Positions 1 through 64,000 of a DNA stretch of 64,000 nucleotides are shown piece by piece. How positions within the stretch are numbered: the stretch's first letter is position 1; each line of letters starts with the position of its first letter. The notes under the pieces are model-generated. The model made no database searches. It saw only the letters and a list, made by a program, of their open reading frames with translations, and was not told where the DNA came from. This stretch comes from an uncultured Hyphomonas sp. (GTDB taxonomy: Bacteria; Pseudomonadota; Alphaproteobacteria; Caulobacterales; Hyphomonadaceae), in the NCBI RefSeq assembly GCF_963678195.1, contig NZ_OY782759.1:2356001-2420000 (forward strand), read 5' to 3'. The position numbers and the translations under genes are program-made.

Positions 1-153
1 GCCGGTTCGAGCCCGGCTCAGGTTGATGCCGTCCGGACTGAACTGATCGAACGCTTCTATCCCCGCGACCCAGCCTGGCGCAGCGGCGTCCTGAAGGACT
101 CTGAAACCATCTATGCCCAGGCAATTGCCGGTCTGGACAATTGGAGCGATTGA
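1..153 (+). CDS. C-terminal tail of an unidentified protein (partial)
   Basis: Reading frame 1 is open from the first base to a TGA at 151-153 and gives 50 residues ending in DNWSD. The gene begins before the window, so neither start nor family can be assigned. The composition (Arg, Glu, Trp, Tyr mixed) looks like real soluble protein, and the frame ends just before a strong hairpin, as expected for a gene end. It converges on the minus-strand aminotransferase. No catalytic motif is visible in the tail. Confidence 0.6.
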   Translation, partial: AGSSPAQVDAVRTELIERFYPRDPAWRSGVLKDSETIYAQAIAGLDNWSD

Positions 154-181
154 ACGGCCCTGCGCAAAGCAGACAAGAAAA

Positions 182-211
182 AGGGCGAAGCGACCCATAC
201 CGCTTCGCCCT
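182..211. terminator. Bidirectional rho-independent terminator
   Basis: A perfect 11-bp stem (AGGGCGAAGCG / CGCTTCGCCCT) has an 8-nt loop. On the minus strand the stem is followed by a T run (TTTTTC), so it should end the aminotransferase transcript. On the plus strand the tail is a weaker TCTTCATTTT. It lies between two convergent genes. Confidence 0.8.
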
Positions 212-280
212 CTTCATTTTCCGGCCCCTCTTCATTTGCAGAACAGAGCCGGAAGCCCCCGGCAACGGGGGCGCAAACCA

Positions 281-1450
281 CTACGCGCTGACGATGCCCG
301 GAAGCGCCTTGCAGAAACGTTCGACGTCTTCGATCTTGCCGGTGGAGACGCGGGTCCAGTCGACATAATCCATATATTGTCCGCGAACAGAGATCTTCTG
401 CTCAGCGAAAGCTTTCTGGACATCATTGGCTGCTTTGCCAGACTTGAAGAAAACGAAGTTGGTTTGCGACGGCAGGTATTCTAGGCCGAGCGTATCCAGG
501 GTCGCCTTGATCATGTCACGGGCTTCACGGACTTTCGCTTTCGAATAGGCGAGGAACTGCTCGTCATTGTAGCAACCGATAGCAGCCGCATAAGAGGTGC
601 ACGGTGACCAGGACATTGCCGTCGCCTGGATCTTCTGCGCCACTTCCGGCGAAGAAATCGTGTAGCCCATACGGATGCCGGCCATACCGTAGATCTTCGA
701 GAAGGTCCGCGACACGATCACGTTGTGACCTTCCTTGATCAGCGGGATGCAGGTGTTGGCATCCGGATCGTCAGCCAGCTCCATATAGGCTTCGTCGACC
801 AGGACAGTGGTCTTCGCGGCCATCCGCTTCACCGCGGCTTTCATATCGGCTTCCGGCGCAACGAGACCGGTCGGGTTGTTCGGGTTGCAGAGTTGAACGA
901 GGCCGGTGCCCTCAGTTACCTTTGCCTCAATGCCTTCAAGGTCGGTGCTCATGTCGGCTTTCAGCGGCACACGGTCAATTTCTGCCATGCCGAGACGTAC
1001 GGCGTAAAGCGCCGTCGTGTCCCAGAACAGGCGCGGCGCAACGATCGGACCGTTGGGACCATAGATCATAGCGATAGCGGACAGCGCCTCACCCGAACCG
1101 GTGGTCAGCGCGATCTGCTCCGGTGCCACACCATGGCGGTCGGCAATCATCTGCGCCAGCTGTTTCACAGCGTCCTGGGATGCGTAGTACGCGCCTTTAG
1201 TGCCTGCGTAGTCGATCATCTTCAAGGCAGACGGCGACGGGCCGTAGGGGTTTTCATTCCGCGACAGGAGCGCAACGCCTTCCGGCGGTCCGAGCAGGTA
1301 AGGGTTCTCCACAGCAACTTTCTCAGGCGGGAAAGCTGCCTCTGTTGTTTCGGCGATCGCAGAGGCGCCCGATGCGCAAGCGGTTGCACCCGCCACACCG
1401 AGACCGGTCGCACCAGCCAGAAGAAAACGTCTGGAAATATCGTAAGCCAT
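281..1450 (-). CDS. Tat-exported HisC-like PLP aminotransferase
   Basis: A 389-residue class I/II (fold type I) PLP aminotransferase most like histidinol-phosphate aminotransferases. Visible landmarks are the NPNNPTG loop at 189-195, DEAYMEL at 219-225, the Schiff-base lysine K252 in SRTFSK, and the carboxylate-binding Arg region MAGIR ending at R260. The N-terminus has a twin-arginine signal (SRRFLLAG at 6-13, then a hydrophobic stretch and AxA-type cleavage region), so the folded PLP enzyme is predicted to act in the periplasm. That makes a role in histidine synthesis unlikely; an exported amino-acid or amine transaminase fits the nearby exported oxidases better. It is preceded on the same strand by a small membrane protein gene. 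Substrate is not deducible. Confidence 0.88.
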   Translation of the reverse strand: MAYDISRRFLLAGATGLGVAGATACASGASAIAETTEAAFPPEKVAVENPYLLGPPEGVALLSRNENPYGPSPSALKMIDYAGTKGAYYASQDAVKQLAQMIADRHGVAPEQIALTTGSGEALSAIAMIYGPNGPIVAPRLFWDTTALYAVRLGMAEIDRVPLKADMSTDLEGIEAKVTEGTGLVQLCNPNNPTGLVAPEADMKAAVKRMAAKTTVLVDEAYMELADDPDANTCIPLIKEGHNVIVSRTFSKIYGMAGIRMGYTISSPEVAQKIQATAMSWSPCTSYAAAIGCYNDEQFLAYSKAKVREARDMIKATLDTLGLEYLPSQTNFVFFKSGKAANDVQKAFAEQKISVRGQYMDYVDWTRVSTGKIEDVERFCKALPGIVSA

Positions 1451-1525
1451 ATTCTGAATTACCTGTAGCCTTTGGGTTGAAAAGAAACTGAATCCTTGAG
1501 GTTCGCTTGATCGCGATTGGAAGCA

Positions 1526-1858
1526 TCATCCTGTCCGGCTATTGTACAGGACCATTCCGGATGTTGCGACGGAAGGGGTAGCAATTGCCGTCATGGCGAT
1601 TGCGGCGTTGAATTGGTGGGCAGCTTTGGCGCCTATCAAGGCAGTAAAGAATGAAATTACCGCGCTTGCCGCAGCGGCAAGCGCATGGGCGTCGAGCAAA
1701 ATCCCTGGCAGGAGATTCGCGCGCTCTGGATGTGAAGTCACGAATATGAAGGCGCAGCCCAACGCGACAGACGCCAATATACCCGAAAAGGTTGCAGTCA
1801 CGGTGCCGGGACACGGTTCGCGCGCAGCGGACGAATACCGCAGTTTATTGCGAGACAT
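1526..1858 (-). CDS. Small hydrophobic membrane protein, function unknown
   Basis: A 110-residue frame with three hydrophobic segments (about residues 22-42, 56-78 and 84-104). It lies on the same strand as both neighbours and 75 bp upstream of the aminotransferase. An AGGAA sits about 11 nt before the ATG. I do not recognise a family. An overlapping plus-strand frame (1542-1877) of similar length is the competing reading; I prefer the minus frame for its membrane character, strand and spacing. This could still be non-coding. Confidence 0.42.
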   Translation of the reverse strand: MSRNKLRYSSAAREPCPGTVTATFSGILASVALGCAFIFVTSHPERANLLPGILLDAHALAAAASAVISFFTALIGAKAAHQFNAAIAMTAIATPSVATSGMVLYNSRTG

Positions 1859-1947
1859 TCTGATCTGCGTTTCCTGATTGAGGCTTGTTGAAGCGCCTCT
1901 TCCCGAAAATGCAAGAAGGGGTAGTGATCCCCCTCCCCGCGAAAATA

Positions 1948-1975
1948 CCGCCCGCCCCGATCAGGGGGCGGGCGG
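1948..1975 (-). terminator. Rho-independent terminator of the TonB receptor gene
   Basis: An 11-bp GC-only stem (CCGCCCGCCCC / GGGGCGGGCGG) has a short loop and, on the minus strand, is followed by TATTTTC. It lies 13 bp downstream of the receptor stop codon. Confidence 0.8.
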
Positions 1976-1988
1976 ATTTCATGCCAGC

Positions 1989-4634
1989 TTAGAAGTTGGC
2001 GAGCAGTTTGACGTAGTAGTAGCCACCCTGCCAATCGATGATGTCGCCGGAGCGATAGATACGACCGCAGCAGCTGTCGCCGAGTTCTGCTTCATCCGGA
2101 TACTGGTCGAAAGCGTTGCGGGCACCGATTGAGATCTTCACGGCTTCAGAAGCCTGGAAGGACCCTTCGAGGTCAACCTGAACCTTGGCACCATAGTCCT
2201 GATAAACCAGCGGCGCATTCGAGCCATCGGAGTTTGTGGACTCACCGTAGTAGTTGGCACGTGCCAGGAAGCTGTACGGACCGACTTCATGCGTCACAGA
2301 GAAGACGCCGCGCCATTTCGGATCGTAGTTGATGAAGTCATACTGGTCTTCGTCGTTGAAGAGGCTTCCAACAGCGCTGTCGAACTCGGTCTCATTGTAG
2401 TTCACAGACGCCGTGAACTTCGTCGAAGCTCCATTCGCCCAGTCTTTGGAGTAAGTACCGACCACGTCGACCCCCTTCGTGCTCGTATCGAAGGCGTTGG
2501 TGAAGTAGAAGACACCACCGATCGATTCAGCTCCGACAACCCCGGCATTCACAAGCGCCAGATAGTTGTCGTATGCGTCTTCGGTGTCCAGTGGATCGTC
2601 ATCGGCAGGATCGCTAGACACGTCCTTGGTCGAGATTGCGTTCACACGGTCTTCCAGGTCGATCTGGTAGAAGTCGACCGTCAGCGAGAAGGCATCATAA
2701 GACGACGTGAAGCCCAACGTGTAGTTGGTGGACTTCTCAGGCTTAAGCGGCTCTGCGCCAAGCGCGCCGGCAATCGGACCACCTGCCGGGAACAGCCCCG
2801 TTGCAACCGGAAGGCCGTTCGGAAGGCGGGTCGACACGTTGGTCGTACCCTGCTGCCCCGGTGTCGGAGCCCGGAAACCCGTACCGACAGAACCGCGAAC
2901 CGCAAAGTTCGGCGAGAACTCATAACGGCCAGCGACTTTCCACACCAATTCGGAGTCGAAGTCCGAATAGTCTTCAAAGCGCAGGGCACCTTGCAGGAAC
3001 AAGGCATCCGTTACGTCAGCACTCAGATCACCGTAAATAGCATAGGAGTCACGCGTATATTCACCAGAGAACTCCGGAGAGTAGCCCGGGAAGCCATTCG
3101 AACCGACGCCAAGCGCGGTGTAGACCGGATCATCCGGGTTTGAGCAATCAAGCGTCGAACCATTTGCAATCACTGCCGAACCGGCAGCCGTGGGAGCCCC
3201 AGAGGCGCAGAAGCCATATGGGTCCGGCAGAGCATACGGACCATCGGTATAGGACTCGAAGTTACCTCCAACCAGTTCATAGGATTCATCCATGTAGCTG
3301 GCACCGAATGCGAAGAGCAGTGGGCTGGCCAGACCGGTCTCGAACTCTTTCGAGAAGTCTGCCTGAAGCTGCATTTCTTCGTTGATCAGATCACCAGGGT
3401 GAAAGCTGGTCGGAGACATCTCACCCAGCGACGGGTTGACCGTATTCTTCAGCGTATACTTGATTTCGTTGTGACCGAGACGCCCGCTGAAGTCATAGGT
3501 GATGCCATTGTCCCATTCACCACGAGCACCGACAACACCGGAGTAGTCGATCACGTTGCCGAAGAAGCGTGGCGTGAAGCCGCCGGGGAACAGGAAGAGC
3601 GAAGACCAGAGAGATCCATCTTCAAGACGGATGTTCTCAATCGTGCCATTGCCCGGATAACGATAGAAGAAACCGCCGTCCGCTTCGGAGTTCGAGTAAT
3701 TGCCGAAGCCATAGAGCTCAACATCACCAATTGTGTAACCGGCGTTCACGAAAGACCGGAAAGCTTTGGAGTTCGGTTGTCCCCAGGGCTGCACAACACC
3801 AGAACCAGAATAGTCAGCACCGTCGAGCCCGGCGATGAAGGAATCCAGGTCGAAGCCAGCGATCGACGTGTCGCCCGGGTTGAAGCGTGGATCATTTACG
3901 TCCACACAGACCCAGCTTTCACAATACTGCTCCCCCCGAAGGGTCGCATCCGCCTTTGAGTATTCGGCAGAGACGTTGATGAAACCATTGTCACCAAGAC
4001 CAAGACCGAAGTTGCCTGCGAGCGTTGTATTGAAGCCGTCCCCCTCATAGTACTGACCGAAGTCGGCACTGATAGCACCACCTTCTGGCGAGTCCTTCAG
4101 GATGAAGTTGATGACGCCAGCAATAGCGTCAGAGCCGTACTGAGCCGCAGCGCCATCGCGCAGGACTTCAACGCTTTTCAGTGCAATTGCAGGAATTGTT
4201 GCAATATCAGGTCCCTGCGTACCGGAGCCGCCGATCTGCACCAGAGCAGCGCGGTGACGGCGCTTGGAATTGACGAGGACCAGCGTCTTGTCAGTCGGCA
4301 TGCCCCGCAGCGTTGCCGGACGAATGAATGTACCGCCATCAGAGATTGGCTGACGAGACAATGAATAAGACGGAACCAGCGTCTTGATGATGTCGTTGGC
4401 ATCCGTAAACGGGACGTCGGAGATTTCGTCCGAACTCAGAACGTCTACCGGAACAGGCGAATCCATAACGGAACGGGCCTTGCCCCGCATACCGGTGATG
4501 ATAACTTTTTCCTGTACGGAAGTTTCATCGGCTGCCGGTTCATCGTCTGGTTCTGCGTAAGCCACTCCCCCGGTGACCACCATTCCCACGACCGCTGATG
4601 ACACGGCACATTTCAAGAAAGAACTAAATCGCAC
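1989..4634 (-). CDS. TonB-dependent outer-membrane receptor
   Basis: An 881-residue TonB-dependent receptor with a signal peptide, an N-terminal plug domain and a 22-strand-type barrel ending in the usual aromatic residue (...LLANF). The GTG at 4634 is chosen over upstream ATGs because GGAAAGGGAA precedes it and the signal peptide (VRFSSFLKCAVSSAVVG..., cleaved near AYA) starts exactly there. Plug landmarks include LVNSKRRHRAALV and the [20 protein letters not shown] block. The same subfamily motifs (SPVPVDV near the start, [15 protein letters not shown]) occur in the receptor at 26682-29540. It has no STN domain, so no surface signalling is expected. The ligand is unknown; the neighbouring exported amino-acid enzymes suggest a nitrogenous or peptide-like compound. 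Confidence 0.93.
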   Translation of the reverse strand: MRFSSFLKCAVSSAVVGMVVTGGVAYAEPDDEPAADETSVQEKVIITGMRGKARSVMDSPVPVDVLSSDEISDVPFTDANDIIKTLVPSYSLSRQPISDGGTFIRPATLRGMPTDKTLVLVNSKRRHRAALVQIGGSGTQGPDIATIPAIALKSVEVLRDGAAAQYGSDAIAGVINFILKDSPEGGAISADFGQYYEGDGFNTTLAGNFGLGLGDNGFINVSAEYSKADATLRGEQYCESWVCVDVNDPRFNPGDTSIAGFDLDSFIAGLDGADYSGSGVVQPWGQPNSKAFRSFVNAGYTIGDVELYGFGNYSNSEADGGFFYRYPGNGTIENIRLEDGSLWSSLFLFPGGFTPRFFGNVIDYSGVVGARGEWDNGITYDFSGRLGHNEIKYTLKNTVNPSLGEMSPTSFHPGDLINEEMQLQADFSKEFETGLASPLLFAFGASYMDESYELVGGNFESYTDGPYALPDPYGFCASGAPTAAGSAVIANGSTLDCSNPDDPVYTALGVGSNGFPGYSPEFSGEYTRDSYAIYGDLSADVTDALFLQGALRFEDYSDFDSELVWKVAGRYEFSPNFAVRGSVGTGFRAPTPGQQGTTNVSTRLPNGLPVATGLFPAGGPIAGALGAEPLKPEKSTNYTLGFTSSYDAFSLTVDFYQIDLEDRVNAISTKDVSSDPADDDPLDTEDAYDNYLALVNAGVVGAESIGGVFYFTNAFDTSTKGVDVVGTYSKDWANGASTKFTASVNYNETEFDSAVGSLFNDEDQYDFINYDPKWRGVFSVTHEVGPYSFLARANYYGESTNSDGSNAPLVYQDYGAKVQVDLEGSFQASEAVKISIGARNAFDQYPDEAELGDSCCGRIYRSGDIIDWQGGYYYVKLLANF

Positions 4635-4997
4635 TTTGTATTCCCTTTCCGCAGCGAAACCGTCACTCTCTTCACGGCTTCGTCTGCCCCCTGTTGTCGA
4701 GCACACACCAGCTTCCCCCATTGAGCCGAACGCCCAAGGCACTGATATCCTGAGGTGTAAGTCGGGCCCGCCATTGAGCCATACCCGTCAGAGGGCTGTT
4801 AAAATGCCGTCGTTGGCACTCCGCTCCAGCTGACTTGTGTTCAGGCTGTTCCGGGTATCAGGGATTGCCAATTCGAAAGGCGCCGCGACTGGCGTTGAAT
4901 CTTTAACCCGTCATGCTTTTGTGCACCGCACACCAGACAACGCCCAAAGTCTCAGCACATGGGCGGAGCACAACAATCTTCCAGAATTTGTTAGGTT
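4635..4997. other. Intergenic region upstream of the TonB receptor
   Basis: About 360 bp between the end of the ANTAR gene and the receptor start, both on the minus strand. It should hold the receptor promoter and 5' leader. Only the Shine-Dalgarno GGAAAGGGAA just before the GTG is clear. No RNA gene or convincing ORF was recognised. Confidence 0.5.
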
Positions 4998-5651
4998 TCA
5001 TGGAAAAAGCGCGAAGATTGCCAGAATGTTTTCTGCCACTTCCCGCATCGTTTTACCCTGAGTCATCGCCAGGCGGCGCATGGAATCGTAGACTTCCTGC
5101 TCAGGCAGGCCGCTCTTGGTCATCAGCAGGCCTTTGGCACGTTCAATTGTCTTACGTGCAGCCAGGTTTTCCTGGGATTTCCGCAATTCGTCCCGCAATT
5201 CCGAAGTCAGCACATGACGCTCTTCAGCCACCTCAAGAATGACCGGGATGCGCTCAGGCTCAAGGCCATCGACGATAAACGAACTGACGCCAAGCTTTAG
5301 TGCCTGGCTCATTTCTTCCCGTGAGCTCCGGTCAACGAAGACAAGAATCGGAATGGACCGGAAGCGCCGCATCGCCAGAAGCTCTGACAACAATTCAAGG
5401 TCTGCTTCCGCAGACGCGAGGATAATGGCGCTGGCGCCAACCAATTTGAGACGCCTGGGCTCCCAGTCCGCTTGCCCGGTGACCTCAACCTGCAAAGGCT
5501 TGTCGCTGAGCCCGCCCGCGATCAGGCTGGCTCTGGTCTCATCGCTGGCCAGCACCAGTATCTGGCTGTCCCAGACGCTGGATTCAACTGATTGGGCAAA
5601 TTGCTGGCCTTCTTCCAGCAACACAGCTCCGCGAGAGATATCTGACGCCAT
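4998..5651 (-). CDS. ANTAR-domain response-regulator-like antiterminator
   Basis: A 217-residue protein of the NasT/AmiR architecture: a receiver-like domain (about 28-145) and a C-terminal ANTAR RNA-binding domain (about 155-212) with the pattern ERAKGLLM, then YDSMRRLAMTQGKTMREVAENIL. ANTAR proteins bind two-hairpin leader RNAs to block termination. The receiver part is degenerate: the usual D-D-K set is not obvious around ILVFVDRSSREEM. No histidine kinase or nitrate-assimilation gene is beside it, so its target is unknown. It is divergent from the D-amino-acid oxidase gene. The Shine-Dalgarno is weak. Confidence 0.82.
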   Translation of the reverse strand: MASDISRGAVLLEEGQQFAQSVESSVWDSQILVLASDETRASLIAGGLSDKPLQVEVTGQADWEPRRLKLVGASAIILASAEADLELLSELLAMRRFRSIPILVFVDRSSREEMSQALKLGVSSFIVDGLEPERIPVILEVAEERHVLTSELRDELRKSQENLAARKTIERAKGLLMTKSGLPEQEVYDSMRRLAMTQGKTMREVAENILAIFALFP

Positions 5652-6001
5652 GATGATCCAGGCTCTGGTCGAAACTTACAAACCGATAATTTCATTGGAA
5701 TCTTGAGGACAGTCCCGCCAACACCAAACAGGCTAACGCAATTTGCCCCCTCAGTTTGCCTGTAACTGGTCATTCCTGTTTCGCGTTTGACCAAATACCC
5801 GGCACAAAAGCGCCGCATATAAACCCACTGCGTTGGCAAGCTTCGCCCCTGCTCCGGGAGCAATTGCGCGTGAAACGATGTCAGCCGCTGCAGGGACAAG
5901 CAATTCGGGGACGAAGCCGCCTCTCTTTTGCTGCCCGCCTTGACCGCTACCCGGACCGACTCAATGGTTGCCTCAGGGAACGCATTTGCATTGAGGGAAT
6001 T
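5652..6001. other. Divergent promoter region, ANTAR / oxidase
   Basis: About 350 bp between divergent genes. The plus-strand frame remains open upstream of 6002, but that translation is low-complexity and Arg-rich and shows no domain, so I treat it as non-coding. A GAGGGA Shine-Dalgarno precedes the ATG at 6002. No clear operator was seen. Confidence 0.5.
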
Positions 6002-7147
6002 ATGAAACGTAGAGACTTTCTGGCGTCCGGCACCGGCCTGGGCCTGGCTGCCCTTGCTGGCTGCGCAACAAATACGGCCGGTTTTGCGCCGACACCTGCA
6101 ACAGGTGACGCGCTGGTACAGTCCATCGGGGCTCCGATGCGTCCCATCAAATCATCGATGAGCCGGGTGACCCGCACGATTGTCGGCCTGCGTCCGTTCC
6201 GAAAGCCTGGACCACGCCTGGAAACCGTCACAGTCGGGTCCAAACATGTCGTGCACAATTATGGGCATGGAGGTGGGGGTGTCTCTCTTTCCTGGGGCGT
6301 CGCCGAACTGGCGGCGAATCTGACGAAAGAGGCACGCAGCGACCGGGTTGCCGTGCTCGGATCGGGCGCAATCGGTTTGTCCACAGCCATCCTGCTGCAG
6401 CGCGCCGGAGCCGACGTAACGATCTACGCCAAGGACTTCCCGCCCTACACGACCTCAAACGTCGCAGGTGCAATGTGGCATCCGGTGACCCTGTTCGAGA
6501 ATGATCAGGTGTCGCAGGAAACTCTTGCTATGCTCGACCTCGCCTCTCGGATCGCTTTCAACCGGTTCATCAGGTTTGCCAATGACCCGAAATATGGCGT
6601 GTACTGGATCCGCCAATACTCGCTCAGCGACGGGCCCATGAGCACCCTTCGGCCCTATGTTGGCGGGGATGCACTATATCCGGGCCTTGTCCGCAATCAG
6701 CCTGGCGGCCCGTTCGGCTTTCCTTATTACGACGCCTATTACACGCTGATGATCGATCCGGACATTTATCTGCGCGCGCTGGTGAATGATTTTCTGGCCG
6801 CTGGCGGGCGTATGAAAGAAATGGCGTTCGAGACCGAAGGGGATCTCGAAAAGCTGACGGAGACGAGCATCGTCAATTGTATGGGGCTCGGCGCGGGTAA
6901 GGTCTTCGGGGACGAAAGCATCATTCCAGCACGCGGACAGCTGAGCTTCCTGCTGCCTCAGAATGACATTGACTATGGTTATGCCGGATCAGTGGATGAC
7001 TATGGCCTGCTTTATTCCTTTCCCAGGAAGACCGGAATTCTCCTTGGCGGATCTGTCGACAAGGGAGACTGGAGCCTCGAACCGCGTGCCGACGAAATCC
7101 GGCGAATGGTGGACGGCCATGCCTATCTCGCCTCCAAACTGACCTAA
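6002..7147 (+). CDS. Tat-exported D-amino-acid-oxidase-like flavoprotein, circularly permuted
   Basis: A 381-residue FAD-dependent amino-acid oxidase of the DAO family. The start at 6002 has GAGGGA before it and opens a signal (MKRRDFLASG, hydrophobic run, LAGC), so both Tat export and a lipobox are possible. The block that is C-terminal in canonical D-amino-acid oxidases, GLRPFR (62-67) and HNYGHGGGGVSLSWG (85-99), stands before the dinucleotide-binding motif VLGSGAIGLSTA (118-129). The rest follows in canonical order: NCMGLGA (292-298), RGQ (311-313), LLGGSVDKGDW (347-357), and the protein stops where a canonical enzyme would enter GLRP. R64 and Y338 match the substrate-carboxylate Arg and active-site Tyr of mammalian DAO, so activity is plausible. 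It ends in a strong terminator. Confidence 0.88.
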   Translation: MKRRDFLASGTGLGLAALAGCATNTAGFAPTPATGDALVQSIGAPMRPIKSSMSRVTRTIVGLRPFRKPGPRLETVTVGSKHVVHNYGHGGGGVSLSWGVAELAANLTKEARSDRVAVLGSGAIGLSTAILLQRAGADVTIYAKDFPPYTTSNVAGAMWHPVTLFENDQVSQETLAMLDLASRIAFNRFIRFANDPKYGVYWIRQYSLSDGPMSTLRPYVGGDALYPGLVRNQPGGPFGFPYYDAYYTLMIDPDIYLRALVNDFLAAGGRMKEMAFETEGDLEKLTETSIVNCMGLGAGKVFGDESIIPARGQLSFLLPQNDIDYGYAGSVDDYGLLYSFPRKTGILLGGSVDKGDWSLEPRADEIRRMVDGHAYLASKLT

Positions 7148-7176
7148 TCCGAAGAAATACCTTTTCACAGACACGC

Positions 7177-7214
7177 AAGGCCGGACCTTCCCTTGGAGGT
7201 CCGGCCTTTCTTTT
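7177..7214 (+). terminator. Rho-independent terminator after the oxidase
   Basis: A perfect 12-bp stem (AAGGCCGGACCT / AGGTCCGGCCTT) with an 8-nt loop is followed by TCTTTT, 30 bp after the oxidase stop codon. Confidence 0.92.
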
Positions 7215-7408
7215 GTGCCTCAAGCGGCGCACTCGGGCGTTTTGACGTGACCGGTCAAAACTGTGGCGTCCGCCGTCAATACCCTCGGCGCCCCTCCGCA
7301 TATCCAGAACTCAGCTCAAGTCTGAAGGGCAAGGACGCACCGGGACGGTGCCTGGCCACCCCTCACGAACGACGGCGGAAAACCCAAACGACTCTTGTGG
7401 AGGTCACC

Positions 7409-8218
7409 ATGTTTACTTCGCGAATTTCCCTGAAACTCCTGATGGCTTCGGCAGGCCTTGCTGGTCTGTTGTCCGCCCAGCCGTCCGCCGATGCCGAAAC
7501 GGCCCGCGCCGCGACGGCGACAATGCCGCCGGTCAATGACGGTCTGCCGATGCCGGGCTTCTCTATCGATCCAGCCGCGACAGCGATTGTCATAACGGAC
7601 CCGCAGAACGACTTCCTCTCGCCGGATGGCGTTACCTGGGGCGTGGTCGGTCAGAGCATCACCGAGAATGGCACCGTGGAAAATCTGGAAGCCCTGTTCA
7701 AAGTCTCCGGCGAAACCGGCATGCCGGTTTTCGTGTCGCCGCACTTCTACTTCGAACATGACCACAAGTGGGAATTCGAAGGCACGCTCGAAACATTGAT
7801 GCACAGCATCGGTATGTTCGACCGCCCGCACGCCCTGACGCTGGAAGGGTTCGAAGGGTCCGGCGCTGACTGGCTGGAGCGCTACAAGCCTTACATCAAC
7901 AATGGCAAGACGGTCGTCACCAGCCCGCACAAAGTCTACGGCCCGGAAACCAATGATCTCGTCCTCCAGCTGCGCAAGGCCGGTATTTCCAAGGTGATCC
8001 TGGGCGGGATGTCGTCGAACCTCTGCACCGAGTCCCACATGCGCGAGCTGATCGAGCAGGGGTTTGAAGTGATGGTTGTCACAGATGCCACCGCGGGAGC
8101 CATCACGCCGCTCTACAATGGCTATGACGCGTCCCTCACCAATTTCCGGATGATCGCCAGCGCGGTCGACAACACTGAAAACACGGTGAAGGCGATCAAG
8201 GCCGCCTACCAAAAATAG
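7409..8218 (+). CDS. Exported isochorismatase-family cysteine hydrolase
   Basis: A 269-residue member of the isochorismatase/nicotinamidase-like fold. The ATG at 7409 follows a strong GGAGG and opens a signal peptide (about residues 1-30, SLKLLMASAGLAGLL), so the enzyme is predicted to be periplasmic. The family's catalytic triad is visible: D64 in ITDPQNDF, K175 in SPHKVYG, and the nucleophile C206 in GGMSSNLCTESH. Family members hydrolyse amides, carbamates or vinyl ethers; the substrate here cannot be named. The gene has its own upstream terminator boundary and a hairpin downstream, so it is probably transcribed alone. Confidence 0.87.
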   Translation: MFTSRISLKLLMASAGLAGLLSAQPSADAETARAATATMPPVNDGLPMPGFSIDPAATAIVITDPQNDFLSPDGVTWGVVGQSITENGTVENLEALFKVSGETGMPVFVSPHFYFEHDHKWEFEGTLETLMHSIGMFDRPHALTLEGFEGSGADWLERYKPYINNGKTVVTSPHKVYGPETNDLVLQLRKAGISKVILGGMSSNLCTESHMRELIEQGFEVMVVTDATAGAITPLYNGYDASLTNFRMIASAVDNTENTVKAIKAAYQK

Positions 8219-8260
8219 GCTCCTCCCCATCCACGTTTCACCCCGCGTGGATGACCTGCA

Positions 8261-8306
8261 GCCCGGCTGGCGGCTTTCCCTCTCTCTCCACCGCCAGCCG
8301 GGCCTT
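8261..8306 (+). terminator. Hairpin terminator after the isochorismatase gene
   Basis: A 13-bp perfect stem (GCCCGGCTGGCGG / CCGCCAGCCGGGC) with a 17-nt loop is followed by CTTT. The T tail is short. Confidence 0.65.
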
Positions 8307-8479
8307 TCGGGGCCTCAGAGCCTCGTAACCCCAACAACCGAAAATTCGGGAAGCACGACATGCCAGAGCAAGAGCTTCTTCCTCCCATTGAACCTGTGCA
8401 CGGCCGCATCCCGGCCGCCTGCTCCCTGATCTTCCTAGTTCGTCTGGAGCTCACTGTCCGAGAAGTTCCAGACACCGAA

Positions 8480-8512
8480 CTCCTGCCGGTTTCCTCACCT
8501 GACCGGCAGGAG
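8480..8512. repeat. Inverted repeat in the YHS gene leader
   Basis: A perfect 10-bp inverted repeat (CTCCTGCCGG / CCGGCAGGAG) with a 13-nt loop lies 48 bp upstream of the YHS start codon. It has no T tail, so it could be an operator or mRNA leader structure as easily as a terminator. Confidence 0.5.
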
Positions 8513-8560
8513 CCCTCCCCCAAGAGCCTGTGGCTCCAACCTCCCGAAAAGGAAAATGAA

Positions 8561-9046
8561 ATGTCCCGTACACTTACACTCTCCGCCATGGTCGTGGCCG
8601 CTGCTTTTGCGACAGCCCTGCCCGCCGCTGCCGAAGACGAGTACAATGTCTCGACAGGTATCACGACTGCCGGTGTGCCGCTTGGTCTGCACGGCGTAGA
8701 TACTGTCGCACTGACGACGCTGAACGCTGTCTCTGAAGGCAACGCAGAATACACCGTCGTTGAAGACGGCGTTGCCTACTATTTTGCATCCGCTGACTCG
8801 GCCAAGGCATTCAAAGCCGACCCGGCGAAATATGCGCCGCAGTATGGTGGCTTCTGCGCTTACGCAGTCGCACTTGGCAAGAAGTTTGACGGAGACCCGC
8901 GGTATGCCGACATCGTCGACGGCAAGCTTTATCTGTTCGTGAACGAAGAGATCTTCAAAAAGTACAAGAAGGACTCGAAGCGCATCCGGGCCAAGGCTGA
9001 ACGCACCTGGCCGCGTATCGAACACAAGGCTGTGGGTGACCTCTAA
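8561..9046 (+). CDS. Exported YHS-domain protein
   Basis: A 161-residue protein with a signal peptide (about 1-24, cleaved near AAAE) and a YHS-type domain. The diagnostic block is [19 protein letters not shown] followed by [10 protein letters not shown]. The ATG at 8561 has AAGGAAAA before it. This family is commonly annotated as YHS-domain (seleno)protein and is assumed to bind metal, but its role is not established. The C-terminal part is Lys/Arg-rich. A short inverted repeat (9059-9084) follows the gene. Confidence 0.85.
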
Positions 9047-9058
9047 GCACCCACGGTG

Positions 9059-9084
9059 GGCGGCCGGAAACAAATTCGGCCGCC
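9059..9084 (+). terminator. Possible terminator after the YHS gene
   Basis: An 8-bp GC-rich stem (GGCGGCCG / CGGCCGCC) with a 10-nt loop lies 12 bp after the stop codon. The downstream TGCGCTTTCCTTCC is only moderately T-rich. Confidence 0.5.
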
Positions 9085-9120
9085 TGCGCTTTCCTTCCTG
9101 ATCAACGAGAGACTATCGAA

Positions 9121-9582
9121 ATGAGACCGCCCCTCCCGCCTTTTACGAACGAAACCGCGATCGAAAAGGTGCGCCTTGCCGAAGATGGCTGGAACAGCCG
9201 AAACCCTGAAAAGGTTTCTCTCGCCTACTCGGAAAACAGTGCCTGGCGGAACCGCGATACATTCATTACAGGCCGTGCCGAAATCGTCCGTTTCCTGACT
9301 GAGAAATGGAAAAAGGAACAGGAATACCGGCTGGTCAAGGAATTGTTCGCCTTCACAGACAACCGCATCGCCGTCCGCTACGCCTACGAGTTCCATGACG
9401 CAAACGGCCAATGGCACCGCGCATATGGCAATGAAAACTGGGTATTCGATGCGCAAGGCCTGATGCAGCAACGGTATGCCAGCATCAACGACCTGCAGAT
9501 CCGCGAAACAGACCGACTGTTCCATTGGCCCCAGGGCCGGCGCCCGGACGATCATCCGGCGCTCAGCGAACTGGGCCTCTGA
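9121..9582 (+). CDS. DUF1348 / NTF2-like protein
   Basis: A 153-residue protein of the SnoaL/NTF2-like superfamily, DUF1348 type. Landmarks are [11 protein letters not shown] near residue 21, [18 protein letters not shown] at about 42-59, and the C-terminal [22 protein letters not shown]. The whole domain is cytoplasmic, with no signal peptide. The catalytic or binding function of this family is not known. The gene converges on ahpF with 6 bp between stop codons. Confidence 0.82.
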
Positions 9583-9588
9583 TTCGTC

Positions 9589-11172
9589 TCAGGCGTCTTC
9601 CAGTACCGGTGCTTCGGCGGGCGCCAGACGGATCAGGTAATCGAATGCGGAAAGGGCCGCCTTGGCCCCCTCGCCCATCGAGATCACGATCTGCTTGTAA
9701 GGGGTCGTCGTGGCATCGCCTGCCGCGAAGACGCCCGAAACGGATGTCTGAGCGCGCATATCGGTGACAATTTCGCCGCGCTCGCTCAGCTCGATGCTCC
9801 CACGCAACCATTCCGTGTTAGGCACAAGACCGATCTGAACGAAAATACCTTCAAGAGCGACTTCATGGGACTCGTCGGTGTTCCGGTTCTTGTAAACCAA
9901 TCCATTCACCTTCGCCCCATCGCCAAGCACTTCGGTCGTCATCGCAGAGGTGATGATGGTAACATTCGGCAAGCTGCGGAGCTTGTTCTGCAGCACAGCA
10001 TCAGCGCGCAGCTGAGTATCGAACTCGATCAGCGTGACATGCGCAACGAGACCGGCGAGGTCGATCGCTGCCTCGACGCCGGAATTGCCGCCGCCAATGA
10101 CAGCAACGCGCTTACCTTTGAACAGCGGGCCATCGCAGTGCGGGCAATAGGCGACGCCCTTGTTGCGATACTCCTCTTCCCCGGGCACGCCCATCTGGCG
10201 CCAGCGGGCACCAGGCGCGAGGATCAGGCTGCGGGTCTTGAGGCTCGCGCCATTTTCCAGGACGATTTCATGTAGACCGCCTTCTTCTTTCGCCGGAACA
10301 AGCTTCGAGGCGGTCTGGAGGTTCATCACATCAATGTCGTATTCCTTGATGTGGGTTTCCATGGCTGTGGCCAGCTTCGGCCCTTCCGTGTACGGTACGG
10401 AGATCAGGTTCTCGATGCCCATCGTATCCAGCACCTGCCCGCCAAGACGTTCTGCGGCAATGCCGGTGCGGATGCCTTTGCGTGCCGCATAAATAGCGCC
10501 GGCAGCCCCCGCCGGCCCACCGCCGACGACCAGCACGTCAAACGGCTCTTTCTGGGAAATCTTCGCGGCCATCTTCTCCTGCGCACCGGTATCCAGCTTC
10601 GCGAGGATCTGCTCGACCTCCATCCGGCCGGAGCCAAAGACTTCGCCGTTCAGATAAACGGTCGGCACAGCCATGACCTGGCGTGCATCGACCTCTTCCT
10701 TGAACAACGCACCGTCAATGGCGGTGTGGCGGATGTTCGGGTTCAGGACGGCCATCATGTTGAGGGCCTGAACCACGTCCGGGCAGTTCTGGCAGGACAG
10801 GGAGAAATAGGTTTCGAACTCGAACGTCCCTTCGAGCGATTTGATCTGCTCGATTACTTCCGGCGCGACTTTCGGCGGGTGGCCGCCAACCTGCAGAAGC
10901 CCCAGGACGAGCGATGTAAATTCATGACCGAGTGGAAGGCCGGCGAAACGCAGGCTGATGTCCGCTTCCGGCGTAGTGATCGCGAAGGACGGCGCGCGCG
11001 CGTCGTCCTCGCGCGTCCAGCCGACCTTGTCGGACAGGTCTGAAATTTCCTGCAGGAGTTCTTCGAGGTCCCGGCTGCCCTTGCTGTCATCGAGGGCGGC
11101 CACGAGTTCCACCGGGCGCCGGATGTTTTCCATATAGGCTTTAAGCTGGGTCTTCAGATTGGCATCCAACAT
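9589..11172 (-). CDS. ahpF: Alkyl hydroperoxide reductase subunit F
   Basis: A 527-residue NADH:peroxiredoxin oxidoreductase that reduces AhpC. The N-terminal tandem-thioredoxin-like domain has redox centre CQNC at 127-130. The flavin part has [12 protein letters not shown] (about 215-226) and the thioredoxin-reductase-type CPHC at 343-346. Length is normal for AhpF. It lies downstream of ahpC on the same strand with 118 bp between them, which hold an inverted repeat. Confidence 0.96.
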
Positions 11173-11244
11173 GCGTCATCTCCTGCGAAGAGCGCGGTCA
11201 CACTGACTGGCAGCGCGATGTCCTGCGGGGAAAGGGAAAGCCGA

Positions 11245-11267
11245 CTGGCTGTGACGTGCACAGCCAG
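11245..11267 (-). terminator. Intercistronic hairpin between ahpC and ahpF
   Basis: A perfect 9-bp stem (CTGGCTGTG / CACAGCCAG) with a 5-nt loop is followed on the minus strand by a pyrimidine-rich CTTTCCCTTTCC. It could partly end ahpC transcripts or protect their 3' end, giving more AhpC than AhpF. Confidence 0.55.
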
Positions 11268-11290
11268 CCGGATAACGGAAAGCGGTCAGC

Positions 11291-11854
11291 TTAGATCTTG
11301 CCGACGAGTTCCAGCGACGGGGCGAGGGTTTCAGACCCTTCTTCCCATTTCGCCGGGCAAACCTGGCCCGGGTTCTCGCGGACATATTGTGCCGCTTTGA
11401 CCTTGCGGACGAGTTCAGCCGCGTTACGGCCAACGCCTTCACAGGTCACTTCGATCACCTGGATCACACCATCCGGGTCAACCACGAAGGTGCCACGGTC
11501 AGCGAGGCCCATGTCTTCGCGCATATTGTCGAAGTTGCGGGTGATGGCGCCGGTCGGGTCGCCGAGCATGTAGTATTCGATCTTGCCGATAGCCGGCGAC
11601 GTCTCGTGCCACGCCTTGTGGCTGAAGTGGGTGTCGGTCGAAACAGCGAAGACTTCCACGCCCATGTTCTTCAGCGTCGCGTATTCGGACTGAAGGTCTT
11701 CAAGTTCGGTCGGGCAGACGAAGGTGAAGTCTGCCGGGTAGAAGAAGAAGATCGCCCATTTGCCTTTCACATCGGCTTCGCTGACCGACTCGAATTTGCC
11801 CTGCTTGAATGCTTCGGCTTTGAAGGGCTTAATTTCAGTATTGATAAGGGACAT
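11291..11854 (-). CDS. ahpC: Alkyl hydroperoxide reductase subunit C (2-Cys peroxiredoxin)
   Basis: A 187-residue typical 2-Cys peroxiredoxin. The peroxidatic C47 is in FTFVCPTE and the resolving C166 in GQVCPAKW. The ATG at 11854 (GGAG about 9 nt upstream, protein starting [11 protein letters not shown]) is the standard AhpC start; the frame extends upstream but without family similarity. It detoxifies H2O2 and organic peroxides with AhpF, which is useful next to several flavin oxidases. Confidence 0.97.
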
Positions 11855-12368
11855 TGTGGCTCCGTCTGTTGTTGCTTGCCGGGACAAATCCATAACCGTC
11901 CCATATGGCTTGCCAATAATATGTGGTGGGACATATCGCGCGCTTGTATCTGAATTATTGCGCATCGCGTCCCGCGACTGACGTTTCCTTCGCCCTGTTC
12001 CTGTTTCTATAATCATTCTAAATTTGGAAACAAGGGCGGCCCCGCCAATGTCTGCAGCCAATCCACAAGCTGCTGCATTTTCTGGATAAACTTGGTCCCA
12101 CAGCCTCTCTGATACGCATTATGAGAGTCGGTTTTCGTCGCCGGTAGAGCTGATCACGCCTCCGGTCCCACACAAGAATCAGAATGCCGCCTCACCCCAG
12201 ATTCCGGGCCGCATTCCCTCTCCCACAAACAGGCAAAACGACAGCTCCGCCCCATCAGTCGAAGCTGCCCGAATTTTGGTCCGTTTTTCGGAATGCTCCG
12301 ATTCGCCCCAGTTTTTTCTTTACGTTCCTCCCCGGTCACCTACGACCAAAGGAAAAATGGAGGGTAAT
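11855..12368. promoter_or_regulatory. Divergent promoter region, ahpC / amine oxidase
   Basis: About 510 bp between divergent transcription units with no convincing gene. Upstream of ahpC there are nested inverted repeats: GTCCCA (11898-11903) with TGGGAC (11927-11932), and ATATGT (11919-11924) with ACATAT (11931-11936), plus the palindrome CCATATGG (11901-11908). These may be operators, but I could not match them to an OxyR consensus. Confidence 0.4.
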
Positions 12369-13943
12369 ATGGAGGGAGCGACCCGCCGGTCTGCATTGGC
12401 GCTCATCGGCGCAACGGCTGGCAGCGCGGCATTATATGCCGCGATGAAGTCCATTCGGCACGTCCAGCCATCATCTTATAAAGGCCCCATCAAGCTCGAT
12501 GGAGATCCGAAGGGCGCGAAAGTCCTTATTCTTGGCGCCGGTCTCGCAGGCATGGTTGCGGCGTTGGAGTTACGATCCGCCGGTTACGACGTCGAGGTTC
12601 TGGAATACCGCGAGAAAGCTGGTGGCCGCTGCTGGTCGCTGAGGGGGGGCGACACATATACAGAAATGGGTGGCGCCACTCAGAAAGTCACCTTCGACGG
12701 AGACAATTATATCAATCCCGGCCCTTGGCGGATTCCATACGACCATCATGGCGTACTGGATTATTGCCAGCGCCTTGGTGTCCAGCTGGAACCCTTCATC
12801 CAGCAGAATCACAACGCCTATCTTCACAACAGCAACGCTTTCGGCGGCAAGCCGCAGCGCTTCAAACATATCGCCACAGACTATCGCGGCCAGACATCGG
12901 AGCTCCTGGCCAAGGCTGTTGACCAGAACCGCCTCGACGACGTGCTTACATCGGAAGATCGGGGAGCGCTGATCGAATCGCTCCGGGCAACCGGGGCGCT
13001 GGACGACACCAATTCCTACCTGTCGGGCGACCTGACCAGCCGATATCGCGGTTTTGGCAAACCACCCGGCGCGGGCTTCGATGGCGCGCCCTCTGCTTCC
13101 GACCCGATCAGTCTGTCCGAAATCCTGCAATCAGGCATGTGGGGTCGGTTGGCCGACGCCGACCTGCTGGATCACCAGATGCCGATGTTTCAGCCGGTCG
13201 GCGGCATGGACATGATCGCACAGGCATTTGCCCGGGAAGTTGGCGACCTGATCCGCTTCAACTCCAAAGTCGTTTCATTGCAGCAAGACGATGATGGCGT
13301 GAAGGTCACCTATGAAGACACCCGAACCGGCGGCACGCTGACAACTCAAGCGGACTGGTGTGTTTGTACCGTGCCATTCTCGATCCTTGGCCAGATGGAT
13401 CACAATCTGTCTCCGGAACTGACCGCGGCAGTGAACAACGTCTACTATCGCGGGTCCGCCAAATGGGGGCTCGAATTCAAACGCCGCTTCTGGGAGCAGG
13501 ATGAACATATCTATGGCGGGATCAGCTATACCGATCTTCCCATTGAAATGATTTCCTACCCATCGACGGGCTTCTTCACCAAGGGTCCGGCCGTTCTTCT
13601 GGGTGGGTATACCTGGGATGATGCGCAGGCATTTGAATTCAATGCCATGCAGCCTGAAGACCGGATCAAATGGGCGCTGGAATTCGGCTCCCACATCCAC
13701 CCGCAATATCTCGAAGAGTATAAGACCGGTGTCAGCGTCGTCTGGCATAAGGTGCCATGGGTGCTGGGCTGCTTCGGGATATGGAGGGACAAGGAAACGC
13801 ATTACGCGAATGCGGTGGAGATCGACAATCGCGTCGTCTGCGCGGGAGAACATGTCTCCTATCTCGGAGCCTGGATGGAAGGCGCGATTGAATCGTCCCT
13901 CGACGCGATAGGCCGGCTGCATGACAAGGTGATCAACGGATGA
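12369..13943 (+). CDS. Tat-exported flavin amine oxidase
   Basis: A 524-residue flavin-containing amine/L-amino-acid oxidase. The ATG at 12369 is chosen because GGAGG lies 5 nt upstream and the protein then begins with a Tat-like signal (ATRRSALALIGATAG). The FAD-binding motif GAGLAG is at 56-61, with GGRCWSLR at about 85-92, and the C-terminal FAD/substrate segment has CAGEHVSYLGAWMEGAIES. It overlaps the cytochrome c gene by 4 bp (ATGA), so electrons may pass to cytochrome c instead of O2. The product imine would be the natural substrate of the RidA protein two genes on. Substrate is unknown. Confidence 0.9.
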   Translation: MEGATRRSALALIGATAGSAALYAAMKSIRHVQPSSYKGPIKLDGDPKGAKVLILGAGLAGMVAALELRSAGYDVEVLEYREKAGGRCWSLRGGDTYTEMGGATQKVTFDGDNYINPGPWRIPYDHHGVLDYCQRLGVQLEPFIQQNHNAYLHNSNAFGGKPQRFKHIATDYRGQTSELLAKAVDQNRLDDVLTSEDRGALIESLRATGALDDTNSYLSGDLTSRYRGFGKPPGAGFDGAPSASDPISLSEILQSGMWGRLADADLLDHQMPMFQPVGGMDMIAQAFAREVGDLIRFNSKVVSLQQDDDGVKVTYEDTRTGGTLTTQADWCVCTVPFSILGQMDHNLSPELTAAVNNVYYRGSAKWGLEFKRRFWEQDEHIYGGISYTDLPIEMISYPSTGFFTKGPAVLLGGYTWDDAQAFEFNAMQPEDRIKWALEFGSHIHPQYLEEYKTGVSVVWHKVPWVLGCFGIWRDKETHYANAVEIDNRVVCAGEHVSYLGAWMEGAIESSLDAIGRLHDKVING

Positions 13944-14392
13944 AACACCTGACCCCTTCCCCCCGCATCATTGTGTCCGCTTTTGCATTTGTCGCCACAG
14001 CGCTCACCACGCACGCCGATGAAGGTATCCCTGAAGTCACGAGCTTCGAACCGACCCCGCTCGAAAGGAAGATATTCGATGGCCCCGGCGTCACCGTGAC
14101 GCGTGGTGAGGACATCTATTCAACCCTCTGCGCCGGCTGCCACATGCCACACGGTGAGGGCGCTGTTGGCGCGGGCATGTATCCGGCCCTCGCCGGAAAT
14201 GAGAAGCTTGAATATCCCGATTATGCTGTCTTTATTGTCCTGAACGGGTACAAAGCCATGCCATCCTTTGCTCATACGCTTTCCGATGAGCAGGTGGCCG
14301 CCGTTGTGAACTATTTGCAGTCTGGCCTCGGCGGGAATTCATACGAACCGGCCGCGACAGTCGAACAGGCTGAATTGAGCCGGCCACAATAA
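13940..14392 (+). CDS. Periplasmic monohaem cytochrome c
   Basis: A 150-residue class I cytochrome c with a signal peptide (about 1-26). The haem motif CAGCH is at 64-68 and the likely axial Met is M107 in YKAMPSF. It is translationally coupled to the amine oxidase and is followed after about 20 bp by the RidA lipoprotein gene. It is inferred to be the electron acceptor of the flavoenzyme, feeding the respiratory chain. Confidence 0.9.
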   Translation: MKHLTPSPRIIVSAFAFVATALTTHADEGIPEVTSFEPTPLERKIFDGPGVTVTRGEDIYSTLCAGCHMPHGEGAVGAGMYPALAGNEKLEYPDYAVFIVLNGYKAMPSFAHTLSDEQVAAVVNYLQSGLGGNSYEPAATVEQAELSRPQ

Positions 14393-14412
14393 TCTGAATA
14401 CGGAGTGATATC

Positions 14413-14907
14413 ATGCGTCTGACCGCCCCTCTTCTTTCCGCTACCGCAATTGCACTCGCCGCCTGCGGCGCAGCGGACAGTGAAGTGATCCGCCACAAGA
14501 TCCCCGGATCGGATTTCCCCATCCTTCAGGCTGTCGAAGTGCCTGCTGACGCAACGCTGGTTTACCTCAGCGGCGCAGGACCCTCCGTTTCCGACGAGAC
14601 GGCCGAGCCGCGAACCCCGGCAGCCTATGGCGACATTACCACCCAGACGGAATCCACGCTTGCGGCAATCGAGTCCCGCCTGGAAGGCATCGGGCTGACC
14701 ATGAGCGATGTGATCAAAATGCAGGTCTACATTGTGGCAGCTCCCGGTGAAGACTCGCTCGATTTCGGTGGATTCATGGAAGGTTATGTCAAATTCTTCG
14801 GCACGGAAGAACAGCCCAACCTTCCGACACGCTCTGTGTTCGAGGTTGCCGGCCTCGCTAATCCCGGCTGGCTGATCGAAATCGAAGTTGTGGCTGTCCG
14901 GGACTAG
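14413..14907 (+). CDS. RidA-family lipoprotein (imine/enamine deaminase)
   Basis: A 164-residue YjgF/YER057c/UK114 protein preceded by a lipoprotein signal with lipobox LAAC (C18). The catalytic Arg is R140 in LPTRSVFEVAG, and the family's GWLIEIEVVAV strand closes the protein. RidA proteins hydrolyse reactive 2-imino acids or imines to keto compounds and ammonia. Ordinary RidA is cytosolic; here it is predicted to sit in the envelope, beside the exported amine oxidase and cytochrome c. It is the third gene of that operon. Confidence 0.9.
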   Translation: MRLTAPLLSATAIALAACGAADSEVIRHKIPGSDFPILQAVEVPADATLVYLSGAGPSVSDETAEPRTPAAYGDITTQTESTLAAIESRLEGIGLTMSDVIKMQVYIVAAPGEDSLDFGGFMEGYVKFFGTEEQPNLPTRSVFEVAGLANPGWLIEIEVVAVRD

Positions 14908-14913
14908 TCTCAA

Positions 14914-14941
14914 CGTTCCGGCGTTTCACTGCGTCGGAACG
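14914..14941 (+). terminator. Possible hairpin after the RidA gene
   Basis: A 7-bp stem (CGTTCCG / CGGAACG) with a 14-nt loop starts 7 bp after the stop codon. There is no T tail, so this is weak. Confidence 0.35.
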
Positions 14942-15029
14942 CCCTCATCGGACGCGCTTGCCCCTACGCAAGTCATTTCCTTGGCCGGGAAGGCATGTAT
15001 GATCCCCCAAAACACTATTGGGGAGAGTC

Positions 15030-16736
15030 ATGCACTACGCAGAACTTCTGAATGCACGCCAGGAACTGACCGGACCGGGCGGTGACTTCGAAATTGTCGA
15101 AGCTGAAGTCCTCGGCAACACGCTTCGCGTCTATAAGAATGCTCCGCCCAGCGTTCGCGAGGTCTGGCAAGCGACGAAGGAATTCGCGGACCGGACTTAC
15201 CTCATCTACGAAGGTGAGCGCCTCACCTATGCCGAAACCCATGACCGCGTAAACTCGGTTGCGGCCTGGCTGTTTGACCAGGGCGTCCAGCCGGGCGACC
15301 GGGTTGCGATCGCCATGCGAAACTATCCTGAATGGCTGATCATCTACTGGGCGTGTGTATCGGTCGGCGTCACGGTTGTCGGCATGAATGCATGGTGGAC
15401 GGCCGAGGAGATGGCCTACGCCCTGAAAGACTCAGACCCCAAAGTGCTGTTTCTCGATGCCGAGCGGCTTGAGCGGGTCAAAGACCGTCCGGACCTGACA
15501 GGCTCCATGAAGCTTGTCGGTATCAGAATGCCAGACCTGCCTGAGAATGTGACGCCATGGAGCGAAGTTATCGCTCATGGCGGAGACATGCCCGACGTGA
15601 CAGTAGACCCGGACTCGGATGCCTGCATCTTTTACACATCCGGCACGACGGGGTTCCCGAAAGGCGCACAGCTCACCCAACGCGGTTGCGTCGCCAATCT
15701 CATGAACATGCTGTATGCCGGAGCGTCCACAGCGCTGGCCATGCAGCGCGCGACAGGTGTCGAGCCACCGGCAGATCCGCCGCCACCTGTAGGCCTGCTG
15801 ACCACGCCCCTGTTTCACGTCACCGCAAATAATTGTGGAGCCTATGCCGTGACGGCGGTCGGCGGCACGATCATTCTCATGTACCGCTGGGACGCTGGCG
15901 AAGCGCTGAAGATCATCGAGCGCGAGAAGGTCACGAGCCTGGGTGGCGTGCCGGTCATGGGGAGGGAACTGATCAATCACCCGGACTTCGCCAAGACCGA
16001 TACGTCCAGCCTCGTCCAGCTTTCGGGCGGCGGAGCGCAGGTACCGCCCGATCTGGTCCACAAAATCGAATCGAGTATCGAGACAGCTCGTCCGGCCACA
16101 GGGTATGGCATGACCGAAACATGCGGGATCATCACGTCCGTGTCTGCAGACTTTTTCGTCGACAAACCAGACAGCGCCGGACCGGCCATGCCCAACTTCG
16201 AAGTCAAATGCGTCGACGAACTGGGCGACACTGTACCACCTGGAGAGTTGGGTGAACTCTGGGTGAAGGGCTCCTCTGTCATCAAGGGCTATATCAATCG
16301 CCCGGAAGCGACAGCTGAATCCATCACGGATGGCTGGCTGCACACCGGTGATATTGCCCGCATTGACAAGGACGGCTTCATCTTCATCGTCGACCGCAAG
16401 AAAGACATGGTCCTGCGCGGTGGCGAAAACGTTTACTGTGCTGAAGTGGAATCCGTTGCCTACACCCATCCGGCGGTCGCTGAATGCAGCGTGTTCGGCG
16501 TACCGGACGACCGGCTGGGGGAAGAGGTCGGCATCGCGATCGTCCTGAAGCCGGGCGAAAAGCTGACGGCCGATGAATTCCGCGCTCATTGCGCCGGCAT
16601 CATGGCGAAGCACAAAGTGCCACGGTATGTCTGGTTTATCGCAGACGCCCTGCCCCGGAATGCCAGTGGCAAGTTCGTGAAAAGAGACCTTCGGGACCGC
16701 CTCAGTGCCGAACTGCAAAGTGCGGGTCAATCATAA
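15030..16736 (+). CDS. Acyl-CoA synthetase (AMP-binding)
   Basis: A 568-residue class I adenylate-forming enzyme that activates a carboxylic acid to its acyl-CoA. The P-loop-like motif FYTSGTTGFPKG is near residue 204, GYGMTETCG near 360, GWLHTGDIA..D near 435, the hinge VDRKKDMVLRGGENVY near 450, and the catalytic Lys region NASGKFVKRDLR close to the C-terminus. The ATG at 15030 has GGGGAGAG before it. The family match is to medium/long-chain or aromatic acyl-CoA ligases; chain length cannot be read. It converges on phnE with 9 bp between stops. Confidence 0.92.
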   Translation: MHYAELLNARQELTGPGGDFEIVEAEVLGNTLRVYKNAPPSVREVWQATKEFADRTYLIYEGERLTYAETHDRVNSVAAWLFDQGVQPGDRVAIAMRNYPEWLIIYWACVSVGVTVVGMNAWWTAEEMAYALKDSDPKVLFLDAERLERVKDRPDLTGSMKLVGIRMPDLPENVTPWSEVIAHGGDMPDVTVDPDSDACIFYTSGTTGFPKGAQLTQRGCVANLMNMLYAGASTALAMQRATGVEPPADPPPPVGLLTTPLFHVTANNCGAYAVTAVGGTIILMYRWDAGEALKIIEREKVTSLGGVPVMGRELINHPDFAKTDTSSLVQLSGGGAQVPPDLVHKIESSIETARPATGYGMTETCGIITSVSADFFVDKPDSAGPAMPNFEVKCVDELGDTVPPGELGELWVKGSSVIKGYINRPEATAESITDGWLHTGDIARIDKDGFIFIVDRKKDMVLRGGENVYCAEVESVAYTHPAVAECSVFGVPDDRLGEEVGIAIVLKPGEKLTADEFRAHCAGIMAKHKVPRYVWFIADALPRNASGKFVKRDLRDRLSAELQSAGQS

Positions 16737-16745
16737 GCTTTCCTG

Positions 16746-17765
16746 TCAGATCAGCTTGCGGCGAAGCCTCGCCGCAAGCGCATCCAACGCAAGTACCGAC
16801 AGAAAGATGATCAGCAGGATCGTCGCAACATGGTCATACTGGAACATGTCATAGCGGCCCTTGAGTTCCTGCCCGATCCCGCCAGCCCCGACGAGACCAA
16901 TGACGGTGCCCATGCGTATGTTGCGGTCCAGAATGTAAAAGGTCAGCGCCGTGTAGCTCGGCAGGACCTGCGGCAGCACCGCCAGACGCAGGACGGCAAG
17001 GTCGCCCGCGCCCGTCGCGTGGATGGCATCCTGAGGAACCTTGTCCGCCGCTTCAATGTCCTCCGCGAAGAATTTGGCGAGAAATCCCACACTATGTAGT
17101 GCGAGCGCCAGAATGCCCGCGATTGGGCCGAAACCGAATGCCAGAACCAGGAACAGTGCGCTGATCAGTTCAGGTACCGCACGCAGGAATGAAATAAAAC
17201 TGCGGGCAAGCCTGTAAAGAACAGGGTGCGGCGTAAAATTCCTCGCCGCAACCCAGGCTAACGGCAAGCTGACCAGCACGGCAAACAGACTGGCCCACAC
17301 AGCCATCTCCACCGTTTCCAGCATCTTGCCGAGTGTAAATGTCAGATACCCCACAGGCTCGACAAGATACGTCTTTTCCACAAGCCGCGTTGTCATCTGC
17401 ATGGTTTCAGCATCAAGCGCAGATTCCTCCACGGTGTCTGTTTCCAGGTGCGAAAACAAGGGCAGATGATCCGGATCAAAATGATCGATCAGCGAGACGG
17501 GCGTCCGCTCGGCGATAGCAAGAGGATACATCTGCTTTGCGACGCTTCCGATCCCACGCCCCACCTGCGAGCTTTCCTTCAGGCCGACACTCGCCTGCAG
17601 GAATTCCCCAAGCTGACTGGACAGCCGGTGCAACTCCATTCGATGCGCTGAAACCGAAAGGAGGGCAATAGCCACCACAACAGCCAGAACCGTCTTCCAG
17701 TCAAATGCCGGTTTGACATCCCAATGCTGTGGCCCGGACGGCTGGTTCTGCGTCACCTCCGACAT
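16746..17765 (-). CDS. phnE: PhnE-like ABC transporter permease
   Basis: A 339-residue inner-membrane permease of the phosphonate/organophosphate ABC family. An N-terminal TM (about 23-41) is followed by a periplasmic loop and then the permease core, with the coupling region ATGAGDLAVLRLAVLPQVLP and the family signature LVGAGGIGQEL near the C-terminus. The ATG at 17765 is 1 bp past the phnC stop, so the genes are coupled. The gene order phnD-phnC-phnE is typical of this importer class. Confidence 0.92.
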   Translation of the reverse strand: MSEVTQNQPSGPQHWDVKPAFDWKTVLAVVVAIALLSVSAHRMELHRLSSQLGEFLQASVGLKESSQVGRGIGSVAKQMYPLAIAERTPVSLIDHFDPDHLPLFSHLETDTVEESALDAETMQMTTRLVEKTYLVEPVGYLTFTLGKMLETVEMAVWASLFAVLVSLPLAWVAARNFTPHPVLYRLARSFISFLRAVPELISALFLVLAFGFGPIAGILALALHSVGFLAKFFAEDIEAADKVPQDAIHATGAGDLAVLRLAVLPQVLPSYTALTFYILDRNIRMGTVIGLVGAGGIGQELKGRYDMFQYDHVATILLIIFLSVLALDALAARLRRKLI

Positions 17766-17766
17766 A

Positions 17767-18567
17767 TCATGCCACCCTGGAAGGAGAGAACAGGTCACGC
17801 CCCGTTCCGAATATCCGGGAGAGCGCTTCCTGAGACAGCTGCCCGGGCGGTCCGTGAAAAACAATGCGCCCTTCCCGCAGACCGATGATGCGATCTGCAA
17901 AAGTACGGGACAGATTAATCTGGTGCAGCGAGCACAGAACAGCAGCTCCCTGCTCTTTGGCCATCTGGCGGAGCAAACGCATCACGTCCTGAGCCGTCTG
18001 GGGGTCGAGGCTGGCAACGGGTTCGTCCGCGAGAATGAGCTTCGGGTCATTGATCAGAGCCCGGGCAATGCCAACGCGCTGCTTCTGCCCGCCCGACAAG
18101 CCATTCACCAGACGGTTTACATGACCGGCCTCAAGCCCGACGCGCGACAAGAGCAAGCAAGCCTTGCGCTGCACGCGCTCCGGATAGGCCTGAAGCATCA
18201 AGCGCCAGATGGGCAAATCCGGCGCCGTTCCAGACATCACATTCCGGACTGCGGTCAGACGTCCGGACAATCCGAAATCCTGATGCACCATCCCGATCTT
18301 CCGCCGGATACGCCGGAGGTTCCTGGGAGTACTTTCCACGCCACAAATGCGGACCGCCCCGGCATCGAGCTTGTTCAGGCCGATCACAGAGCGCAGGAGC
18401 GTCGTCTTTCCGGACCCTGAAGCACCGAGCAGCACACAAAAGCTACCCGGCTCAATCTTAAATGAGACACTGTCCAAAACCGTCGGACCGTTCTGAAACG
18501 CTTTACAGGCGTCCGATACTTTCAACACGGGCTCGGGGCACGCTGCAGAAGATTCGAAGGGCTGCAT
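17767..18567 (-). CDS. phnC: PhnC-like ABC transporter ATP-binding protein
   Basis: A 266-residue ABC ATPase with Walker [10 protein letters not shown] (48-56), signature LSGGQ (157-161) and Walker B LILADEP (177-183). The Q-loop is in MVHQDFGL. It lies 15 bp downstream of phnD and is directly coupled to phnE. It energises import of a phosphonate, phosphite or organophosphate; the true substrate is set by PhnD. Confidence 0.93.
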
Positions 18568-18582
18568 CTACCGGCTCAACGC

Positions 18583-19503
18583 TCAGGATCCGGACTTCTG
18601 CAGGATGGCTGCCTGATAGTCCGTATCGATAAATCCGATTGCACCATCCATGGCTTCAAACAGAGCATCTGTTGCGTCTGTATTGTAGCGATCCACCTGT
18701 TTCCCCCCATAACCACGAATGGATTCCGGACGAATTCCGGAGGTCTCGTGTACGTCGCCGAAAGACTTCCGGAGGGATCTTCTCACTTGTTCTGACAAGC
18801 CCGGATGCATGGCAATCGGCGGGTTGGGAATCGGGTCCGACTTCATCAACAGTCGAAAGTCGGACGCCGTCAAGCCACCCTGATTGACGGCCCTCTCAAA
18901 GGACACAAAGGAAGCGCCTGCCGCATCGACGAGACCATTCTGCAGGGCAAGCAGGCTGTTGGCATGGCTGCCCGTGATACGAATGGCTGAAAGGTCTCTT
19001 AGCGGGTCCACCCCCGCCTTTGAAAGCATGGACAGGGGATAGGAAAAACTGCTCGCTGAATGCTGAGACCCAAGCGCGATAGATTTCCCATGCAAATCCC
19101 CGGGAGTATCAATGCCCGAAGACGATGAGACAAATATCCCCGCATAGTAGGTGGAGCTACCGTCACGCTCTTCAATGGCGAGCAGGTCCGCGCAACCGCG
19201 CTTGTGCGCCTCGACATAGGAGACAGGGCCCAACCAGGCAATCTCCGCCTGACCGGCACACATGCCTTCGATCACAGCGGCATAACTCTGCCCCGTCCGG
19301 ACATCGAAGTGAAGGCCACTGGTCCGGGTTATGGCTTTGAACAGCGGAAGGAAATCGGCCCGTGTGCCGTCCTCAGTCCCCCCATCTGCCGGGATCAACA
19401 GCACACGGAGCGGGCTTGCGGCCGTTCCGGTCCGCTCGGCCTTCGCAGGAAGACTACCGAAACAAAGGCCCGCAAGAACAACCATGAGCATCACGAAGCG
19501 CAT
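18583..19503 (-). CDS. phnD: PhnD-like periplasmic substrate-binding protein
   Basis: A 306-residue binding protein of the phosphate/phosphite/phosphonate family. The ATG at 19503 (GGAGG upstream) opens a signal peptide (MRFVMLMVVLAGLC..., cleaved near AKAE). Family landmarks are the LLIPADGG start, AWLGPVSYVEA, the phosphoryl-binding-type segment ALGSQHSASSFSYPL and the GFIDTDY end. It is divergent from the RpiR regulator, with a palindrome in between. Ligand specificity is not deducible. Confidence 0.9.
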   Translation of the reverse strand: MRFVMLMVVLAGLCFGSLPAKAERTGTAASPLRVLLIPADGGTEDGTRADFLPLFKAITRTSGLHFDVRTGQSYAAVIEGMCAGQAEIAWLGPVSYVEAHKRGCADLLAIEERDGSSTYYAGIFVSSSSGIDTPGDLHGKSIALGSQHSASSFSYPLSMLSKAGVDPLRDLSAIRITGSHANSLLALQNGLVDAAGASFVSFERAVNQGGLTASDFRLLMKSDPIPNPPIAMHPGLSEQVRRSLRKSFGDVHETSGIRPESIRGYGGKQVDRYNTDATDALFEAMDGAIGFIDTDYQAAILQKSGS

Positions 19504-19622
19504 GCCAAAACCTCCAATTGAACAGCGCAAACGCACATTGTGCGCCGCACCAATCATCAGGAAATGCGATACCAGCCGCTTGTGACACTGGTGTAACGAA
19601 CTGCGAGACTTCTTGACGTTTA

Positions 19623-19637
19623 TTGAAGAAAATTCAA
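19623..19637. promoter_or_regulatory. Palindromic candidate RpiR operator 1
   Basis: TTGAAGAAAATTCAA is a 15-bp palindrome (5-bp arms, 5-bp spacer, extended by one more A/T pair on each side) in the intergenic region between divergent phnD and the rpiR-type gene. A second copy with the same architecture (TTGAGTTTTTCTCAA) lies at 21374-21388. The match of arms and spacing suggests a shared operator. Confidence 0.55.
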
Positions 19638-19668
19638 TTAGTGGGGCACCATATAGCTGGAGTGGCAA

Positions 19669-20571
19669 ATGTCTGAGAGCAAACCAAGGCGCAAAAGTAC
19701 AAGCAAAAAACGCGGCGACGTTCCGATCGTTGACAACGTCATGACGCGCATTCGTGTGCGTCACCCCTCTCTCGGCCCAAGTACACGCTCCATCGCGGAC
19801 TTCATTCTGGAAAACCCGCGGCAGGTTGTTGGCATGTCGGTCACGGAACTTGCCGAAGCGACGGGCGCCAGCGATGGCAGTGTCATCAACCTATGCCGCC
19901 AGTTGGATCTGTCAGGATTCCAGCAGCTGAAACTCAGTCTCGCACAAGAAGTGGTGCAGCCCGTTCAGTTCATTCATGAAGATTTGCGCCCTTCAGATAC
20001 AACCCCGACCGTGTGCCGGAAAACCTTCCATGCCGGTATCCAAGCGTTGCGCGACACGCTCTCAATCCTTGACGCTGACGCAGTCGATGAGGCCGTACGT
20101 ATTATTCGCGCAGCAGAGCGCGTCGAAATCTATGGCATCGGCTCGTCCGCACCGATTGCGGAAGACGCGCAATACCGAATGCTCCGCATCGGGATAGATG
20201 CCAAAGTCGTTGTGGACAGCCATATTCAGGCTATTAGCGCCTCACGCACCGGGCCTAAAGTAGCTGTGCTCACCATTTCGCACTCCGGCGCAACACACGA
20301 AACCCTCGCGGCAACCCGCCTTGCAAAGGAAGCCGGCGCGAAGACAATCATTGTTACCAACTTCTCCAGCTCACCACTTCAGGCCTATGCCGACGTGAAG
20401 CTCTTCACGATGGCACGCGAAACCAAATTCCGCACCGAAGCGATGACCAGCCGGATCGCCCAACTTTGCGTTCTCGACGCTTTGATCGCTGCGCTCGCCC
20501 TCGCCGACTATGACCGGGCCACCGATACACTACGGAAAACATTTGATGTTTTGTCTCTAAAGCGCTTTTAA
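19669..20571 (+). CDS. MurR/RpiR-family transcriptional regulator with SIS domain
   Basis: A 300-residue regulator: an N-terminal HTH_6 domain (about 20-95, with VTELAEATGASDGSVINLCRQLDLSGFQQLKLSLA) and a C-terminal SIS sugar-phosphate-binding domain (about 130-265, with IYGIGSSAPIAEDA and ISHSGATHETLAA). Such proteins respond to phosphosugars or similar phosphate esters. It is divergent from phnDCE and convergent (4-bp overlap) with the HAD phosphatase gene. It is the obvious local regulator and may sense the organophosphate imported by PhnCDE. Confidence 0.92.
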   Translation: MSESKPRRKSTSKKRGDVPIVDNVMTRIRVRHPSLGPSTRSIADFILENPRQVVGMSVTELAEATGASDGSVINLCRQLDLSGFQQLKLSLAQEVVQPVQFIHEDLRPSDTTPTVCRKTFHAGIQALRDTLSILDADAVDEAVRIIRAAERVEIYGIGSSAPIAEDAQYRMLRIGIDAKVVVDSHIQAISASRTGPKVAVLTISHSGATHETLAATRLAKEAGAKTIIVTNFSSSPLQAYADVKLFTMARETKFRTEAMTSRIAQLCVLDALIAALALADYDRATDTLRKTFDVLSLKRF

Positions 20572-21344
20572 CTGCCGACCGCCTGAAGCACAGCCTCCAT
20601 TACGGCAGGCTCACTGGCGCGCACGAGCAGGGACTTCATGCCAAGCGCTTCAGCACCCGCCAGGTCAGTCGCCGGATTGTCTCCCATCATCACAACGCCT
20701 TCCGGTTCCAGGTTCAATGCACGGCAGGCCTTCAAATAGAGACCCGGCTTCGGTTTGCCGACGATTTCCATTTCCACTGCATCCAGGTTGACGCAGGATC
20801 CGAGCGCAGACAGAAGCGCTCCGGTCTCTGGCTTGATCCTGCCTTCGGCGCCCGGATGCGTCAGATCCGGATTGGCGACGATCAGACGCGCGCCTTTCCT
20901 GAGAGCATTCGCGGCCCGCTCCAGGCGACTGTAGCTAAACCGTGTGTCGCGTAAAAGAACGACGACATCGGCCTCATCCCGGTTGAGGCGAATGCCAATG
21001 TTCCGGGCAACCGCACGCATACGGGGATGCGCAAGAACCATGACATCGACCTGGCCCGCCTTTGCTGCCCGGTCTATGGCCTCGACACCCGCCAGAACAA
21101 TCTGCTCCCGCGGCATGGCAATTCCTGCTGCGGACAGGATGCCCAGGAAATCATCTACAGTGTTTGACGAGTTATTCGACACAATCGCCGTACGCACATG
21201 GTGTATACGGAGAAATTCTGCTGCGGCATCCGTGAGAACATTGTCGATAGCGCAACAACCATCCCAGTCCAGCAGGAAGCCCCGGGCCGATTGCGTCACA
21301 CACGCGATCTCGGCCGACGAGGCGGGTAAAAAGCCGTGCGCCAT
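20568..21344 (-). CDS. HAD-IIA (NagD-like) phosphatase
   Basis: A 258-residue HAD-superfamily hydrolase of the NagD/AraL type. Motif I is FLLDWDGCC (DxDGC in place of DxDGT), motif II SNNSSNT, motif III GKPKPG and motif IV MMGDNPATDLAGA. Such enzymes dephosphorylate small phosphate esters such as sugar, glycerol or nucleoside phosphates. The ATG at 21344 is preferred over the GTG three codons upstream because GGAG is correctly spaced from it. The nearby PhnCDE importer and SIS regulator suggest it releases phosphate from an imported ester (inference). Confidence 0.87.
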   Translation of the reverse strand: MAHGFLPASSAEIACVTQSARGFLLDWDGCCAIDNVLTDAAAEFLRIHHVRTAIVSNNSSNTVDDFLGILSAAGIAMPREQIVLAGVEAIDRAAKAGQVDVMVLAHPRMRAVARNIGIRLNRDEADVVVLLRDTRFSYSRLERAANALRKGARLIVANPDLTHPGAEGRIKPETGALLSALGSCVNLDAVEMEIVGKPKPGLYLKACRALNLEPEGVVMMGDNPATDLAGAEALGMKSLLVRASEPAVMEAVLQAVGS

Positions 21345-21373
21345 GCATCTCACTCCAAAGCCAATTCCATAGT

Positions 21374-21388
21374 TTGAGTTTTTCTCAA
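21374..21388. promoter_or_regulatory. Palindromic candidate RpiR operator 2
   Basis: TTGAGTTTTTCTCAA, a 15-bp palindrome with the same TTGAR-N5-YTCAA form as the one at 19623-19637, lies 30 bp upstream of the HAD start in the AT-rich divergent region shared with the TonB receptor. Confidence 0.55.
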
Positions 21389-21556
21389 TTATAAATTGGT
21401 TTTGAAGTAAATACTATTCATATCAATTTTATTCAAAGTTCACAGAAGTGTTGCGATGGCTGACTAGATCGGCGGCGTGGCAAGAGCGGCTACTGGCCGC
21501 CCGCGCCCGGCTCGCCGATGTCCGGCGGGTGATGGGGTTATATGGAGGCATCAGCC

Positions 21557-24226
21557 ATGAAACTGAAATTGAAAAGCAGCGTAAAATTCTGCTTGAGTGC
21601 ACTGATGGCGGCAACCGTTGTCCAGTCTGCGCTTGCTGAACCGGAGCCGGATGGGGGCGACACGCGCCGGCTCGAAACAATCCGCGTCGAAGGCCAAGCC
21701 GTCGATGCTCTGACATCTGACATTGCTGTCGACTTTGCCGAATTCGGCACACAGGTCCAGCTGATCAGCTCGGAAGAGATTGAAACAGGCGGCTTTACAA
21801 ACTTCGGCGAACTCGCATCGGGCCTGATCCGTGGTGCGAATATTGGTTATTCGCCGGACGAAGGCGAATTCACCATCCGCATCGACGGCGGGACCGACCG
21901 TGACACCCTTCTCCTCGTGGATGGCGTTCCCTATTTTGACCGCTCGTCTCCGCTGGAAGACCTCTGGCCTGCAACCGCCATCGACCCGCGCATGATCGAA
22001 AGCGTGGAAGTCTACCGGGGTGGCAACAGCCTTTATTTCGGATCGAACGGTGGCCTCGGCGTTGTCAGCGTCCGCACCAAGGAGCCGGATGGCACAACTA
22101 AGGGCCAGTTCGGTGTGTATGCCGGCGCGTTCAAGACCCGCGAAATCTATGGCAACATGTCCTTCCCGCTCGACAAGGACGGCAAGCACTCCATCCTCGT
22201 CTTTGGCCGCTCCTATGAAACGGACGCACATGAGCTGTTCGACAAAGAAGCCTATGGGGACAACGTTCTGGCCCTCGGCGGCCGTCACGAGTTTCCTTAC
22301 AGCTACAACAGTCTCGGCCTGAAATACCTCTGGCAGATCGGGCCGGACACTGAATTCCGTGCCGGCGCAACCTACTCGACCATCGACTTCCGGGATTCCT
22401 TCCCGCAGAGCACCGTGTTCCAGCCGAACTTCACGGAATTCCCGATCTACAATGCCGCCTTCAAGCATCGCTTCAATGACAAGCTGAAGATCGACGTTGA
22501 AGCCCACTACCAGGATCCACAGCTGAAGAACAACGAGATCGACGCCCGTATCTGTCAGATCCCGCGGCTCGGCGACCTGCCCGCAGACATTCAGGCACTT
22601 GCAGCCGATCAGGGCATCACGGGCTTTTCCACAGCAGCTTCGTATGAGGCCTTCGCGGCGTCCGTACCGGGGCTCCCGGCCGGCTGTGTCACCAACCCTT
22701 ATGGCAATGCCGGCAGCGCTGGCGACGACAACTGGAATGGCGGCAGCAGCTTCTACATCAACCAGGATCCGGACAGCCCGTTCTATGGCCAGCCTTACGG
22801 CACGCTGGACAATCCGTTCCCTATCGGCGCACCGATGGGTTACGTTGTCCAGTCTACTGCATCCTTCGGCGATGGCGGTCTGACAAAAGGCTTCGGCACG
22901 ACGGACCAACGCGAGTCCGGATATGTCGACTACGGTCTCAATGCTCGCGCGACGTACACGCTGAACGACTATGTTGAAATCGTCGCCGGTGTTCAGAACA
23001 CCAGCTACAAGGACAATTCCGACGACTCCTTCGGCGTACGCGATGTCAAACTGACCAGCACAGGCGTCTATGGCGACCTGCGCCTGTCCCTGCCAGTCCT
23101 TGAAGGCTTCAGCGGATCCTTTGCGGCACGTCAGGACTTCAACGATAATTTCGACGATCAATCTGTCTGGAAAGTCGGCCTGCGTCAGAACTTTGGTCAC
23201 GGCCTCTATGCCCGTGGATCGGGCGGCACCTCCTATAGCCTTCCAAAGATCGATGAAATCGGCGCTTTCGGCGCCGGTGCGAACATCAATCCTGGCCTGC
23301 AGCCACAGGAAGTCGATGCATTCAATGTAGGTGCGGGTATCGATGGGGACATCTTCGGTGGAACCTACAACGTCGAGCTTGGCTACTTCGAGACAGACAT
23401 CAAGAACCTGTTCTCAAGCCGCGCGGTTGGAGCTGTTTGCCTTGAATACGCCAACGACCTTGCCAATCCGCTGTTCGACAACCTCACCAATGATACGGCC
23501 GCGATTGAGCAGAACCGCCGCAACATCATTGCACCGGATGACTTCTGCCGGACAGCCGCAAGCGGCCTTTCCGACCCCGGGGAGTCGGTCGCGGTGAACG
23601 CTCTGGCAAATCAGGACATCAAAGGCTTCACCATCGACGTGGCTTTCGACTTCGACAAGTGGCAGGCGGATTTCAGCTATACTGACATGGAATCGCTGGA
23701 GCCAAACCCGGTGTACGGAACCCTCGCCCGGCTGGACGGCACAGCAACTGACCTAGACTTCATCATCCCCGGCCATGCGGGTCATTCGGAGTTCCGTCAG
23801 TCCTCAGAGCGCCCTGAGTGGACGCTGTCTGGTCTGGTGACCTACACGCCAAACGAAAACTGGGTGTTCTCGCTGAACCCGCGCTGGCAAGGGCCGGAAT
23901 GGGCCTATGCCGGCACAAGCCTCGCCCGTCTCGTGGATGAGAATGGAAAGCGTGTCGTGGACGACATGAACTTCGGCGACTATTTCGTCCTCAACGGTTC
24001 GGTCCAGTACTTCCTGGGTGAAGAAAAGCGTCACCGTTTCCTGATCCGCGGCGTGAACCTTCTGGGTGAGGATTACTTCGAGCGCGCCTCCGGTGGCTCG
24101 ACCTATACCCGTGACAGGGCGGTTGTCCGTGGCGAAGTTGGCCCGAATGACAGCGCCTATTACCGGCAGTACGGCTGGAACGGCAAGCCTCGGTCCTTCT
24201 GGATCCAGTACGAGTACTCGTTCTAA
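21557..24226 (+). CDS. TonB-dependent outer-membrane receptor
   Basis: An 889-residue receptor. The ATG at 21557 is used (GGAGG with 8-nt spacing) and opens the signal peptide MKLKLKSSVKFCLSALMAA, cleaved near ALAE. The plug has TIRVEGQAV, RIDGGTDRDTLLLVDGVPYF and ESVEVYRGGNSLYFGSNGG; the barrel ends WIQYEYSF with the terminal Phe. It belongs to a different subfamily from the other three receptors in the window. It is divergent from the HAD phosphatase and close to phnCDE, so it may bring an organophosphorus compound across the outer membrane (inference from context and the shared palindrome). Confidence 0.92.
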   Translation: MKLKLKSSVKFCLSALMAATVVQSALAEPEPDGGDTRRLETIRVEGQAVDALTSDIAVDFAEFGTQVQLISSEEIETGGFTNFGELASGLIRGANIGYSPDEGEFTIRIDGGTDRDTLLLVDGVPYFDRSSPLEDLWPATAIDPRMIESVEVYRGGNSLYFGSNGGLGVVSVRTKEPDGTTKGQFGVYAGAFKTREIYGNMSFPLDKDGKHSILVFGRSYETDAHELFDKEAYGDNVLALGGRHEFPYSYNSLGLKYLWQIGPDTEFRAGATYSTIDFRDSFPQSTVFQPNFTEFPIYNAAFKHRFNDKLKIDVEAHYQDPQLKNNEIDARICQIPRLGDLPADIQALAADQGITGFSTAASYEAFAASVPGLPAGCVTNPYGNAGSAGDDNWNGGSSFYINQDPDSPFYGQPYGTLDNPFPIGAPMGYVVQSTASFGDGGLTKGFGTTDQRESGYVDYGLNARATYTLNDYVEIVAGVQNTSYKDNSDDSFGVRDVKLTSTGVYGDLRLSLPVLEGFSGSFAARQDFNDNFDDQSVWKVGLRQNFGHGLYARGSGGTSYSLPKIDEIGAFGAGANINPGLQPQEVDAFNVGAGIDGDIFGGTYNVELGYFETDIKNLFSSRAVGAVCLEYANDLANPLFDNLTNDTAAIEQNRRNIIAPDDFCRTAASGLSDPGESVAVNALANQDIKGFTIDVAFDFDKWQADFSYTDMESLEPNPVYGTLARLDGTATDLDFIIPGHAGHSEFRQSSERPEWTLSGLVTYTPNENWVFSLNPRWQGPEWAYAGTSLARLVDENGKRVVDDMNFGDYFVLNGSVQYFLGEEKRHRFLIRGVNLLGEDYFERASGGSTYTRDRAVVRGEVGPNDSAYYRQYGWNGKPRSFWIQYEYSF

Positions 24227-24236
24227 CCGCACTCAA

Positions 24237-24268
24237 GACCTGGCCAGTCTTTCCCCACTGGCCGGGTC
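24237..24268 (+). terminator. Hairpin after the TonB receptor (first of two)
   Basis: A 12-bp stem with one G-T pair (GACCTGGCCAGT / ACTGGCCGGGTC) and an 8-nt loop lies 10 bp after the stop codon, followed by TCCCTTGTT. Confidence 0.6.
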
Positions 24269-24350
24269 TCCCTTGTTAACTGGCGCCTCCGTCGCTCACA
24301 GATACGAACCAGAGTCATGCGATCCCTGCCCCCCGCGGCAAACTTCGGCT

Positions 24351-24390
24351 CCCGGACTGGCCAGGCCATCCGGGGCCTTTTTTCTTTTGT
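24351..24390 (+). terminator. Rho-independent terminator (second, with T run)
   Basis: CCCGGA pairs with TCCGGG around an inner TGGCC/GGCCA fold, followed by CCTTTTTTCTTTT. It is probably the main terminator of the receptor transcript. Confidence 0.7.
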
Positions 24391-24441
24391 CACATGACCC
24401 AGACTCACACGAACACAAAGATCCACTTTCCTCGCGGGAAA

Positions 24442-26610
24442 TCAGTTCGGGGTAAGAGGCGTACGCCGCTCCAGATGGTCCTCAACCTGTTCCCGCTGAA
24501 GCCAGAGTTCGCGGAACGCTTTCTCCGACAACAATTCAAGCTGGTCGCTGTAGTGCGTCGTTCCCGACTGGCGCGAGTTGCCATAGCTCATCCGACCATA
24601 AGCTTTGATCGGCGTGGAAAACTCAATCAGTGCAACCCAGGTCTCACCATGGGCCGGCGTCCTGACGCCATCCTCGTTCGGTTCTGACCAGGTTATGACG
24701 TCAAATGATCCGAGATTGCCATACCCGCTATGCCCCGGAAGATCGACGTCTTCCAGGATGAAACGTGAGACATCCCCATAGACCGGATCTATTTTTCCGT
24801 ATTTTTCCCTGGTCGAGACGATGGCTTCCCGCAGAAGGTCGACAGCTCCTTCGGGATCTTTAAGACCAGTGGGTGTATTGATCGGATCTTCGGCACTCCA
24901 TGGAATGGCAAAGCCGTCCTGACCGCTCATACGGGGACCAGCGAACAGCTTCGCCCATGCCTCGAACAGGACACCGGCACGATTGTCGGATGAGAATGTC
25001 CGATCCCAGCCAGAGAGGATCTCGACCGCTTTCTGCATGTCGGGGCTTTCATCTTCGGAGGCGGCAACGAGCAGATCCGGCAAGACCCGGTCCGCCATCA
25101 GGGCTTCGGCGGATAGCTTCAGAGCAACAAATTCGTCAAATGAGATATCTTCGTTTTCCGTCATCATCTTCAGGGAATTCTGCGCTCTCATGGACAAAGG
25201 TATTCGAGGTGCGAAATAGGACGGATAGTCCTCTGGTTTATAGGGCACCGGAAGCGTCGCTTCCCAAGGCGGATCGTTGGAGTTCTGAATAAATCCGGAA
25301 TCCGGATCGGTGACACGCGGCAGGTCCTCAAAATCGTGGATCTCTGTCCACAGGTATTCCGACGTGTCGCCGGGTACCAGGCCTTTCCAGAAATCGATAT
25401 CCCCGGACGACCGCTTTGGCGCGATGCCATTGAAAATATACTCGATGTGCCCGTCCCGGTCGGCATAGGAAATATTGAAGGTCGGCACCTGAAGTCGGGA
25501 TATGGCTTCATGGAACTCATCGTAGCTCGCCGATGTCACCATATCGAAATACTGGTTCAACATGCCCGGCCGGTCGAGACCGGCGACGCGAAGCGCGACG
25601 AGCTTGCCATCCGGCCTCTCGAATACGGGGCCGTGGACAGTCGACCGGATCGTGACCGGAACATCCACATAGGTCCCATCGTCCTGAAGCAGCCTGTAGC
25701 TCGTCTCCTCCACATCGAAGGGCCGTACTTCGCCATCAAAAAGATAGCCATTGTCCTCAAGTGTCAGCTCATAGGTCGTGGCACCAACCATGCCATTGAC
25801 GGTGTTGGAAATTCCCATTTGCCGATTGAACGCGAAACGAATGACCGGCAATCCGACCTGCGTCGCACCATAGACTTCAAAATCCGGACCGACGAGGTGT
25901 GCCTCATAGTAAATGAAGAACGGCATGCTCCACGGAAGGTGTGGATTCTGGAGCAGCATTGAATGGCCACTTGCGGTTTTGGATGGCGCCACGGCCCAGG
26001 TGTTCGAGCCCTGTTTTTCGAGCTCCGGCGGATCCCCTTCGCCGATCGTGCGATTGGGAGACGCAACGTATACGAAATTCATCAGACGGTGGGCGTGCGC
26101 AACAACGTCTACGCCCGTGATGGGAAGAACCATTTGTACATCTTCGTCGATCGCTTCCGGATAAGCCTCTGCATAGGCGTTCATGCCGGCGGCAAATGCA
26201 TCCAAATTCCTCCGGAAATCAGGCGTCTGGGCCTCATACCATTCCTGGGCCCGGTCCGGCACGCCGTTCATGATCAGCCATTTCGTTGTGTCTTCATAGG
26301 CTACGCCCCAATACTCAGCGCCCTTGCCCCGCGCCTCTCCATAGAGCCGGAAAATCGTGTTGGCGTGACTGTTCGCCTGGGCATAGCCATAGCCATAGAA
26401 AACCGTTTCGGCGTCAGCGCCGTAAATGTGCGGCACCCCATACGTATCCCAGAGTATTTCCCCACCGGTGGCCGGTGCCTCAGCAGCAATTCCCGCCTGT
26501 CCCACGTCTTCGGCCACAACATCTACCGCGGGAGACCTCCCGGCGCACGCGACGAGGAATGCACCACTGCAGGCTGCAATCGCACCCGTGAGTAAGTGTC
26601 TGAGTTTCAT
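24442..26610 (-). CDS. Penicillin-acylase-family Ntn hydrolase, lipoprotein
   Basis: A 722-residue Ntn hydrolase of the penicillin amidase/PvdQ/QuiP superfamily. The protein has a lipoprotein signal (lipobox LVAC, C22), an alpha-chain starting [13 protein letters not shown], a linker, and the beta-chain N-terminal nucleophile S202 in QGSNTW, exposed by self-cleavage. Family enzymes remove acyl groups from beta-lactams, acyl-homoserine lactones, lipopeptides or siderophore precursors. It follows the STN-type TonB receptor by 71 bp on the same strand, so it is probably induced with it through the FecI/FecR pair and acts on the imported ligand. The ATG at 26610 opens the signal; the frame extends further upstream without similarity. 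Confidence 0.92.
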
Positions 26611-26681
26611 AATACTGGTCCTTTTGTAATGCCTGATATTTGACGATGCTGCCGATCCGATCAAATGCTGCTGTAAAATAC

Positions 26682-29540
26682 TCACCAATTATATGTTCCG
26701 CGAACAAACCATGTGCCGCCGGTGAACCCGAATGGTGCAAATGTGTTATACATGTTCGCGCCATTGTCCGGCGTCGGCTCGCTGATACGGTCCGGATAGG
26801 TGTTGAACGCATTATTGGCCCCGGCATAAATCGTGAAACAATCCGACAAGGCATAACCGAGTTCAAAATTCGCAATCCACTCCGGGCTCACATCGAAGTC
26901 TTTTTCAGGCTTGGCTGCGTTGCGAACGGTATAACCACCGAATCGGGTCGCGCGGACCTTCGTCCTGAAGCGCTCAATGTCCCAGCCAAGGCTCAGGATG
27001 ATTTTCGAGTCCGGAATTGTGTCCGTCAGAGCGCCTCGTTTGCCACGATTGAATATCTCGATCTCTCCCAGCGCCTCAAGCTCAGCTGGATTGTCCATGA
27101 TGTGGCGGATATCCGTCTCGTTCTTGTTGTAGCCCCCGATAAAGCTGAAGTCGCCGTAACCGGTTACCCGCCGATACGTCACAACAATATCAACGCCGCG
27201 GGTCCGGGTATCTATGGCGTTGGTATAATACTGCCCGCTGATGTCCGGTGAGATGCCATTCTCGGTCAGCAATCTCTTCACTTGCTCTCCAATCGTGGTC
27301 TCACCGTCTGCGGAAAGACGAGGGTCAATAGGCGAAAAAGTCGATGTCACCGCGATCCGGTCGTCCAAGTCGATCTGGTAGACGTCGGCCGTGATCGACA
27401 GATCACGCAACGGTTCCAGCGTTACACCAACACTCAGGTTTCTGGACGTTTCTGGCTGTAGTGGCGATGCGCCGAGTGCCTTCGCAGCAGCAGAGTCGAC
27501 CGGCAGGTTTTTGAGAAGCAACAGCTCAGCGTCTCCGTCGCCATCCAGGTCACGGAACTGGCTGGTCGTGGAAGAATAGGTCTGCTGCGCCAGGGTCGGA
27601 GCCCGGAAGCCTGTATTGTATGAGGCTCTTAGTGCGGCCCGGTCACTGAGTTCATACCGGCCGTTCAGCTTGTAGATCAGTTGATCGCCCGCTTCGTTGT
27701 CGAACTGTTCATATCGAAGTGCAGCATCGAGATAGATTTTGCGCGTTGGGCTCCAGCCAAGTTCGCCATAAGCACTGAGATTGGTTCGCTGGCTCTTTCC
27801 AGCATCGTCGGGCCGGAAGCCGGGCGTCGCCTGCGCCCCCGGCGTAAGGAGTTCTCCTGCGAAGGGTTGGCCTTCGGGACGAACATAATCACCGGCGATC
27901 CAGCTGGCTTCGTCACCCTCCCGAACTTCATATGTTTCCAGTCTGTGCTGGAGCCCAAATGAAACCTGCCAGATACCGCTGTGTTCGAATGTATATCGCC
28001 TTGTCAGATCGAGCGAGTTTACCCATTCAGAAGAAATCAGCCGTCCGATCTCAAACGAAGTCGGGCTGTCCGGTCCGAGACTGGCGTTCAGGCCATTTTT
28101 GTTTTCCCAGTCGCTGTTGTCGGAACCAAAGTTCGAAGAGATATCCCAGTTCCAGCCATCGGCCGTCTCACCGCGCACGCCAGCCGCCAGCTCGAAATCG
28201 TTCTCCTCGATTATCAGCCGCGGCCGGAAGCCGTCAGGATAGACTTCCGGCAACGTCACGTCGCGTGTCGGCGCACGAAAGGACCAATTCAGAACCGACT
28301 TCCGGAAACTATATGTTCCAAAGCTATAGAATTCCGCATCCGCAAGCTCCTGAACCAGGTTTGCACCCAGAATATGCGACATCTGCGGAAACGCCCCATA
28401 ATTCTGTGAGACCATCCGGTCTATGGTTGCCTCCCTCGGATCACGCGCGCGGCCTTCGAGCAAGGGATAGAGGTTTATGCGATCGGAAATCGGCACAGCC
28501 CGGTTGGACTCTTCCCGGTCCATATAATTGTAAAACAGATTCAGTCTGCCGGTCTGCCCGACTGGCATACCCCGGCTGGCAGACAGGTTGACGTACTCAC
28601 CGTCATTTCGGTCGAAGTTCTGCCCTGTACTGATAGATATGTCCCCGCCCTCAGCGGCATCTTTCAGAATCACATTGATGACACCGGCGATCGCGTCCGA
28701 TCCGTACTGTGCCGCTGCGCCATCGCGAAGAACTTCAATCCGTTCAATTGCCGACATCGGAAACATGTTGATGTCGACCCCGGCGGCCCCGTTGTAAAGC
28801 GAGGACACCGAGTTGATCAGTGCTGTTTTATGCCGCCTTTTTCCATTCACCAAAATCAGGGTATGGTCCGGACTGAGCCCTCTTATGCCACCTGATGCGA
28901 TAGCGGCCGCTGTGCCGCCGCCGCTTCGGGCTGGCAGGTTGAAGGACGGAACCAGATAACGGATCGACTCGAATATGCCGACAGGGCCTCCAGCTTTGAG
29001 ATCCTCCGCCCCGAACACATCAACCGGCACAGGACTGTTGACAAGTGTTCTGGAGATGCCTCGCGCACCGGTCACAATAACCGTACCCTGAACACTTTCG
29101 AGGTCTTCCGTCTCTGTAATTTCAATACTCGGGAACAATGGCGACCGCGGATGTTTCGGCGTTCTGATCTGCGGTGGTGCCTCGGGCGGCGCAGTCGTCT
29201 TATCAATGAGCCGTGGCTGCAGAGTCAGAGCACCATTCTCCAGCCGCTCGACGCCCAGTCCCGTCCCTTTGAGTAACATCTTAAGAGCCGCATCCCCCCC
29301 GAGCCGTCCCTCGACCGCATGTGAGGTCTTTCCCTCCAACATGTCCGCAGGAACAACGAGAACTACCTTCGATTGCTCAGAATACTGCATGAGTGCGCGA
29401 GCAAGCGGTTGCGCGTCTATCCGGTAGTATGCGGCCCCATTTGCATCAGAGTCTGCAAGCGCCGACAGGAATTGCATCATAGCAACGGATGCCACACCAG
29501 CCAGGCCAGCTCTGTTGAGCGGTCTTCTGACGTCCGACAT
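26682..29540 (-). CDS. FecA-type TonB receptor with STN signalling domain
   Basis: A 952-residue receptor: leader, N-terminal STN domain (about 38-108, [21 protein letters not shown]... to GALTLQP), plug ([56 protein letters not shown]) and a barrel with a C-terminal aromatic residue. The STN domain in the periplasm normally contacts a FecR anti-sigma factor, and a FecR and FecI pair lie directly upstream on the same strand. The receptor should therefore report ligand binding to its own sigma factor. The plug is close to that of the receptor at 1989-4634. Ligand unknown; the following acylase gene suggests an acylated compound. Confidence 0.93.
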
Positions 29541-29767
29541 CCTGAGTGCCCCCCTGAATAGTTCGAAAAGGCTCCGAATGACACAGCGGCAGGATTCCGG
29601 GGCACACTATGCGGAGCCATCCAAGGGAATCTATCCCGTCCAAGCAACTATGTCGGGCAACCAGTGGGAACGCACGTATATCTGCGCAATCAGTGCAGCA
29701 TTCATCGGCACCACGCGCGGAAAATGCGCGCGTTTGTCCATGATTTTGTCAGATAAAAACCGAGCGC

Positions 29768-30841
29768 TCAGTCCGCTGGACGGAATACAACTTTCGCGGG
29801 ATCGCTTGTGTCTACCGAAAGAGGATAAGACGCCGCAAGTGCAAACAGGAACTGATCAAGATTGTCGGCCCCGAACGCTGCCGTCACCCGTACCTGCCTC
29901 AGCTGCGGATCGGAAAAATCAAAGGTTCGGCGATCATAGCGGCGAATATCGCCAACAATATCGCCGAGGCTGACATCTTCATATGCCAGCCAGCCTTCGC
30001 GCCAGGAGGCAACCGAAGCCGGATCGACGCCCCGGGTCAGCTGCTCGTCACCGCCAATCAACGCGATCACCTGATCTCCGGCGGTCAGTACATCCTTTTG
30101 GCGCACCTCCTGCTGGCGTTCGGCCAATTGCGGGTTCTGCCCCTTCATCACCTGCACAACGCCTTCGGCGACCGTCACCATAATCGCTTCCGGTGTCTCG
30201 CGAACATCGAACCGGGTTCCCACAACGCGGACGAGACGATCCCCTGCCTGAACGTAGAACGGGTGCGCCTTGTCTTCAGCAACATCAAAAAAGGCTTCGC
30301 CATCCAAAAGCTCTGCGGTCCTGAGACCATCCTCGGACTTGTATTCGAGACGCGACTTTGCTCCCAGAGTGACAAGCGTGCCATCCGGCAGGGTCACATC
30401 GCGAACCTCTGCAACAGCGGTTTCGAACGTCTTCTGTTCTGCCAGCTGCAGCCCGTGTCCGCTCGTCGGCTTGTGATGAAAGGTAACACAAATTGTCGCC
30501 ACCAGTGCAAATGCTGCGGCCACAACTCCTCCCGCCAGAGCACGCGGCGAAATCGCACCGGAGGCACGCCGGGGTTCGGATTGGAGCGGCGTCAAGGATA
30601 GTCCGGTCTCCTGCTTTTCCAGAACACCACAGGGCACGCCAAGGTCCATCATGATCTGTTCATAGTCATGATAGGCAATGACGTGACTGGGATCGGCAGC
30701 CAGCCAGATTTCAAACTCTGCGAGCTTCTCCTCCGTCGCATCTCCGGAATGCAGATACGTCACCCAGGATCGCGCCTGTGCCTCCACACCTTCGGATAAG
30801 CCTTTGTTTTTTTTATAATCCGGCTCACTCAAGATGAACAT
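29768..30841 (-). CDS. FecR-family anti-sigma factor
   Basis: A 357-residue membrane anti-sigma factor. The ATG at 30841 is preceded by a perfect GGGAGGAA. The N-terminal cytoplasmic DUF4880-type part (SWVTYLHSGDATEEKLAEFEIWLAADPSH) binds sigma, one TM lies at about 101-121, then comes the periplasmic FecR domain (VTLPDGTLVTLGAKSRLEY, VVGTRFDVRETPEAIMVTVAEG), and the C-terminal STN-like segment (FDFSDPQLRQVRVTAAFGADNLDQFL). It lies 14 bp after the sigma gene and 227 bp before the receptor gene. Confidence 0.93.
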   Translation of the reverse strand: MFILSEPDYKKNKGLSEGVEAQARSWVTYLHSGDATEEKLAEFEIWLAADPSHVIAYHDYEQIMMDLGVPCGVLEKQETGLSLTPLQSEPRRASGAISPRALAGGVVAAAFALVATICVTFHHKPTSGHGLQLAEQKTFETAVAEVRDVTLPDGTLVTLGAKSRLEYKSEDGLRTAELLDGEAFFDVAEDKAHPFYVQAGDRLVRVVGTRFDVRETPEAIMVTVAEGVVQVMKGQNPQLAERQQEVRQKDVLTAGDQVIALIGGDEQLTRGVDPASVASWREGWLAYEDVSLGDIVGDIRRYDRRTFDFSDPQLRQVRVTAAFGADNLDQFLFALAASYPLSVDTSDPAKVVFRPAD

Positions 30842-30855
30842 TTCCTCCCGAACCG

Positions 30856-31407
30856 CTAGCGCTTGAGCGCTTGCGAAAAGCTGGCGAGCGCCTTTTCCAT
30901 CTGCCTGTAGACATCGCCATAAGACCAACCCGTTTCGTCGGCAATCTGCTGATAAGTATATCCGTGCTGCCGCCGCAAGGTCAGGATAACTTGTTGTTTT
31001 TCCGGCAATTTGCGGAACACTTCGTTGATCACCTCAAAACGCTCTTTCTCAAGTAGGACGCGTTCAGGCGATATATCATCCAACTGAGAGCCAGAATTTT
31101 CAGCAAGGACTGCCTTTGCATAGGCCATATGCCTTCCTGAACGGCGCTTTTGATCCAGTATAATATTCCGCGCGGTAACCAGCAGGAAAGCGCGCGGGTT
31201 CCGCACCTTCTGAGGCTCCTCAAGAGCTGCGTAGCGGATAAACGCTGCCTGCACAGCGTCCTCAGGCTCCGGCGGCCCGGCCCCGAACATACGCCTCAGC
31301 TGCCCGCACAAATCCTGCCAGTACACCTGGTAAAGCTGTTCGAAGTTCGGTGAGTCTTTACACGCTGCATGCCCAGCGGCATGTACCGTATCCGGAACCG
31401 ATGACAT
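30856..31407 (-). CDS. FecI-like ECF sigma factor
   Basis: A 183-residue extracytoplasmic-function sigma factor. Region 2 has EDAVQAAFIRY and NPRAFLLVTARNIILDQKRR; region 4 has LPEKQQVILTLRRQHGYTYQQIADETGWS. It should direct transcription of the receptor and acylase genes when released by FecR. The start is uncertain: the ATG at 31407 is used here, but a GTG at 31443 in the same frame is possible and neither has a good Shine-Dalgarno. Confidence 0.92.
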   Translation of the reverse strand: MSSVPDTVHAAGHAACKDSPNFEQLYQVYWQDLCGQLRRMFGAGPPEPEDAVQAAFIRYAALEEPQKVRNPRAFLLVTARNIILDQKRRSGRHMAYAKAVLAENSGSQLDDISPERVLLEKERFEVINEVFRKLPEKQQVILTLRRQHGYTYQQIADETGWSYGDVYRQMEKALASFSQALKR

Positions 31408-31663
31408 GGACTTCGTATTGGACTTGCTCAAAACCCGGCTCACACTTCAACATTCAGGATGTTCAGCCATCCGAAAGGAAGGAACGGAGACAAGCCAGTT
31501 GATGCAATCCGCAGGCATTCAGCTGCTCATGCGCAGTTGTAAAGCAAGATCGCAGATCAGATGCGAAAAATTCAATCCTCCTGCCCTCATGTACTTCGCA
31601 TTTCATCAACAAGCTGCCGGGCAAGCGAGACGTCCCGCCCCCGCTATCCAGAGAAGAACAACG

Positions 31664-31693
31664 GGCCAATGCCCTTGCTTGCAAGTGCTGGCC
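31664..31693 (-). terminator. Weak hairpin after the propeller-amidohydrolase gene
   Basis: GGCCA and TGGCC pair and extend imperfectly through GC(A)CTTGC / GCAAGGGC. It lies just after the stop codon on the minus strand, but with no real T run. Confidence 0.35.
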
Positions 31694-31703
31694 AAATCCA
31701 GGC

Positions 31704-34652
31704 TCATTCTGGTCGGACGTAGACGATCTCCCCATTCTTCATCACTTCGCTCACCGTCAATGTGTTGGAAATGTCTTCGAGCGGGTCACCGTCAAGAATG
31801 GTAATGTCCGCCAGGTACCCCGGAGCGATCTGACCCAATTGATCGCCGACGCCGATTGCCTCTGCAGCCTGACTTGTCGCCAGCTTCAACACAGTCGCAT
31901 TCGGAAGCCCGGCGTCTGAATAGATCGACAGTTCGTCATGAAGCGATGCACCGTAAGGAATGAAAGGCGAGTCCGTACCGGCAACTATTTTTCCTCCATT
32001 ATCGATAATTTCCACCAGCGTTTCCTGACCAGCCTGAACGAACTCAGCACCAGCGCGCTTTCCCAGCGCGAGGGTCGGTGTCACGTACATTCCCGATTGC
32101 GAAATCAGGGCAATGACATCCTGGTAGGAATGTCCATTCAGAGAGCTCTTCAGAGAATACCCCCGGCGGCTTGTCGCGCCGAAGTGCTCCATCTGATCCA
32201 CGCCGTTCGCAACAGCCGGATAAAGCTCATGCCCAGTAACCGGAATACCGGATGCATGCGCAAGTTCGATCACTGTCTTCTGAACAGTATAGTCCTGACG
32301 CACATAACTCTTGTATAGATCCAGCTTGAGTTCTGTAGAGAGGCGGACAGAATCTTCAGCCTCTTTCACCGTCCCGACTGTTTCAGATACACCATAGGAG
32401 ACACGGGCCCCCTCGTTCAGCGGGCCGGCCGTGAACACACGCGGCGCAGACCGCCGGCCTGAATCTGCAGCTTCCCTCCGCTCGACAGCATGATAAGGGT
32501 CGTCCCCGGTCTCGCGCACTGTGGTAATTCCATGTTTGAACCAGATTTCGCCCAGTGCCTTGCCCTGACTGATCGATTGGTGTGTATGGCTTTCGATAAG
32601 CCCGGGGATCACATATTGATCCGACGCGTCGACCAGGGTTCCCACCGGGTCCACTGAACCAGCCGGCACGATCGAACTGATGACCCCGTCTTCAACAATA
32701 ATGTCGACATTCTCGACATACTCAGCCGCAACCACATCCAGCATGTGTCCGGCACGGATTGTGTAGTCTTCTTCCGGCATGTCACGATGCCACTGGGGTT
32801 TGATATCGAGCGTGCTCGTCTCACCGGTGCTACGGTCGTACAGCATAATCTCAGCGCCATCGATATAGATCAGCTTACTGCCATCAGCGGACCAATTCGG
32901 ATTTTCACCTGCCGGGGCCACCAGCGTGGCGGTACCGAGTTGCCCTTCTCCTGAGAGCGAAGCCATATAGAGGGCGCCCTGGTACCGGTAAACGATCATG
33001 CCGTCTGAAGACCACGCCGGACGGTTCCACTGACGCCGGCCGAGAGATTCATCCAGACCTTCAGGCGCAACCCACTGCGTCTCACCTTCCCCGGATGCCG
33101 GCATCATGAACAAGGCATTGTACCCCTCCCGGAACCGGTTCGTCTGAGGAAGTCGGCTGACGACCAGAACCGTTTTCCCATCACCGGACCAGGCGGGTGG
33201 GCTTGGCCCGAAAATCGGCTCAGATACTGTCCTCTCTTCGCCTGTCGCGACATCGATGATGTTGACGGTCGCGCCAAGGAAAATGGTGAGCATCGCATCG
33301 GATAGATAGGCGATGCGCGTGCCATCGGGGGACCAGATTGGCGAGTTGGCTGGACGTGCTCCATCGGTCAGCTGTTCGAATGCGCCCGACTCGACATCCA
33401 TCAGCCAGATGTCGGATTTACCCCCCCGATCACTGACAAATGCAATGGTGCTTCCGTCCGGCGACCAGCTTGGTGACAAATCGATAAAGTCATCGTTCGT
33501 CACCTGGTTCGTCTCGCCAGTTTCAAGATCAGCGATCCATAGATCTCCAATGGCGGTGAATACCGCCTTTCTGGCATCGGGCGAGAGTGTCGGATCAATC
33601 ACACCGAGAGCTGGCTTGGCATCCGTGGACGTCAGGTCATAAGTCCGACGCTGGTAAGGCGTTCGGTCCAACTCGACGGAGGCCGTGAACTCGATGCTGG
33701 TCGGTTCCGCAGCATCGGGCGCAATGACTTTCACCTTGCCGTCAGCCGTATAAAGAACGGAACCATCTGCCAGGACCGACGGACGAAATGGAAACACGTC
33801 CCCGCCCTCAACAAGCAACTTTGCGTCGGAACCATCCGTAAATGCCTGAACTACACGGCCTTCACGCCCCAGCAGCCCCGCGATGTAAAGCGAATGCCCA
33901 TCTTCTGCCCAGACCGGCGCACCAAGTGTATTCGCAGTATAGGCAATCGAGAACGCCTCTTCCGTATCCATATCGCGGACGACGAGTGCATCCATCTGCC
34001 CATCGATCACAAAGGCAAGTTTGGAACCGTCTGGTGACAGGACAGGATAAACCGCATTTCCAAAACCGGAAAAATACGGAGTCAGCGGGGTCTCGTAACC
34101 TGTCTCATCAGAAACCGTCAGTTGCTCAGGTTCACTTTCGCCATCAAGTGCAAGCGACCAGACCTGGTAGCCACCTTCGGTATCTGCAGAATAAAGGATA
34201 TTCTTGCCGTCAGGTGTAAAGGTTGGATAGCGAGCGTCCGATGGCCCAAAGGTTCGCTGGGTCAAATCTGAACCATCCGGCTTCATCGTCCAGATTGTAA
34301 ATCCATTGTTTGCATACGTATAAAATGCGATCAATGATCCGTCCGGTGACCATACCGGTTCGTGGGAGTCCATTTCTGCTTGCGTCAGGGCCGTCGCTTC
34401 ACCCCCGTTTGCCGGAACAGACCAAAGCACCCCCTGTAAAGCGAGTATGAGGGTTGCCCCATCCGGAGACATCGCCGCCGACATGTTGGTGCCTTCAGTC
34501 ATGACGACATCAATCAATACCGGATCAGCTGCCTCGGCTTCGTCCACCCTTTCGACGTCGGCGGGTGAGCCCTGACTGCTACAGCCCCCCATAAACACTG
34601 CCGTCAAGGCAACAACAGCCCCTACCGATTTCAAACGGATTATGTCATTCAC
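31704..34652 (-). CDS. TolB-propeller amidohydrolase, lipoprotein
   Basis: A 982-residue protein with a lipoprotein signal (GGCSS), then many PD40/TolB-like propeller repeats (recurrent WSPDGS and LSPDGS up to about residue 600), then an amidohydrolase domain (about 630-980). The metal-site motif is ESHTHQS, followed by ITTVRETGD, and a late GTDSPF carries the conserved Asp. Such fusions are annotated as imidazolonepropionase- or dipeptidase-like; related alphaproteobacterial amidohydrolases cleave dipeptides. The GTG at 34652 is chosen because GGGAG is well spaced. It lies 67 bp downstream of the gamma-glutamyltransferase gene and is probably in its operon. Confidence 0.88.
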   Translation of the reverse strand: MNDIIRLKSVGAVVALTAVFMGGCSSQGSPADVERVDEAEAADPVLIDVVMTEGTNMSAAMSPDGATLILALQGVLWSVPANGGEATALTQAEMDSHEPVWSPDGSLIAFYTYANNGFTIWTMKPDGSDLTQRTFGPSDARYPTFTPDGKNILYSADTEGGYQVWSLALDGESEPEQLTVSDETGYETPLTPYFSGFGNAVYPVLSPDGSKLAFVIDGQMDALVVRDMDTEEAFSIAYTANTLGAPVWAEDGHSLYIAGLLGREGRVVQAFTDGSDAKLLVEGGDVFPFRPSVLADGSVLYTADGKVKVIAPDAAEPTSIEFTASVELDRTPYQRRTYDLTSTDAKPALGVIDPTLSPDARKAVFTAIGDLWIADLETGETNQVTNDDFIDLSPSWSPDGSTIAFVSDRGGKSDIWLMDVESGAFEQLTDGARPANSPIWSPDGTRIAYLSDAMLTIFLGATVNIIDVATGEERTVSEPIFGPSPPAWSGDGKTVLVVSRLPQTNRFREGYNALFMMPASGEGETQWVAPEGLDESLGRRQWNRPAWSSDGMIVYRYQGALYMASLSGEGQLGTATLVAPAGENPNWSADGSKLIYIDGAEIMLYDRSTGETSTLDIKPQWHRDMPEEDYTIRAGHMLDVVAAEYVENVDIIVEDGVISSIVPAGSVDPVGTLVDASDQYVIPGLIESHTHQSISQGKALGEIWFKHGITTVRETGDDPYHAVERREAADSGRRSAPRVFTAGPLNEGARVSYGVSETVGTVKEAEDSVRLSTELKLDLYKSYVRQDYTVQKTVIELAHASGIPVTGHELYPAVANGVDQMEHFGATSRRGYSLKSSLNGHSYQDVIALISQSGMYVTPTLALGKRAGAEFVQAGQETLVEIIDNGGKIVAGTDSPFIPYGASLHDELSIYSDAGLPNATVLKLATSQAAEAIGVGDQLGQIAPGYLADITILDGDPLEDISNTLTVSEVMKNGEIVYVRPE

Positions 34653-34719
34653 GTGGATCGCTCCCAACTAAAAATTCAACAGAATACCTTCAACACACAT
34701 CCGGGCTCCACCCGGACAT

Positions 34720-36657
34720 TCACCACCCCACCGCCATCGCCATGCGGCGCGGGTCCGCTCCCGCCATGACAGCACCATTGTTATAAGCTCTGACGCCCTG
34801 AACGGCTCCAATCGCATACGGCCCGACAAAATTCACAGCATGCCCCAAAGCTTGTAGTCCGAGCAGACTCTGTTGCGAAAACCTCGACTCCAGTTGAAGC
34901 AGGCATTTCGCTCCGGGGAGATAAAAATTGGGATCGGCTTTGACGGCAAAGCGGGGCGCTTCAATCGCCTCCTGAATCCCCATCCCGTAGTCGATCAAGC
35001 TCATCAGAACCTGAAACTCACTTTGGCCGATCGTCTCGCCGCCGGGCGTCCCGAACGCTGCCCAGAGCTTCGAATTATTCATCACGACCACGGGTGAGTT
35101 ATTCAGGATGGGAATTTGTCCCGGCGCGACGAAATTGACGTTGTCCCGATAGGGTGAAGTGGAGCCCAGCCGCATTCCATTATTCAGAAGGAAGCCAGTA
35201 TCACCGACCACAACGCCCGCGCCGAAACCTCCACCCAGCGTCGTCGTTACAACGATTGTGTTTCCGTCCGCATCGACCACAGTCAGACTGGTCGTATCAC
35301 TGAATCGCGCGTCGTCGTCTTCCGTACGCACAAGGGAGTCTGGCGGAGGCGGCGCAGACGGATCATATATCCGAAAATCAGACACGGCCGGGAATGTCGC
35401 GGCCTGCGCTATATCGATCAGGGCAGCCCGGTCAGCAGCATAGGCTTTGGACAACATTGCACCGAGCGGGATGTCTGCATGCTTGGGATCAGCTGCATAA
35501 GCATAAATATCAGCTTTGGCATGCTTAATCGCTTCGGCCTGCAAGTGCAGCAGCAGCGGGCTTCCAGGTTCAATAGCAGACACATCGAATCTCTCAATGA
35601 TGTTTGCCTGCATGCAGACTTCCAGTCCTCCTCGGGATGTAGGCGGGGTCGAATACACTTCGTATCCGCGATAGGTCGTTTGAACCGGATCAGTCCATTT
35701 AGCTTTATAGGCCGTAAGGTCGGCTTGTCTGAGCCAACCTCCCTCTTTCCGAAAGAAACGGTCTAGCTCCGCAGCGATCGGGCCATTGTAAAAATACTCG
35801 CGCGCCGCCAGCAGAGCTTTATCGCGGTCTCCACCGCTCACCAGCACTTTCTGTTCTTCTGCGACCAACGCTTCAAATGTCTTCGCCAAATTCACGTTTG
35901 TCATAATCTGGCGGGGTTTTGGAACCTCCCCATCCGGCAGGAACACTGCCGCGGTTGTTGGATGCAGAGCCAATCGCTCCTGCATGTACGCGATGACACG
36001 CGCGATGGAGGGATCAACTGGGTGTCCGTTTCGCGCGAGATCGATGGCTGGCGCAAAAACGTCTGCCAGTGACAGTCGCCCATGCTTGCGCATGAGTTCG
36101 ATCCAGCCATCGAAAGCACCAGGCGTTGTCCCTGCTTTGGCGCCCCAATCGTACGCTTTCGGGTCGCTGTCCGGATCCAGTGCAAATGGGGCTGCCCCTC
36201 CAAACATAAGGGCTTTTACTCTGCCGGTTGGCTTATCATACACGGTCGCGAAGCCATTTCCCCCAATGCTGGAAGCCCAGGGCTCGACCAGGTTAAGAAC
36301 GGCCATTGTCGCAACAGCAGCATCACCAGATGCGCCTCCTTGCATGAACATCCGCAAGCCGGCAGATGCAGCGAGCGGGTGGCCGGCACTGACAACGCCA
36401 TTCGGCCCGGGTGTTTCGACGCGATGCGTTGAGACATCCAGATCGCCACTTTCCGGCGCATCCGGCGGCCTTATCTTTTCAGACGCGAGCGGGGAAGAGG
36501 GCTGACTCGAAGCTCCGGCAGGCGTGGCACACGCTGAGGCCAAGCTGCTCGCCACAAACGCGCTGCCCGCCAGGAAGTGACGACGATCCAGGCCCGTATT
36601 TGTCACCTCCGGCGTATCACTGGATTCTTCTTTCTGATCTTTGACGATTCCTGTCAT
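34720..36657 (-). CDS. Tat-exported gamma-glutamyltransferase
   Basis: A 645-residue member of the gamma-glutamyltranspeptidase family, which is cut into two chains by self-cleavage. The catalytic Thr is T455 in FSDTTSLTVVD; the usual His after the Thr pair is Ser here. GGGFGAG follows at about 475. The N-terminus has a Tat motif (DRRHFLAG at 24-31, then a hydrophobic stretch to a Cys at 43), so it acts in the periplasm on glutathione-like or gamma-glutamyl compounds. It lies between a TonB receptor and a TolB-propeller amidohydrolase on the same strand, which suggests uptake and stepwise breakdown of a peptide. Confidence 0.9.
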   Translation of the reverse strand: MTGIVKDQKEESSDTPEVTNTGLDRRHFLAGSAFVASSLASACATPAGASSQPSSPLASEKIRPPDAPESGDLDVSTHRVETPGPNGVVSAGHPLAASAGLRMFMQGGASGDAAVATMAVLNLVEPWASSIGGNGFATVYDKPTGRVKALMFGGAAPFALDPDSDPKAYDWGAKAGTTPGAFDGWIELMRKHGRLSLADVFAPAIDLARNGHPVDPSIARVIAYMQERLALHPTTAAVFLPDGEVPKPRQIMTNVNLAKTFEALVAEEQKVLVSGGDRDKALLAAREYFYNGPIAAELDRFFRKEGGWLRQADLTAYKAKWTDPVQTTYRGYEVYSTPPTSRGGLEVCMQANIIERFDVSAIEPGSPLLLHLQAEAIKHAKADIYAYAADPKHADIPLGAMLSKAYAADRAALIDIAQAATFPAVSDFRIYDPSAPPPPDSLVRTEDDDARFSDTTSLTVVDADGNTIVVTTTLGGGFGAGVVVGDTGFLLNNGMRLGSTSPYRDNVNFVAPGQIPILNNSPVVVMNNSKLWAAFGTPGGETIGQSEFQVLMSLIDYGMGIQEAIEAPRFAVKADPNFYLPGAKCLLQLESRFSQQSLLGLQALGHAVNFVGPYAIGAVQGVRAYNNGAVMAGADPRRMAMAVGW

Positions 36658-36777
36658 GGATTAAGTTGCCCTCCCCTATCATCCTGTTCCATTGTATCAG
36701 CCTGAAATTCTCAACTGCGGCAATCATTGGAAACGAGAGCAGGCAACTTACAAGCAGCCATCTCCCGTGATGGACAT

Positions 36778-36805
36778 CCGGGATGGCATCAACGCACCAC
36801 CCCGG
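36778..36805 (-). repeat. Intercistronic inverted repeat, receptor / GGT
   Basis: CCGGGATGG pairs with CCACCCCGG (one mismatch, 10-nt loop) between the receptor stop and the gamma-glutamyltransferase start. It has no T run, so an mRNA-stabilising or attenuating structure is possible. Confidence 0.35.
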
Positions 36806-36830
36806 ATCCCGTTTGAAAGGCTACTCCTTC

Positions 36831-39800
36831 CTAGAAAGACTTCTTCACATTCACATACCAGTAGCGCGGAAGCGGTTGGTACAGGGATGAAAGGTAGCCA
36901 TACGTATCAGCCAGCGGCGGATCTTCGTTAAATGCGTTCCGCACACCAAGGCGAATAGCGGTGCCATCCGTCCAGCTGTCATTCTCGACAGTGTACTGGC
37001 CATAGAAGTTCCAGGTCATATGGTCTTCAATTGGCCAGGGACCGTAGGTCGTGCTGCTCACACTCGTCTGGTACACTTCGCTGGTGTACTGCGAGAATGC
37101 GCCGAACTTCCAGTTCGCCATATCGTATGCCATCGACATGGAATACTTCCATTCCGGACGACCATCTTCCTGAATAAGGCTACCGCCACCGGTCACAGTG
37201 ACATAAGGATTGACCGTTCTGTCAGCCAGTCCGGCGAGAAGCGCTGCGGCCTCCGCTGTCGGGCTCTGGTAATAGGTGTCGAGATATGTGGCATTCAGGT
37301 TTACCGACAACTCACCCGGCCCCACCGGCACATCCCAATACGCACCGTAGTCGATACCCTCAACCTTCAGCGCCGAGAGATTGGTGAAACGTGCGATCAC
37401 ATTGACCACATCGCCAACCGGCTCCAGACCCGTACCCGCAAAGTCAGCAATCTGCTGAGGTGTCGGATCCGCACGAATTACATTCGGGTTCGAGCTCCCC
37501 TGAAGACGAAGCAGATAATCGTACGACAGCGCGACAGAATCGTTGAGCAGACCAATCGGATTCTTTTGCTCGATACTCCAGACGTCGGCTGTAAGGGTCA
37601 GAGAGCCGAATTTTTCCGGAATAAACTGCGGCTCAAAGACAACACCGTAAGACGAGCTCTCAGACTCCTCCGGCTCAAGCTCCGAGTTGCCGGACCGGAG
37701 GCTCGCCACTGTCACACCAAGTGTCGCACACTGGCTGAAGTCCGTGATCCGCCCCTGATCAAGGGCTGCTTCGCACTGGATGTAGTCCGGATAGCTGTTC
37801 ACACGCTCAAGAAGCGGTGTATTGACCACTTCGAGGTTTGGCGCCTTGAAGCCTTCAGACCACGACCCACGGAACCTCAGACCATCGATGACATCCCACG
37901 AGGCAGAAATCTTCGGCTTCGAAACCGAACCGACATCCGAATAGTCCTCGTAACGAGCAGCTGCCTGAAGATCCAGAGCCTGCACAAATGGAATGTTCAT
38001 TTCGGGCGATACAATTGGGACGGCGACTTCGAAATACGCTGACGACACGTTACGGCTGCCTTTGACATCCGGCGATGGGCTGTGGCCCATGAGGCTGGAG
38101 TCAGACACGAGGTTGCCCGTGAGCTGGTCGTAGTAAGGCAGCGACCCATCCTGATGGGGATCCCGGTTATCGTGATATGTTTCCCGGCGGAATTCGATAC
38201 CGCCAGCAACACCGATGTCGCCCGCCCAGATTGAGAACAGATCCGGCTTGGAAACCTTGAAATCAGCAAGAGCCAGCGTCGTCTTGTTTTCGCGCACCTG
38301 GGTAATCTTGAAACTGTCGATGGTTTCCTGGGAGTTGCAGTCCGGACCTCCGACAGATGGGGTTGCCGGGTTTCCGCCACAGAATGGATTGTAGGCTGAG
38401 GAATCAGTGCGGTTGATTGCCTGCTGGTACAGGCGAGAATCGAAACCGTCCGCAGAATCCTTCACATTTGCCTCGTTGTAGAGAATGGCAGAATCCCAGT
38501 CCCATCCAAACGCATCACCTTTCGCACCGAAGAGCAATCTCGTCTGATCATTGTCAACCGTAACCTTCCTGGTGCCGGCATCGAGAGCAGCGTAGGCGTT
38601 GATCACCAGGCCAACACCGTCATCCGGCACGTTACTGCTGAGACCATCAATGCGATTTGGCGAACCAACCGGACCAAGCGGATTCCAATACGCATCCGGC
38701 GCAATGTAGATCGGCCCCGAGCCGAGCGAACCGCTTGAACCAATCACAGCTTCCGATGTCGCGGTGTAATAGCCCACTTCGCCATAGAGACGAAGGCTGT
38801 CGGATACATCATAGTTCGCAAAGCTGAACATGTTGATACGATCAACGGCTGGCAGCATGGTCAGGGTGTCGAATGTTGCCATCTGGTCATTGCGCAGATC
38901 GCGATATGCAGATGTGTAGATACTGCCGGCGCCATAACAGATGCCATCACCGACCTCATAAGGACAGCCCTCTCCAAAGCCTTCAGGCTGAACATGGAAA
39001 GTCCCGGCCGCATCCGTAAACGCCGTGCCATCCGTACTGATCGTGCCGATTGATGTATCAATCGGAGTGAACTGCCCCCAGGGAACTGTCCATGTCGAAC
39101 GATTGTCCCAGGCGACACCCGCCCAGTTCGTCCCGTCTGTCAGAGGCCGCATATCGGCAATATTTGTGTAATCCTGATCTGAACGAAGCAGAGAGTCCCG
39201 CGTCGTGCCACCAAGGTAAACTGAAATATTCCCTTTGCCGTTTGCGAAATCTGTCCCGTAGAGCATGTCTGCGGTGAACTCAGTCAGGTTTGTTCCCTCG
39301 GCAAGGCCGTACTGAAGATTGACATCAAAGCCCTCGAAATCCGACCGAAGAACATTGTTTACGACACCCGCAACGGCATCAGAACCATACAGAGCGGCCG
39401 CACCGTCTTTCAGCACTTCCACACGTGCGAGCCCCTGAACCGGAATGGCATTAATATTGTACCCAAAGACCGGCGTCTGATTATCCGTCTGAGAGGTTGG
39501 GTGAACAACCGTACGCCGGCCGTTGATCAGAACCAGCGTATTCCCCTGGGCCAGCCCTCGGAGACTCACTGTGGAAACGTCACCTCGTGCAGCGTTCGAG
39601 TTTCCGCCACCAAGATAAGTCCCGTTGAACGTAATATCACCAGCCGACGGTATAGTGCGGAACAGTTCATCTGCAGAAACCGCACCTGTCGCCTCAATCT
39701 CATCCGGCGACACAACAGACACCGGAAGCGCGCCTGACACCTTGGCACCGGCAATTTGAGAACCGACGACCAGTACTTTCTCCATCTGCGCCGTATCATC

Positions 39801-39932
39801 TTCTTCCTGTTCCTGGGCCAACGCGCCCTGAGAAAGGACTCCGAGCAACAATGCACTCGTCGATACGGTTGCTGCGCAACGCCTCATGAACCGGCCCGAT
39901 TTTGCACCAACGGCACCCCCGGTCTCGTTCAT
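36831..39932 (-). CDS. Large TonB-dependent outer-membrane receptor
   Basis: A 1033-residue receptor. The ATG at 39932 has GAGGGG just upstream; the signal peptide ends near GALAQ (MRRCAATVSTSALLLGVL). The plug has KVLVVGSQIAG, VSLRGLAQGNTLVLINGRR and EVLKDGAAALYGSDAVAGVVN, and the barrel ends in ...VNVKKSF. This subfamily is often expanded in Alphaproteobacteria and Gammaproteobacteria that take up oligomers or peptides, but the ligand is unknown. It is followed on the same strand by the gamma-glutamyltransferase and propeller-amidohydrolase genes. An alternative ATG at 39959 with AGGAG is possible. Confidence 0.92.
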   Translation of the reverse strand: MNETGGAVGAKSGRFMRRCAATVSTSALLLGVLSQGALAQEQEEDDTAQMEKVLVVGSQIAGAKVSGALPVSVVSPDEIEATGAVSADELFRTIPSAGDITFNGTYLGGGNSNAARGDVSTVSLRGLAQGNTLVLINGRRTVVHPTSQTDNQTPVFGYNINAIPVQGLARVEVLKDGAAALYGSDAVAGVVNNVLRSDFEGFDVNLQYGLAEGTNLTEFTADMLYGTDFANGKGNISVYLGGTTRDSLLRSDQDYTNIADMRPLTDGTNWAGVAWDNRSTWTVPWGQFTPIDTSIGTISTDGTAFTDAAGTFHVQPEGFGEGCPYEVGDGICYGAGSIYTSAYRDLRNDQMATFDTLTMLPAVDRINMFSFANYDVSDSLRLYGEVGYYTATSEAVIGSSGSLGSGPIYIAPDAYWNPLGPVGSPNRIDGLSSNVPDDGVGLVINAYAALDAGTRKVTVDNDQTRLLFGAKGDAFGWDWDSAILYNEANVKDSADGFDSRLYQQAINRTDSSAYNPFCGGNPATPSVGGPDCNSQETIDSFKITQVRENKTTLALADFKVSKPDLFSIWAGDIGVAGGIEFRRETYHDNRDPHQDGSLPYYDQLTGNLVSDSSLMGHSPSPDVKGSRNVSSAYFEVAVPIVSPEMNIPFVQALDLQAAARYEDYSDVGSVSKPKISASWDVIDGLRFRGSWSEGFKAPNLEVVNTPLLERVNSYPDYIQCEAALDQGRITDFSQCATLGVTVASLRSGNSELEPEESESSSYGVVFEPQFIPEKFGSLTLTADVWSIEQKNPIGLLNDSVALSYDYLLRLQGSSNPNVIRADPTPQQIADFAGTGLEPVGDVVNVIARFTNLSALKVEGIDYGAYWDVPVGPGELSVNLNATYLDTYYQSPTAEAAALLAGLADRTVNPYVTVTGGGSLIQEDGRPEWKYSMSMAYDMANWKFGAFSQYTSEVYQTSVSSTTYGPWPIEDHMTWNFYGQYTVENDSWTDGTAIRLGVRNAFNEDPPLADTYGYLSSLYQPLPRYWYVNVKKSF

Positions 39933-40373
39933 TGGCCCCTCATCTTCTCTCGATTTCATTAGCTTACTGACTCCTGAGCTACTTGTTCCCGCAAGCCCCC
40001 GCATTGCCGGCAGACCCCCTGCCAGACATTCGCGCATCTCTTGCGTCCTCCGGCGCGCCAAAAGCGTCACCAAGAATTCTCTGTGTTCGGAATTTTATGA
40101 AGCCGTCGTTGACCCCAACGCCTTGCTCTCCATTGAGCAAGTTCAGGATATCGACACCGCGCCCATGCGACACGCAATTAGTGAAAAATAACAGCCATTT
40201 CATGCCTGCTGCACACAAATGTTGCACCCGCGCAGACAAAGTCATCATGCGAGCAATATACTATCAGTACAGATATCAAAAAAGGAGTCGCCCAAAAGCG
40301 ACCCCAGTCAAAATGGATACAGATGCATCTTCAGACGCGAGCCATCCCGCATCCAAATCCAGAACGCCAGCCC
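39933..40373. other. Intergenic region upstream of the large TonB receptor
   Basis: About 440 bp with no convincing gene. It holds the terminator of the upstream amidohydrolase gene (40278-40305) and must carry the receptor promoter. Overlapping short frames on both strands have no recognisable domain. Confidence 0.5.
40278..40305 (-). terminator. Rho-independent terminator of the CIA30-amidohydrolase gene
   Basis: An 8-bp stem with one mismatch (GGGGTCGC / GCGACTCC read on the minus strand) and a 6-nt loop is followed on that strand by a run of six T. It lies about 70 bp after the stop codon. Confidence 0.75.
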
Positions 40374-42131
40374 TCAGTAGAACCTCACGTCATCAAGCTC
40401 AAACCAGGCGACTTCTCCGCCAGCACGCTTAATCAATATACGCACATCCAAAATATTGTTACCTGACCATTCCGCACCATCCGCAGGCGCATCAAGGTCA
40501 ACGAACGGAAACACAATTGTGCGCCATTCCTCGCCAACATCGAATGTGCGCACCCAACGCCCGTCCGTTGTTGAAACCACGAATGCATACGACCCGCCGT
40601 CACCGCGCATGTCCAGCGTCACACCAGTGAAGCCAGAGACGTCTGCTGGTTGAACAAACCCCTGATTCAGAGGGATTGCAACGCCCGCCCGCGCATCCTC
40701 CCTGAGTGCCAGGTCCGCTGTCAGATGGAGAATGCCGCCACGCTCACCATCTTCAAGAATCTCGAACACCTGCCAGCTGCGCTCAAGACCACCGTCCGGG
40801 TCGCCCACAATAAGCGTGCCCCGGGACGACCGGCCATCATCGCTATCGAAGTTATCAATGACTTCATAGTCGACACGTGATGACACCATGTATTCTTCGC
40901 TAACCGGCTCAGGTGCCCCGTCGCCGAAAACCTTCTTGCCACCCACGAACGTATATCTCGTATTGTACACGTCAGAAATATCTTCCCAAGGCTTGCCCGC
41001 AATCAGAACCACGTCCGCATCTTTTCCGACCTCAATCGACCCGCGCCGCTCATAAACACCCACCGCCCGGGCGCTGTTTGACGTGCCCGCGATCAAAGCC
41101 GCTTCCGGCGGCAGACCCGCACGAACCATCAACTCCATTTCCGACAGCGTTGAATAGCCATGCGGCGTGCGACGCATGCCAGCGTCAGTTCCCAGCGCGA
41201 TCATCACGCCGCCTTCGTACAACGCTTTCATATTATCCAGACCGACCTGGAAGCGCGCCTGGCGCTGTTTGAAAGAGGGATGCTCCCGCTCGAAAGCCGG
41301 CGTCCCGGGTTTATCAGGATTGTAAACCGCCAGCGTTCCGGCATAAGCCGTGCCACCCGCCTTTAGCGTATCGATTGTCGTCTGATCGACAGGCTGGTCC
41401 AGCACGGAATGCGCGATCACGTCGACACCCGCACGACCCGCAATTTCGGCCCGATCCTTAGTCACCGTGTGCGTCAGCACCTTCAGACCGTGCTCATGCG
41501 CTTCTTCCACCAGGGCGGTCAGGGTCGGCTCATTCATGCTGGTATTGTCGACACCGGAGCCATAGCGCCAGCCATCCGTAAAAACCTTGATGACATCCGG
41601 CTCGTAAGGCAGCAGCTCCCTGACCGCCTCAGTGGCCGCAAAAGGCGTATTCACCCATTTGGTCGTACTCTTGTCAGACCAATCCGCACCATGCCCATTC
41701 GTAGTACTCATTCGGGCGGCGAAGTTGACCCTTGGCCCGGGTAGCGTTTCCAGCCATGAGCGCTTCGGCGCAAACGCTTCAGGCGCTTGCGCAAAGTCAT
41801 ACACCGAAGTGACACCCGTCTTCGAATAGTTAGCTGAGATCTGGGGTGTGGTCGCCGGTTCGCCACCGAATGTATAGTGCACGTGAAGGTCAAAAAATCC
41901 CGGAAGCAACGACAAGCCGCTCCCATCAATTGACGGCACGCCGTCTGGCGCGGAGCCTGCACTCTTATCCACCGCGGAGATCAGCCCGTCATCGAACATG
42001 ACCGTAGCCTCGTAAGGAGCAGCACCGGTGCCATCAAAAACCGTCACACCGGTAATTGCCAGGTCCTGAGCCAGTGCGCTGCCTGAAATGGAAATCGCCA
42101 AAAGGCACGAACCCAAAAACCTGCACGCCAT
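40374..42131 (-). CDS. Exported amidohydrolase with C-terminal CIA30-like domain
   Basis: A 585-residue protein: signal peptide (about 1-22, ALAQ), amidohydrolase domain (about 23-410) and a C-terminal CIA30/galactose-binding-like beta domain (about 425-585, starting VIDNFDSDD and ending VAWFELDDVRFY). Metal-centre signs are DLHVHYTFG, VIKVFTDGW (candidate carboxylated Lys), VLTHTV, VIAHSVLD and LGTDAGM. Family relatives act on dipeptides, hydantoins or N-acyl amino acids. AGGAAG precedes the ATG. It is divergent from a TetR regulator and about 440 bp upstream of the large TonB receptor, so it may belong to the same peptide-use system. Confidence 0.87.
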   Translation of the reverse strand: MACRFLGSCLLAISISGSALAQDLAITGVTVFDGTGAAPYEATVMFDDGLISAVDKSAGSAPDGVPSIDGSGLSLLPGFFDLHVHYTFGGEPATTPQISANYSKTGVTSVYDFAQAPEAFAPKRSWLETLPGPRVNFAARMSTTNGHGADWSDKSTTKWVNTPFAATEAVRELLPYEPDVIKVFTDGWRYGSGVDNTSMNEPTLTALVEEAHEHGLKVLTHTVTKDRAEIAGRAGVDVIAHSVLDQPVDQTTIDTLKAGGTAYAGTLAVYNPDKPGTPAFEREHPSFKQRQARFQVGLDNMKALYEGGVMIALGTDAGMRRTPHGYSTLSEMELMVRAGLPPEAALIAGTSNSARAVGVYERRGSIEVGKDADVVLIAGKPWEDISDVYNTRYTFVGGKKVFGDGAPEPVSEEYMVSSRVDYEVIDNFDSDDGRSSRGTLIVGDPDGGLERSWQVFEILEDGERGGILHLTADLALREDARAGVAIPLNQGFVQPADVSGFTGVTLDMRGDGGSYAFVVSTTDGRWVRTFDVGEEWRTIVFPFVDLDAPADGAEWSGNNILDVRILIKRAGGEVAWFELDDVRFY

Positions 42132-42399
42132 TCGATCTTCCTGTTACAAATACTACGTTTACGAGTGTTGACGCTTCACCATCGGATTCTATCCAGACCT
42201 CGTCGCATTTTTTTCATATTTGATACCCCCCCTCCCACGAAATCGAAAAGCGCCTTTGCGCCGTCTCGTTCAAGCCACCGGGCGGACCCGCCTGTAGACT
42301 CGTTGCAATGCCGCGCCTAATTGTCGGGAAATAGCGTGAAATCAAAGAGTCTGTGGCGCTTGATGGACATTGGACGGCGACAGATTTCGAGGGGAAGAT

Positions 42400-43101
42400 A
42401 TGACCGGATCCAAACAAAAACCGGCAAACACAAAAATGCCCCAGGCTGAGGAGGACACCGTCGCGCCAGATGGCGTTGAACTGGAAACCAAGGTTTCCCC
42501 ATCTCAGAACCGGGCGCGGAATACGTTTGAAACCATCCTATCCATTGCAGGCACGCTTCTTTCAGAAGTAGGCTTTGAACGCCTGTCGACCAATATGATC
42601 TGCAAACGGGCTGGCCTGACGCCGCCTGCTCTCTACCGGTATTTTCCGAACAAATATGCCATCCTGCATGAGTTAGGACGGCGGCTCATGGAAGCCCAGG
42701 ATCAGGCTGTCTTCGCCTGGATCCGAGGAGGCGGTCTGAACACTCACACCTTCGAAGAAACCGTTGAAAGTACCCTTCGCCTGCAAAAGGAGGTGAACGA
42801 AATCACCAGGGCATTTCCCGGCGGCGCATGGGTTGTTCGCGTCATGCGCGTCATTCCCGCGCTGAAGGAGGTCCGGCTGGAGTCGCGTGAACTGGTCGCC
42901 GAAGAAGTGCTCGACGCGCTCCGCAAGACCTTGCCTGGAGTTGCGGAAGAGCGGCTCGTAACAGCTACCAGACTGACAATAGAACTTATGTTCTCCGCAA
43001 CCGAAATGGCGATTGAGGATCCCGAACAGGAAGACAACATCACTCGGGAAGTCTGTTTTATTGTCGCGAGCTACCACGACCGATTGAGGAAGGGGCTCTG
43101 A
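42400..43101 (+). CDS. TetR-family transcriptional regulator
   Basis: A 233-residue TetR repressor with an N-terminal extension of about 45 residues before the HTH domain (NTFETILSIAGTLLSEVGFERLSTNMICKRAGLTPPALYRYFPNKYAIL). The C-terminal ligand domain is not assignable. The ATG at 42400 has GAGGGGAAG upstream. It is divergent from the CIA30-amidohydrolase gene (268-bp intergenic region), its likeliest target, and convergent with putP. Confidence 0.92.
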   Translation: MTGSKQKPANTKMPQAEEDTVAPDGVELETKVSPSQNRARNTFETILSIAGTLLSEVGFERLSTNMICKRAGLTPPALYRYFPNKYAILHELGRRLMEAQDQAVFAWIRGGGLNTHTFEETVESTLRLQKEVNEITRAFPGGAWVVRVMRVIPALKEVRLESRELVAEEVLDALRKTLPGVAEERLVTATRLTIELMFSATEMAIEDPEQEDNITREVCFIVASYHDRLRKGL

Positions 43102-43119
43102 GGTATTCCCCGAGCCCCT
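43091..43119. terminator. Hairpin at the TetR / putP convergence
   Basis: A perfect 8-bp stem (AGGGGCTC / GAGCCCCT) with a 13-nt loop begins inside the last TetR codons, between convergent genes. T tails are absent, so activity is uncertain. Confidence 0.45.
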
Positions 43120-43131
43120 GACCACTCAACC

Positions 43132-44628
43132 TCAGTCGGCGTCCATGGCTTTTTCCATTTCGCCAAAGCGATGGGCGACATGGGGCAATACATCCCTGCC
43201 GACGATGCTGACGACGATGGCCGCAATTCCGCTGAACACGAAACCCGGCACGATCTCGTAGAGAATATCGGACAACGATTTGCCGTTAATCTCGATCGGT
43301 GCGTAGAGCCAGAAGAGCACTGTGACCGCACCGACAATCATCCCGGCCAGCGCACCATCGCGGGTAAGGCCGCGCCAGTACAGGCTTAGCAGGATAATCG
43401 GACCAAAGGCTGCACCAAATCCGGCCCAGGCATTCCCGACAAGCGACAGGATGTTGCTTGACCGGTCGAACGCCAATCCGATCGCGATCAGTGAAACCAC
43501 AAGCACCGAAATCCGGCCTACAGCGACCAGCTCGCCCTGGCTCGCTTCCTTGCGAAGGAACGTCTTGTAGAAATCCTCCGTCAGCGAGCTGGAAGACACC
43601 AGCAACTGCGATGAAATCGTACTCATGATTGCCGCAAGAATGGCCGCCAGCAGAAATCCTGCCACGAGCGGGTGGAACAGGATCTGGGAGAGGATGATGA
43701 AAATAGTCTCCGGGTCGTCGACCGGCGTGCCATGGGCATAGGTGTAGGCATAGCCTGCGATCCCCGTCAGCACTGCGCCAATCACCGTCACGATCATCCA
43801 ACTCATCCCGATATAGCGGGCCGTGGCAATATCCTTGAGAGACCGGATGGCCATGAACCGGACAATGATGTGCGGCTGGCCGAAATAGCCGAGCCCCCAG
43901 GCAAGCAATGAGATAACCCCCATTACGGTCATCCCCTTGGGCCACATGCCAAAGTAGCCAGGATCCACGGAAGCCACCGCCGGAGCCCAGTCGCCTTCAT
44001 TCCGCAGGACAATGAATGACACGATCGGCACGAGGATCAGGGCAACGAACATGATGCACCCCTGCACAAAGTCCGTCAGGCTGACCGCAAGGAAGCCGCC
44101 AAACAGCGTGTAGGCCACAACAACCCCGGCGGTCAGGAACAGTCCAAGCTGGTAATCAAGCCCAAACGACGCCTCAAAAAGCTTGCCACCTGCAACAACA
44201 CCTGCGGAGGTGTACAGCGTGAAGAAAATAACAATCACGACCGAGGACAAAACGCGCAGCATGCGTGACTTGTCGTGGAAACGTTTCTCGAAAAAGTCGG
44301 GAATGGTGATCGCGTCGTCAGCCAGTTCTGTGTAGACCCTCAGGCGCGGTGCGACGAACAGATAGTTGAGATAGGCGCCAATCACGAGCCCCACCGCAAT
44401 CCAGGCGGCGCTAAAGCCAGACACGAACACGGCTCCTGGCAGCCCCATCAGCATCCAACCGCTCATATCTGATGCACCGGCGGAAAGCGCACCGACCGCA
44501 GGATGCAACTGACGTCCACCCAGCATGTATTCGGAAACATCACTTGTGGACTTCCGGTATGCATAAAGGCCGATGGCCAGCATCAGGACAAAATATACAG
44601 CGAGAGAAATCAGAGCTTCGTGGTTCAT
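43132..44628 (-). CDS. putP: Sodium/proline symporter
   Basis: A 498-residue SSS-family transporter with about 13 TM segments. PutP landmarks are SEYMLGGRQLHPAVGALSAGASDMSGWMLMGLPGA, in the first loops, and LSQILFHPLVAGFLLAAILAAIMSTISSQLLVSSSSLTEDFY, the Na+-site helix. The ATG at 44628 is the normal start for the family. It lies 156 bp downstream of proC. It imports proline with Na+, for use as nutrient or osmolyte. Confidence 0.95.
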   Translation of the reverse strand: MNHEALISLAVYFVLMLAIGLYAYRKSTSDVSEYMLGGRQLHPAVGALSAGASDMSGWMLMGLPGAVFVSGFSAAWIAVGLVIGAYLNYLFVAPRLRVYTELADDAITIPDFFEKRFHDKSRMLRVLSSVVIVIFFTLYTSAGVVAGGKLFEASFGLDYQLGLFLTAGVVVAYTLFGGFLAVSLTDFVQGCIMFVALILVPIVSFIVLRNEGDWAPAVASVDPGYFGMWPKGMTVMGVISLLAWGLGYFGQPHIIVRFMAIRSLKDIATARYIGMSWMIVTVIGAVLTGIAGYAYTYAHGTPVDDPETIFIILSQILFHPLVAGFLLAAILAAIMSTISSQLLVSSSSLTEDFYKTFLRKEASQGELVAVGRISVLVVSLIAIGLAFDRSSNILSLVGNAWAGFGAAFGPIILLSLYWRGLTRDGALAGMIVGAVTVLFWLYAPIEINGKSLSDILYEIVPGFVFSGIAAIVVSIVGRDVLPHVAHRFGEMEKAMDAD

Positions 44629-44784
44629 AGGCTCACTTTTTCCGTGTTCGTATTTCGTTTGCGCCGGTGGCACCGGCAGATTTGACGCAATGGCAGCGAC
44701 GTTCCCGAAAGAGTAGCGTTACCGGCAGCGGAGGTCTTCGAATTCTATCTTCATCTTCAGCCCCCGTCGCATGATGATGTTGAC

Positions 44785-45564
44785 CTACCGCAACTCCACA
44801 GTGCGCTTGTACGCAGCTTGTGTCGTTGCAAGCATTAATCTGGAAAGCTCGCCATTGCCATTCAGTTGTTTCAAGCCAGCCTCGGTGGCCCCTGCCTTAC
44901 TCGTGACAGCGTTTCGAAGGTCTGCCAGGTCTTTGCCGGACTGGCTGGCCATCTCTATCGTACCCGCAATCGTGTCCAGAACGAGCTTCCGGGATTCGCT
45001 GTCATCGAATCCCAGTTCCTTTGCAGCTTCCATGAAGGCGCGGGCGATCTCGAATACGAAGCCGGGCCCGCTGCCCGCAATGGCTGTGAACCTGTCGAGA
45101 CCATCTTCCGTCTCCACCTCCACGACGGAGCCTGCCGCACGCATCATTTTGCGAGCCGTCTCTTTGACCTCATCCGAGGTCTTGTCGTTGAACAGCAGCC
45201 CACTCACACCCTTGCCGACGCTCGCTGGCATATTCGGCATTACGCGGATTACGGAACGCGGCCCCACGATCGACTCCAGACGCTGGCAAGAAACACCCGC
45301 TGCGATGGACAGCGCCGGTGCGTCCGGCGTTACAAACTTCAGATAGTCTGGGATAACGTCAGCGATCATTTGTGGTTTCACTGCGATGATCAGGAGGTCA
45401 AATGGCCCGCCCTGAATATCATCCGCTGACTTGAACATTTTCACACGCGAGTCCGGAAAGGTCGCCATTGGGTCGACCGCCGAGAACGACATGCCAGGCA
45501 CATCGACCCACCGGGACAGCAGCGAAGCCCCCATATTTCCACAACCGATCATTAAAGCGTGCAT
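44785..45564 (-). CDS. proC: Pyrroline-5-carboxylate reductase
   Basis: A 259-residue P5C reductase, the last step of proline synthesis (NADPH-dependent). The N-terminal Rossmann motif is IGCGNMGASLL, with AVKPQ and MPNMPASVGKG in mid protein, and the C-terminal dimer domain has AIAGSGPGFVFEIARAFMEAAKELG and TSKAGATEAGLKQL. The ATG at 45564 has AGGAGG 5 nt upstream. It is divergent from proB. Confidence 0.96.
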   Translation of the reverse strand: MHALMIGCGNMGASLLSRWVDVPGMSFSAVDPMATFPDSRVKMFKSADDIQGGPFDLLIIAVKPQMIADVIPDYLKFVTPDAPALSIAAGVSCQRLESIVGPRSVIRVMPNMPASVGKGVSGLLFNDKTSDEVKETARKMMRAAGSVVEVETEDGLDRFTAIAGSGPGFVFEIARAFMEAAKELGFDDSESRKLVLDTIAGTIEMASQSGKDLADLRNAVTSKAGATEAGLKQLNGNGELSRLMLATTQAAYKRTVELR

Positions 45565-45810
45565 AAGTCCTCCTAGAATCAATGCCACGCACATAAGCTG
45601 ATCTTACTTTGAATTCAAATTTTCTGCTGTGGTTTCTCTCTGCAGCACCGGCGCATCGGACCCTGACATAGCCAATAGACTGTTAATTTTGTAGGTTTTG
45701 GGAAGATTACTGCATCTAAGGCGCGGCAGACTGTTACTTTGTGCTCTAATCGTGTTGCGATCTTCAGCAACGCAGCCTAGGTGCTAGCCCGTGGAACAAG
45801 GGAGCCCTGC

Positions 45811-46974
45811 GTGCCAAAATCGAAGCGTATTGTTATCAAGATCGGATCCAGCCTACTTGCGAACGAAGAACTGCTCACACCGCGCTGGGCCTTCATTCAG
45901 CAACTGCTGAGCGACGTGAAGACGCTCCGGGATCAGGGATATGAAGTTCTGATCTGCTCATCGGGTGCTGTCGCACTGGGACTCAGCACAATTGGCGAGT
46001 CCCCTGAGACGGCCGGCCTCAGAGACAAGCAGGCTGCAGCCGCATGCGGAATGCCCATCCTTCTGAATGCCTACAAGCAGGTCGCGCACGAATACAGTTT
46101 CGACATTGCTCAGGTGCTTGTCACCCTGAAGGACCTGGAAGACCGCCGCCGGTTCCTGAACACGAAGAATACAGTGCACAGACTGATACGGGCCGGCATT
46201 ACGCCGATTGTAAACGAGAACGACTCCATCACGACGGAAGAAATCCGGGTCGGTGATAATGACCGCCTTGCCGCAAAAGTCGCCCAAATGGTTCAGGCAG
46301 AAACGCTGATCATCCTGACCAGTGTTGACGGTCTCTACGATCGAAACCCTGATGAGCCCGGCGCGCAGCTGGTGGAAACCGTAAATGATGTGAATGAGTT
46401 CCTGGAAGTGACCAAGGGTGTCAGCAGTCTGGGGAGCGGCGGAATGCTCACCAAAATGCAGGCCGCCAATATGGCGCAGAACTCGGGCTGTACGACTCTG
46501 ATTGGCAATGGCGAGGCCGAAAACCCCGTCACATCCCTGCTTGATGGATCACGCAAGCACACGCGGTGTGTCGCGCATGACAAACCGGCAACAGACTGGA
46601 CGGCATGGTTGACCGACCGCCTGCAGATGGCCGGCAGCATCGTGGTCCCGGCAGAAGCGGCAGAAGCCCTATGCAAGGGAGAGCGCGGCCTGCTGCGTCA
46701 GGACATACAATCCATCCAGGGCACATTCGTGCGGGGTGACGTGCTGCACATTTATGACGAAGAGGGAAATGAGCGGGCCCGCGGCCTGGCGAATTTCACT
46801 GCGGAAGAAACAATTATCCTGGCCAGGAACAAGGAAATTCCAGCCAAGCAACTATTAGGCTTTCAGACAAATGCGACCATCGTCAGCCGCGACAATATCG
46901 TGGTTCTGGATGGCCGGCACATCCAATGGGATACGCCGCCTGAAGACGAACTGGAGCAGATACAGGACACCTAG
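45811..46974 (+). CDS. proB: Glutamate 5-kinase with PUA domain
   Basis: A 387-residue glutamate 5-kinase, the first step of proline synthesis. The amino-acid kinase domain has VIKIGSSLL at the start, LICSSGAVALGL, IVNENDSITTEEIRVGDNDRLAAKVAQM and SLGSGGMLTKMQAANMAQ, followed by a C-terminal PUA domain (about 290-375). The GTG at 45811 is chosen for the GGGAG upstream. No proA is nearby. It converges with the MarR gene (4-bp overlap). Confidence 0.94.
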   Translation: MPKSKRIVIKIGSSLLANEELLTPRWAFIQQLLSDVKTLRDQGYEVLICSSGAVALGLSTIGESPETAGLRDKQAAAACGMPILLNAYKQVAHEYSFDIAQVLVTLKDLEDRRRFLNTKNTVHRLIRAGITPIVNENDSITTEEIRVGDNDRLAAKVAQMVQAETLIILTSVDGLYDRNPDEPGAQLVETVNDVNEFLEVTKGVSSLGSGGMLTKMQAANMAQNSGCTTLIGNGEAENPVTSLLDGSRKHTRCVAHDKPATDWTAWLTDRLQMAGSIVVPAEAAEALCKGERGLLRQDIQSIQGTFVRGDVLHIYDEEGNERARGLANFTAEETIILARNKEIPAKQLLGFQTNATIVSRDNIVVLDGRHIQWDTPPEDELEQIQDT

Positions 46975-47450
46975 GTCTCTGTCTCGCTGAGGTCACCGAC
47001 CTCAAGTATTGGCGCGACATCCAGATTGTCGGCGTCCATCATGAACGCGACTTTCTGCATGCTGGAGACCAGCATGGATTTCTCCCAGTCCGGAAGATGG
47101 CCGAACGCCGACTGGAATCCCTCCTGAAGCAGTTCCGGCGCTCCGACGAGGCGCTGCGCGCCCTTGTCGGTGATGACGACCTCCAGACTGCGGCGATCGT
47201 GTTCGTTCCTTTCACGCACAACGAGGCCCGCCCGCACAAGCCGGTCAACGATTGACGTAATGGTGGCCTGTGAAAGGTGAACCTGGCGCGCAATGTCGCT
47301 GGGTTTTGCGCGCTCGGCAGCCGCGACGGATTGAAGAACAAGCAGCTGAGGCGCTGTCAGCCCTGTATCCTTCGACAGCTTTTTGGAGTGCATGTCTATC
47401 GCGCGAGTAATGCGCCGAAGCGCAATCAGCAGATCGTGGTACTGGCTCAT
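46971..47450 (-). CDS. MarR-family transcriptional regulator
   Basis: A 159-residue winged-helix regulator with TAPQLLVLQSVAAAERAKPSDIARQVHLSQATITSIVDRLVRAGLVVRERNEHDRRSLEV-type core (about 30-90). The C-terminal tail (DADNLDVAPILEVGDL) resembles MarR proteins often seen beside osmolyte genes such as ectR (from memory, not searched). It adjoins proB and so might regulate proline or osmolyte functions. The start is uncertain: ATG at 47450 or TTG at 47456. Confidence 0.88.
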   Translation of the reverse strand: MSQYHDLLIALRRITRAIDMHSKKLSKDTGLTAPQLLVLQSVAAAERAKPSDIARQVHLSQATITSIVDRLVRAGLVVRERNEHDRRSLEVVITDKGAQRLVGAPELLQEGFQSAFGHLPDWEKSMLVSSMQKVAFMMDADNLDVAPILEVGDLSETET

Positions 47451-47722
47451 GCGCAAATGAAATACCCTGCCGATTGGCCTTGTCCAGATAACGAACCATA
47501 TTCAGAGCTGCAATCTGCAGTCGGGAAGCTCATGCACCGCTGAACTGACAAACAACGCGGCGCCTGTTTGTGCGTGCAGTCAAACCGACGGTTAACACGG
47601 CGTTGAAATACAGCTTCCCGGCACGACTCTTGCAAAATCTTAGTAATTGAACCAGCAAATAGGGTGAACGGCGGGCGGCGCTCCACTCAGCGGAGACACC
47701 GCAAGGGCCGACGGGGTATATT

Positions 47723-49228
47723 ATGGCGAATTCTGACCGCTCCCCCATGGACGGCGATCAGCGAAGCGCGGGGTCTGATGCACTGATCGGCGAACTGGCC
47801 GACAAAGGCACAATGCCCGTTCTGGTCGTAGATCTGGATGGCACACTGATCCGCACTGACATGCTGGCGGAATCCTTCTGGGCGGCATGCTCTTCTGATA
47901 TCCTGACGCCCATCAAGCTGATACCGAAAGTCCTTAAAGGTCGTGCGGCACTCAAGCGCGACCTGTCGGCAAAAGCCCGGTTTGATCCGGTCACCCTCCC
48001 CTACAACCAAGCCGTCATCGACTATATTCATGCGTGGAAGAAACGTGGTGGCCGCACCGCGCTTGTTTCTGCATCAGATGAGAATATCGTCCGCGCCATC
48101 GGGGAACATCTGGGAATATTCGACGAAATCCATGGCTCGGACGGCAAGTTGAACCTGAAGGGCAGCCGGAAAGCACAATTCCTGACCGAACGGTTCGGCG
48201 AAGCTGGCTACGCTTATATGGGCGACAGCAGAGCGGATATTCCGGTCTGGAAATCGGCTGCCAAGGCAATCACCGTAAATGCTGGCAGCTCTTTGCGGGC
48301 CGCCGCTGAAGCGGCCTGCCAGAAGGCCGACCATATTGCCACGAACTCCAAATCTCTCCGTCCAATCCTGAAAGCGATCAGGCCGCATCAATGGCTGAAG
48401 AACATGCTGGTCTTCATTCCGATGATCGCGGGTCACAGGATCGACGCCACGACTCTTCTCCAGAGCAGCCTGGCTTTCGTTTGCTTCAGCCTGATCGCAT
48501 CGAGTGTCTATCTGCTGAATGATCTGCTGGACCTGTCGGCAGACCGGGCGCACCCGCGCAAGCACCGCCGCCCGCTCGCCTCGGGTGATCTGCCGCTAAT
48601 TCATGGCACGCTGCTCGCGCCGGTTCTCCTCATGGCTGGCATTGGTCTCGGCACCATCCTTGGACCTCCTTTCCTCGTGGTCATGGCAGGCTATTACACC
48701 GTCACCATGGCCTATTCCTTCTTCCTGAAGCGCAGAGTGCTGATTGATATTGTCACGCTTGCCGGCCTGTACACGATCCGCATTCTGGCGGGTTCTGCCG
48801 CTACGGGGATCGTCCTCTCTTTCTGGCTTCTGGCATTCTCCGTGTTCCTCTTCTTCGCTCTGGCTTCGGTCAAACGGCAGGCGGAACTGGTCGACAGCGC
48901 AAACCGGGAAGTGCTCAAGCCCTCCGGCAGAGGCTACATCATCGACGACCTGCCGATTGTTTCCCAAATGGCGACGAGCTCGGGTTTCGTTTCCGTCCTG
49001 GTTCTTGCGCTTTACCTGAATTCACCTGCCGTCAGCGCACTCTACAGCCAGCCAGCCGCGCTTTGGGGGCTGTGCCTGATCCTGCTCTTCTGGATCAATC
49101 GCATGGTCATGGTGGCCCATAGAGGCGGAATGCATGACGATCCGATCGTGTTTGCAGTGAAAGACCGCACCAGCCTGTTCTGCGGGCTACTGGGAGTTGG
49201 TTGTGCAGCTGCCGGGGTGCTTCTGTGA
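47723..49228 (+). CDS. HAD-UbiA fusion, probable polyprenyl-phosphate phosphoribosyltransferase/phosphatase
   Basis: A 501-residue two-domain protein. The N-terminal HAD domain (about 30-210) has VVDLDGTL (D37, D39) and GDSRADIPVW. The C-terminal UbiA domain (about 220-501) has roughly eight TM helices and the prenyl-diphosphate motif NDLLDLSADRAHPRK starting at N266. In mycobacteria the related UbiA (Rv3806c) joins PRPP to decaprenyl phosphate and a separate phosphatase removes the 5-phosphate; the fusion could do both. It begins an operon with GtrA, DprE1 and DprE2, which fixes this role better than quinone synthesis. Confidence 0.88.
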   Translation: MANSDRSPMDGDQRSAGSDALIGELADKGTMPVLVVDLDGTLIRTDMLAESFWAACSSDILTPIKLIPKVLKGRAALKRDLSAKARFDPVTLPYNQAVIDYIHAWKKRGGRTALVSASDENIVRAIGEHLGIFDEIHGSDGKLNLKGSRKAQFLTERFGEAGYAYMGDSRADIPVWKSAAKAITVNAGSSLRAAAEAACQKADHIATNSKSLRPILKAIRPHQWLKNMLVFIPMIAGHRIDATTLLQSSLAFVCFSLIASSVYLLNDLLDLSADRAHPRKHRRPLASGDLPLIHGTLLAPVLLMAGIGLGTILGPPFLVVMAGYYTVTMAYSFFLKRRVLIDIVTLAGLYTIRILAGSAATGIVLSFWLLAFSVFLFFALASVKRQAELVDSANREVLKPSGRGYIIDDLPIVSQMATSSGFVSVLVLALYLNSPAVSALYSQPAALWGLCLILLFWINRMVMVAHRGGMHDDPIVFAVKDRTSLFCGLLGVGCAAAGVLL

Positions 49229-49656
49229 CCGTCCGCGAACTTGTCTTCCGGTATACAGCGTTTGCCGCGATTGCGACGCTGGTGAACCTGGGAACCCAAC
49301 GCCTGGTCCTGGCCTTTGGAACCGACGCATTATTCTATGCCGCGGCGGTCGCCGCCGGAACATTGACCGGACTGGTGGTCAAATACATTCTCGATAAACG
49401 CTGGATTTTCGGCGACATGCAAACCGGTTTGAAAGCCCACGGCCGGAAGTTCACTCTGTATACGATCATGGGTGTTTTCACGACAGCCATTTTCTGGTCT
49501 TCTGAAACGGCCTTCTGGTTCATCTGGAAAACAGACCTCATGCGCGAAGTCGGCGCCATCGCCGGCCTGGCCGTTGGATATTTTGTCAAATACCAGCTCG
49601 ACCGGCGCTTTGTTTTCTCATCCGCTCAACTGGCCACCGACGGATCGGACTCATGA
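49225..49656 (+). CDS. GtrA-family membrane protein
   Basis: A 143-residue protein with four TM segments of the GtrA family (VNLGTQRLVL, GLVVKYILDKRWIF, VGYFVKYQLDRRFVF). The GTG at 49225 overlaps the upstream stop (GTGA). GtrA proteins are proposed to move or present polyprenyl-linked sugars at the membrane. Its place directly before dprE1 matches M. tuberculosis Rv3789, so it may act on polyprenyl-phospho-arabinose. Confidence 0.88.
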   Translation: MTVRELVFRYTAFAAIATLVNLGTQRLVLAFGTDALFYAAAVAAGTLTGLVVKYILDKRWIFGDMQTGLKAHGRKFTLYTIMGVFTTAIFWSSETAFWFIWKTDLMREVGAIAGLAVGYFVKYQLDRRFVFSSAQLATDGSDS

Positions 49657-50975
49657 AACTATCCGGTTGGGGGCGGTATCCGACAGTCGAGTGCGAGACC
49701 GGTTCGCCGCGAAGTGAAGCAGACCTGGCAGAGCTTGTCCGGTCAGGCCCGGTGATTGCCCGGGGAAATGGCCGCTCCTACGGCGACAGTTCCCTGAACA
49801 GTCACATGACCATCGACATGCGCCGCATGAGCCGGATGTTGTCCTTCGATGACGCAAGTGGCCAACTGACCGCCGAAGCTGGCGTCCTCCTTGCCGACAT
49901 CATCTCAACCTTCCTGCCACGCGGCTGGTTCCCGGCCGTTACGCCCGGCACGAAATTCGTCACGGTCGGCGGCATGATCGCAGCAGACGTGCACGGCAAA
50001 AACCACCATAAGGACGGCGCTTTCAGCACTTTTCTGGACTGGGTCGATATTCTGGGCTCCGACGGGAAGATCCGGCGCTGTTCAAGAGATGAAGACCCGG
50101 ATCTGTTTGAGTGGACGATTGGCGGCATGGGGCTCACCGGCATCATCGTCAGGGCGGCCTTTCGTCTCCGCCCCGTCGAGTCCGGCTGGATCCGCCAGAC
50201 GACCATCCCCGCGGAAAACCTCGCCGCTGCCATCGATATTTTCGAACGATCCGCAGACTCCACTTATTCGGTCGCCTGGATTGATTGCCTGAGCACCGGC
50301 GCTTCGCTCGGCCGCTCCCTCGTTTATCTTGGCGAGCACGCCACCCATGCGGACCTTCCGGGGAAACAACTACAGGCCCCTTTCCAGACGCCTCGGAAAC
50401 GGAAGCTGACTGTTCCGCTGGATGCCCCCGGCTTTGCCCTGAACCGATGGACCGTGAAAGCCTTCAACGAAGTCTACTATCGCGCAGGCCGCGCCAAGAC
50501 CGGTACGCAGCTTGTGGACTGGGACACCTATTTCTATCCGCTGGATGCCATTCTCAAGTGGAACCGCATCTATGGACGTAAAGGCTTTGCTCAGTTCCAA
50601 TGCGTCATTCCGCTGGAGCAGTCCAAAGACGGCATGCAGGCGCTTCTTGAAGCCATCAGCGCGGCAGGCCAGGGATCCTTTCTGTCGGTGCTGAAACGCT
50701 TCGGTGCACAGGAGAGCCGCTTCTCCTTCCCGATGGAGGGTTATACTCTGGCGCTCGATTTCCCGGTCAACCGCCGAAGCCTCGAACTCATGAACCGGCT
50801 GGATGAGATAACCATCGCTCATGGCGGTCGCTTCTACCTGGCCAAAGACTCCCGCCTGAAAGCAGAGACCCTGGCGAATTCCGACGAGCGCGTGAGCGAT
50901 TTCAGGGAAATGCGGAAATCTACGTCTGCGGCGGAAACCTTTTCCTCAGCCCAATCGGATAGGCTTGTCCTGTGA
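49653..50975 (+). CDS. dprE1: Decaprenylphosphoryl-D-ribose 2'-oxidase DprE1-like
   Basis: A 440-residue FAD oxidase (VAO/PCMH fold). FAD-binding segments are ARGNGRSYGDSSLN (36-49) and FVTVGGMIAADVHGKNHH (102-119); the C-terminal catalytic segment has YLAKDSRL with K398. It oxidises the 2'-OH of polyprenyl-phosphoryl-ribose to a ketone. The Cys that benzothiazinones attack in the mycobacterial enzyme is Ala here (A367 in GYTLALDFP). It overlaps the genes on both sides by a few bases. Confidence 0.92.
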   Translation: MKLSGWGRYPTVECETGSPRSEADLAELVRSGPVIARGNGRSYGDSSLNSHMTIDMRRMSRMLSFDDASGQLTAEAGVLLADIISTFLPRGWFPAVTPGTKFVTVGGMIAADVHGKNHHKDGAFSTFLDWVDILGSDGKIRRCSRDEDPDLFEWTIGGMGLTGIIVRAAFRLRPVESGWIRQTTIPAENLAAAIDIFERSADSTYSVAWIDCLSTGASLGRSLVYLGEHATHADLPGKQLQAPFQTPRKRKLTVPLDAPGFALNRWTVKAFNEVYYRAGRAKTGTQLVDWDTYFYPLDAILKWNRIYGRKGFAQFQCVIPLEQSKDGMQALLEAISAAGQGSFLSVLKRFGAQESRFSFPMEGYTLALDFPVNRRSLELMNRLDEITIAHGGRFYLAKDSRLKAETLANSDERVSDFREMRKSTSAAETFSSAQSDRLVL

Positions 50976-51724
50976 TGACAGATACTTCCAGACAGAAAAC
51001 CGTGCTCGTGCTTGGTGGGCGCTCCGATATCGGACGCGCAATCGCGCACGGCTTCGCGGCGGACGGTTATGCCGTCGCCCTTGCCGCCCGCAATGCGGCA
51101 AGCCTCGAGACCGACAAGTCAGATATTTCATTGCGGCACGGCGTTCCCGTCAGCCTGCATGAGTTCGATGTTCTGGAGACCGGCAAGATGGAGCCATTCA
51201 TCGACAGTCTGAACGGGCTGCCGGATGTCGTGGTGAGCGTTGTCGGACTGATGGGCGAGCAGGAAGAAAACGAGAAAGACACTGGCCTTGCGGCCCGCGT
51301 CATGCGCAGCAACTACGAAGGCCCGGCCCTCATCCTCGGGCTTTTCGCGAACCGTTTCGAAGAGCGCGGTTCCGGCACCTTGGTCGGCGTCAGTTCTGTC
51401 GCTGGCGATCGCGGCCGCGCCACCAATTATATTTACGGCTCCGCCAAAGCCGGCTTTACCGCCTTCCTTTCAGGCCTGAGAAACCGCCTTGCCAAGAAAG
51501 GTGTTCATGTTGTGACGGTGAAACCCGGTTTCGTGCGGACACAAATGACTGAAGGCATGAAATTGCCTGGTCCCGTCACAGCCGATCCGGAGGAAGTCGC
51601 AGCCGCAACGGTCAAAGCCGTCCGGAAAAACAAGAACACAGTCTATACAAAGCCCGTCTGGGCATTGATCATGCTGATCATCACGCACATTCCCGAAGCG
51701 ATTTTCAAGAAGATGAGTATCTGA
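50975..51724 (+). CDS. dprE2: Decaprenylphosphoryl-2-keto-ribose reductase DprE2-like
   Basis: A 249-residue short-chain dehydrogenase. The cofactor motif is GGRSDIGRA (14-22), with active-site S141, Y154 and K158 in SSVAGDRGRATNYIYGSAKAG. It reduces the DprE1 product to polyprenyl-phosphoryl-arabinofuranose. The ATG at 50975 overlaps the dprE1 stop; a GTG one codon earlier is possible. Confidence 0.92.
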   Translation: MTDTSRQKTVLVLGGRSDIGRAIAHGFAADGYAVALAARNAASLETDKSDISLRHGVPVSLHEFDVLETGKMEPFIDSLNGLPDVVVSVVGLMGEQEENEKDTGLAARVMRSNYEGPALILGLFANRFEERGSGTLVGVSSVAGDRGRATNYIYGSAKAGFTAFLSGLRNRLAKKGVHVVTVKPGFVRTQMTEGMKLPGPVTADPEEVAAATVKAVRKNKNTVYTKPVWALIMLIITHIPEAIFKKMSI

Positions 51725-51728
51725 CGTA

Positions 51729-52982
51729 ATGCGGGGGCTCAGCAGACAGCACAGCTTCTGGCTTACGGGTGGATTGGCATTCTATCTCGTCTTCCTCGTC
51801 CGCGGGGAGCGGCATCTGTTCCAATGGTTCGGTCCGCACGAATACTGGGCGACGCACTGGGCGCGGGACTATTCCGGCGGCTTCGCGCGGCGCGGCCTGC
51901 TGGGCGAAATTATATCCTTCGTCGGAGCAGACAATAGCAGCTACGCTTTGATCACCTTCGCCAGCTGGATCGTGGCCCTCGGCCTAGCGGCTGTCGCGAT
52001 TGATGCGATGTGGCGCCTGACACGCAAGATGGGACAGTGGGACGCCATTCTGCTCTCCATGGCCGTTTTTGTGTCGCCGGCGACATTCGGCATCCTGCTC
52101 GAAACACTGGGTGACCCGCTTCAGCTGATCCTGCTGATCTACCTTCTCACCGTCCGTTTCGTTCTGCCGGGCCGGAACCTGCTGATCATTGCGCCGATCT
52201 TTGCCCTGCTGGGGCTTTTCATGTCTCTGACGCACGAGGCGAGCGTGTTCTTCGTCCTTCCGGCCCTTGGCGTTCAGGCCCTTGTCCTGCGGCGCGACCT
52301 GGCGTCCTGGACTGCCTTCGGCGCGTGCCTCGCGAGCAGCACGATCATCGTCGCCATCCTGATGCTCACAAACATGGCTGAAGCGCCGGCGTCCAACCCC
52401 GTCCTGCATCTTGGTGGCGCCGAGTTCGTCTATGAGGGAAAATTTGACAGCTTCGACAACCTGCTGAGCGAAGAACTGACCCGCATGTTCGGAAGCGGCT
52501 TTTACGGCCTTTACGAAACCGCGGCACGCGTCGGCGGCGCCATGATGGTGCCAGTCTTCCTCGGGTTCATGATGATTGCCTCGCGCTACGGCGCAAACAT
52601 CCCACCGACGCCCATTCAGGCGCGGGCGGCAATCTCCTTCGCCCTGGTCATGCTGGCGGTCTTCCCGCTCATGCTGATCGCACACGATTGGGCCCGTTTC
52701 TTTGCCTACATCCTGCTCGTCTACCTTGCGACCATGGCGGACACCACGCCGGACGACGATGAGAGCAAACCCATGCCCGGCTCGGCCGGCTTTGTCGCTG
52801 GCGGTATTCTGCTTGCGGGACTGACCACGACCGACAAGCTGGACCAGTACAGGATGGACGGATTGTGGTGGCAGCCCCGCCTCATGCTGACCTGCCTTGT
52901 CGTGTTCGCCCTCACCGCATTGTTCGTGATGCTTTCCCGCAACGACAGAGCTTCCAGGCCCGTGTCAGAGCGCGAAGACTGA
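51729..52982 (+). CDS. Polytopic membrane protein, candidate arabinofuranosyltransferase (GT-C type)
   Basis: A 417-residue membrane protein with about eleven hydrophobic segments that I cannot place in a named family. Between TM1 and TM2 there is a conserved-looking loop ATHWARDYSGGFARRGLLGE, with D47. GT-C glycosyltransferases use an acidic residue in this first external loop. The gene starts 4 bp after dprE2 and holds the position of aftA (Rv3792) in M. tuberculosis. The inference is that it transfers D-arabinofuranose from the polyprenyl carrier to a surface glycan or protein. A pure scaffold or polymerase role is not excluded. Confidence 0.75.
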   Translation: MRGLSRQHSFWLTGGLAFYLVFLVRGERHLFQWFGPHEYWATHWARDYSGGFARRGLLGEIISFVGADNSSYALITFASWIVALGLAAVAIDAMWRLTRKMGQWDAILLSMAVFVSPATFGILLETLGDPLQLILLIYLLTVRFVLPGRNLLIIAPIFALLGLFMSLTHEASVFFVLPALGVQALVLRRDLASWTAFGACLASSTIIVAILMLTNMAEAPASNPVLHLGGAEFVYEGKFDSFDNLLSEELTRMFGSGFYGLYETAARVGGAMMVPVFLGFMMIASRYGANIPPTPIQARAAISFALVMLAVFPLMLIAHDWARFFAYILLVYLATMADTTPDDDESKPMPGSAGFVAGGILLAGLTTTDKLDQYRMDGLWWQPRLMLTCLVVFALTALFVMLSRNDRASRPVSERED

Positions 52983-53115
52983 CCTGCTCGCACAGGCCAA
53001 TGGACCGGCAAAAGGACAAAAATCCTCCACCGGGTTGAGAAAGGCCTGTTGCTGCCTTCTATCGGCGTGTAACTTGCATCCTCAGCAAGCAAGAACTCTT
53101 GCAGGGGACGTTGAA

Positions 53116-54243
53116 ATGAAGACCAGGCTCGAAAGCCAGAACTTTCTGACGCTGGATGGCGGGCGCGGTGTGGGCGCCATACTTGTGGTGCTGGGGCACA
53201 GCGCCATGTTCTGGCCCGGCTTTCCGACACTTCCTCTGGTCCCGCTGGTCGACATCTTTTTCATTCTCAGCGGCTTTGTTCTGGCCTTCGCCTATGAGCC
53301 GCGCTTCGACCGCGGCATGACCCCCTGGCAGTTCATGCTGGCCAGGATTGTCCGGCTCTATCCGCTCTACATCCTTGGCATCGTGATGGGCACGCTGGTC
53401 CACCTCTATGCCTATTACGGCGATGGTCCAGACTCCTCTCTCGGCGACCTGCTTTTCAACTCGGCGCCGGCATTCCTCATGGTTCCGTGGATGGATCCGA
53501 GATCCGAATACATTTATGCCGCGAACGTTCCGGCCTGGACCCTGTTCTTCGAACTGGTCATCAACCTGTTCTACATCCTGATCTATCCGCTTATCCGCCG
53601 GACAAGCGGTCTGCTGGTTGTCGTGGCACTCAGCATCGCCCTGTTCCTCGCAATGGCCGTCCACTATGGCACGACCGATCTCGGCTCCCGCTGGACGGAA
53701 TTCTGGGGTGGTTTCGGCCGCGTCGGCTGTACCTTCTTCACCGGTGTCCTGATCTATCGCCTGATGGGTAAGCCGAAGGAAACGTCGTCACGGCGTAGCC
53801 TGATCTCGGTTCCCTTCATTATGCTGCTCCTGCTCTACAGCTTTAACGCGCCGGAACCGTGGGTTCTCGTCCGCGACATCATCCTGGTGACCCTGATCGG
53901 ACCGACCATACTCTGGCTGTTCCTGATTGTGCAGCCACCGCGCTGGCTTCAGTCAACCTTTGCTGCCCTCGGGGGCATGTCGTACGCCCTCTACATCCTG
54001 CACTTCCCGATCTATGAGGTCGTCAAGCGGGTGGCATGGAAGTATCCGGTCATTCTGGAAACGCCGGCACTCGGCAGCTTCATTGTCCTTGGGATTTCGA
54101 TGGCAGTCTCTTACGCAGCCTGGCAATGGTACGATGAGCCCGTCCGCGCCGCGATCAACAAATGGCTGAAAGCCCGCCGTAAAAGGGCCGAGGCCAATGC
54201 GCCCGCACCAGCAGACAGTGTTGCAGCGTCCAGGTCCCGCTAA
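53116..54243 (+). CDS. Membrane acyltransferase (acyltransferase 3 / OafA-like)
   Basis: A 375-residue integral membrane acyltransferase with about ten TM segments. The N-terminal FLTLDGGRGVGAILVVLGHS contains the catalytic-type Arg and His (H27). Family enzymes transfer acetyl or other acyl groups to sugars of polysaccharides and glycolipids. It follows the arabinose operon by about 130 bp on the same strand and may decorate the glycan made there. The ATG at 53116 has GGGGAC upstream. Confidence 0.9.
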   Translation: MKTRLESQNFLTLDGGRGVGAILVVLGHSAMFWPGFPTLPLVPLVDIFFILSGFVLAFAYEPRFDRGMTPWQFMLARIVRLYPLYILGIVMGTLVHLYAYYGDGPDSSLGDLLFNSAPAFLMVPWMDPRSEYIYAANVPAWTLFFELVINLFYILIYPLIRRTSGLLVVVALSIALFLAMAVHYGTTDLGSRWTEFWGGFGRVGCTFFTGVLIYRLMGKPKETSSRRSLISVPFIMLLLLYSFNAPEPWVLVRDIILVTLIGPTILWLFLIVQPPRWLQSTFAALGGMSYALYILHFPIYEVVKRVAWKYPVILETPALGSFIVLGISMAVSYAAWQWYDEPVRAAINKWLKARRKRAEANAPAPADSVAASRSR

Positions 54244-54403
54244 GCCCGCTGCGCGAATAGCTGATCGAACATAGACAGCCTGATCCGGCATTGCTTTAAC
54301 CAGACATCAGGTCATCCGATTGTTCTCGCTGGCCTTGGTTTTTGGCAAAGCCGGGCACAGCGCGAATGCGCCATAGCACCCGGTGGCCCAGGAGAATGCC
54401 GGG

Positions 54404-55408
54404 ATGAAATACCTCAAGCCCTTTCTGATTTCCGTGTCGGCGCTGGCGCTGCTCACCGGCTGCGGCGGCGGGGGCGGAAGTGGCTCATCGACCGGCGTGC
54501 CAGTGTCTCCGCCGCCACCTCCTCCGCCTCCGCCGCCCCCTCCTCCTCCGCCTCCAGCGGTCCCGACAAGCCAGACGGACGTTGTGTATGGCAGCGGGCA
54601 GCTCGCCAACGGCTCCAAGTCGCTCCGGCTCGATGTGTATCAGTCGGGCGAAGAATGCACGGCGCCCCGGCCTCTCGTCGTTCTGGTTCACGGCGGCGGG
54701 TTTGAGATCGGATCGAAACAGTCTGCGCCCTGGCCATCCTTTGCGTCCGAGCTGACCGATCAGGGCTATGTCGCCATTTCGATCGACTATCGCCTGATTG
54801 GCGACGACCCGGTGCCTTCAGCAGAATTCCAACCCATCCGGGATGCAATCCTGAATTCCGGCGTCGGCCCTGTCATCTCGAATGACCTTCAGGCACAGGC
54901 GGATGCGATTGCCAGTTCCATCGAAGATGCCACGAATGCCCTGCGCTGGGTCGAAGCCAATGATGACGATCTCTGCGTGGACATGAACCGTTTCGCCATC
55001 TGGGGCGAATCCGCAGGATCCGTGATCGGCCTTCACGTGACCTACGGCCTGGATGAGTATTCGATCTACTCTCCGAAGCCGCAGGTCATGATCGATTACT
55101 GGGGGCGTTTCATCTATGACGGCCTGATGGATCCCGGCGAACCGCCGCTTCTGATCCTCCACGGCGACCAGGATGATGTCGTGGACTATTCGTTCGCCCA
55201 GGCAATCCAGGCCGAAGCGGCTGCCAGCAATATCCCTTATGCCTTCTATACTGTTACCGGTGCGCGCCACAGCTTCGATGAAGTTCCGGTCCGCACTCTC
55301 ACGATTGACGGGAAGACGTTGCTGCAGATCACCTACGACTTCATCACCGCACACCTGCAATCGGGGACACCGGTTTATGAAACCAGATCTGTGCCGCTGA
55401 ACAACTAG
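54404..55408 (+). CDS. Lipoprotein alpha/beta hydrolase with poly-proline linker
   Basis: A 334-residue carboxylesterase-like protein. A lipoprotein signal (LTGC, C20) is followed by a Gly-rich stretch, 16 consecutive prolines (36-51), then the hydrolase domain. The oxyanion motif is HGGGF, the nucleophile is S203 in WGESAGS, and the acid and His are in HGDQDDVVD and ARHSFDE. The poly-Pro tract should hold the enzyme away from the membrane. The ATG at 54404 has GGAG upstream. The substrate ester is unknown. Confidence 0.88.
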   Translation: MKYLKPFLISVSALALLTGCGGGGGSGSSTGVPVSPPPPPPPPPPPPPPPPAVPTSQTDVVYGSGQLANGSKSLRLDVYQSGEECTAPRPLVVLVHGGGFEIGSKQSAPWPSFASELTDQGYVAISIDYRLIGDDPVPSAEFQPIRDAILNSGVGPVISNDLQAQADAIASSIEDATNALRWVEANDDDLCVDMNRFAIWGESAGSVIGLHVTYGLDEYSIYSPKPQVMIDYWGRFIYDGLMDPGEPPLLILHGDQDDVVDYSFAQAIQAEAAASNIPYAFYTVTGARHSFDEVPVRTLTIDGKTLLQITYDFITAHLQSGTPVYETRSVPLNN

Positions 55409-55416
55409 GCCGGCCG

Positions 55417-55432
55417 GTCAGGACAATGTCAG
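55417..55432 (+). promoter_or_regulatory. Candidate response-regulator binding site upstream of the two-component genes
   Basis: GTCAGGACAATGTCAG is a direct repeat of GTCAG with an 11-bp period, 44 bp before the response-regulator start codon. A near-identical site (GTCAGGATCACGTCAG) precedes the efflux operon at 57213-57228. An 11-bp tandem repeat suits OmpR/PhoB-family dimers. Confidence 0.55.
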
Positions 55433-55476
55433 CTTTTACGGATAGGGTTGTGTAAAATGCCGGATATCCGAAACGC

Positions 55477-56151
55477 ATGCGAACACTGATCATTGAAGAT
55501 AATCGAGAACTGGCAAACCTGCTTTCCGAGCGCTTGGGTGCACGCGGGATCGACAGCGATATTGCCGGCGGCATCGAAGAGGCGGACGACCATATGGCCG
55601 TCGGGCAGTTTGATGTCATCATGCTCGATCTCGGTTTGCCGGATGGGGACGGCATCGACTGGTTGCGCGGCCTGCCCGCGGACCGCCCGCCCGTTCTGAT
55701 CCTTTCGGCGCGAAGCACGCTGGATGACCGCGTTACCGGGCTGGACACCGGCGCCGACGACTATCTCGTCAAACCGGCAGAAGTGGAAGAAATCGCCGCC
55801 CGGCTGCGCGCGCTGATCCGCCGGCCCGGCCGCCGCGACCCGGTCGTCCTGACGGTTGGGGAAGTCACATTCGACACCACCAGCCGGCAGGCAGAGCTGG
55901 GGGGGCGCCCCCTGGCCATCGGCCGCAAAGAGGCTGACTTCCTGGAGATCCTGCTGCGCAATGCCGGCAAAGTCGTGCCCCGCGAACGCATTGAAGGCGC
56001 ACTCTACAGCGCCGCTGATCCGGTCACGCCAAATGCCCTGGAGGCTGTGGCCTCACGTCTCCGGCGCCGCTTCGCTGAGGCCGGAGAGAACGATATCCTC
56101 CACACAGTCCGCGGAGTCGGATACCTGTTCGGACACCGGGGCGCATCATGA
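55477..56151 (+). CDS. OmpR-family response regulator
   Basis: A 224-residue regulator: receiver domain with phospho-acceptor D51 (IMLDLGLPDGDG) and K99 (YLVKPAE), and a C-terminal winged helix (about 125-220, ending HTVRGVGYLFG). It overlaps the sensor kinase gene by 4 bp. With the RND efflux genes directly downstream it is inferred to control metal efflux, like CusR/CzcR. Confidence 0.94.
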   Translation: MRTLIIEDNRELANLLSERLGARGIDSDIAGGIEEADDHMAVGQFDVIMLDLGLPDGDGIDWLRGLPADRPPVLILSARSTLDDRVTGLDTGADDYLVKPAEVEEIAARLRALIRRPGRRDPVVLTVGEVTFDTTSRQAELGGRPLAIGRKEADFLEILLRNAGKVVPRERIEGALYSAADPVTPNALEAVASRLRRRFAEAGENDILHTVRGVGYLFGHRGAS

Positions 56152-57152
56152 ACTCCATTGCCGGCAGATTACTTCGTGGCCTGTTGATATCGGGACTGGT
56201 CGGCGGCGTCGTGCTGACGGTTCTGGTCACCTATGAGTATGGCTTGCTCAGCTCCGATCCGCCCCCCCTTTGGCGGACCGTCCGCGAAATCACTGAACAC
56301 GTATTGATCCCCTTCAGCGTGTTCCTTTTGCTGTTCGGAACGGGGGCGCTACTGGTGGTTCGCCGGGTTGAGCGTCAGTTGAAAGCGATCGCCGGGAATG
56401 TGCAGGAAGCCGCCAAGGAGCTTCGCAGCTATCAGATGCCGCCCGATGCGCTGCCCAGCGAACTCACGCCGTTCACGGAAGCGGTCAACGAACTGACCAG
56501 CCGCCTGGCCAGCCATGCCCGGCGCCAGGAGGCCTTCGCCGCTGATGCCGCGCATGAACTGAAAACGCCGCTGTCCATTCTTGCCCTCTCCCTCGACAAA
56601 CTGCCCGCTGACAAAGCGGCGCCTCTGCGCACGCAGGTCCGCGCATTGTCCGACATGGTCGACCAACTTTTGCTGCTCGCGCGAAGCAATGCCCCCGACA
56701 CAGACCAGCGCCACAAGCTGATCGAACCGGACGCGCTGGCCCGCAGGGTCGTCGCAGAACTCGCCCCCGCAGCGATCCAGGTCGGTCGCGATCTATCAGT
56801 CGAGACAGAAAACCCCGCCCCGTTCCGCGGATTGGAAGAGGCGATCGCAGCGTCCCTTCGCACCCTGATCGTCAATGCCTTGCGCGCTGCGCCGGAAGGC
56901 AGTGAAGTCATCGTCCGCGCAGGCCCCGGCGCGAGCCTCGCTGTCATTGACGGCGGCAAGGGCCTGACGGCAGGCGAGTTGGAAAAACTGAAAGCCCGCG
57001 GCATCCGCGCCGACCGGGCCCCCGGTGGTGAAGCCGGCCTTGGCCTCGCCATCGCAGACCGGATCGCCGACTCCCATGGCGGTGAACTTGTCACCTGCCT
57101 GCCGGAATATTCCGGTCTCGCGCTTCGCTTCCCCGACGCCCGGCCTGCCTGA
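56148..57152 (+). CDS. Sensor histidine kinase
   Basis: A 334-residue kinase with two TM segments (about 9-29 and 51-71) and a very short periplasmic loop (about 20 residues), followed by the H-box AADAAHELKTPL with H136 and a C-terminal HATPase (NALRAAPEG, VIDGGKGLT, GLGLAIADRIADSHGG). Such a short loop suggests sensing within the membrane or via a partner more than direct binding of a metal by a large sensor domain. It is paired with the response regulator. Confidence 0.92.
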   Translation: MNSIAGRLLRGLLISGLVGGVVLTVLVTYEYGLLSSDPPPLWRTVREITEHVLIPFSVFLLLFGTGALLVVRRVERQLKAIAGNVQEAAKELRSYQMPPDALPSELTPFTEAVNELTSRLASHARRQEAFAADAAHELKTPLSILALSLDKLPADKAAPLRTQVRALSDMVDQLLLLARSNAPDTDQRHKLIEPDALARRVVAELAPAAIQVGRDLSVETENPAPFRGLEEAIAASLRTLIVNALRAAPEGSEVIVRAGPGASLAVIDGGKGLTAGELEKLKARGIRADRAPGGEAGLGLAIADRIADSHGGELVTCLPEYSGLALRFPDARPA

Positions 57153-57212
57153 TTTTTCAGCACCGAACCGCTCCCTGATCCGCATGACACACATGCAGTT
57201 GCGCAATTCCGC

Positions 57213-57228
57213 GTCAGGATCACGTCAG
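57213..57228 (+). promoter_or_regulatory. Candidate response-regulator binding site upstream of the efflux operon
   Basis: GTCAGGATCACGTCAG, a direct GTCAG repeat with an 11-bp period, lies 55 bp before the adaptor start. It matches the site at 55417-55432 in 13 of 16 positions. Confidence 0.58.
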
Positions 57229-57283
57229 AGAGTTCTGCCAGAAACGCCTTCATGGACAGAAACCATGAGACGGCGAGAAGACG

Positions 57284-58339
57284 ATGGTGAATTGGGTATT
57301 ACGTACAGCGTTGGCGGTTACCGCCCTGCTTGTCTCCGGCCAGGGAGCATTTTCCCAGACCGTTGAGGTCACCGCAGCCAGCCGAAAGGCGCTTGGCATT
57401 TCAACAGCAACGGTGCGCACCGAAAGCACAATCGAAGGTGCGCGGATGTTCGGGACCGTCATTGCGCCGCCGGGGAATTCCTCTCCGGTCGCAAGTCCGT
57501 TCGAGGCCGTCCTGCTCGAACCGCTCGTCATTCCGGGCATGCAGGTCAAAGCCGGTGACCCGGTCGCCCTGATGTACAGCCCCGAATATGAAACGGCCCA
57601 GGCCGAGGTCGAGTCCGAGCGGATCACCGCCGAACACATGGACCATTTGCTCGAACGGGTCACCGAGCTTCGCGAACTGGGCCTGCGCTCTGCCCAGGAG
57701 GCAGACGAAGCCGAGCACGACTCCAAATCAGCCCATCTGAACCTGGCCGCATCGCAGCGGCGCCTGTCCGCCGTGCGCAGCGCAAGCGGCGCCGGCCGCT
57801 TCAAGCTCGTGGCACCCGCATCCGGCACAGTCGCCAGCGTGTCTGTTGCGGCCGGAGAAGCGGTCGGTATGTCAGAGCCTTTCCTCTCGATCTTCGATGG
57901 CCAGCGATACTGGCTGGATGTCGCCCTGCCTGAGCGGGTGGCAAACACCTTCTCGATTGGCTCCACCGTTTCCCTCTCCGGCAATGCAGGCAAAGGCACT
58001 GTGGTAGCGATCGATCCCACGATCGATGCCCGCCTCCAGTCCATCCGGATAAAGATCGAACTCCCGGAAACCGGCAACTGGCGCCTTGGCCAGCTGGTTG
58101 ACCTTTCGCTCGATACCGCCGGGCACGACGCCAATCTGGTGATCCCTGCCCGCGCCATCGTGCGGATTGGCGGCATGGACTGCGTCTTTGTCGATACCGG
58201 CGACAGCTTCCGCCGCGTTGAAGTGAACGTTCTCACCCGCAGCCGGGAAGACGCCGTGCTGACCAGCGGGGTCGAACCGGGCGACCGGGTTGCCATCTCC
58301 GGTCTCGCCGCCCTCAAGAACCTCGCGGAAGGAGTCTGA
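57284..58339 (+). CDS. RND efflux periplasmic adaptor (CusB/CzcB-like)
   Basis: A 351-residue membrane-fusion protein. A signal peptide (about 1-25) is followed by a beta-barrel/lipoyl segment (VASPFEAVLLEPLVIPGMQVKAGDPVALMYSPE), a helical hairpin (about 100-150), the second lipoyl half (FKLVAPASGTVASVSVAAGEAV) and the membrane-proximal domain. It links the inner-membrane pump to the TolC-like channel. No His- or Met-rich metal-binding N-terminus is present. Confidence 0.92.
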   Translation: MVNWVLRTALAVTALLVSGQGAFSQTVEVTAASRKALGISTATVRTESTIEGARMFGTVIAPPGNSSPVASPFEAVLLEPLVIPGMQVKAGDPVALMYSPEYETAQAEVESERITAEHMDHLLERVTELRELGLRSAQEADEAEHDSKSAHLNLAASQRRLSAVRSASGAGRFKLVAPASGTVASVSVAAGEAVGMSEPFLSIFDGQRYWLDVALPERVANTFSIGSTVSLSGNAGKGTVVAIDPTIDARLQSIRIKIELPETGNWRLGQLVDLSLDTAGHDANLVIPARAIVRIGGMDCVFVDTGDSFRRVEVNVLTRSREDAVLTSGVEPGDRVAISGLAALKNLAEGV

Positions 58340-58344
58340 GGACC

Positions 58345-61300
58345 GTGCTGGACCGCCTTGTCTCCTTTTCGCTCACGCAGCGTATCTTCATCCTGGGCGC
58401 CGCCCTGCTGCTGGCCGTATCCGGTCTGTATGCATCGGCCCGCCTTCCCATTGACGCCTTTCCCGAGATCGCGCCGACCCAGGTCAAGATCATCCTGAAA
58501 GCGCCCGGCATGACGCCGGAAGAAGTGGAATCCCGTGTGGTCCGCCCGCTGGAAATGGAACTGCTCGGCATTCCCGACCAGACCATCATGCGCGCCAAGG
58601 CAAAATACGCGATTGCCGACATCACAATCGACTTCAAGGAAGGCACCGATATCTACTGGGCGCGCCAGCAGGTCTCCGAACGCCTGACGGCCGTCAGCGG
58701 GGAATTCCCGGAAACCGTTTCCGGTGGCCTTGCCCCGATCTCCACTGCCCTGTCTGAAGTTTTCATGTTCACCATCGAGAGCGACGACCTCTCGCTGGAG
58801 GAACGCCGGTCCCTGCTCGACTGGGTTATCCGGCCAGCCCTGCGGACCTTGCCCGGCGTCGCCGATGTGAATGCGCTCGGCGGCCGGGTACGGACATTCA
58901 CCATCGCGCCAGACGAAGCCGCGATGGCCATGGCCGGGATCAGTCTCGACGACATCCGCACTGCGCTTGAAAACAACAACCGGAATGACGGCGCCGGCCG
59001 CATGTCCGAAGGTGAAGAAGCCCTCGTCGTTCGCTCCACCGGCGCCACCGAAAACGAAGCGGACATCGGCGCCCTGGTCATTCAGGAATCGGATGGACAG
59101 GTCCTCCGTCTTCGCGACATTGCAACTGTCCAGCTCGGCAGCCTCACCCGCTATGGCTCTGTCACGCGTGACGGCACGGGCGAAGCCGTCGAAGGCATCG
59201 TCGTCGCCCTTCGCGGTGCCGATGCCCGGATGGTTGTCAAAGGTGTGGAGGACAAACTTGCAGAGCTGCAGAGCAGCCTGCCGGAAGGTGTGAAGGTCGA
59301 AGTCTTCTACAATCGCTCCGACCTGATTGAAAAAGCGGTCTGGACCGTGACCGAGGCACTGCTGATCGCGGTCGTCCTCGTGATTGGCCTCCTCATCGTC
59401 TTCCTCGGAGACTGGCGCGCCGCCCTGGTTGTGACGCTGATCCTGCCGGCCTCTGCACTGGCGACATTCCTCCTGATGAAAGTCTTCGGCCTGTCGGCAA
59501 ACCTGATGAGTCTCGGTGGCCTCGCCATCGCGATCGGCATGATCGTCGACGGGGCGATCGTCGTGACGGAGAACGCCGTCGAGCGCCTGCACGAAAATCC
59601 GAACGCCAGCAAACTGCATGTGATCTATCGCGCCGCATCGGAAGTCGCGCTTCCCACCGCCGCCGGTATCTTCATCATCTGCCTGGTCTTCGTGCCACTG
59701 CTCACCCTACAGGGCCTCGAAGGCAAACTGTTCGCGCCGGTCGCCCTTGCCATCGTGTTTGCCCTTGGCTCTGCCCTCCTGCTCGCCTGTACGCTGATCC
59801 CTGTTCTGGCATCCTACCTCCTCAAATCTTCCGGCGCGCACGAAACCTTCCTGATGCGGATCCTTTCGCCTGCTTATCGCAGCCTGCTGAACCGCGTCCT
59901 CGATATGCCGGTCATCGTTTACGCGATTGCCGCGATCAGCATTGTCTTTGCCGGGTTTGCCTATACGGCCACCGGCAAGACGTTCATGCCGACCATGAAC
60001 GAGGGATCGGTCGTGATGCAGCTTGCGGCCCTTCCATCCATCAATCTCAACCAGAGTGAAGCCGACGCCATGCGCGCACAGGCCGCCATTCTGGAGAAGG
60101 TTCCTGAAGTCGAACATATTGTCGGACGTATCGGTTCCGACGAATTGGGCCTCGACCCGATGGGCCTCAATGAATCCGACATGTTCCTTGAACTTGTTCC
60201 CCGCGAAGAATGGCGCGGCCCGGATACGGAATGGCTGGTCGGGGAAGTCCGCGCCGTCATGGACGACTTTGTCGGCATCGAATCCTCATTCACCCAGCCA
60301 ATTGAAATGCGCGTCTCCGAAATGCTGACCGGTTCCCGGGGCGATCTGGCCGTGAAGATCTTCGGGCCCGACTCCAACGAACTCGCCGCGCTGGCGGGCC
60401 GGGTGGAGCAAGCCATTTCCACGGTTCCGGGGGCTGCAGACGTTTTCACCGCCTCCAATGATGTGTCCGAATATCTGCAGGTGGACATTGACCCGACCCG
60501 CGCAGGCCGCCTCGGGCTGGATGTCATCACGATCCAGGATGAACTCCGGTCGAGGCTTGAAGGCGTCACAGCGGGCGAAGTGATCGAGCCCGGCCGGCGC
60601 ACGCCCATTGTCATCCGGCAGGACCAGGCGGAAGGAAACGCGGCATTTGACTTCGGCAATCTCCTCATCGTCAATCCGGCCGGAGAGATGGTCCGCCTGT
60701 CCGATGTGGCGACTGTCTCCCGCGTCGGAGGCCTCGCCTCGGTCGCCCGGGAGAATGGCTCTCGCTATGCGGTGGTTCAGGCTTTTGTCTCCGGACGCGA
60801 TCTCGTCGGCTTCGTGGCAGACGCGCAGGCGGCGGTTGATGCCTCGGGCCCGATGCCGGCTGGCTATACGCTTGAGTTCGGCGGCGAGTTCGAAAACCAG
60901 CGCCGTGCCTCGGCCCGGCTGTCCCTGATGGTGCCGCTCTCGCTCGGCCTGATCTTTGTTGTCCTGTTCGGAACGCTCCGGTCGATCCGGCAGGCCATGC
61001 TGATCCTCCTGAACATTCCCTTTGCGCTGGTCGGCGGGATCATCGCGCTCAGCCTGTCCGGAGAATATCTCTCGGTTCCGGCATCGGTCGGGTTTATTGC
61101 CCTGCTCGGCATCGCGGTTCTCAATGGACTCGTCCTGGTGACCTGCTTCAATGACTTGCGCGCCATCGGTCTCGATACGGAAGAAGCAGTCCGCCAGGGC
61201 TCTGAGCGCCGGCTTCGTCCGGTTCTGATGACCGCTGCCACAGCAGCCCTCGGCCTTGTTCCGCTCCTGTTCGCCCATGGCCCCGGATCGGAACTCCAGC

Positions 61301-61455
61301 GGCCGCTGGCGATCGTCGTGATCGGCGGTCTCGCATCATCCACCATTCTGACACTGTTCCTGATGCCGGTGCTTTACCGCCGGTTCGGTGTCGAACGTAC
61401 GCCGGCCGGTGTGCCGCAAGGAGAGGTCCAATGGATACGCCCCTACGCAAACTGA
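58345..61455 (+). CDS. Heavy-metal RND efflux pump (CzcA/CusA family)
   Basis: A 1036-residue HME-RND proton antiporter with two TM bundles and two large periplasmic loops. TM4 has GMIVDGAIVVTEN with D402. The Asp that begins the DFG-x3-D motif of CzcA is replaced by Ala (A396), as in CusA-type pumps. GLDPMGLNESD resembles divalent-metal pumps, so the specificity (Cu/Ag or Zn/Co/Cd/Ni) is unresolved. The GTG at 58345 follows 5 bp after the adaptor gene. Confidence 0.93.
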   Translation: MLDRLVSFSLTQRIFILGAALLLAVSGLYASARLPIDAFPEIAPTQVKIILKAPGMTPEEVESRVVRPLEMELLGIPDQTIMRAKAKYAIADITIDFKEGTDIYWARQQVSERLTAVSGEFPETVSGGLAPISTALSEVFMFTIESDDLSLEERRSLLDWVIRPALRTLPGVADVNALGGRVRTFTIAPDEAAMAMAGISLDDIRTALENNNRNDGAGRMSEGEEALVVRSTGATENEADIGALVIQESDGQVLRLRDIATVQLGSLTRYGSVTRDGTGEAVEGIVVALRGADARMVVKGVEDKLAELQSSLPEGVKVEVFYNRSDLIEKAVWTVTEALLIAVVLVIGLLIVFLGDWRAALVVTLILPASALATFLLMKVFGLSANLMSLGGLAIAIGMIVDGAIVVTENAVERLHENPNASKLHVIYRAASEVALPTAAGIFIICLVFVPLLTLQGLEGKLFAPVALAIVFALGSALLLACTLIPVLASYLLKSSGAHETFLMRILSPAYRSLLNRVLDMPVIVYAIAAISIVFAGFAYTATGKTFMPTMNEGSVVMQLAALPSINLNQSEADAMRAQAAILEKVPEVEHIVGRIGSDELGLDPMGLNESDMFLELVPREEWRGPDTEWLVGEVRAVMDDFVGIESSFTQPIEMRVSEMLTGSRGDLAVKIFGPDSNELAALAGRVEQAISTVPGAADVFTASNDVSEYLQVDIDPTRAGRLGLDVITIQDELRSRLEGVTAGEVIEPGRRTPIVIRQDQAEGNAAFDFGNLLIVNPAGEMVRLSDVATVSRVGGLASVARENGSRYAVVQAFVSGRDLVGFVADAQAAVDASGPMPAGYTLEFGGEFENQRRASARLSLMVPLSLGLIFVVLFGTLRSIRQAMLILLNIPFALVGGIIALSLSGEYLSVPASVGFIALLGIAVLNGLVLVTCFNDLRAIGLDTEEAVRQGSERRLRPVLMTAATAALGLVPLLFAHGPGSELQRPLAIVVIGGLASSTILTLFLMPVLYRRFGVERTPAGVPQGEVQWIRPYAN

Positions 61456-61742
61456 CCCTGGTCTGCCCCAAAAGCATCCAGCCAACCGTGCTGGATACGC
61501 TGGACGGGATCGACCCGCCGCTGCCGGGATATACCAGCCATGACGGGCTCGGCCATGGCAGCTCGATGGATCTCGCCTCGACGGCGGAAAAGGTGAAAGG
61601 CGCAATGAAGGTCTTCACCGTGCTGATGGTCCTTCCGGAGGAGGCCATTCCGCTGGTGCTGGAAACCATCCGCAAGGCCTGCCCGCGCCGTCAGATCTCT
61701 TACTGGATCGAACCTGTACTCGACTTTGGACGCCTGAAATGA
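61431..61742 (+). CDS. DUF3240 family protein
   Basis: A 103-residue soluble protein (KLTLVCPKSIQPTVLDTLDG... to RRQISYWIEPVLDF) of DUF3240, a small ferredoxin-fold-like family that commonly lies within metal RND operons. It overlaps the end of the pump gene by 25 bp with its own GGAG and the start of the TolC gene by 4 bp. Its role is unknown; PII-like regulation or metal sensing is a guess. Confidence 0.85.
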   Translation: MDTPLRKLTLVCPKSIQPTVLDTLDGIDPPLPGYTSHDGLGHGSSMDLASTAEKVKGAMKVFTVLMVLPEEAIPLVLETIRKACPRRQISYWIEPVLDFGRLK

Positions 61743-62968
61743 CACTTCGCCTCCTCGCCGCCGCATTTGCCAGCACCCTGTTTCTCGCCCAACCGGCTAT
61801 CAGCCAGACCGACCCGGTTGTGGACCTGATGGAACAGGCCGTCCGGACCAGCCCGTCCTATCGCTCCGCCAAGGCGGATGTGGACCGGGCCAGCGCCTCG
61901 GCCCGGCGGATTGCGGCCGGCCCGTATGAGTTCGAGATCAATGCAAGCGGTGGCCAGCGCAAGATCGACGATCCGCTCGCATCGGAAAACCGGTACACGG
62001 AATGGTCTGCCGGCATCTCCCGCACGGTGCGGCTGCCGGGCAAGCGCCAGCTCGATACCAATCTGGCACGGCTGGAAACAGACCTTGCCACTACCGGACT
62101 GGACCAGTCCCTGTTTGCCGAGCGCGAAAGATTCGCGGTATTGTGGAGCGCCTGGCGCCGGGCGGACCTCCTGTCCAAGTCTTCCGCGTCCCAGGCCGCC
62201 GAAGCGCTTCGCATCGCTGAACTCCAGCAGATCGCCGTGGACAAGGGCGCGGAACGCCAGATCCGGGCGGACCAACTGGCCGCTGAAGCAGGTCTGCTGC
62301 AGCTGCAGGCGGAACAGGACCGGACGGAGGCGCAGGTGGCCCGCGCGGCGCTTGTTGCGCGGTATCCGGATATTGTCTTCCCGGAGACGACGGCGCCGCT
62401 GGATGTGTCTGAAAACATGATCTCTCCGCTGTTTGAAGCGACCGCTGAAAGTTCCCCCGCCTATCGCCGCGCTGGCCTGCTGGCTGAGCAGGCGAAGTTG
62501 AAAGCGCAGCGGGCGCGGATGGAGAAGCGCCCGGACCCGACCTTCGGGCTGGATTTCGGAAATGAATTCGGCGGGGCCGAGACCAGTGTCATGGCGCGGG
62601 TCAGCATCCCGATCGGCGGGTCGGCCCGCCGGGCCTATGCGCAGGAAATGTCGGCCACCGCCACGGTCGCCGAACTCGACCGGGTCACCGCCCAGCGCGA
62701 AGCCTTCCAGGCGGTCCAGTCTGCCCGCCAATCTCTCGGCGCCGCGATGACGCTGTATGAGAAATCCCTTGAGACCGCAGAGTCTTCCCGGAAAATCCTG
62801 GAGACGATCCAGAAGGGATATGATTATGGCGAGATCACCATCACCGAATTCCTGAATGGCCGCCGCGCTTTGATCTCTACCGAACGGACGGTGGCAGAAC
62901 AACGCGCCCGGCTGGAGAGCGCGGTGCTTCACCTTCTGGCGCTGACGGGCGGTCCGGAGACGGAGTAA
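61739..62968 (+). CDS. TolC-family outer-membrane channel (CzcC/CusC-like)
   Basis: A 409-residue outer-membrane factor with a signal peptide (MTLRLLAAAFASTLFLAQ) and two long alpha-helical repeats rich in Ala, Arg, Glu (about 35-200 and 225-400), typical of this family. It completes the tripartite pump. It overlaps the DUF3240 gene by 4 bp. Confidence 0.9.
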   Translation: MTLRLLAAAFASTLFLAQPAISQTDPVVDLMEQAVRTSPSYRSAKADVDRASASARRIAAGPYEFEINASGGQRKIDDPLASENRYTEWSAGISRTVRLPGKRQLDTNLARLETDLATTGLDQSLFAERERFAVLWSAWRRADLLSKSSASQAAEALRIAELQQIAVDKGAERQIRADQLAAEAGLLQLQAEQDRTEAQVARAALVARYPDIVFPETTAPLDVSENMISPLFEATAESSPAYRRAGLLAEQAKLKAQRARMEKRPDPTFGLDFGNEFGGAETSVMARVSIPIGGSARRAYAQEMSATATVAELDRVTAQREAFQAVQSARQSLGAAMTLYEKSLETAESSRKILETIQKGYDYGEITITEFLNGRRALISTERTVAEQRARLESAVLHLLALTGGPETE

Positions 62969-63037
62969 AGGCGCGCCCAGCACCTTCGCCCGGACACGCG
63001 TATCGCGTTCCGGCAGTGTTCCTGATTGTGGGAAAGC

Positions 63038-63637
63038 TCAGCTCGTGTCCTGAACAGGCCAGTCGCGGAGGGCCTGGGTCAGCTGCACGGTGAGAGCGCC
63101 CGAGACGATGCCGAGGGCGGCGGGCATGGCGTGCGTCCGGGGAATGGGCGCGACGTATGGCCGGGCTTCGCCATCAGCCTTCCAGCGCTGGATCGTGCGG
63201 GCGAGACATTTCGCCCGGCGCCTGGCGTGTTTCAGCGTGTCCAGCATCGCCTCCCAGCGGGCGATCAGCGGCGCGGCGGGCACGGGCCCGCGCGTCGGCA
63301 CAGTGATCGGGCCATGCAGGAAGTCCGGTGCTTTGGCCGCAGGCACGGGCAAGACGGAAAAGAACGCCTTGCGCGCTTCCGGTTCACCCTCACTCTTTTC
63401 GAAATAATTGCTTGCCGGGCGCGGTACCAGAGGTGCCAGCTCCACCTGCAGCGCCATCAGGAAGATCAGCCGACGGAGCAGCACGGCGAGCCGTTTCAGT
63501 TCTGCCGAGACGCGGTGCTTCAGGGACTGCGAGATCAGTTCCGGCTGTTTGAACAGGTCCGCATTCACGCCCGCTTCGGCCACGGCGCGGGCAATCGTCT
63601 TAAAAGCGTGCGTGATGAAATCGGTGAGGTCTGTCAT
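63038..63637 (-). CDS. Uncharacterised protein
   Basis: A 199-residue cytoplasmic protein of unknown function, rich in Ala, Arg and Leu. It has a hydrophobic stretch at about 50-70 (RLAVLLRRLIFLMALQVEL) and a basic helix (LKHARRRAKCLARTIQRWKADGE) near the C-terminus. No family was recognised. The ATG at 63637 lacks a good Shine-Dalgarno; a GTG at 63688 in frame would add 17 residues, but that overlaps the palindromic repeat. It is convergent with the efflux operon. Confidence 0.6.
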   Translation of the reverse strand: MTDLTDFITHAFKTIARAVAEAGVNADLFKQPELISQSLKHRVSAELKRLAVLLRRLIFLMALQVELAPLVPRPASNYFEKSEGEPEARKAFFSVLPVPAAKAPDFLHGPITVPTRGPVPAAPLIARWEAMLDTLKHARRRAKCLARTIQRWKADGEARPYVAPIPRTHAMPAALGIVSGALTVQLTQALRDWPVQDTS

Positions 63638-63681
63638 GGCGGAGAGTGTGGCATGGGCGCTTATCAGACGGATAGGATGCG

Positions 63682-63841
63682 CCCTCACCTCCCACCGCCT
63701 GCAGCGGCGGGCCCCTCCTCTCCCGCAGGCGGGAGAGGGGTTTTCTCTCGTCGCTGCAGCAGATGTGCGATGGCGCCGGGTTCGCCCCTCTCCCTCCGGG
63801 AGAGGAGGGACCCGCGCCCGCGAGGGCGTGGGAGGTGAGGG
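63682..63841. repeat. 160-bp palindromic MITE/REP-like element
   Basis: Perfect 14-bp terminal inverted repeats (CCCTCACCTCCCAC / GTGGGAGGTGAGGG) enclose two strong inner hairpins: CCTCTCCCGC / GCGGGAGAGG at 63717-63738 and CCTCTCCC / GGGAGAGG at 63787-63805. It has no coding capacity. The form fits an intergenic repeat family spread by a transposase encoded elsewhere; a single copy is seen in this window. Confidence 0.75.
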
Positions 63842-63893
63842 ATTGGCGTGAGCTTATCCACAAAGCCTCCAGCCATGACCAGCGGCGCACTTA

Positions 63894-63960
63894 TCATGAC
63901 TTCGTCATGACTAAGCATGACCTGTCATGACGATAGCGGACCATGCCGGACTATAGCGGA
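63894..63960. repeat. Helically phased TCATGAC repeats and ATAGCGGA pair
   Basis: TCATGAC occurs at 63894, 63905 and 63925, with GCATGAC at 63915, so starts are spaced 11, 10 and 10 bp. They are followed by two copies of ATAGCGGA 20 bp apart (63933 and 63953). The array lies between the palindromic element and the stop codon of the next minus-strand gene. Confidence 0.6.
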
Positions 63961-64000
63961 TCAATCGCCCTCTTCGTTGCGTCGGGCGGCTTCGCGGAGG
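63961..64000 (-). CDS. C-terminal end of a minus-strand gene (partial)
   Basis: Read on the minus strand, the window edge encodes LREAARRNEEGD followed by TGA at 63961-63963. The acidic/basic tail looks like the end of a protein, but 12 residues are too few to be sure or to name it. Confidence 0.38.
   Translation of the reverse strand, partial: LREAARRNEEGD

Follow-up and report, generated by a model that had tools for sequence, protein, structure and literature searches.

D-Amino-acid oxidase (DAAO), an enzyme of the human kidney among others, is a well-known textbook example of a flavoenzyme and is used in medicine and industry. Human DAAO (2du8) and human D-aspartate oxidase (DASPO; 6rkf), members of the Pfam DAO family (PF01266), have in common with the protein described here the FAD motif, Arg283, the equivalent of Tyr228, the YGHG and LGG..GDW motifs and the fold of the FAD part, whereas in the present protein the two parts of the chain are swapped and a Tat lipoprotein signal is predicted. 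All five solved relatives in the PDB alignments listed have the canonical order. Canonical bacterial DAAO-like proteins, 27 of them from the phylum of Olivibacter and three from actinomycete plasmids, share these motifs and also keep the canonical order. According to PMC9844085, GxRPxR and YGHGGxG are named motifs of DAAO-like proteins that have been reported in some glycine oxidases too, and few bacterial DAAO genes have been recognised. In naturally circularly permuted proteins, the subject of the topic page PMC3320104, the order of the parts is swapped and the old ends are joined, as they are here. No flavin amino-acid oxidase appeared among the titles listed for permuted proteins, and no description of a permuted DAAO was found in the open-access literature searched, a scope outside which most subscription journals fall; none is given in the available parts of PMC13359353, PMC5169069, PMC9844085 and PMC12502724. 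A table in PMC12502724 does include a 'D-amino acid oxidase' (A0A060QKK3) detected outside the cells of Asaia bogorensis.

The protein is encoded in a window of 64,000 nucleotides (the whole stretch of DNA that was analysed) from an uncultured Hyphomonas sp. with a genome of 3.67 Mb. The gene occupies positions 6002–7147 of the plus strand, with the ATG at 6002 and the stop codon at 7145–7147, and translation gives 381 residues, in agreement with the first-pass annotation; the position of the initiating Met is shared by homologues. By inspection of the sequence, GAGGG at 5993–5997, ending 4 bases upstream of the ATG, is a likely ribosome-binding site, and GGCCGGACCT...AGGTCCGGCC followed by TTTCTTTT at 7179–7214 is a likely intrinsic terminator, both on the plus strand. 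The nearest relatives by protein sequence are in records of Hyphomonas, an alphaproteobacterium (97% and 94% identical), and no second match to the oxidase was found within its own genome at E 0.001.

Order of the two segments and their joint

Residues 52–111 (6155–6334) correspond to the C-terminal segment of the canonical oxidases and comprise the GxRPxR strand (GLRPFR, residues 62–67), the HNYGHGG motif and a helix; the stretch HNYGHGGGGVSLSWG occupies residues 85–99. They precede the canonical N-terminal segment, residues 115–380 (6344–7141), which contains the FAD fold with VLGSGAIG at 118–125 and, within it, the GxGxxG motif at 120–125 after the first strand, then the substrate part, GQL, LGGSVDKGDW at 348–357 and the last helix (363–379 in the model), so that 24 residues remain from LGGSVDKGDW to the chain end. 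The joint of the former termini is placed by profile match and spacing at residues 112–114 (6335–6343), and residues 22–51 (6065–6154) form a linker or extension outside the canonical profile match.

A sequence search of the PDB returned 17 D-amino-acid or D-aspartate oxidase sequences, led by human DASPO and D-amino-acid oxidases and each matching in two stretches, and both pieces stand in swapped order in all five of the alignments listed. With human DASPO (6rkf_A), for example, residues 114–370 align to residues 13–264 of the chain and residues 58–111 to residues 281–337. A profile of length 322 was built from 30 canonical bacterial relatives; residues 52–111 match its positions 262–320 with 60.1 bits and residues 115–380 its positions 3–261 with 141.9 bits, the two pieces abutting and covering nearly the whole profile. 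All rotations of residues 35–381 were scored, and a single domain reached its maximum of 210.2 bits with the start at residue 113 or 114, as compared with 142.3 bits without rotation; two canonical proteins treated in the same way, each left out of the profile, had their maximum at the natural start or no more than a few residues away from it. When the mature sequence was shuffled 200 times, a match of any kind arose in 64 cases, with a top score of −0.7 bits, and for this reason the two-piece match is not attributed to chance. The swapped order and its reading as a circular permutation, both proposed in the first-pass annotation, are borne out by the agreement of the PDB and profile matches, by the tiling of the profile and by the direct joining of the old ends.

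The relatives that were classified comprise 77 permuted loci (63 distinct frames and 54 rows under 90% identical, with some genes represented by two loci) and 30 canonical loci, 29 of them assigned by script and one (L073) by hand. The spacing from YGHG to GxGxxG is 33 residues in 43 of the 54 permuted proteins (range 32–40). This is close to the canonical tail plus the canonical head, which measure 22–32 residues from YGHG to the chain end in 28 of 29 proteins (53 in the other) and 4–15 residues between the last Met and GxGxxG in 27 of 29, those for which a value was obtained, and it follows that the old ends were joined nearly without a linker. The break lies between profile positions 261 and 262, after the helix that follows LGG..GDW and just before the GxRP strand, where the first-pass annotation had put it; in human DAAO numbering it falls between about residues 250 and 274 by the PDB alignment. 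The spacings from the GG[ST]-type motif place the new break there as well, a few residues before GxRP: in canonical proteins the distance to GxRP is 42 residues in 22 of 29 (the others 41 and 60–63, with one stray at 285), and in permuted proteins the distance to the chain end is 32–40 residues in 32 of the 40 that gave a value (strays of 3 in two and 44–59 in six). The second HNYGHGG block at the C-terminus for which the first-pass annotation had proposed to look was not found, and none of the 77 permuted and 30 canonical loci has both blocks; each has a single YGH[GAS], which in all 77 permuted loci stands before the FAD motif.

Such an arrangement could be imitated by an error of assembly, by sequences fused by chance or by a gene that is broken and lies beside a motif-bearing stretch, and single members of the family can indeed break, as in the frameshifted Mesorhizobium locus L105. 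The same part order is nevertheless shared by the 77 loci overall, including all 12 loci from other genomes in one scan, down to 36% identity, for which reason it is not an assembly error; the joint spacing is near-constant, and the permuted proteins form one deep branch. The artefact, fusion and double-block ideas are ruled out by the homologues, and the probability that we would leave to an artefact is negligible.

Both parts are homologous to one single-chain relative, stand in swapped order and are present once each. Homology to the DAO family is not in doubt (Pfam DAO, 1.6e-33, 117.1 bits against a cut-off of 27.9, best over residues 115–370), and as the canonical order is absent the protein is filed as part of a permuted branch and not as an ordinary member. 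Judged from the sequence, there is hardly any doubt about the permutation. The strand-helix segment with GxRP...HNYGHGG, once C-terminal, would have moved ahead of the FAD-binding strand in an ancestor, the old termini being joined almost without a linker and the new ends opening where the helix that follows LGG..GDW had led on to the GxRP strand; the chain would still fold as one DAAO-like unit, with FAD at GxGxxG and the carboxylate of the substrate at Arg64.

The structure was predicted by AlphaFold with 13 aligned sequences, and one of the five models was good, with a pLDDT of 81.1 and a pTM of 0.82 over the whole chain (pLDDT 69.2, 67.5, 64.2 and 61.2 in the other four). In this model the moved segment forms strands 63–67, 72–78 and 81–87 and helix 97–109, running into strand 115–119, which with helix 123–134 belongs to the FAD part. 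Block values of pLDDT are 92 and 91 around the joint (residues 101–110 and 111–120, respectively) and 32, 59 and 89 in the linker (residues 21–30, 31–40 and 41–50). In a Foldseek search of the PDB, DAAO and DASPO entries take up ranks 1–33 (269–301 columns, TMq 0.55–0.60); four of these rows, from entries 4qfd and 4qfc, have titles lacking the enzyme name. Foldseek aligns sequentially and its table carries no aligned ranges, and it is the confidence of the model that suggests that the moved segment takes the same place in three dimensions as in the canonical fold. A second prediction, for the Olivibacter protein, was poor (pLDDT 53.7, pTM 0.54). The DAAO-like fold is supported by the one good model, and the results as a whole support the view that the protein belongs to the D-amino-acid oxidase family and is a natural circular permutant.

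Occurrence and ancestry of the permuted branch

Permuted members were found in three phyla, among Alpha- and Gammaproteobacteria, Bacteroidota and one actinomycete. The window protein was matched in 20 of 398 Pseudomonadota genomes at E 1e-20, in 50 of 120 near-relative genomes at E 1e-10, in 15 of 385 genomes of its own class at E 1e-8 (the range of the query that each match covers marks all 15 as permuted), in 1 of 321 genomes of the class of Parahaliea (Gammaproteobacteria) at E 1e-8, this being the centre genome itself, and in 43 of 395 genomes of the phylum of Olivibacter (Bacteroidota) at E 1e-6; these samples overlap in part and were drawn with a permuted query, among the matches listed, so their frequencies are not natural ones. 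Three of the 30 loci fetched from the phylum of Olivibacter are permuted (L059, L060 and L076) and 27 are canonical. Among plasmid records 61 matched and nine were fetched: five loci are permuted (Niveispirillum, Nonomuraea, Rhizobium, Bradyrhizobium and Kozakia), three, all actinomycete, are canonical, and the permuted but frameshifted Mesorhizobium locus L105 was left out of the counts. Sequence searches split the permuted proteins into two matches, and where permuted plasmid genes are annotated, as three of them are, the name is only 'FAD-dependent oxidoreductase'.

The Mesorhizobium locus lies on plasmid pOM4 of Mesorhizobium onobrychidis (L105:2235–3298), where the oxidase is frameshifted inside the FAD motif and annotated as two genes. 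These two adjacent FAD-oxidoreductase genes were considered as a fission intermediate, an idea that was rejected, the interruption being a frameshift inside the FAD motif and not a split at the segment border.

A tree of 84 rows was calculated with the permuted proteins first put in canonical order. One branch separates the 54 permuted from the 30 canonical proteins (98/93, and 99% of 200 bootstrap trees), and a quick tree that included human DAAO and DASPO keeps this split (SH-aLRT 94), with both human enzymes on the canonical side. A single permutation event would be the simplest reading. Repeated permutation at this site, in at least two independent events, would fit the diversity of the permuted proteins, the weak deepest fork within the permuted side (48/58) and the very long branch (3.34) that carries L076 and L103, in a sample drawn with a permuted query; the single, well-supported branch in both trees speaks against them, and we consider such repeated events improbable. 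L076 and L103 are a very divergent permuted pair, in which RPM replaces RPF/RPY and NYGHGGSGWTLGPGS replaces the usual NYGHGG...SLSWG.

Predicted export signal and active site

Residues 1–20 (6002–6061) form a Tat-like signal, MKRRDFLASGTGLGLAALAG, with twin Arg at positions 3 and 4 and a hydrophobic stretch, and are followed by Cys 21 (6062–6064), the lipobox cysteine of LAGC and a predicted lipid anchor. Both Arg residues are invariant, and the Cys is nearly so, in 13 aligned proteins. The set of motifs expected of a Tat lipoprotein (twin Arg, hydrophobic stretch and lipobox Cys) is present in the window protein, and TatC is encoded in its genome; the Pfam TAT_signal model scores 9.3 bits, below its cut-off of 22.7, which counts against export. 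By a pattern of our own making, used in place of SignalP, a Tat-like motif with a hydrophobic stretch is present in 47 and a lipobox in 39 of the 54 permuted proteins, whereas the motif occurs in none of the 29 canonical proteins examined. The seven permuted proteins without it are L029 and L102, which have interrupted or cut frames, L103, with a hydrophobic start that lacks the twin Arg, and L031, L090, L091 and L092, which look cytoplasmic from their sequences and come from a five-row branch whose named members are rhizobial or actinomycete; the fifth row of this branch, L032, has a Tat-like motif.

The permutation and the export signal therefore tend to go together, not strictly, with the rhizobial/actinomycete branch mostly lacking a signal. 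The suggestion that the new N-terminus frees that end for an export signal holds for most of the permuted proteins and is not universal. Nor is permutation required for export, as the window also encodes a flavin amine oxidase (PF01593; 12276–13943, plus strand), an FAD enzyme of another family that is not permuted and has its FAD motif near the N-terminus together with a Tat-like start. Because most members carry the Tat-like signal and the lipobox, the enzyme probably leaves the cytoplasm folded and loaded with FAD and is anchored by lipid in the envelope, and for the window protein we hold export with lipid anchoring to be likely.

The active-site Arg and Tyr, which the first-pass annotation had recognised as R64 and Y338, align with Arg283 and Tyr228 of human DAAO. 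Arg 64 (6191–6193) is the residue that we take to bind the carboxylate of the substrate, as its human equivalent does; Arg is conserved here throughout, in all 54 permuted and all 30 canonical rows. In the column of Tyr 338 (7013–7015), 34 of the 54 permuted rows and 29 of the 30 canonical rows have Tyr, and part of the loss on the permuted side may be due to misalignment. The role of Arg283 in binding the substrate carboxylate, and the fact that Tyr at position 228 is not conserved across all DAAOs, are given in PMC9844085. His307 is kept in 53 of the 54 permuted rows and Tyr309 to Gly313 in all 54, which, with Arg283, makes a carboxylate-bearing substrate likely.

Leu215 of human DAAO corresponds to Tyr 327, where human DASPO has Arg216, which binds the side-chain carboxylate. 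The window protein lacks this Arg, which weakens D-aspartate specificity of the human type and makes it unlikely. Met 158 and His 160 stand where human DAAO has Leu51 and Gln53. No NCBIfam model reached its own cut-off among the 25 matches listed of 90, the glycine oxidase ThiO model TIGR02352 scoring 49.8 bits against a required 250.8. These differences in the pocket, the 20 of 54 permuted rows without Tyr in the Tyr228 column, the NCBIfam result and the diversity of the flanking genes scanned (see below) would suit a permuted enzyme of the envelope that acts on another carboxylated amine, such as glycine, sarcosine, an opine or a D-residue of a peptide. Set against this are the conserved carboxylate Arg and YGHGG block and the fact that the best solved relatives, by sequence and by fold, are DAAO and DASPO; we regard a different substrate as possible and somewhat doubtful. 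Of the name D-amino-acid oxidase, the family assignment stands, and the activity itself is suggested by fold and active-site residues, from which the oxidation of D-amino acids appears to be the better bet. Taken together, a permuted enzyme of the DAAO family that folds as one unit, is exported and lipid-anchored and oxidises D-amino acids or close relatives is our best explanation, and a probable one.

Gene surroundings and implications

The genes around the oxidase encode, in order, a Tat-like aminotransferase, a TonB receptor, an ANTAR protein, the oxidase, an isochorismatase-like protein and AhpF and AhpC, with the flavin amine oxidase, a cytochrome c and a RidA-family protein further along the window. 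The class I/II aminotransferase (PF00155; 281–1450, minus strand) has a Tat-like start, SRRFLLAGATGLG, and is apparently a PLP enzyme sent out of the cytoplasm; it also lies near the oxidase in L002–L005 and L012. The gene of the flavin amine oxidase is overlapped by a cytochrome c gene (PF13442), and with the RidA-family protein (PF01042), which has a lipoprotein-like start, these make up a set at 12276–14907 (plus strand) that looks like an extracytoplasmic system for amine or amino-acid oxidation with its own imine hydrolase. A penicillin-amidase-family protein (24442–26688, minus strand) and a gamma-glutamyltranspeptidase with a Tat-like, lipobox-like start (34720–36657, minus strand) have TonB receptors nearby. 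Enzymes fit for extracytoplasmic amino-acid use lie close to the oxidase, and we note this without drawing a functional conclusion.

Eleven other genes of the window were compared with about 6 kb on each side of the oxidase in L002–L013. Neighbours of the oxidase are common to L002–L004 and L012, with fewer in L005, and none of the 11 was found within this distance in L006–L011 and L013. Ten flanking genes scanned in L006, L008, L010, L011, L013 and L089 were varied. Beyond the near relatives there is no conserved neighbourhood that ties the oxidase to D-amino acids, which counts against that substrate. On the Rhizobium, Bradyrhizobium and Mesorhizobium plasmids the permuted gene precedes a gene for a thiamine-pyrophosphate enzyme.

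By default the electron acceptor would be O2, as in DAAO. AhpC and AhpF remove peroxide; their genes lie near the oxidase in the window and in the near relatives L002–L005 and L012, and would suit an oxidase, weakly. The enzyme might instead act as a dehydrogenase, with a periplasmic cytochrome c or the respiratory chain receiving the electrons, and two arrangements point that way: on the Kozakia baliensis plasmid pKB14400_3 (L093:4887–6547), a gene annotated as cytochrome c, with a haem motif, starts 5 bases after the permuted gene, and the other Tat-like flavin enzyme of the window has its overlapping cytochrome c gene. A CxxCH frame was nevertheless found near the permuted gene at only 4 of 54 loci (up to 1.5 kb per side, mostly less), that of Kozakia alone being convincing, and a dehydrogenase seems unlikely to us. 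The permuted Kozakia gene sits among hydrolases and a TonB receptor.

If the enzyme is an oxidase of the envelope, it would yield imino acids from D-amino acids or close relatives of these, for which peptidoglycan and detritus are examples of a source. A fuller picture, in which an ancient permuted branch in three phyla gained a Tat signal and lipid anchor on its new N-terminus and became an envelope-tethered DAAO, sometimes coupled to cytochrome c, is possible and rather more tentative. A natural permutant found across phyla indicates that the chain of this fold can be opened at a defined place, and it offers a natural template for enzyme engineering. Permuted oxidases of this kind may explain how D-amino acids are attacked outside the cytoplasm by some bacteria; if this is true, an envelope-tethered oxidase would give Gram-negative bacteria extracytoplasmic use of the D-amino acids that peptidoglycan and detritus contain.
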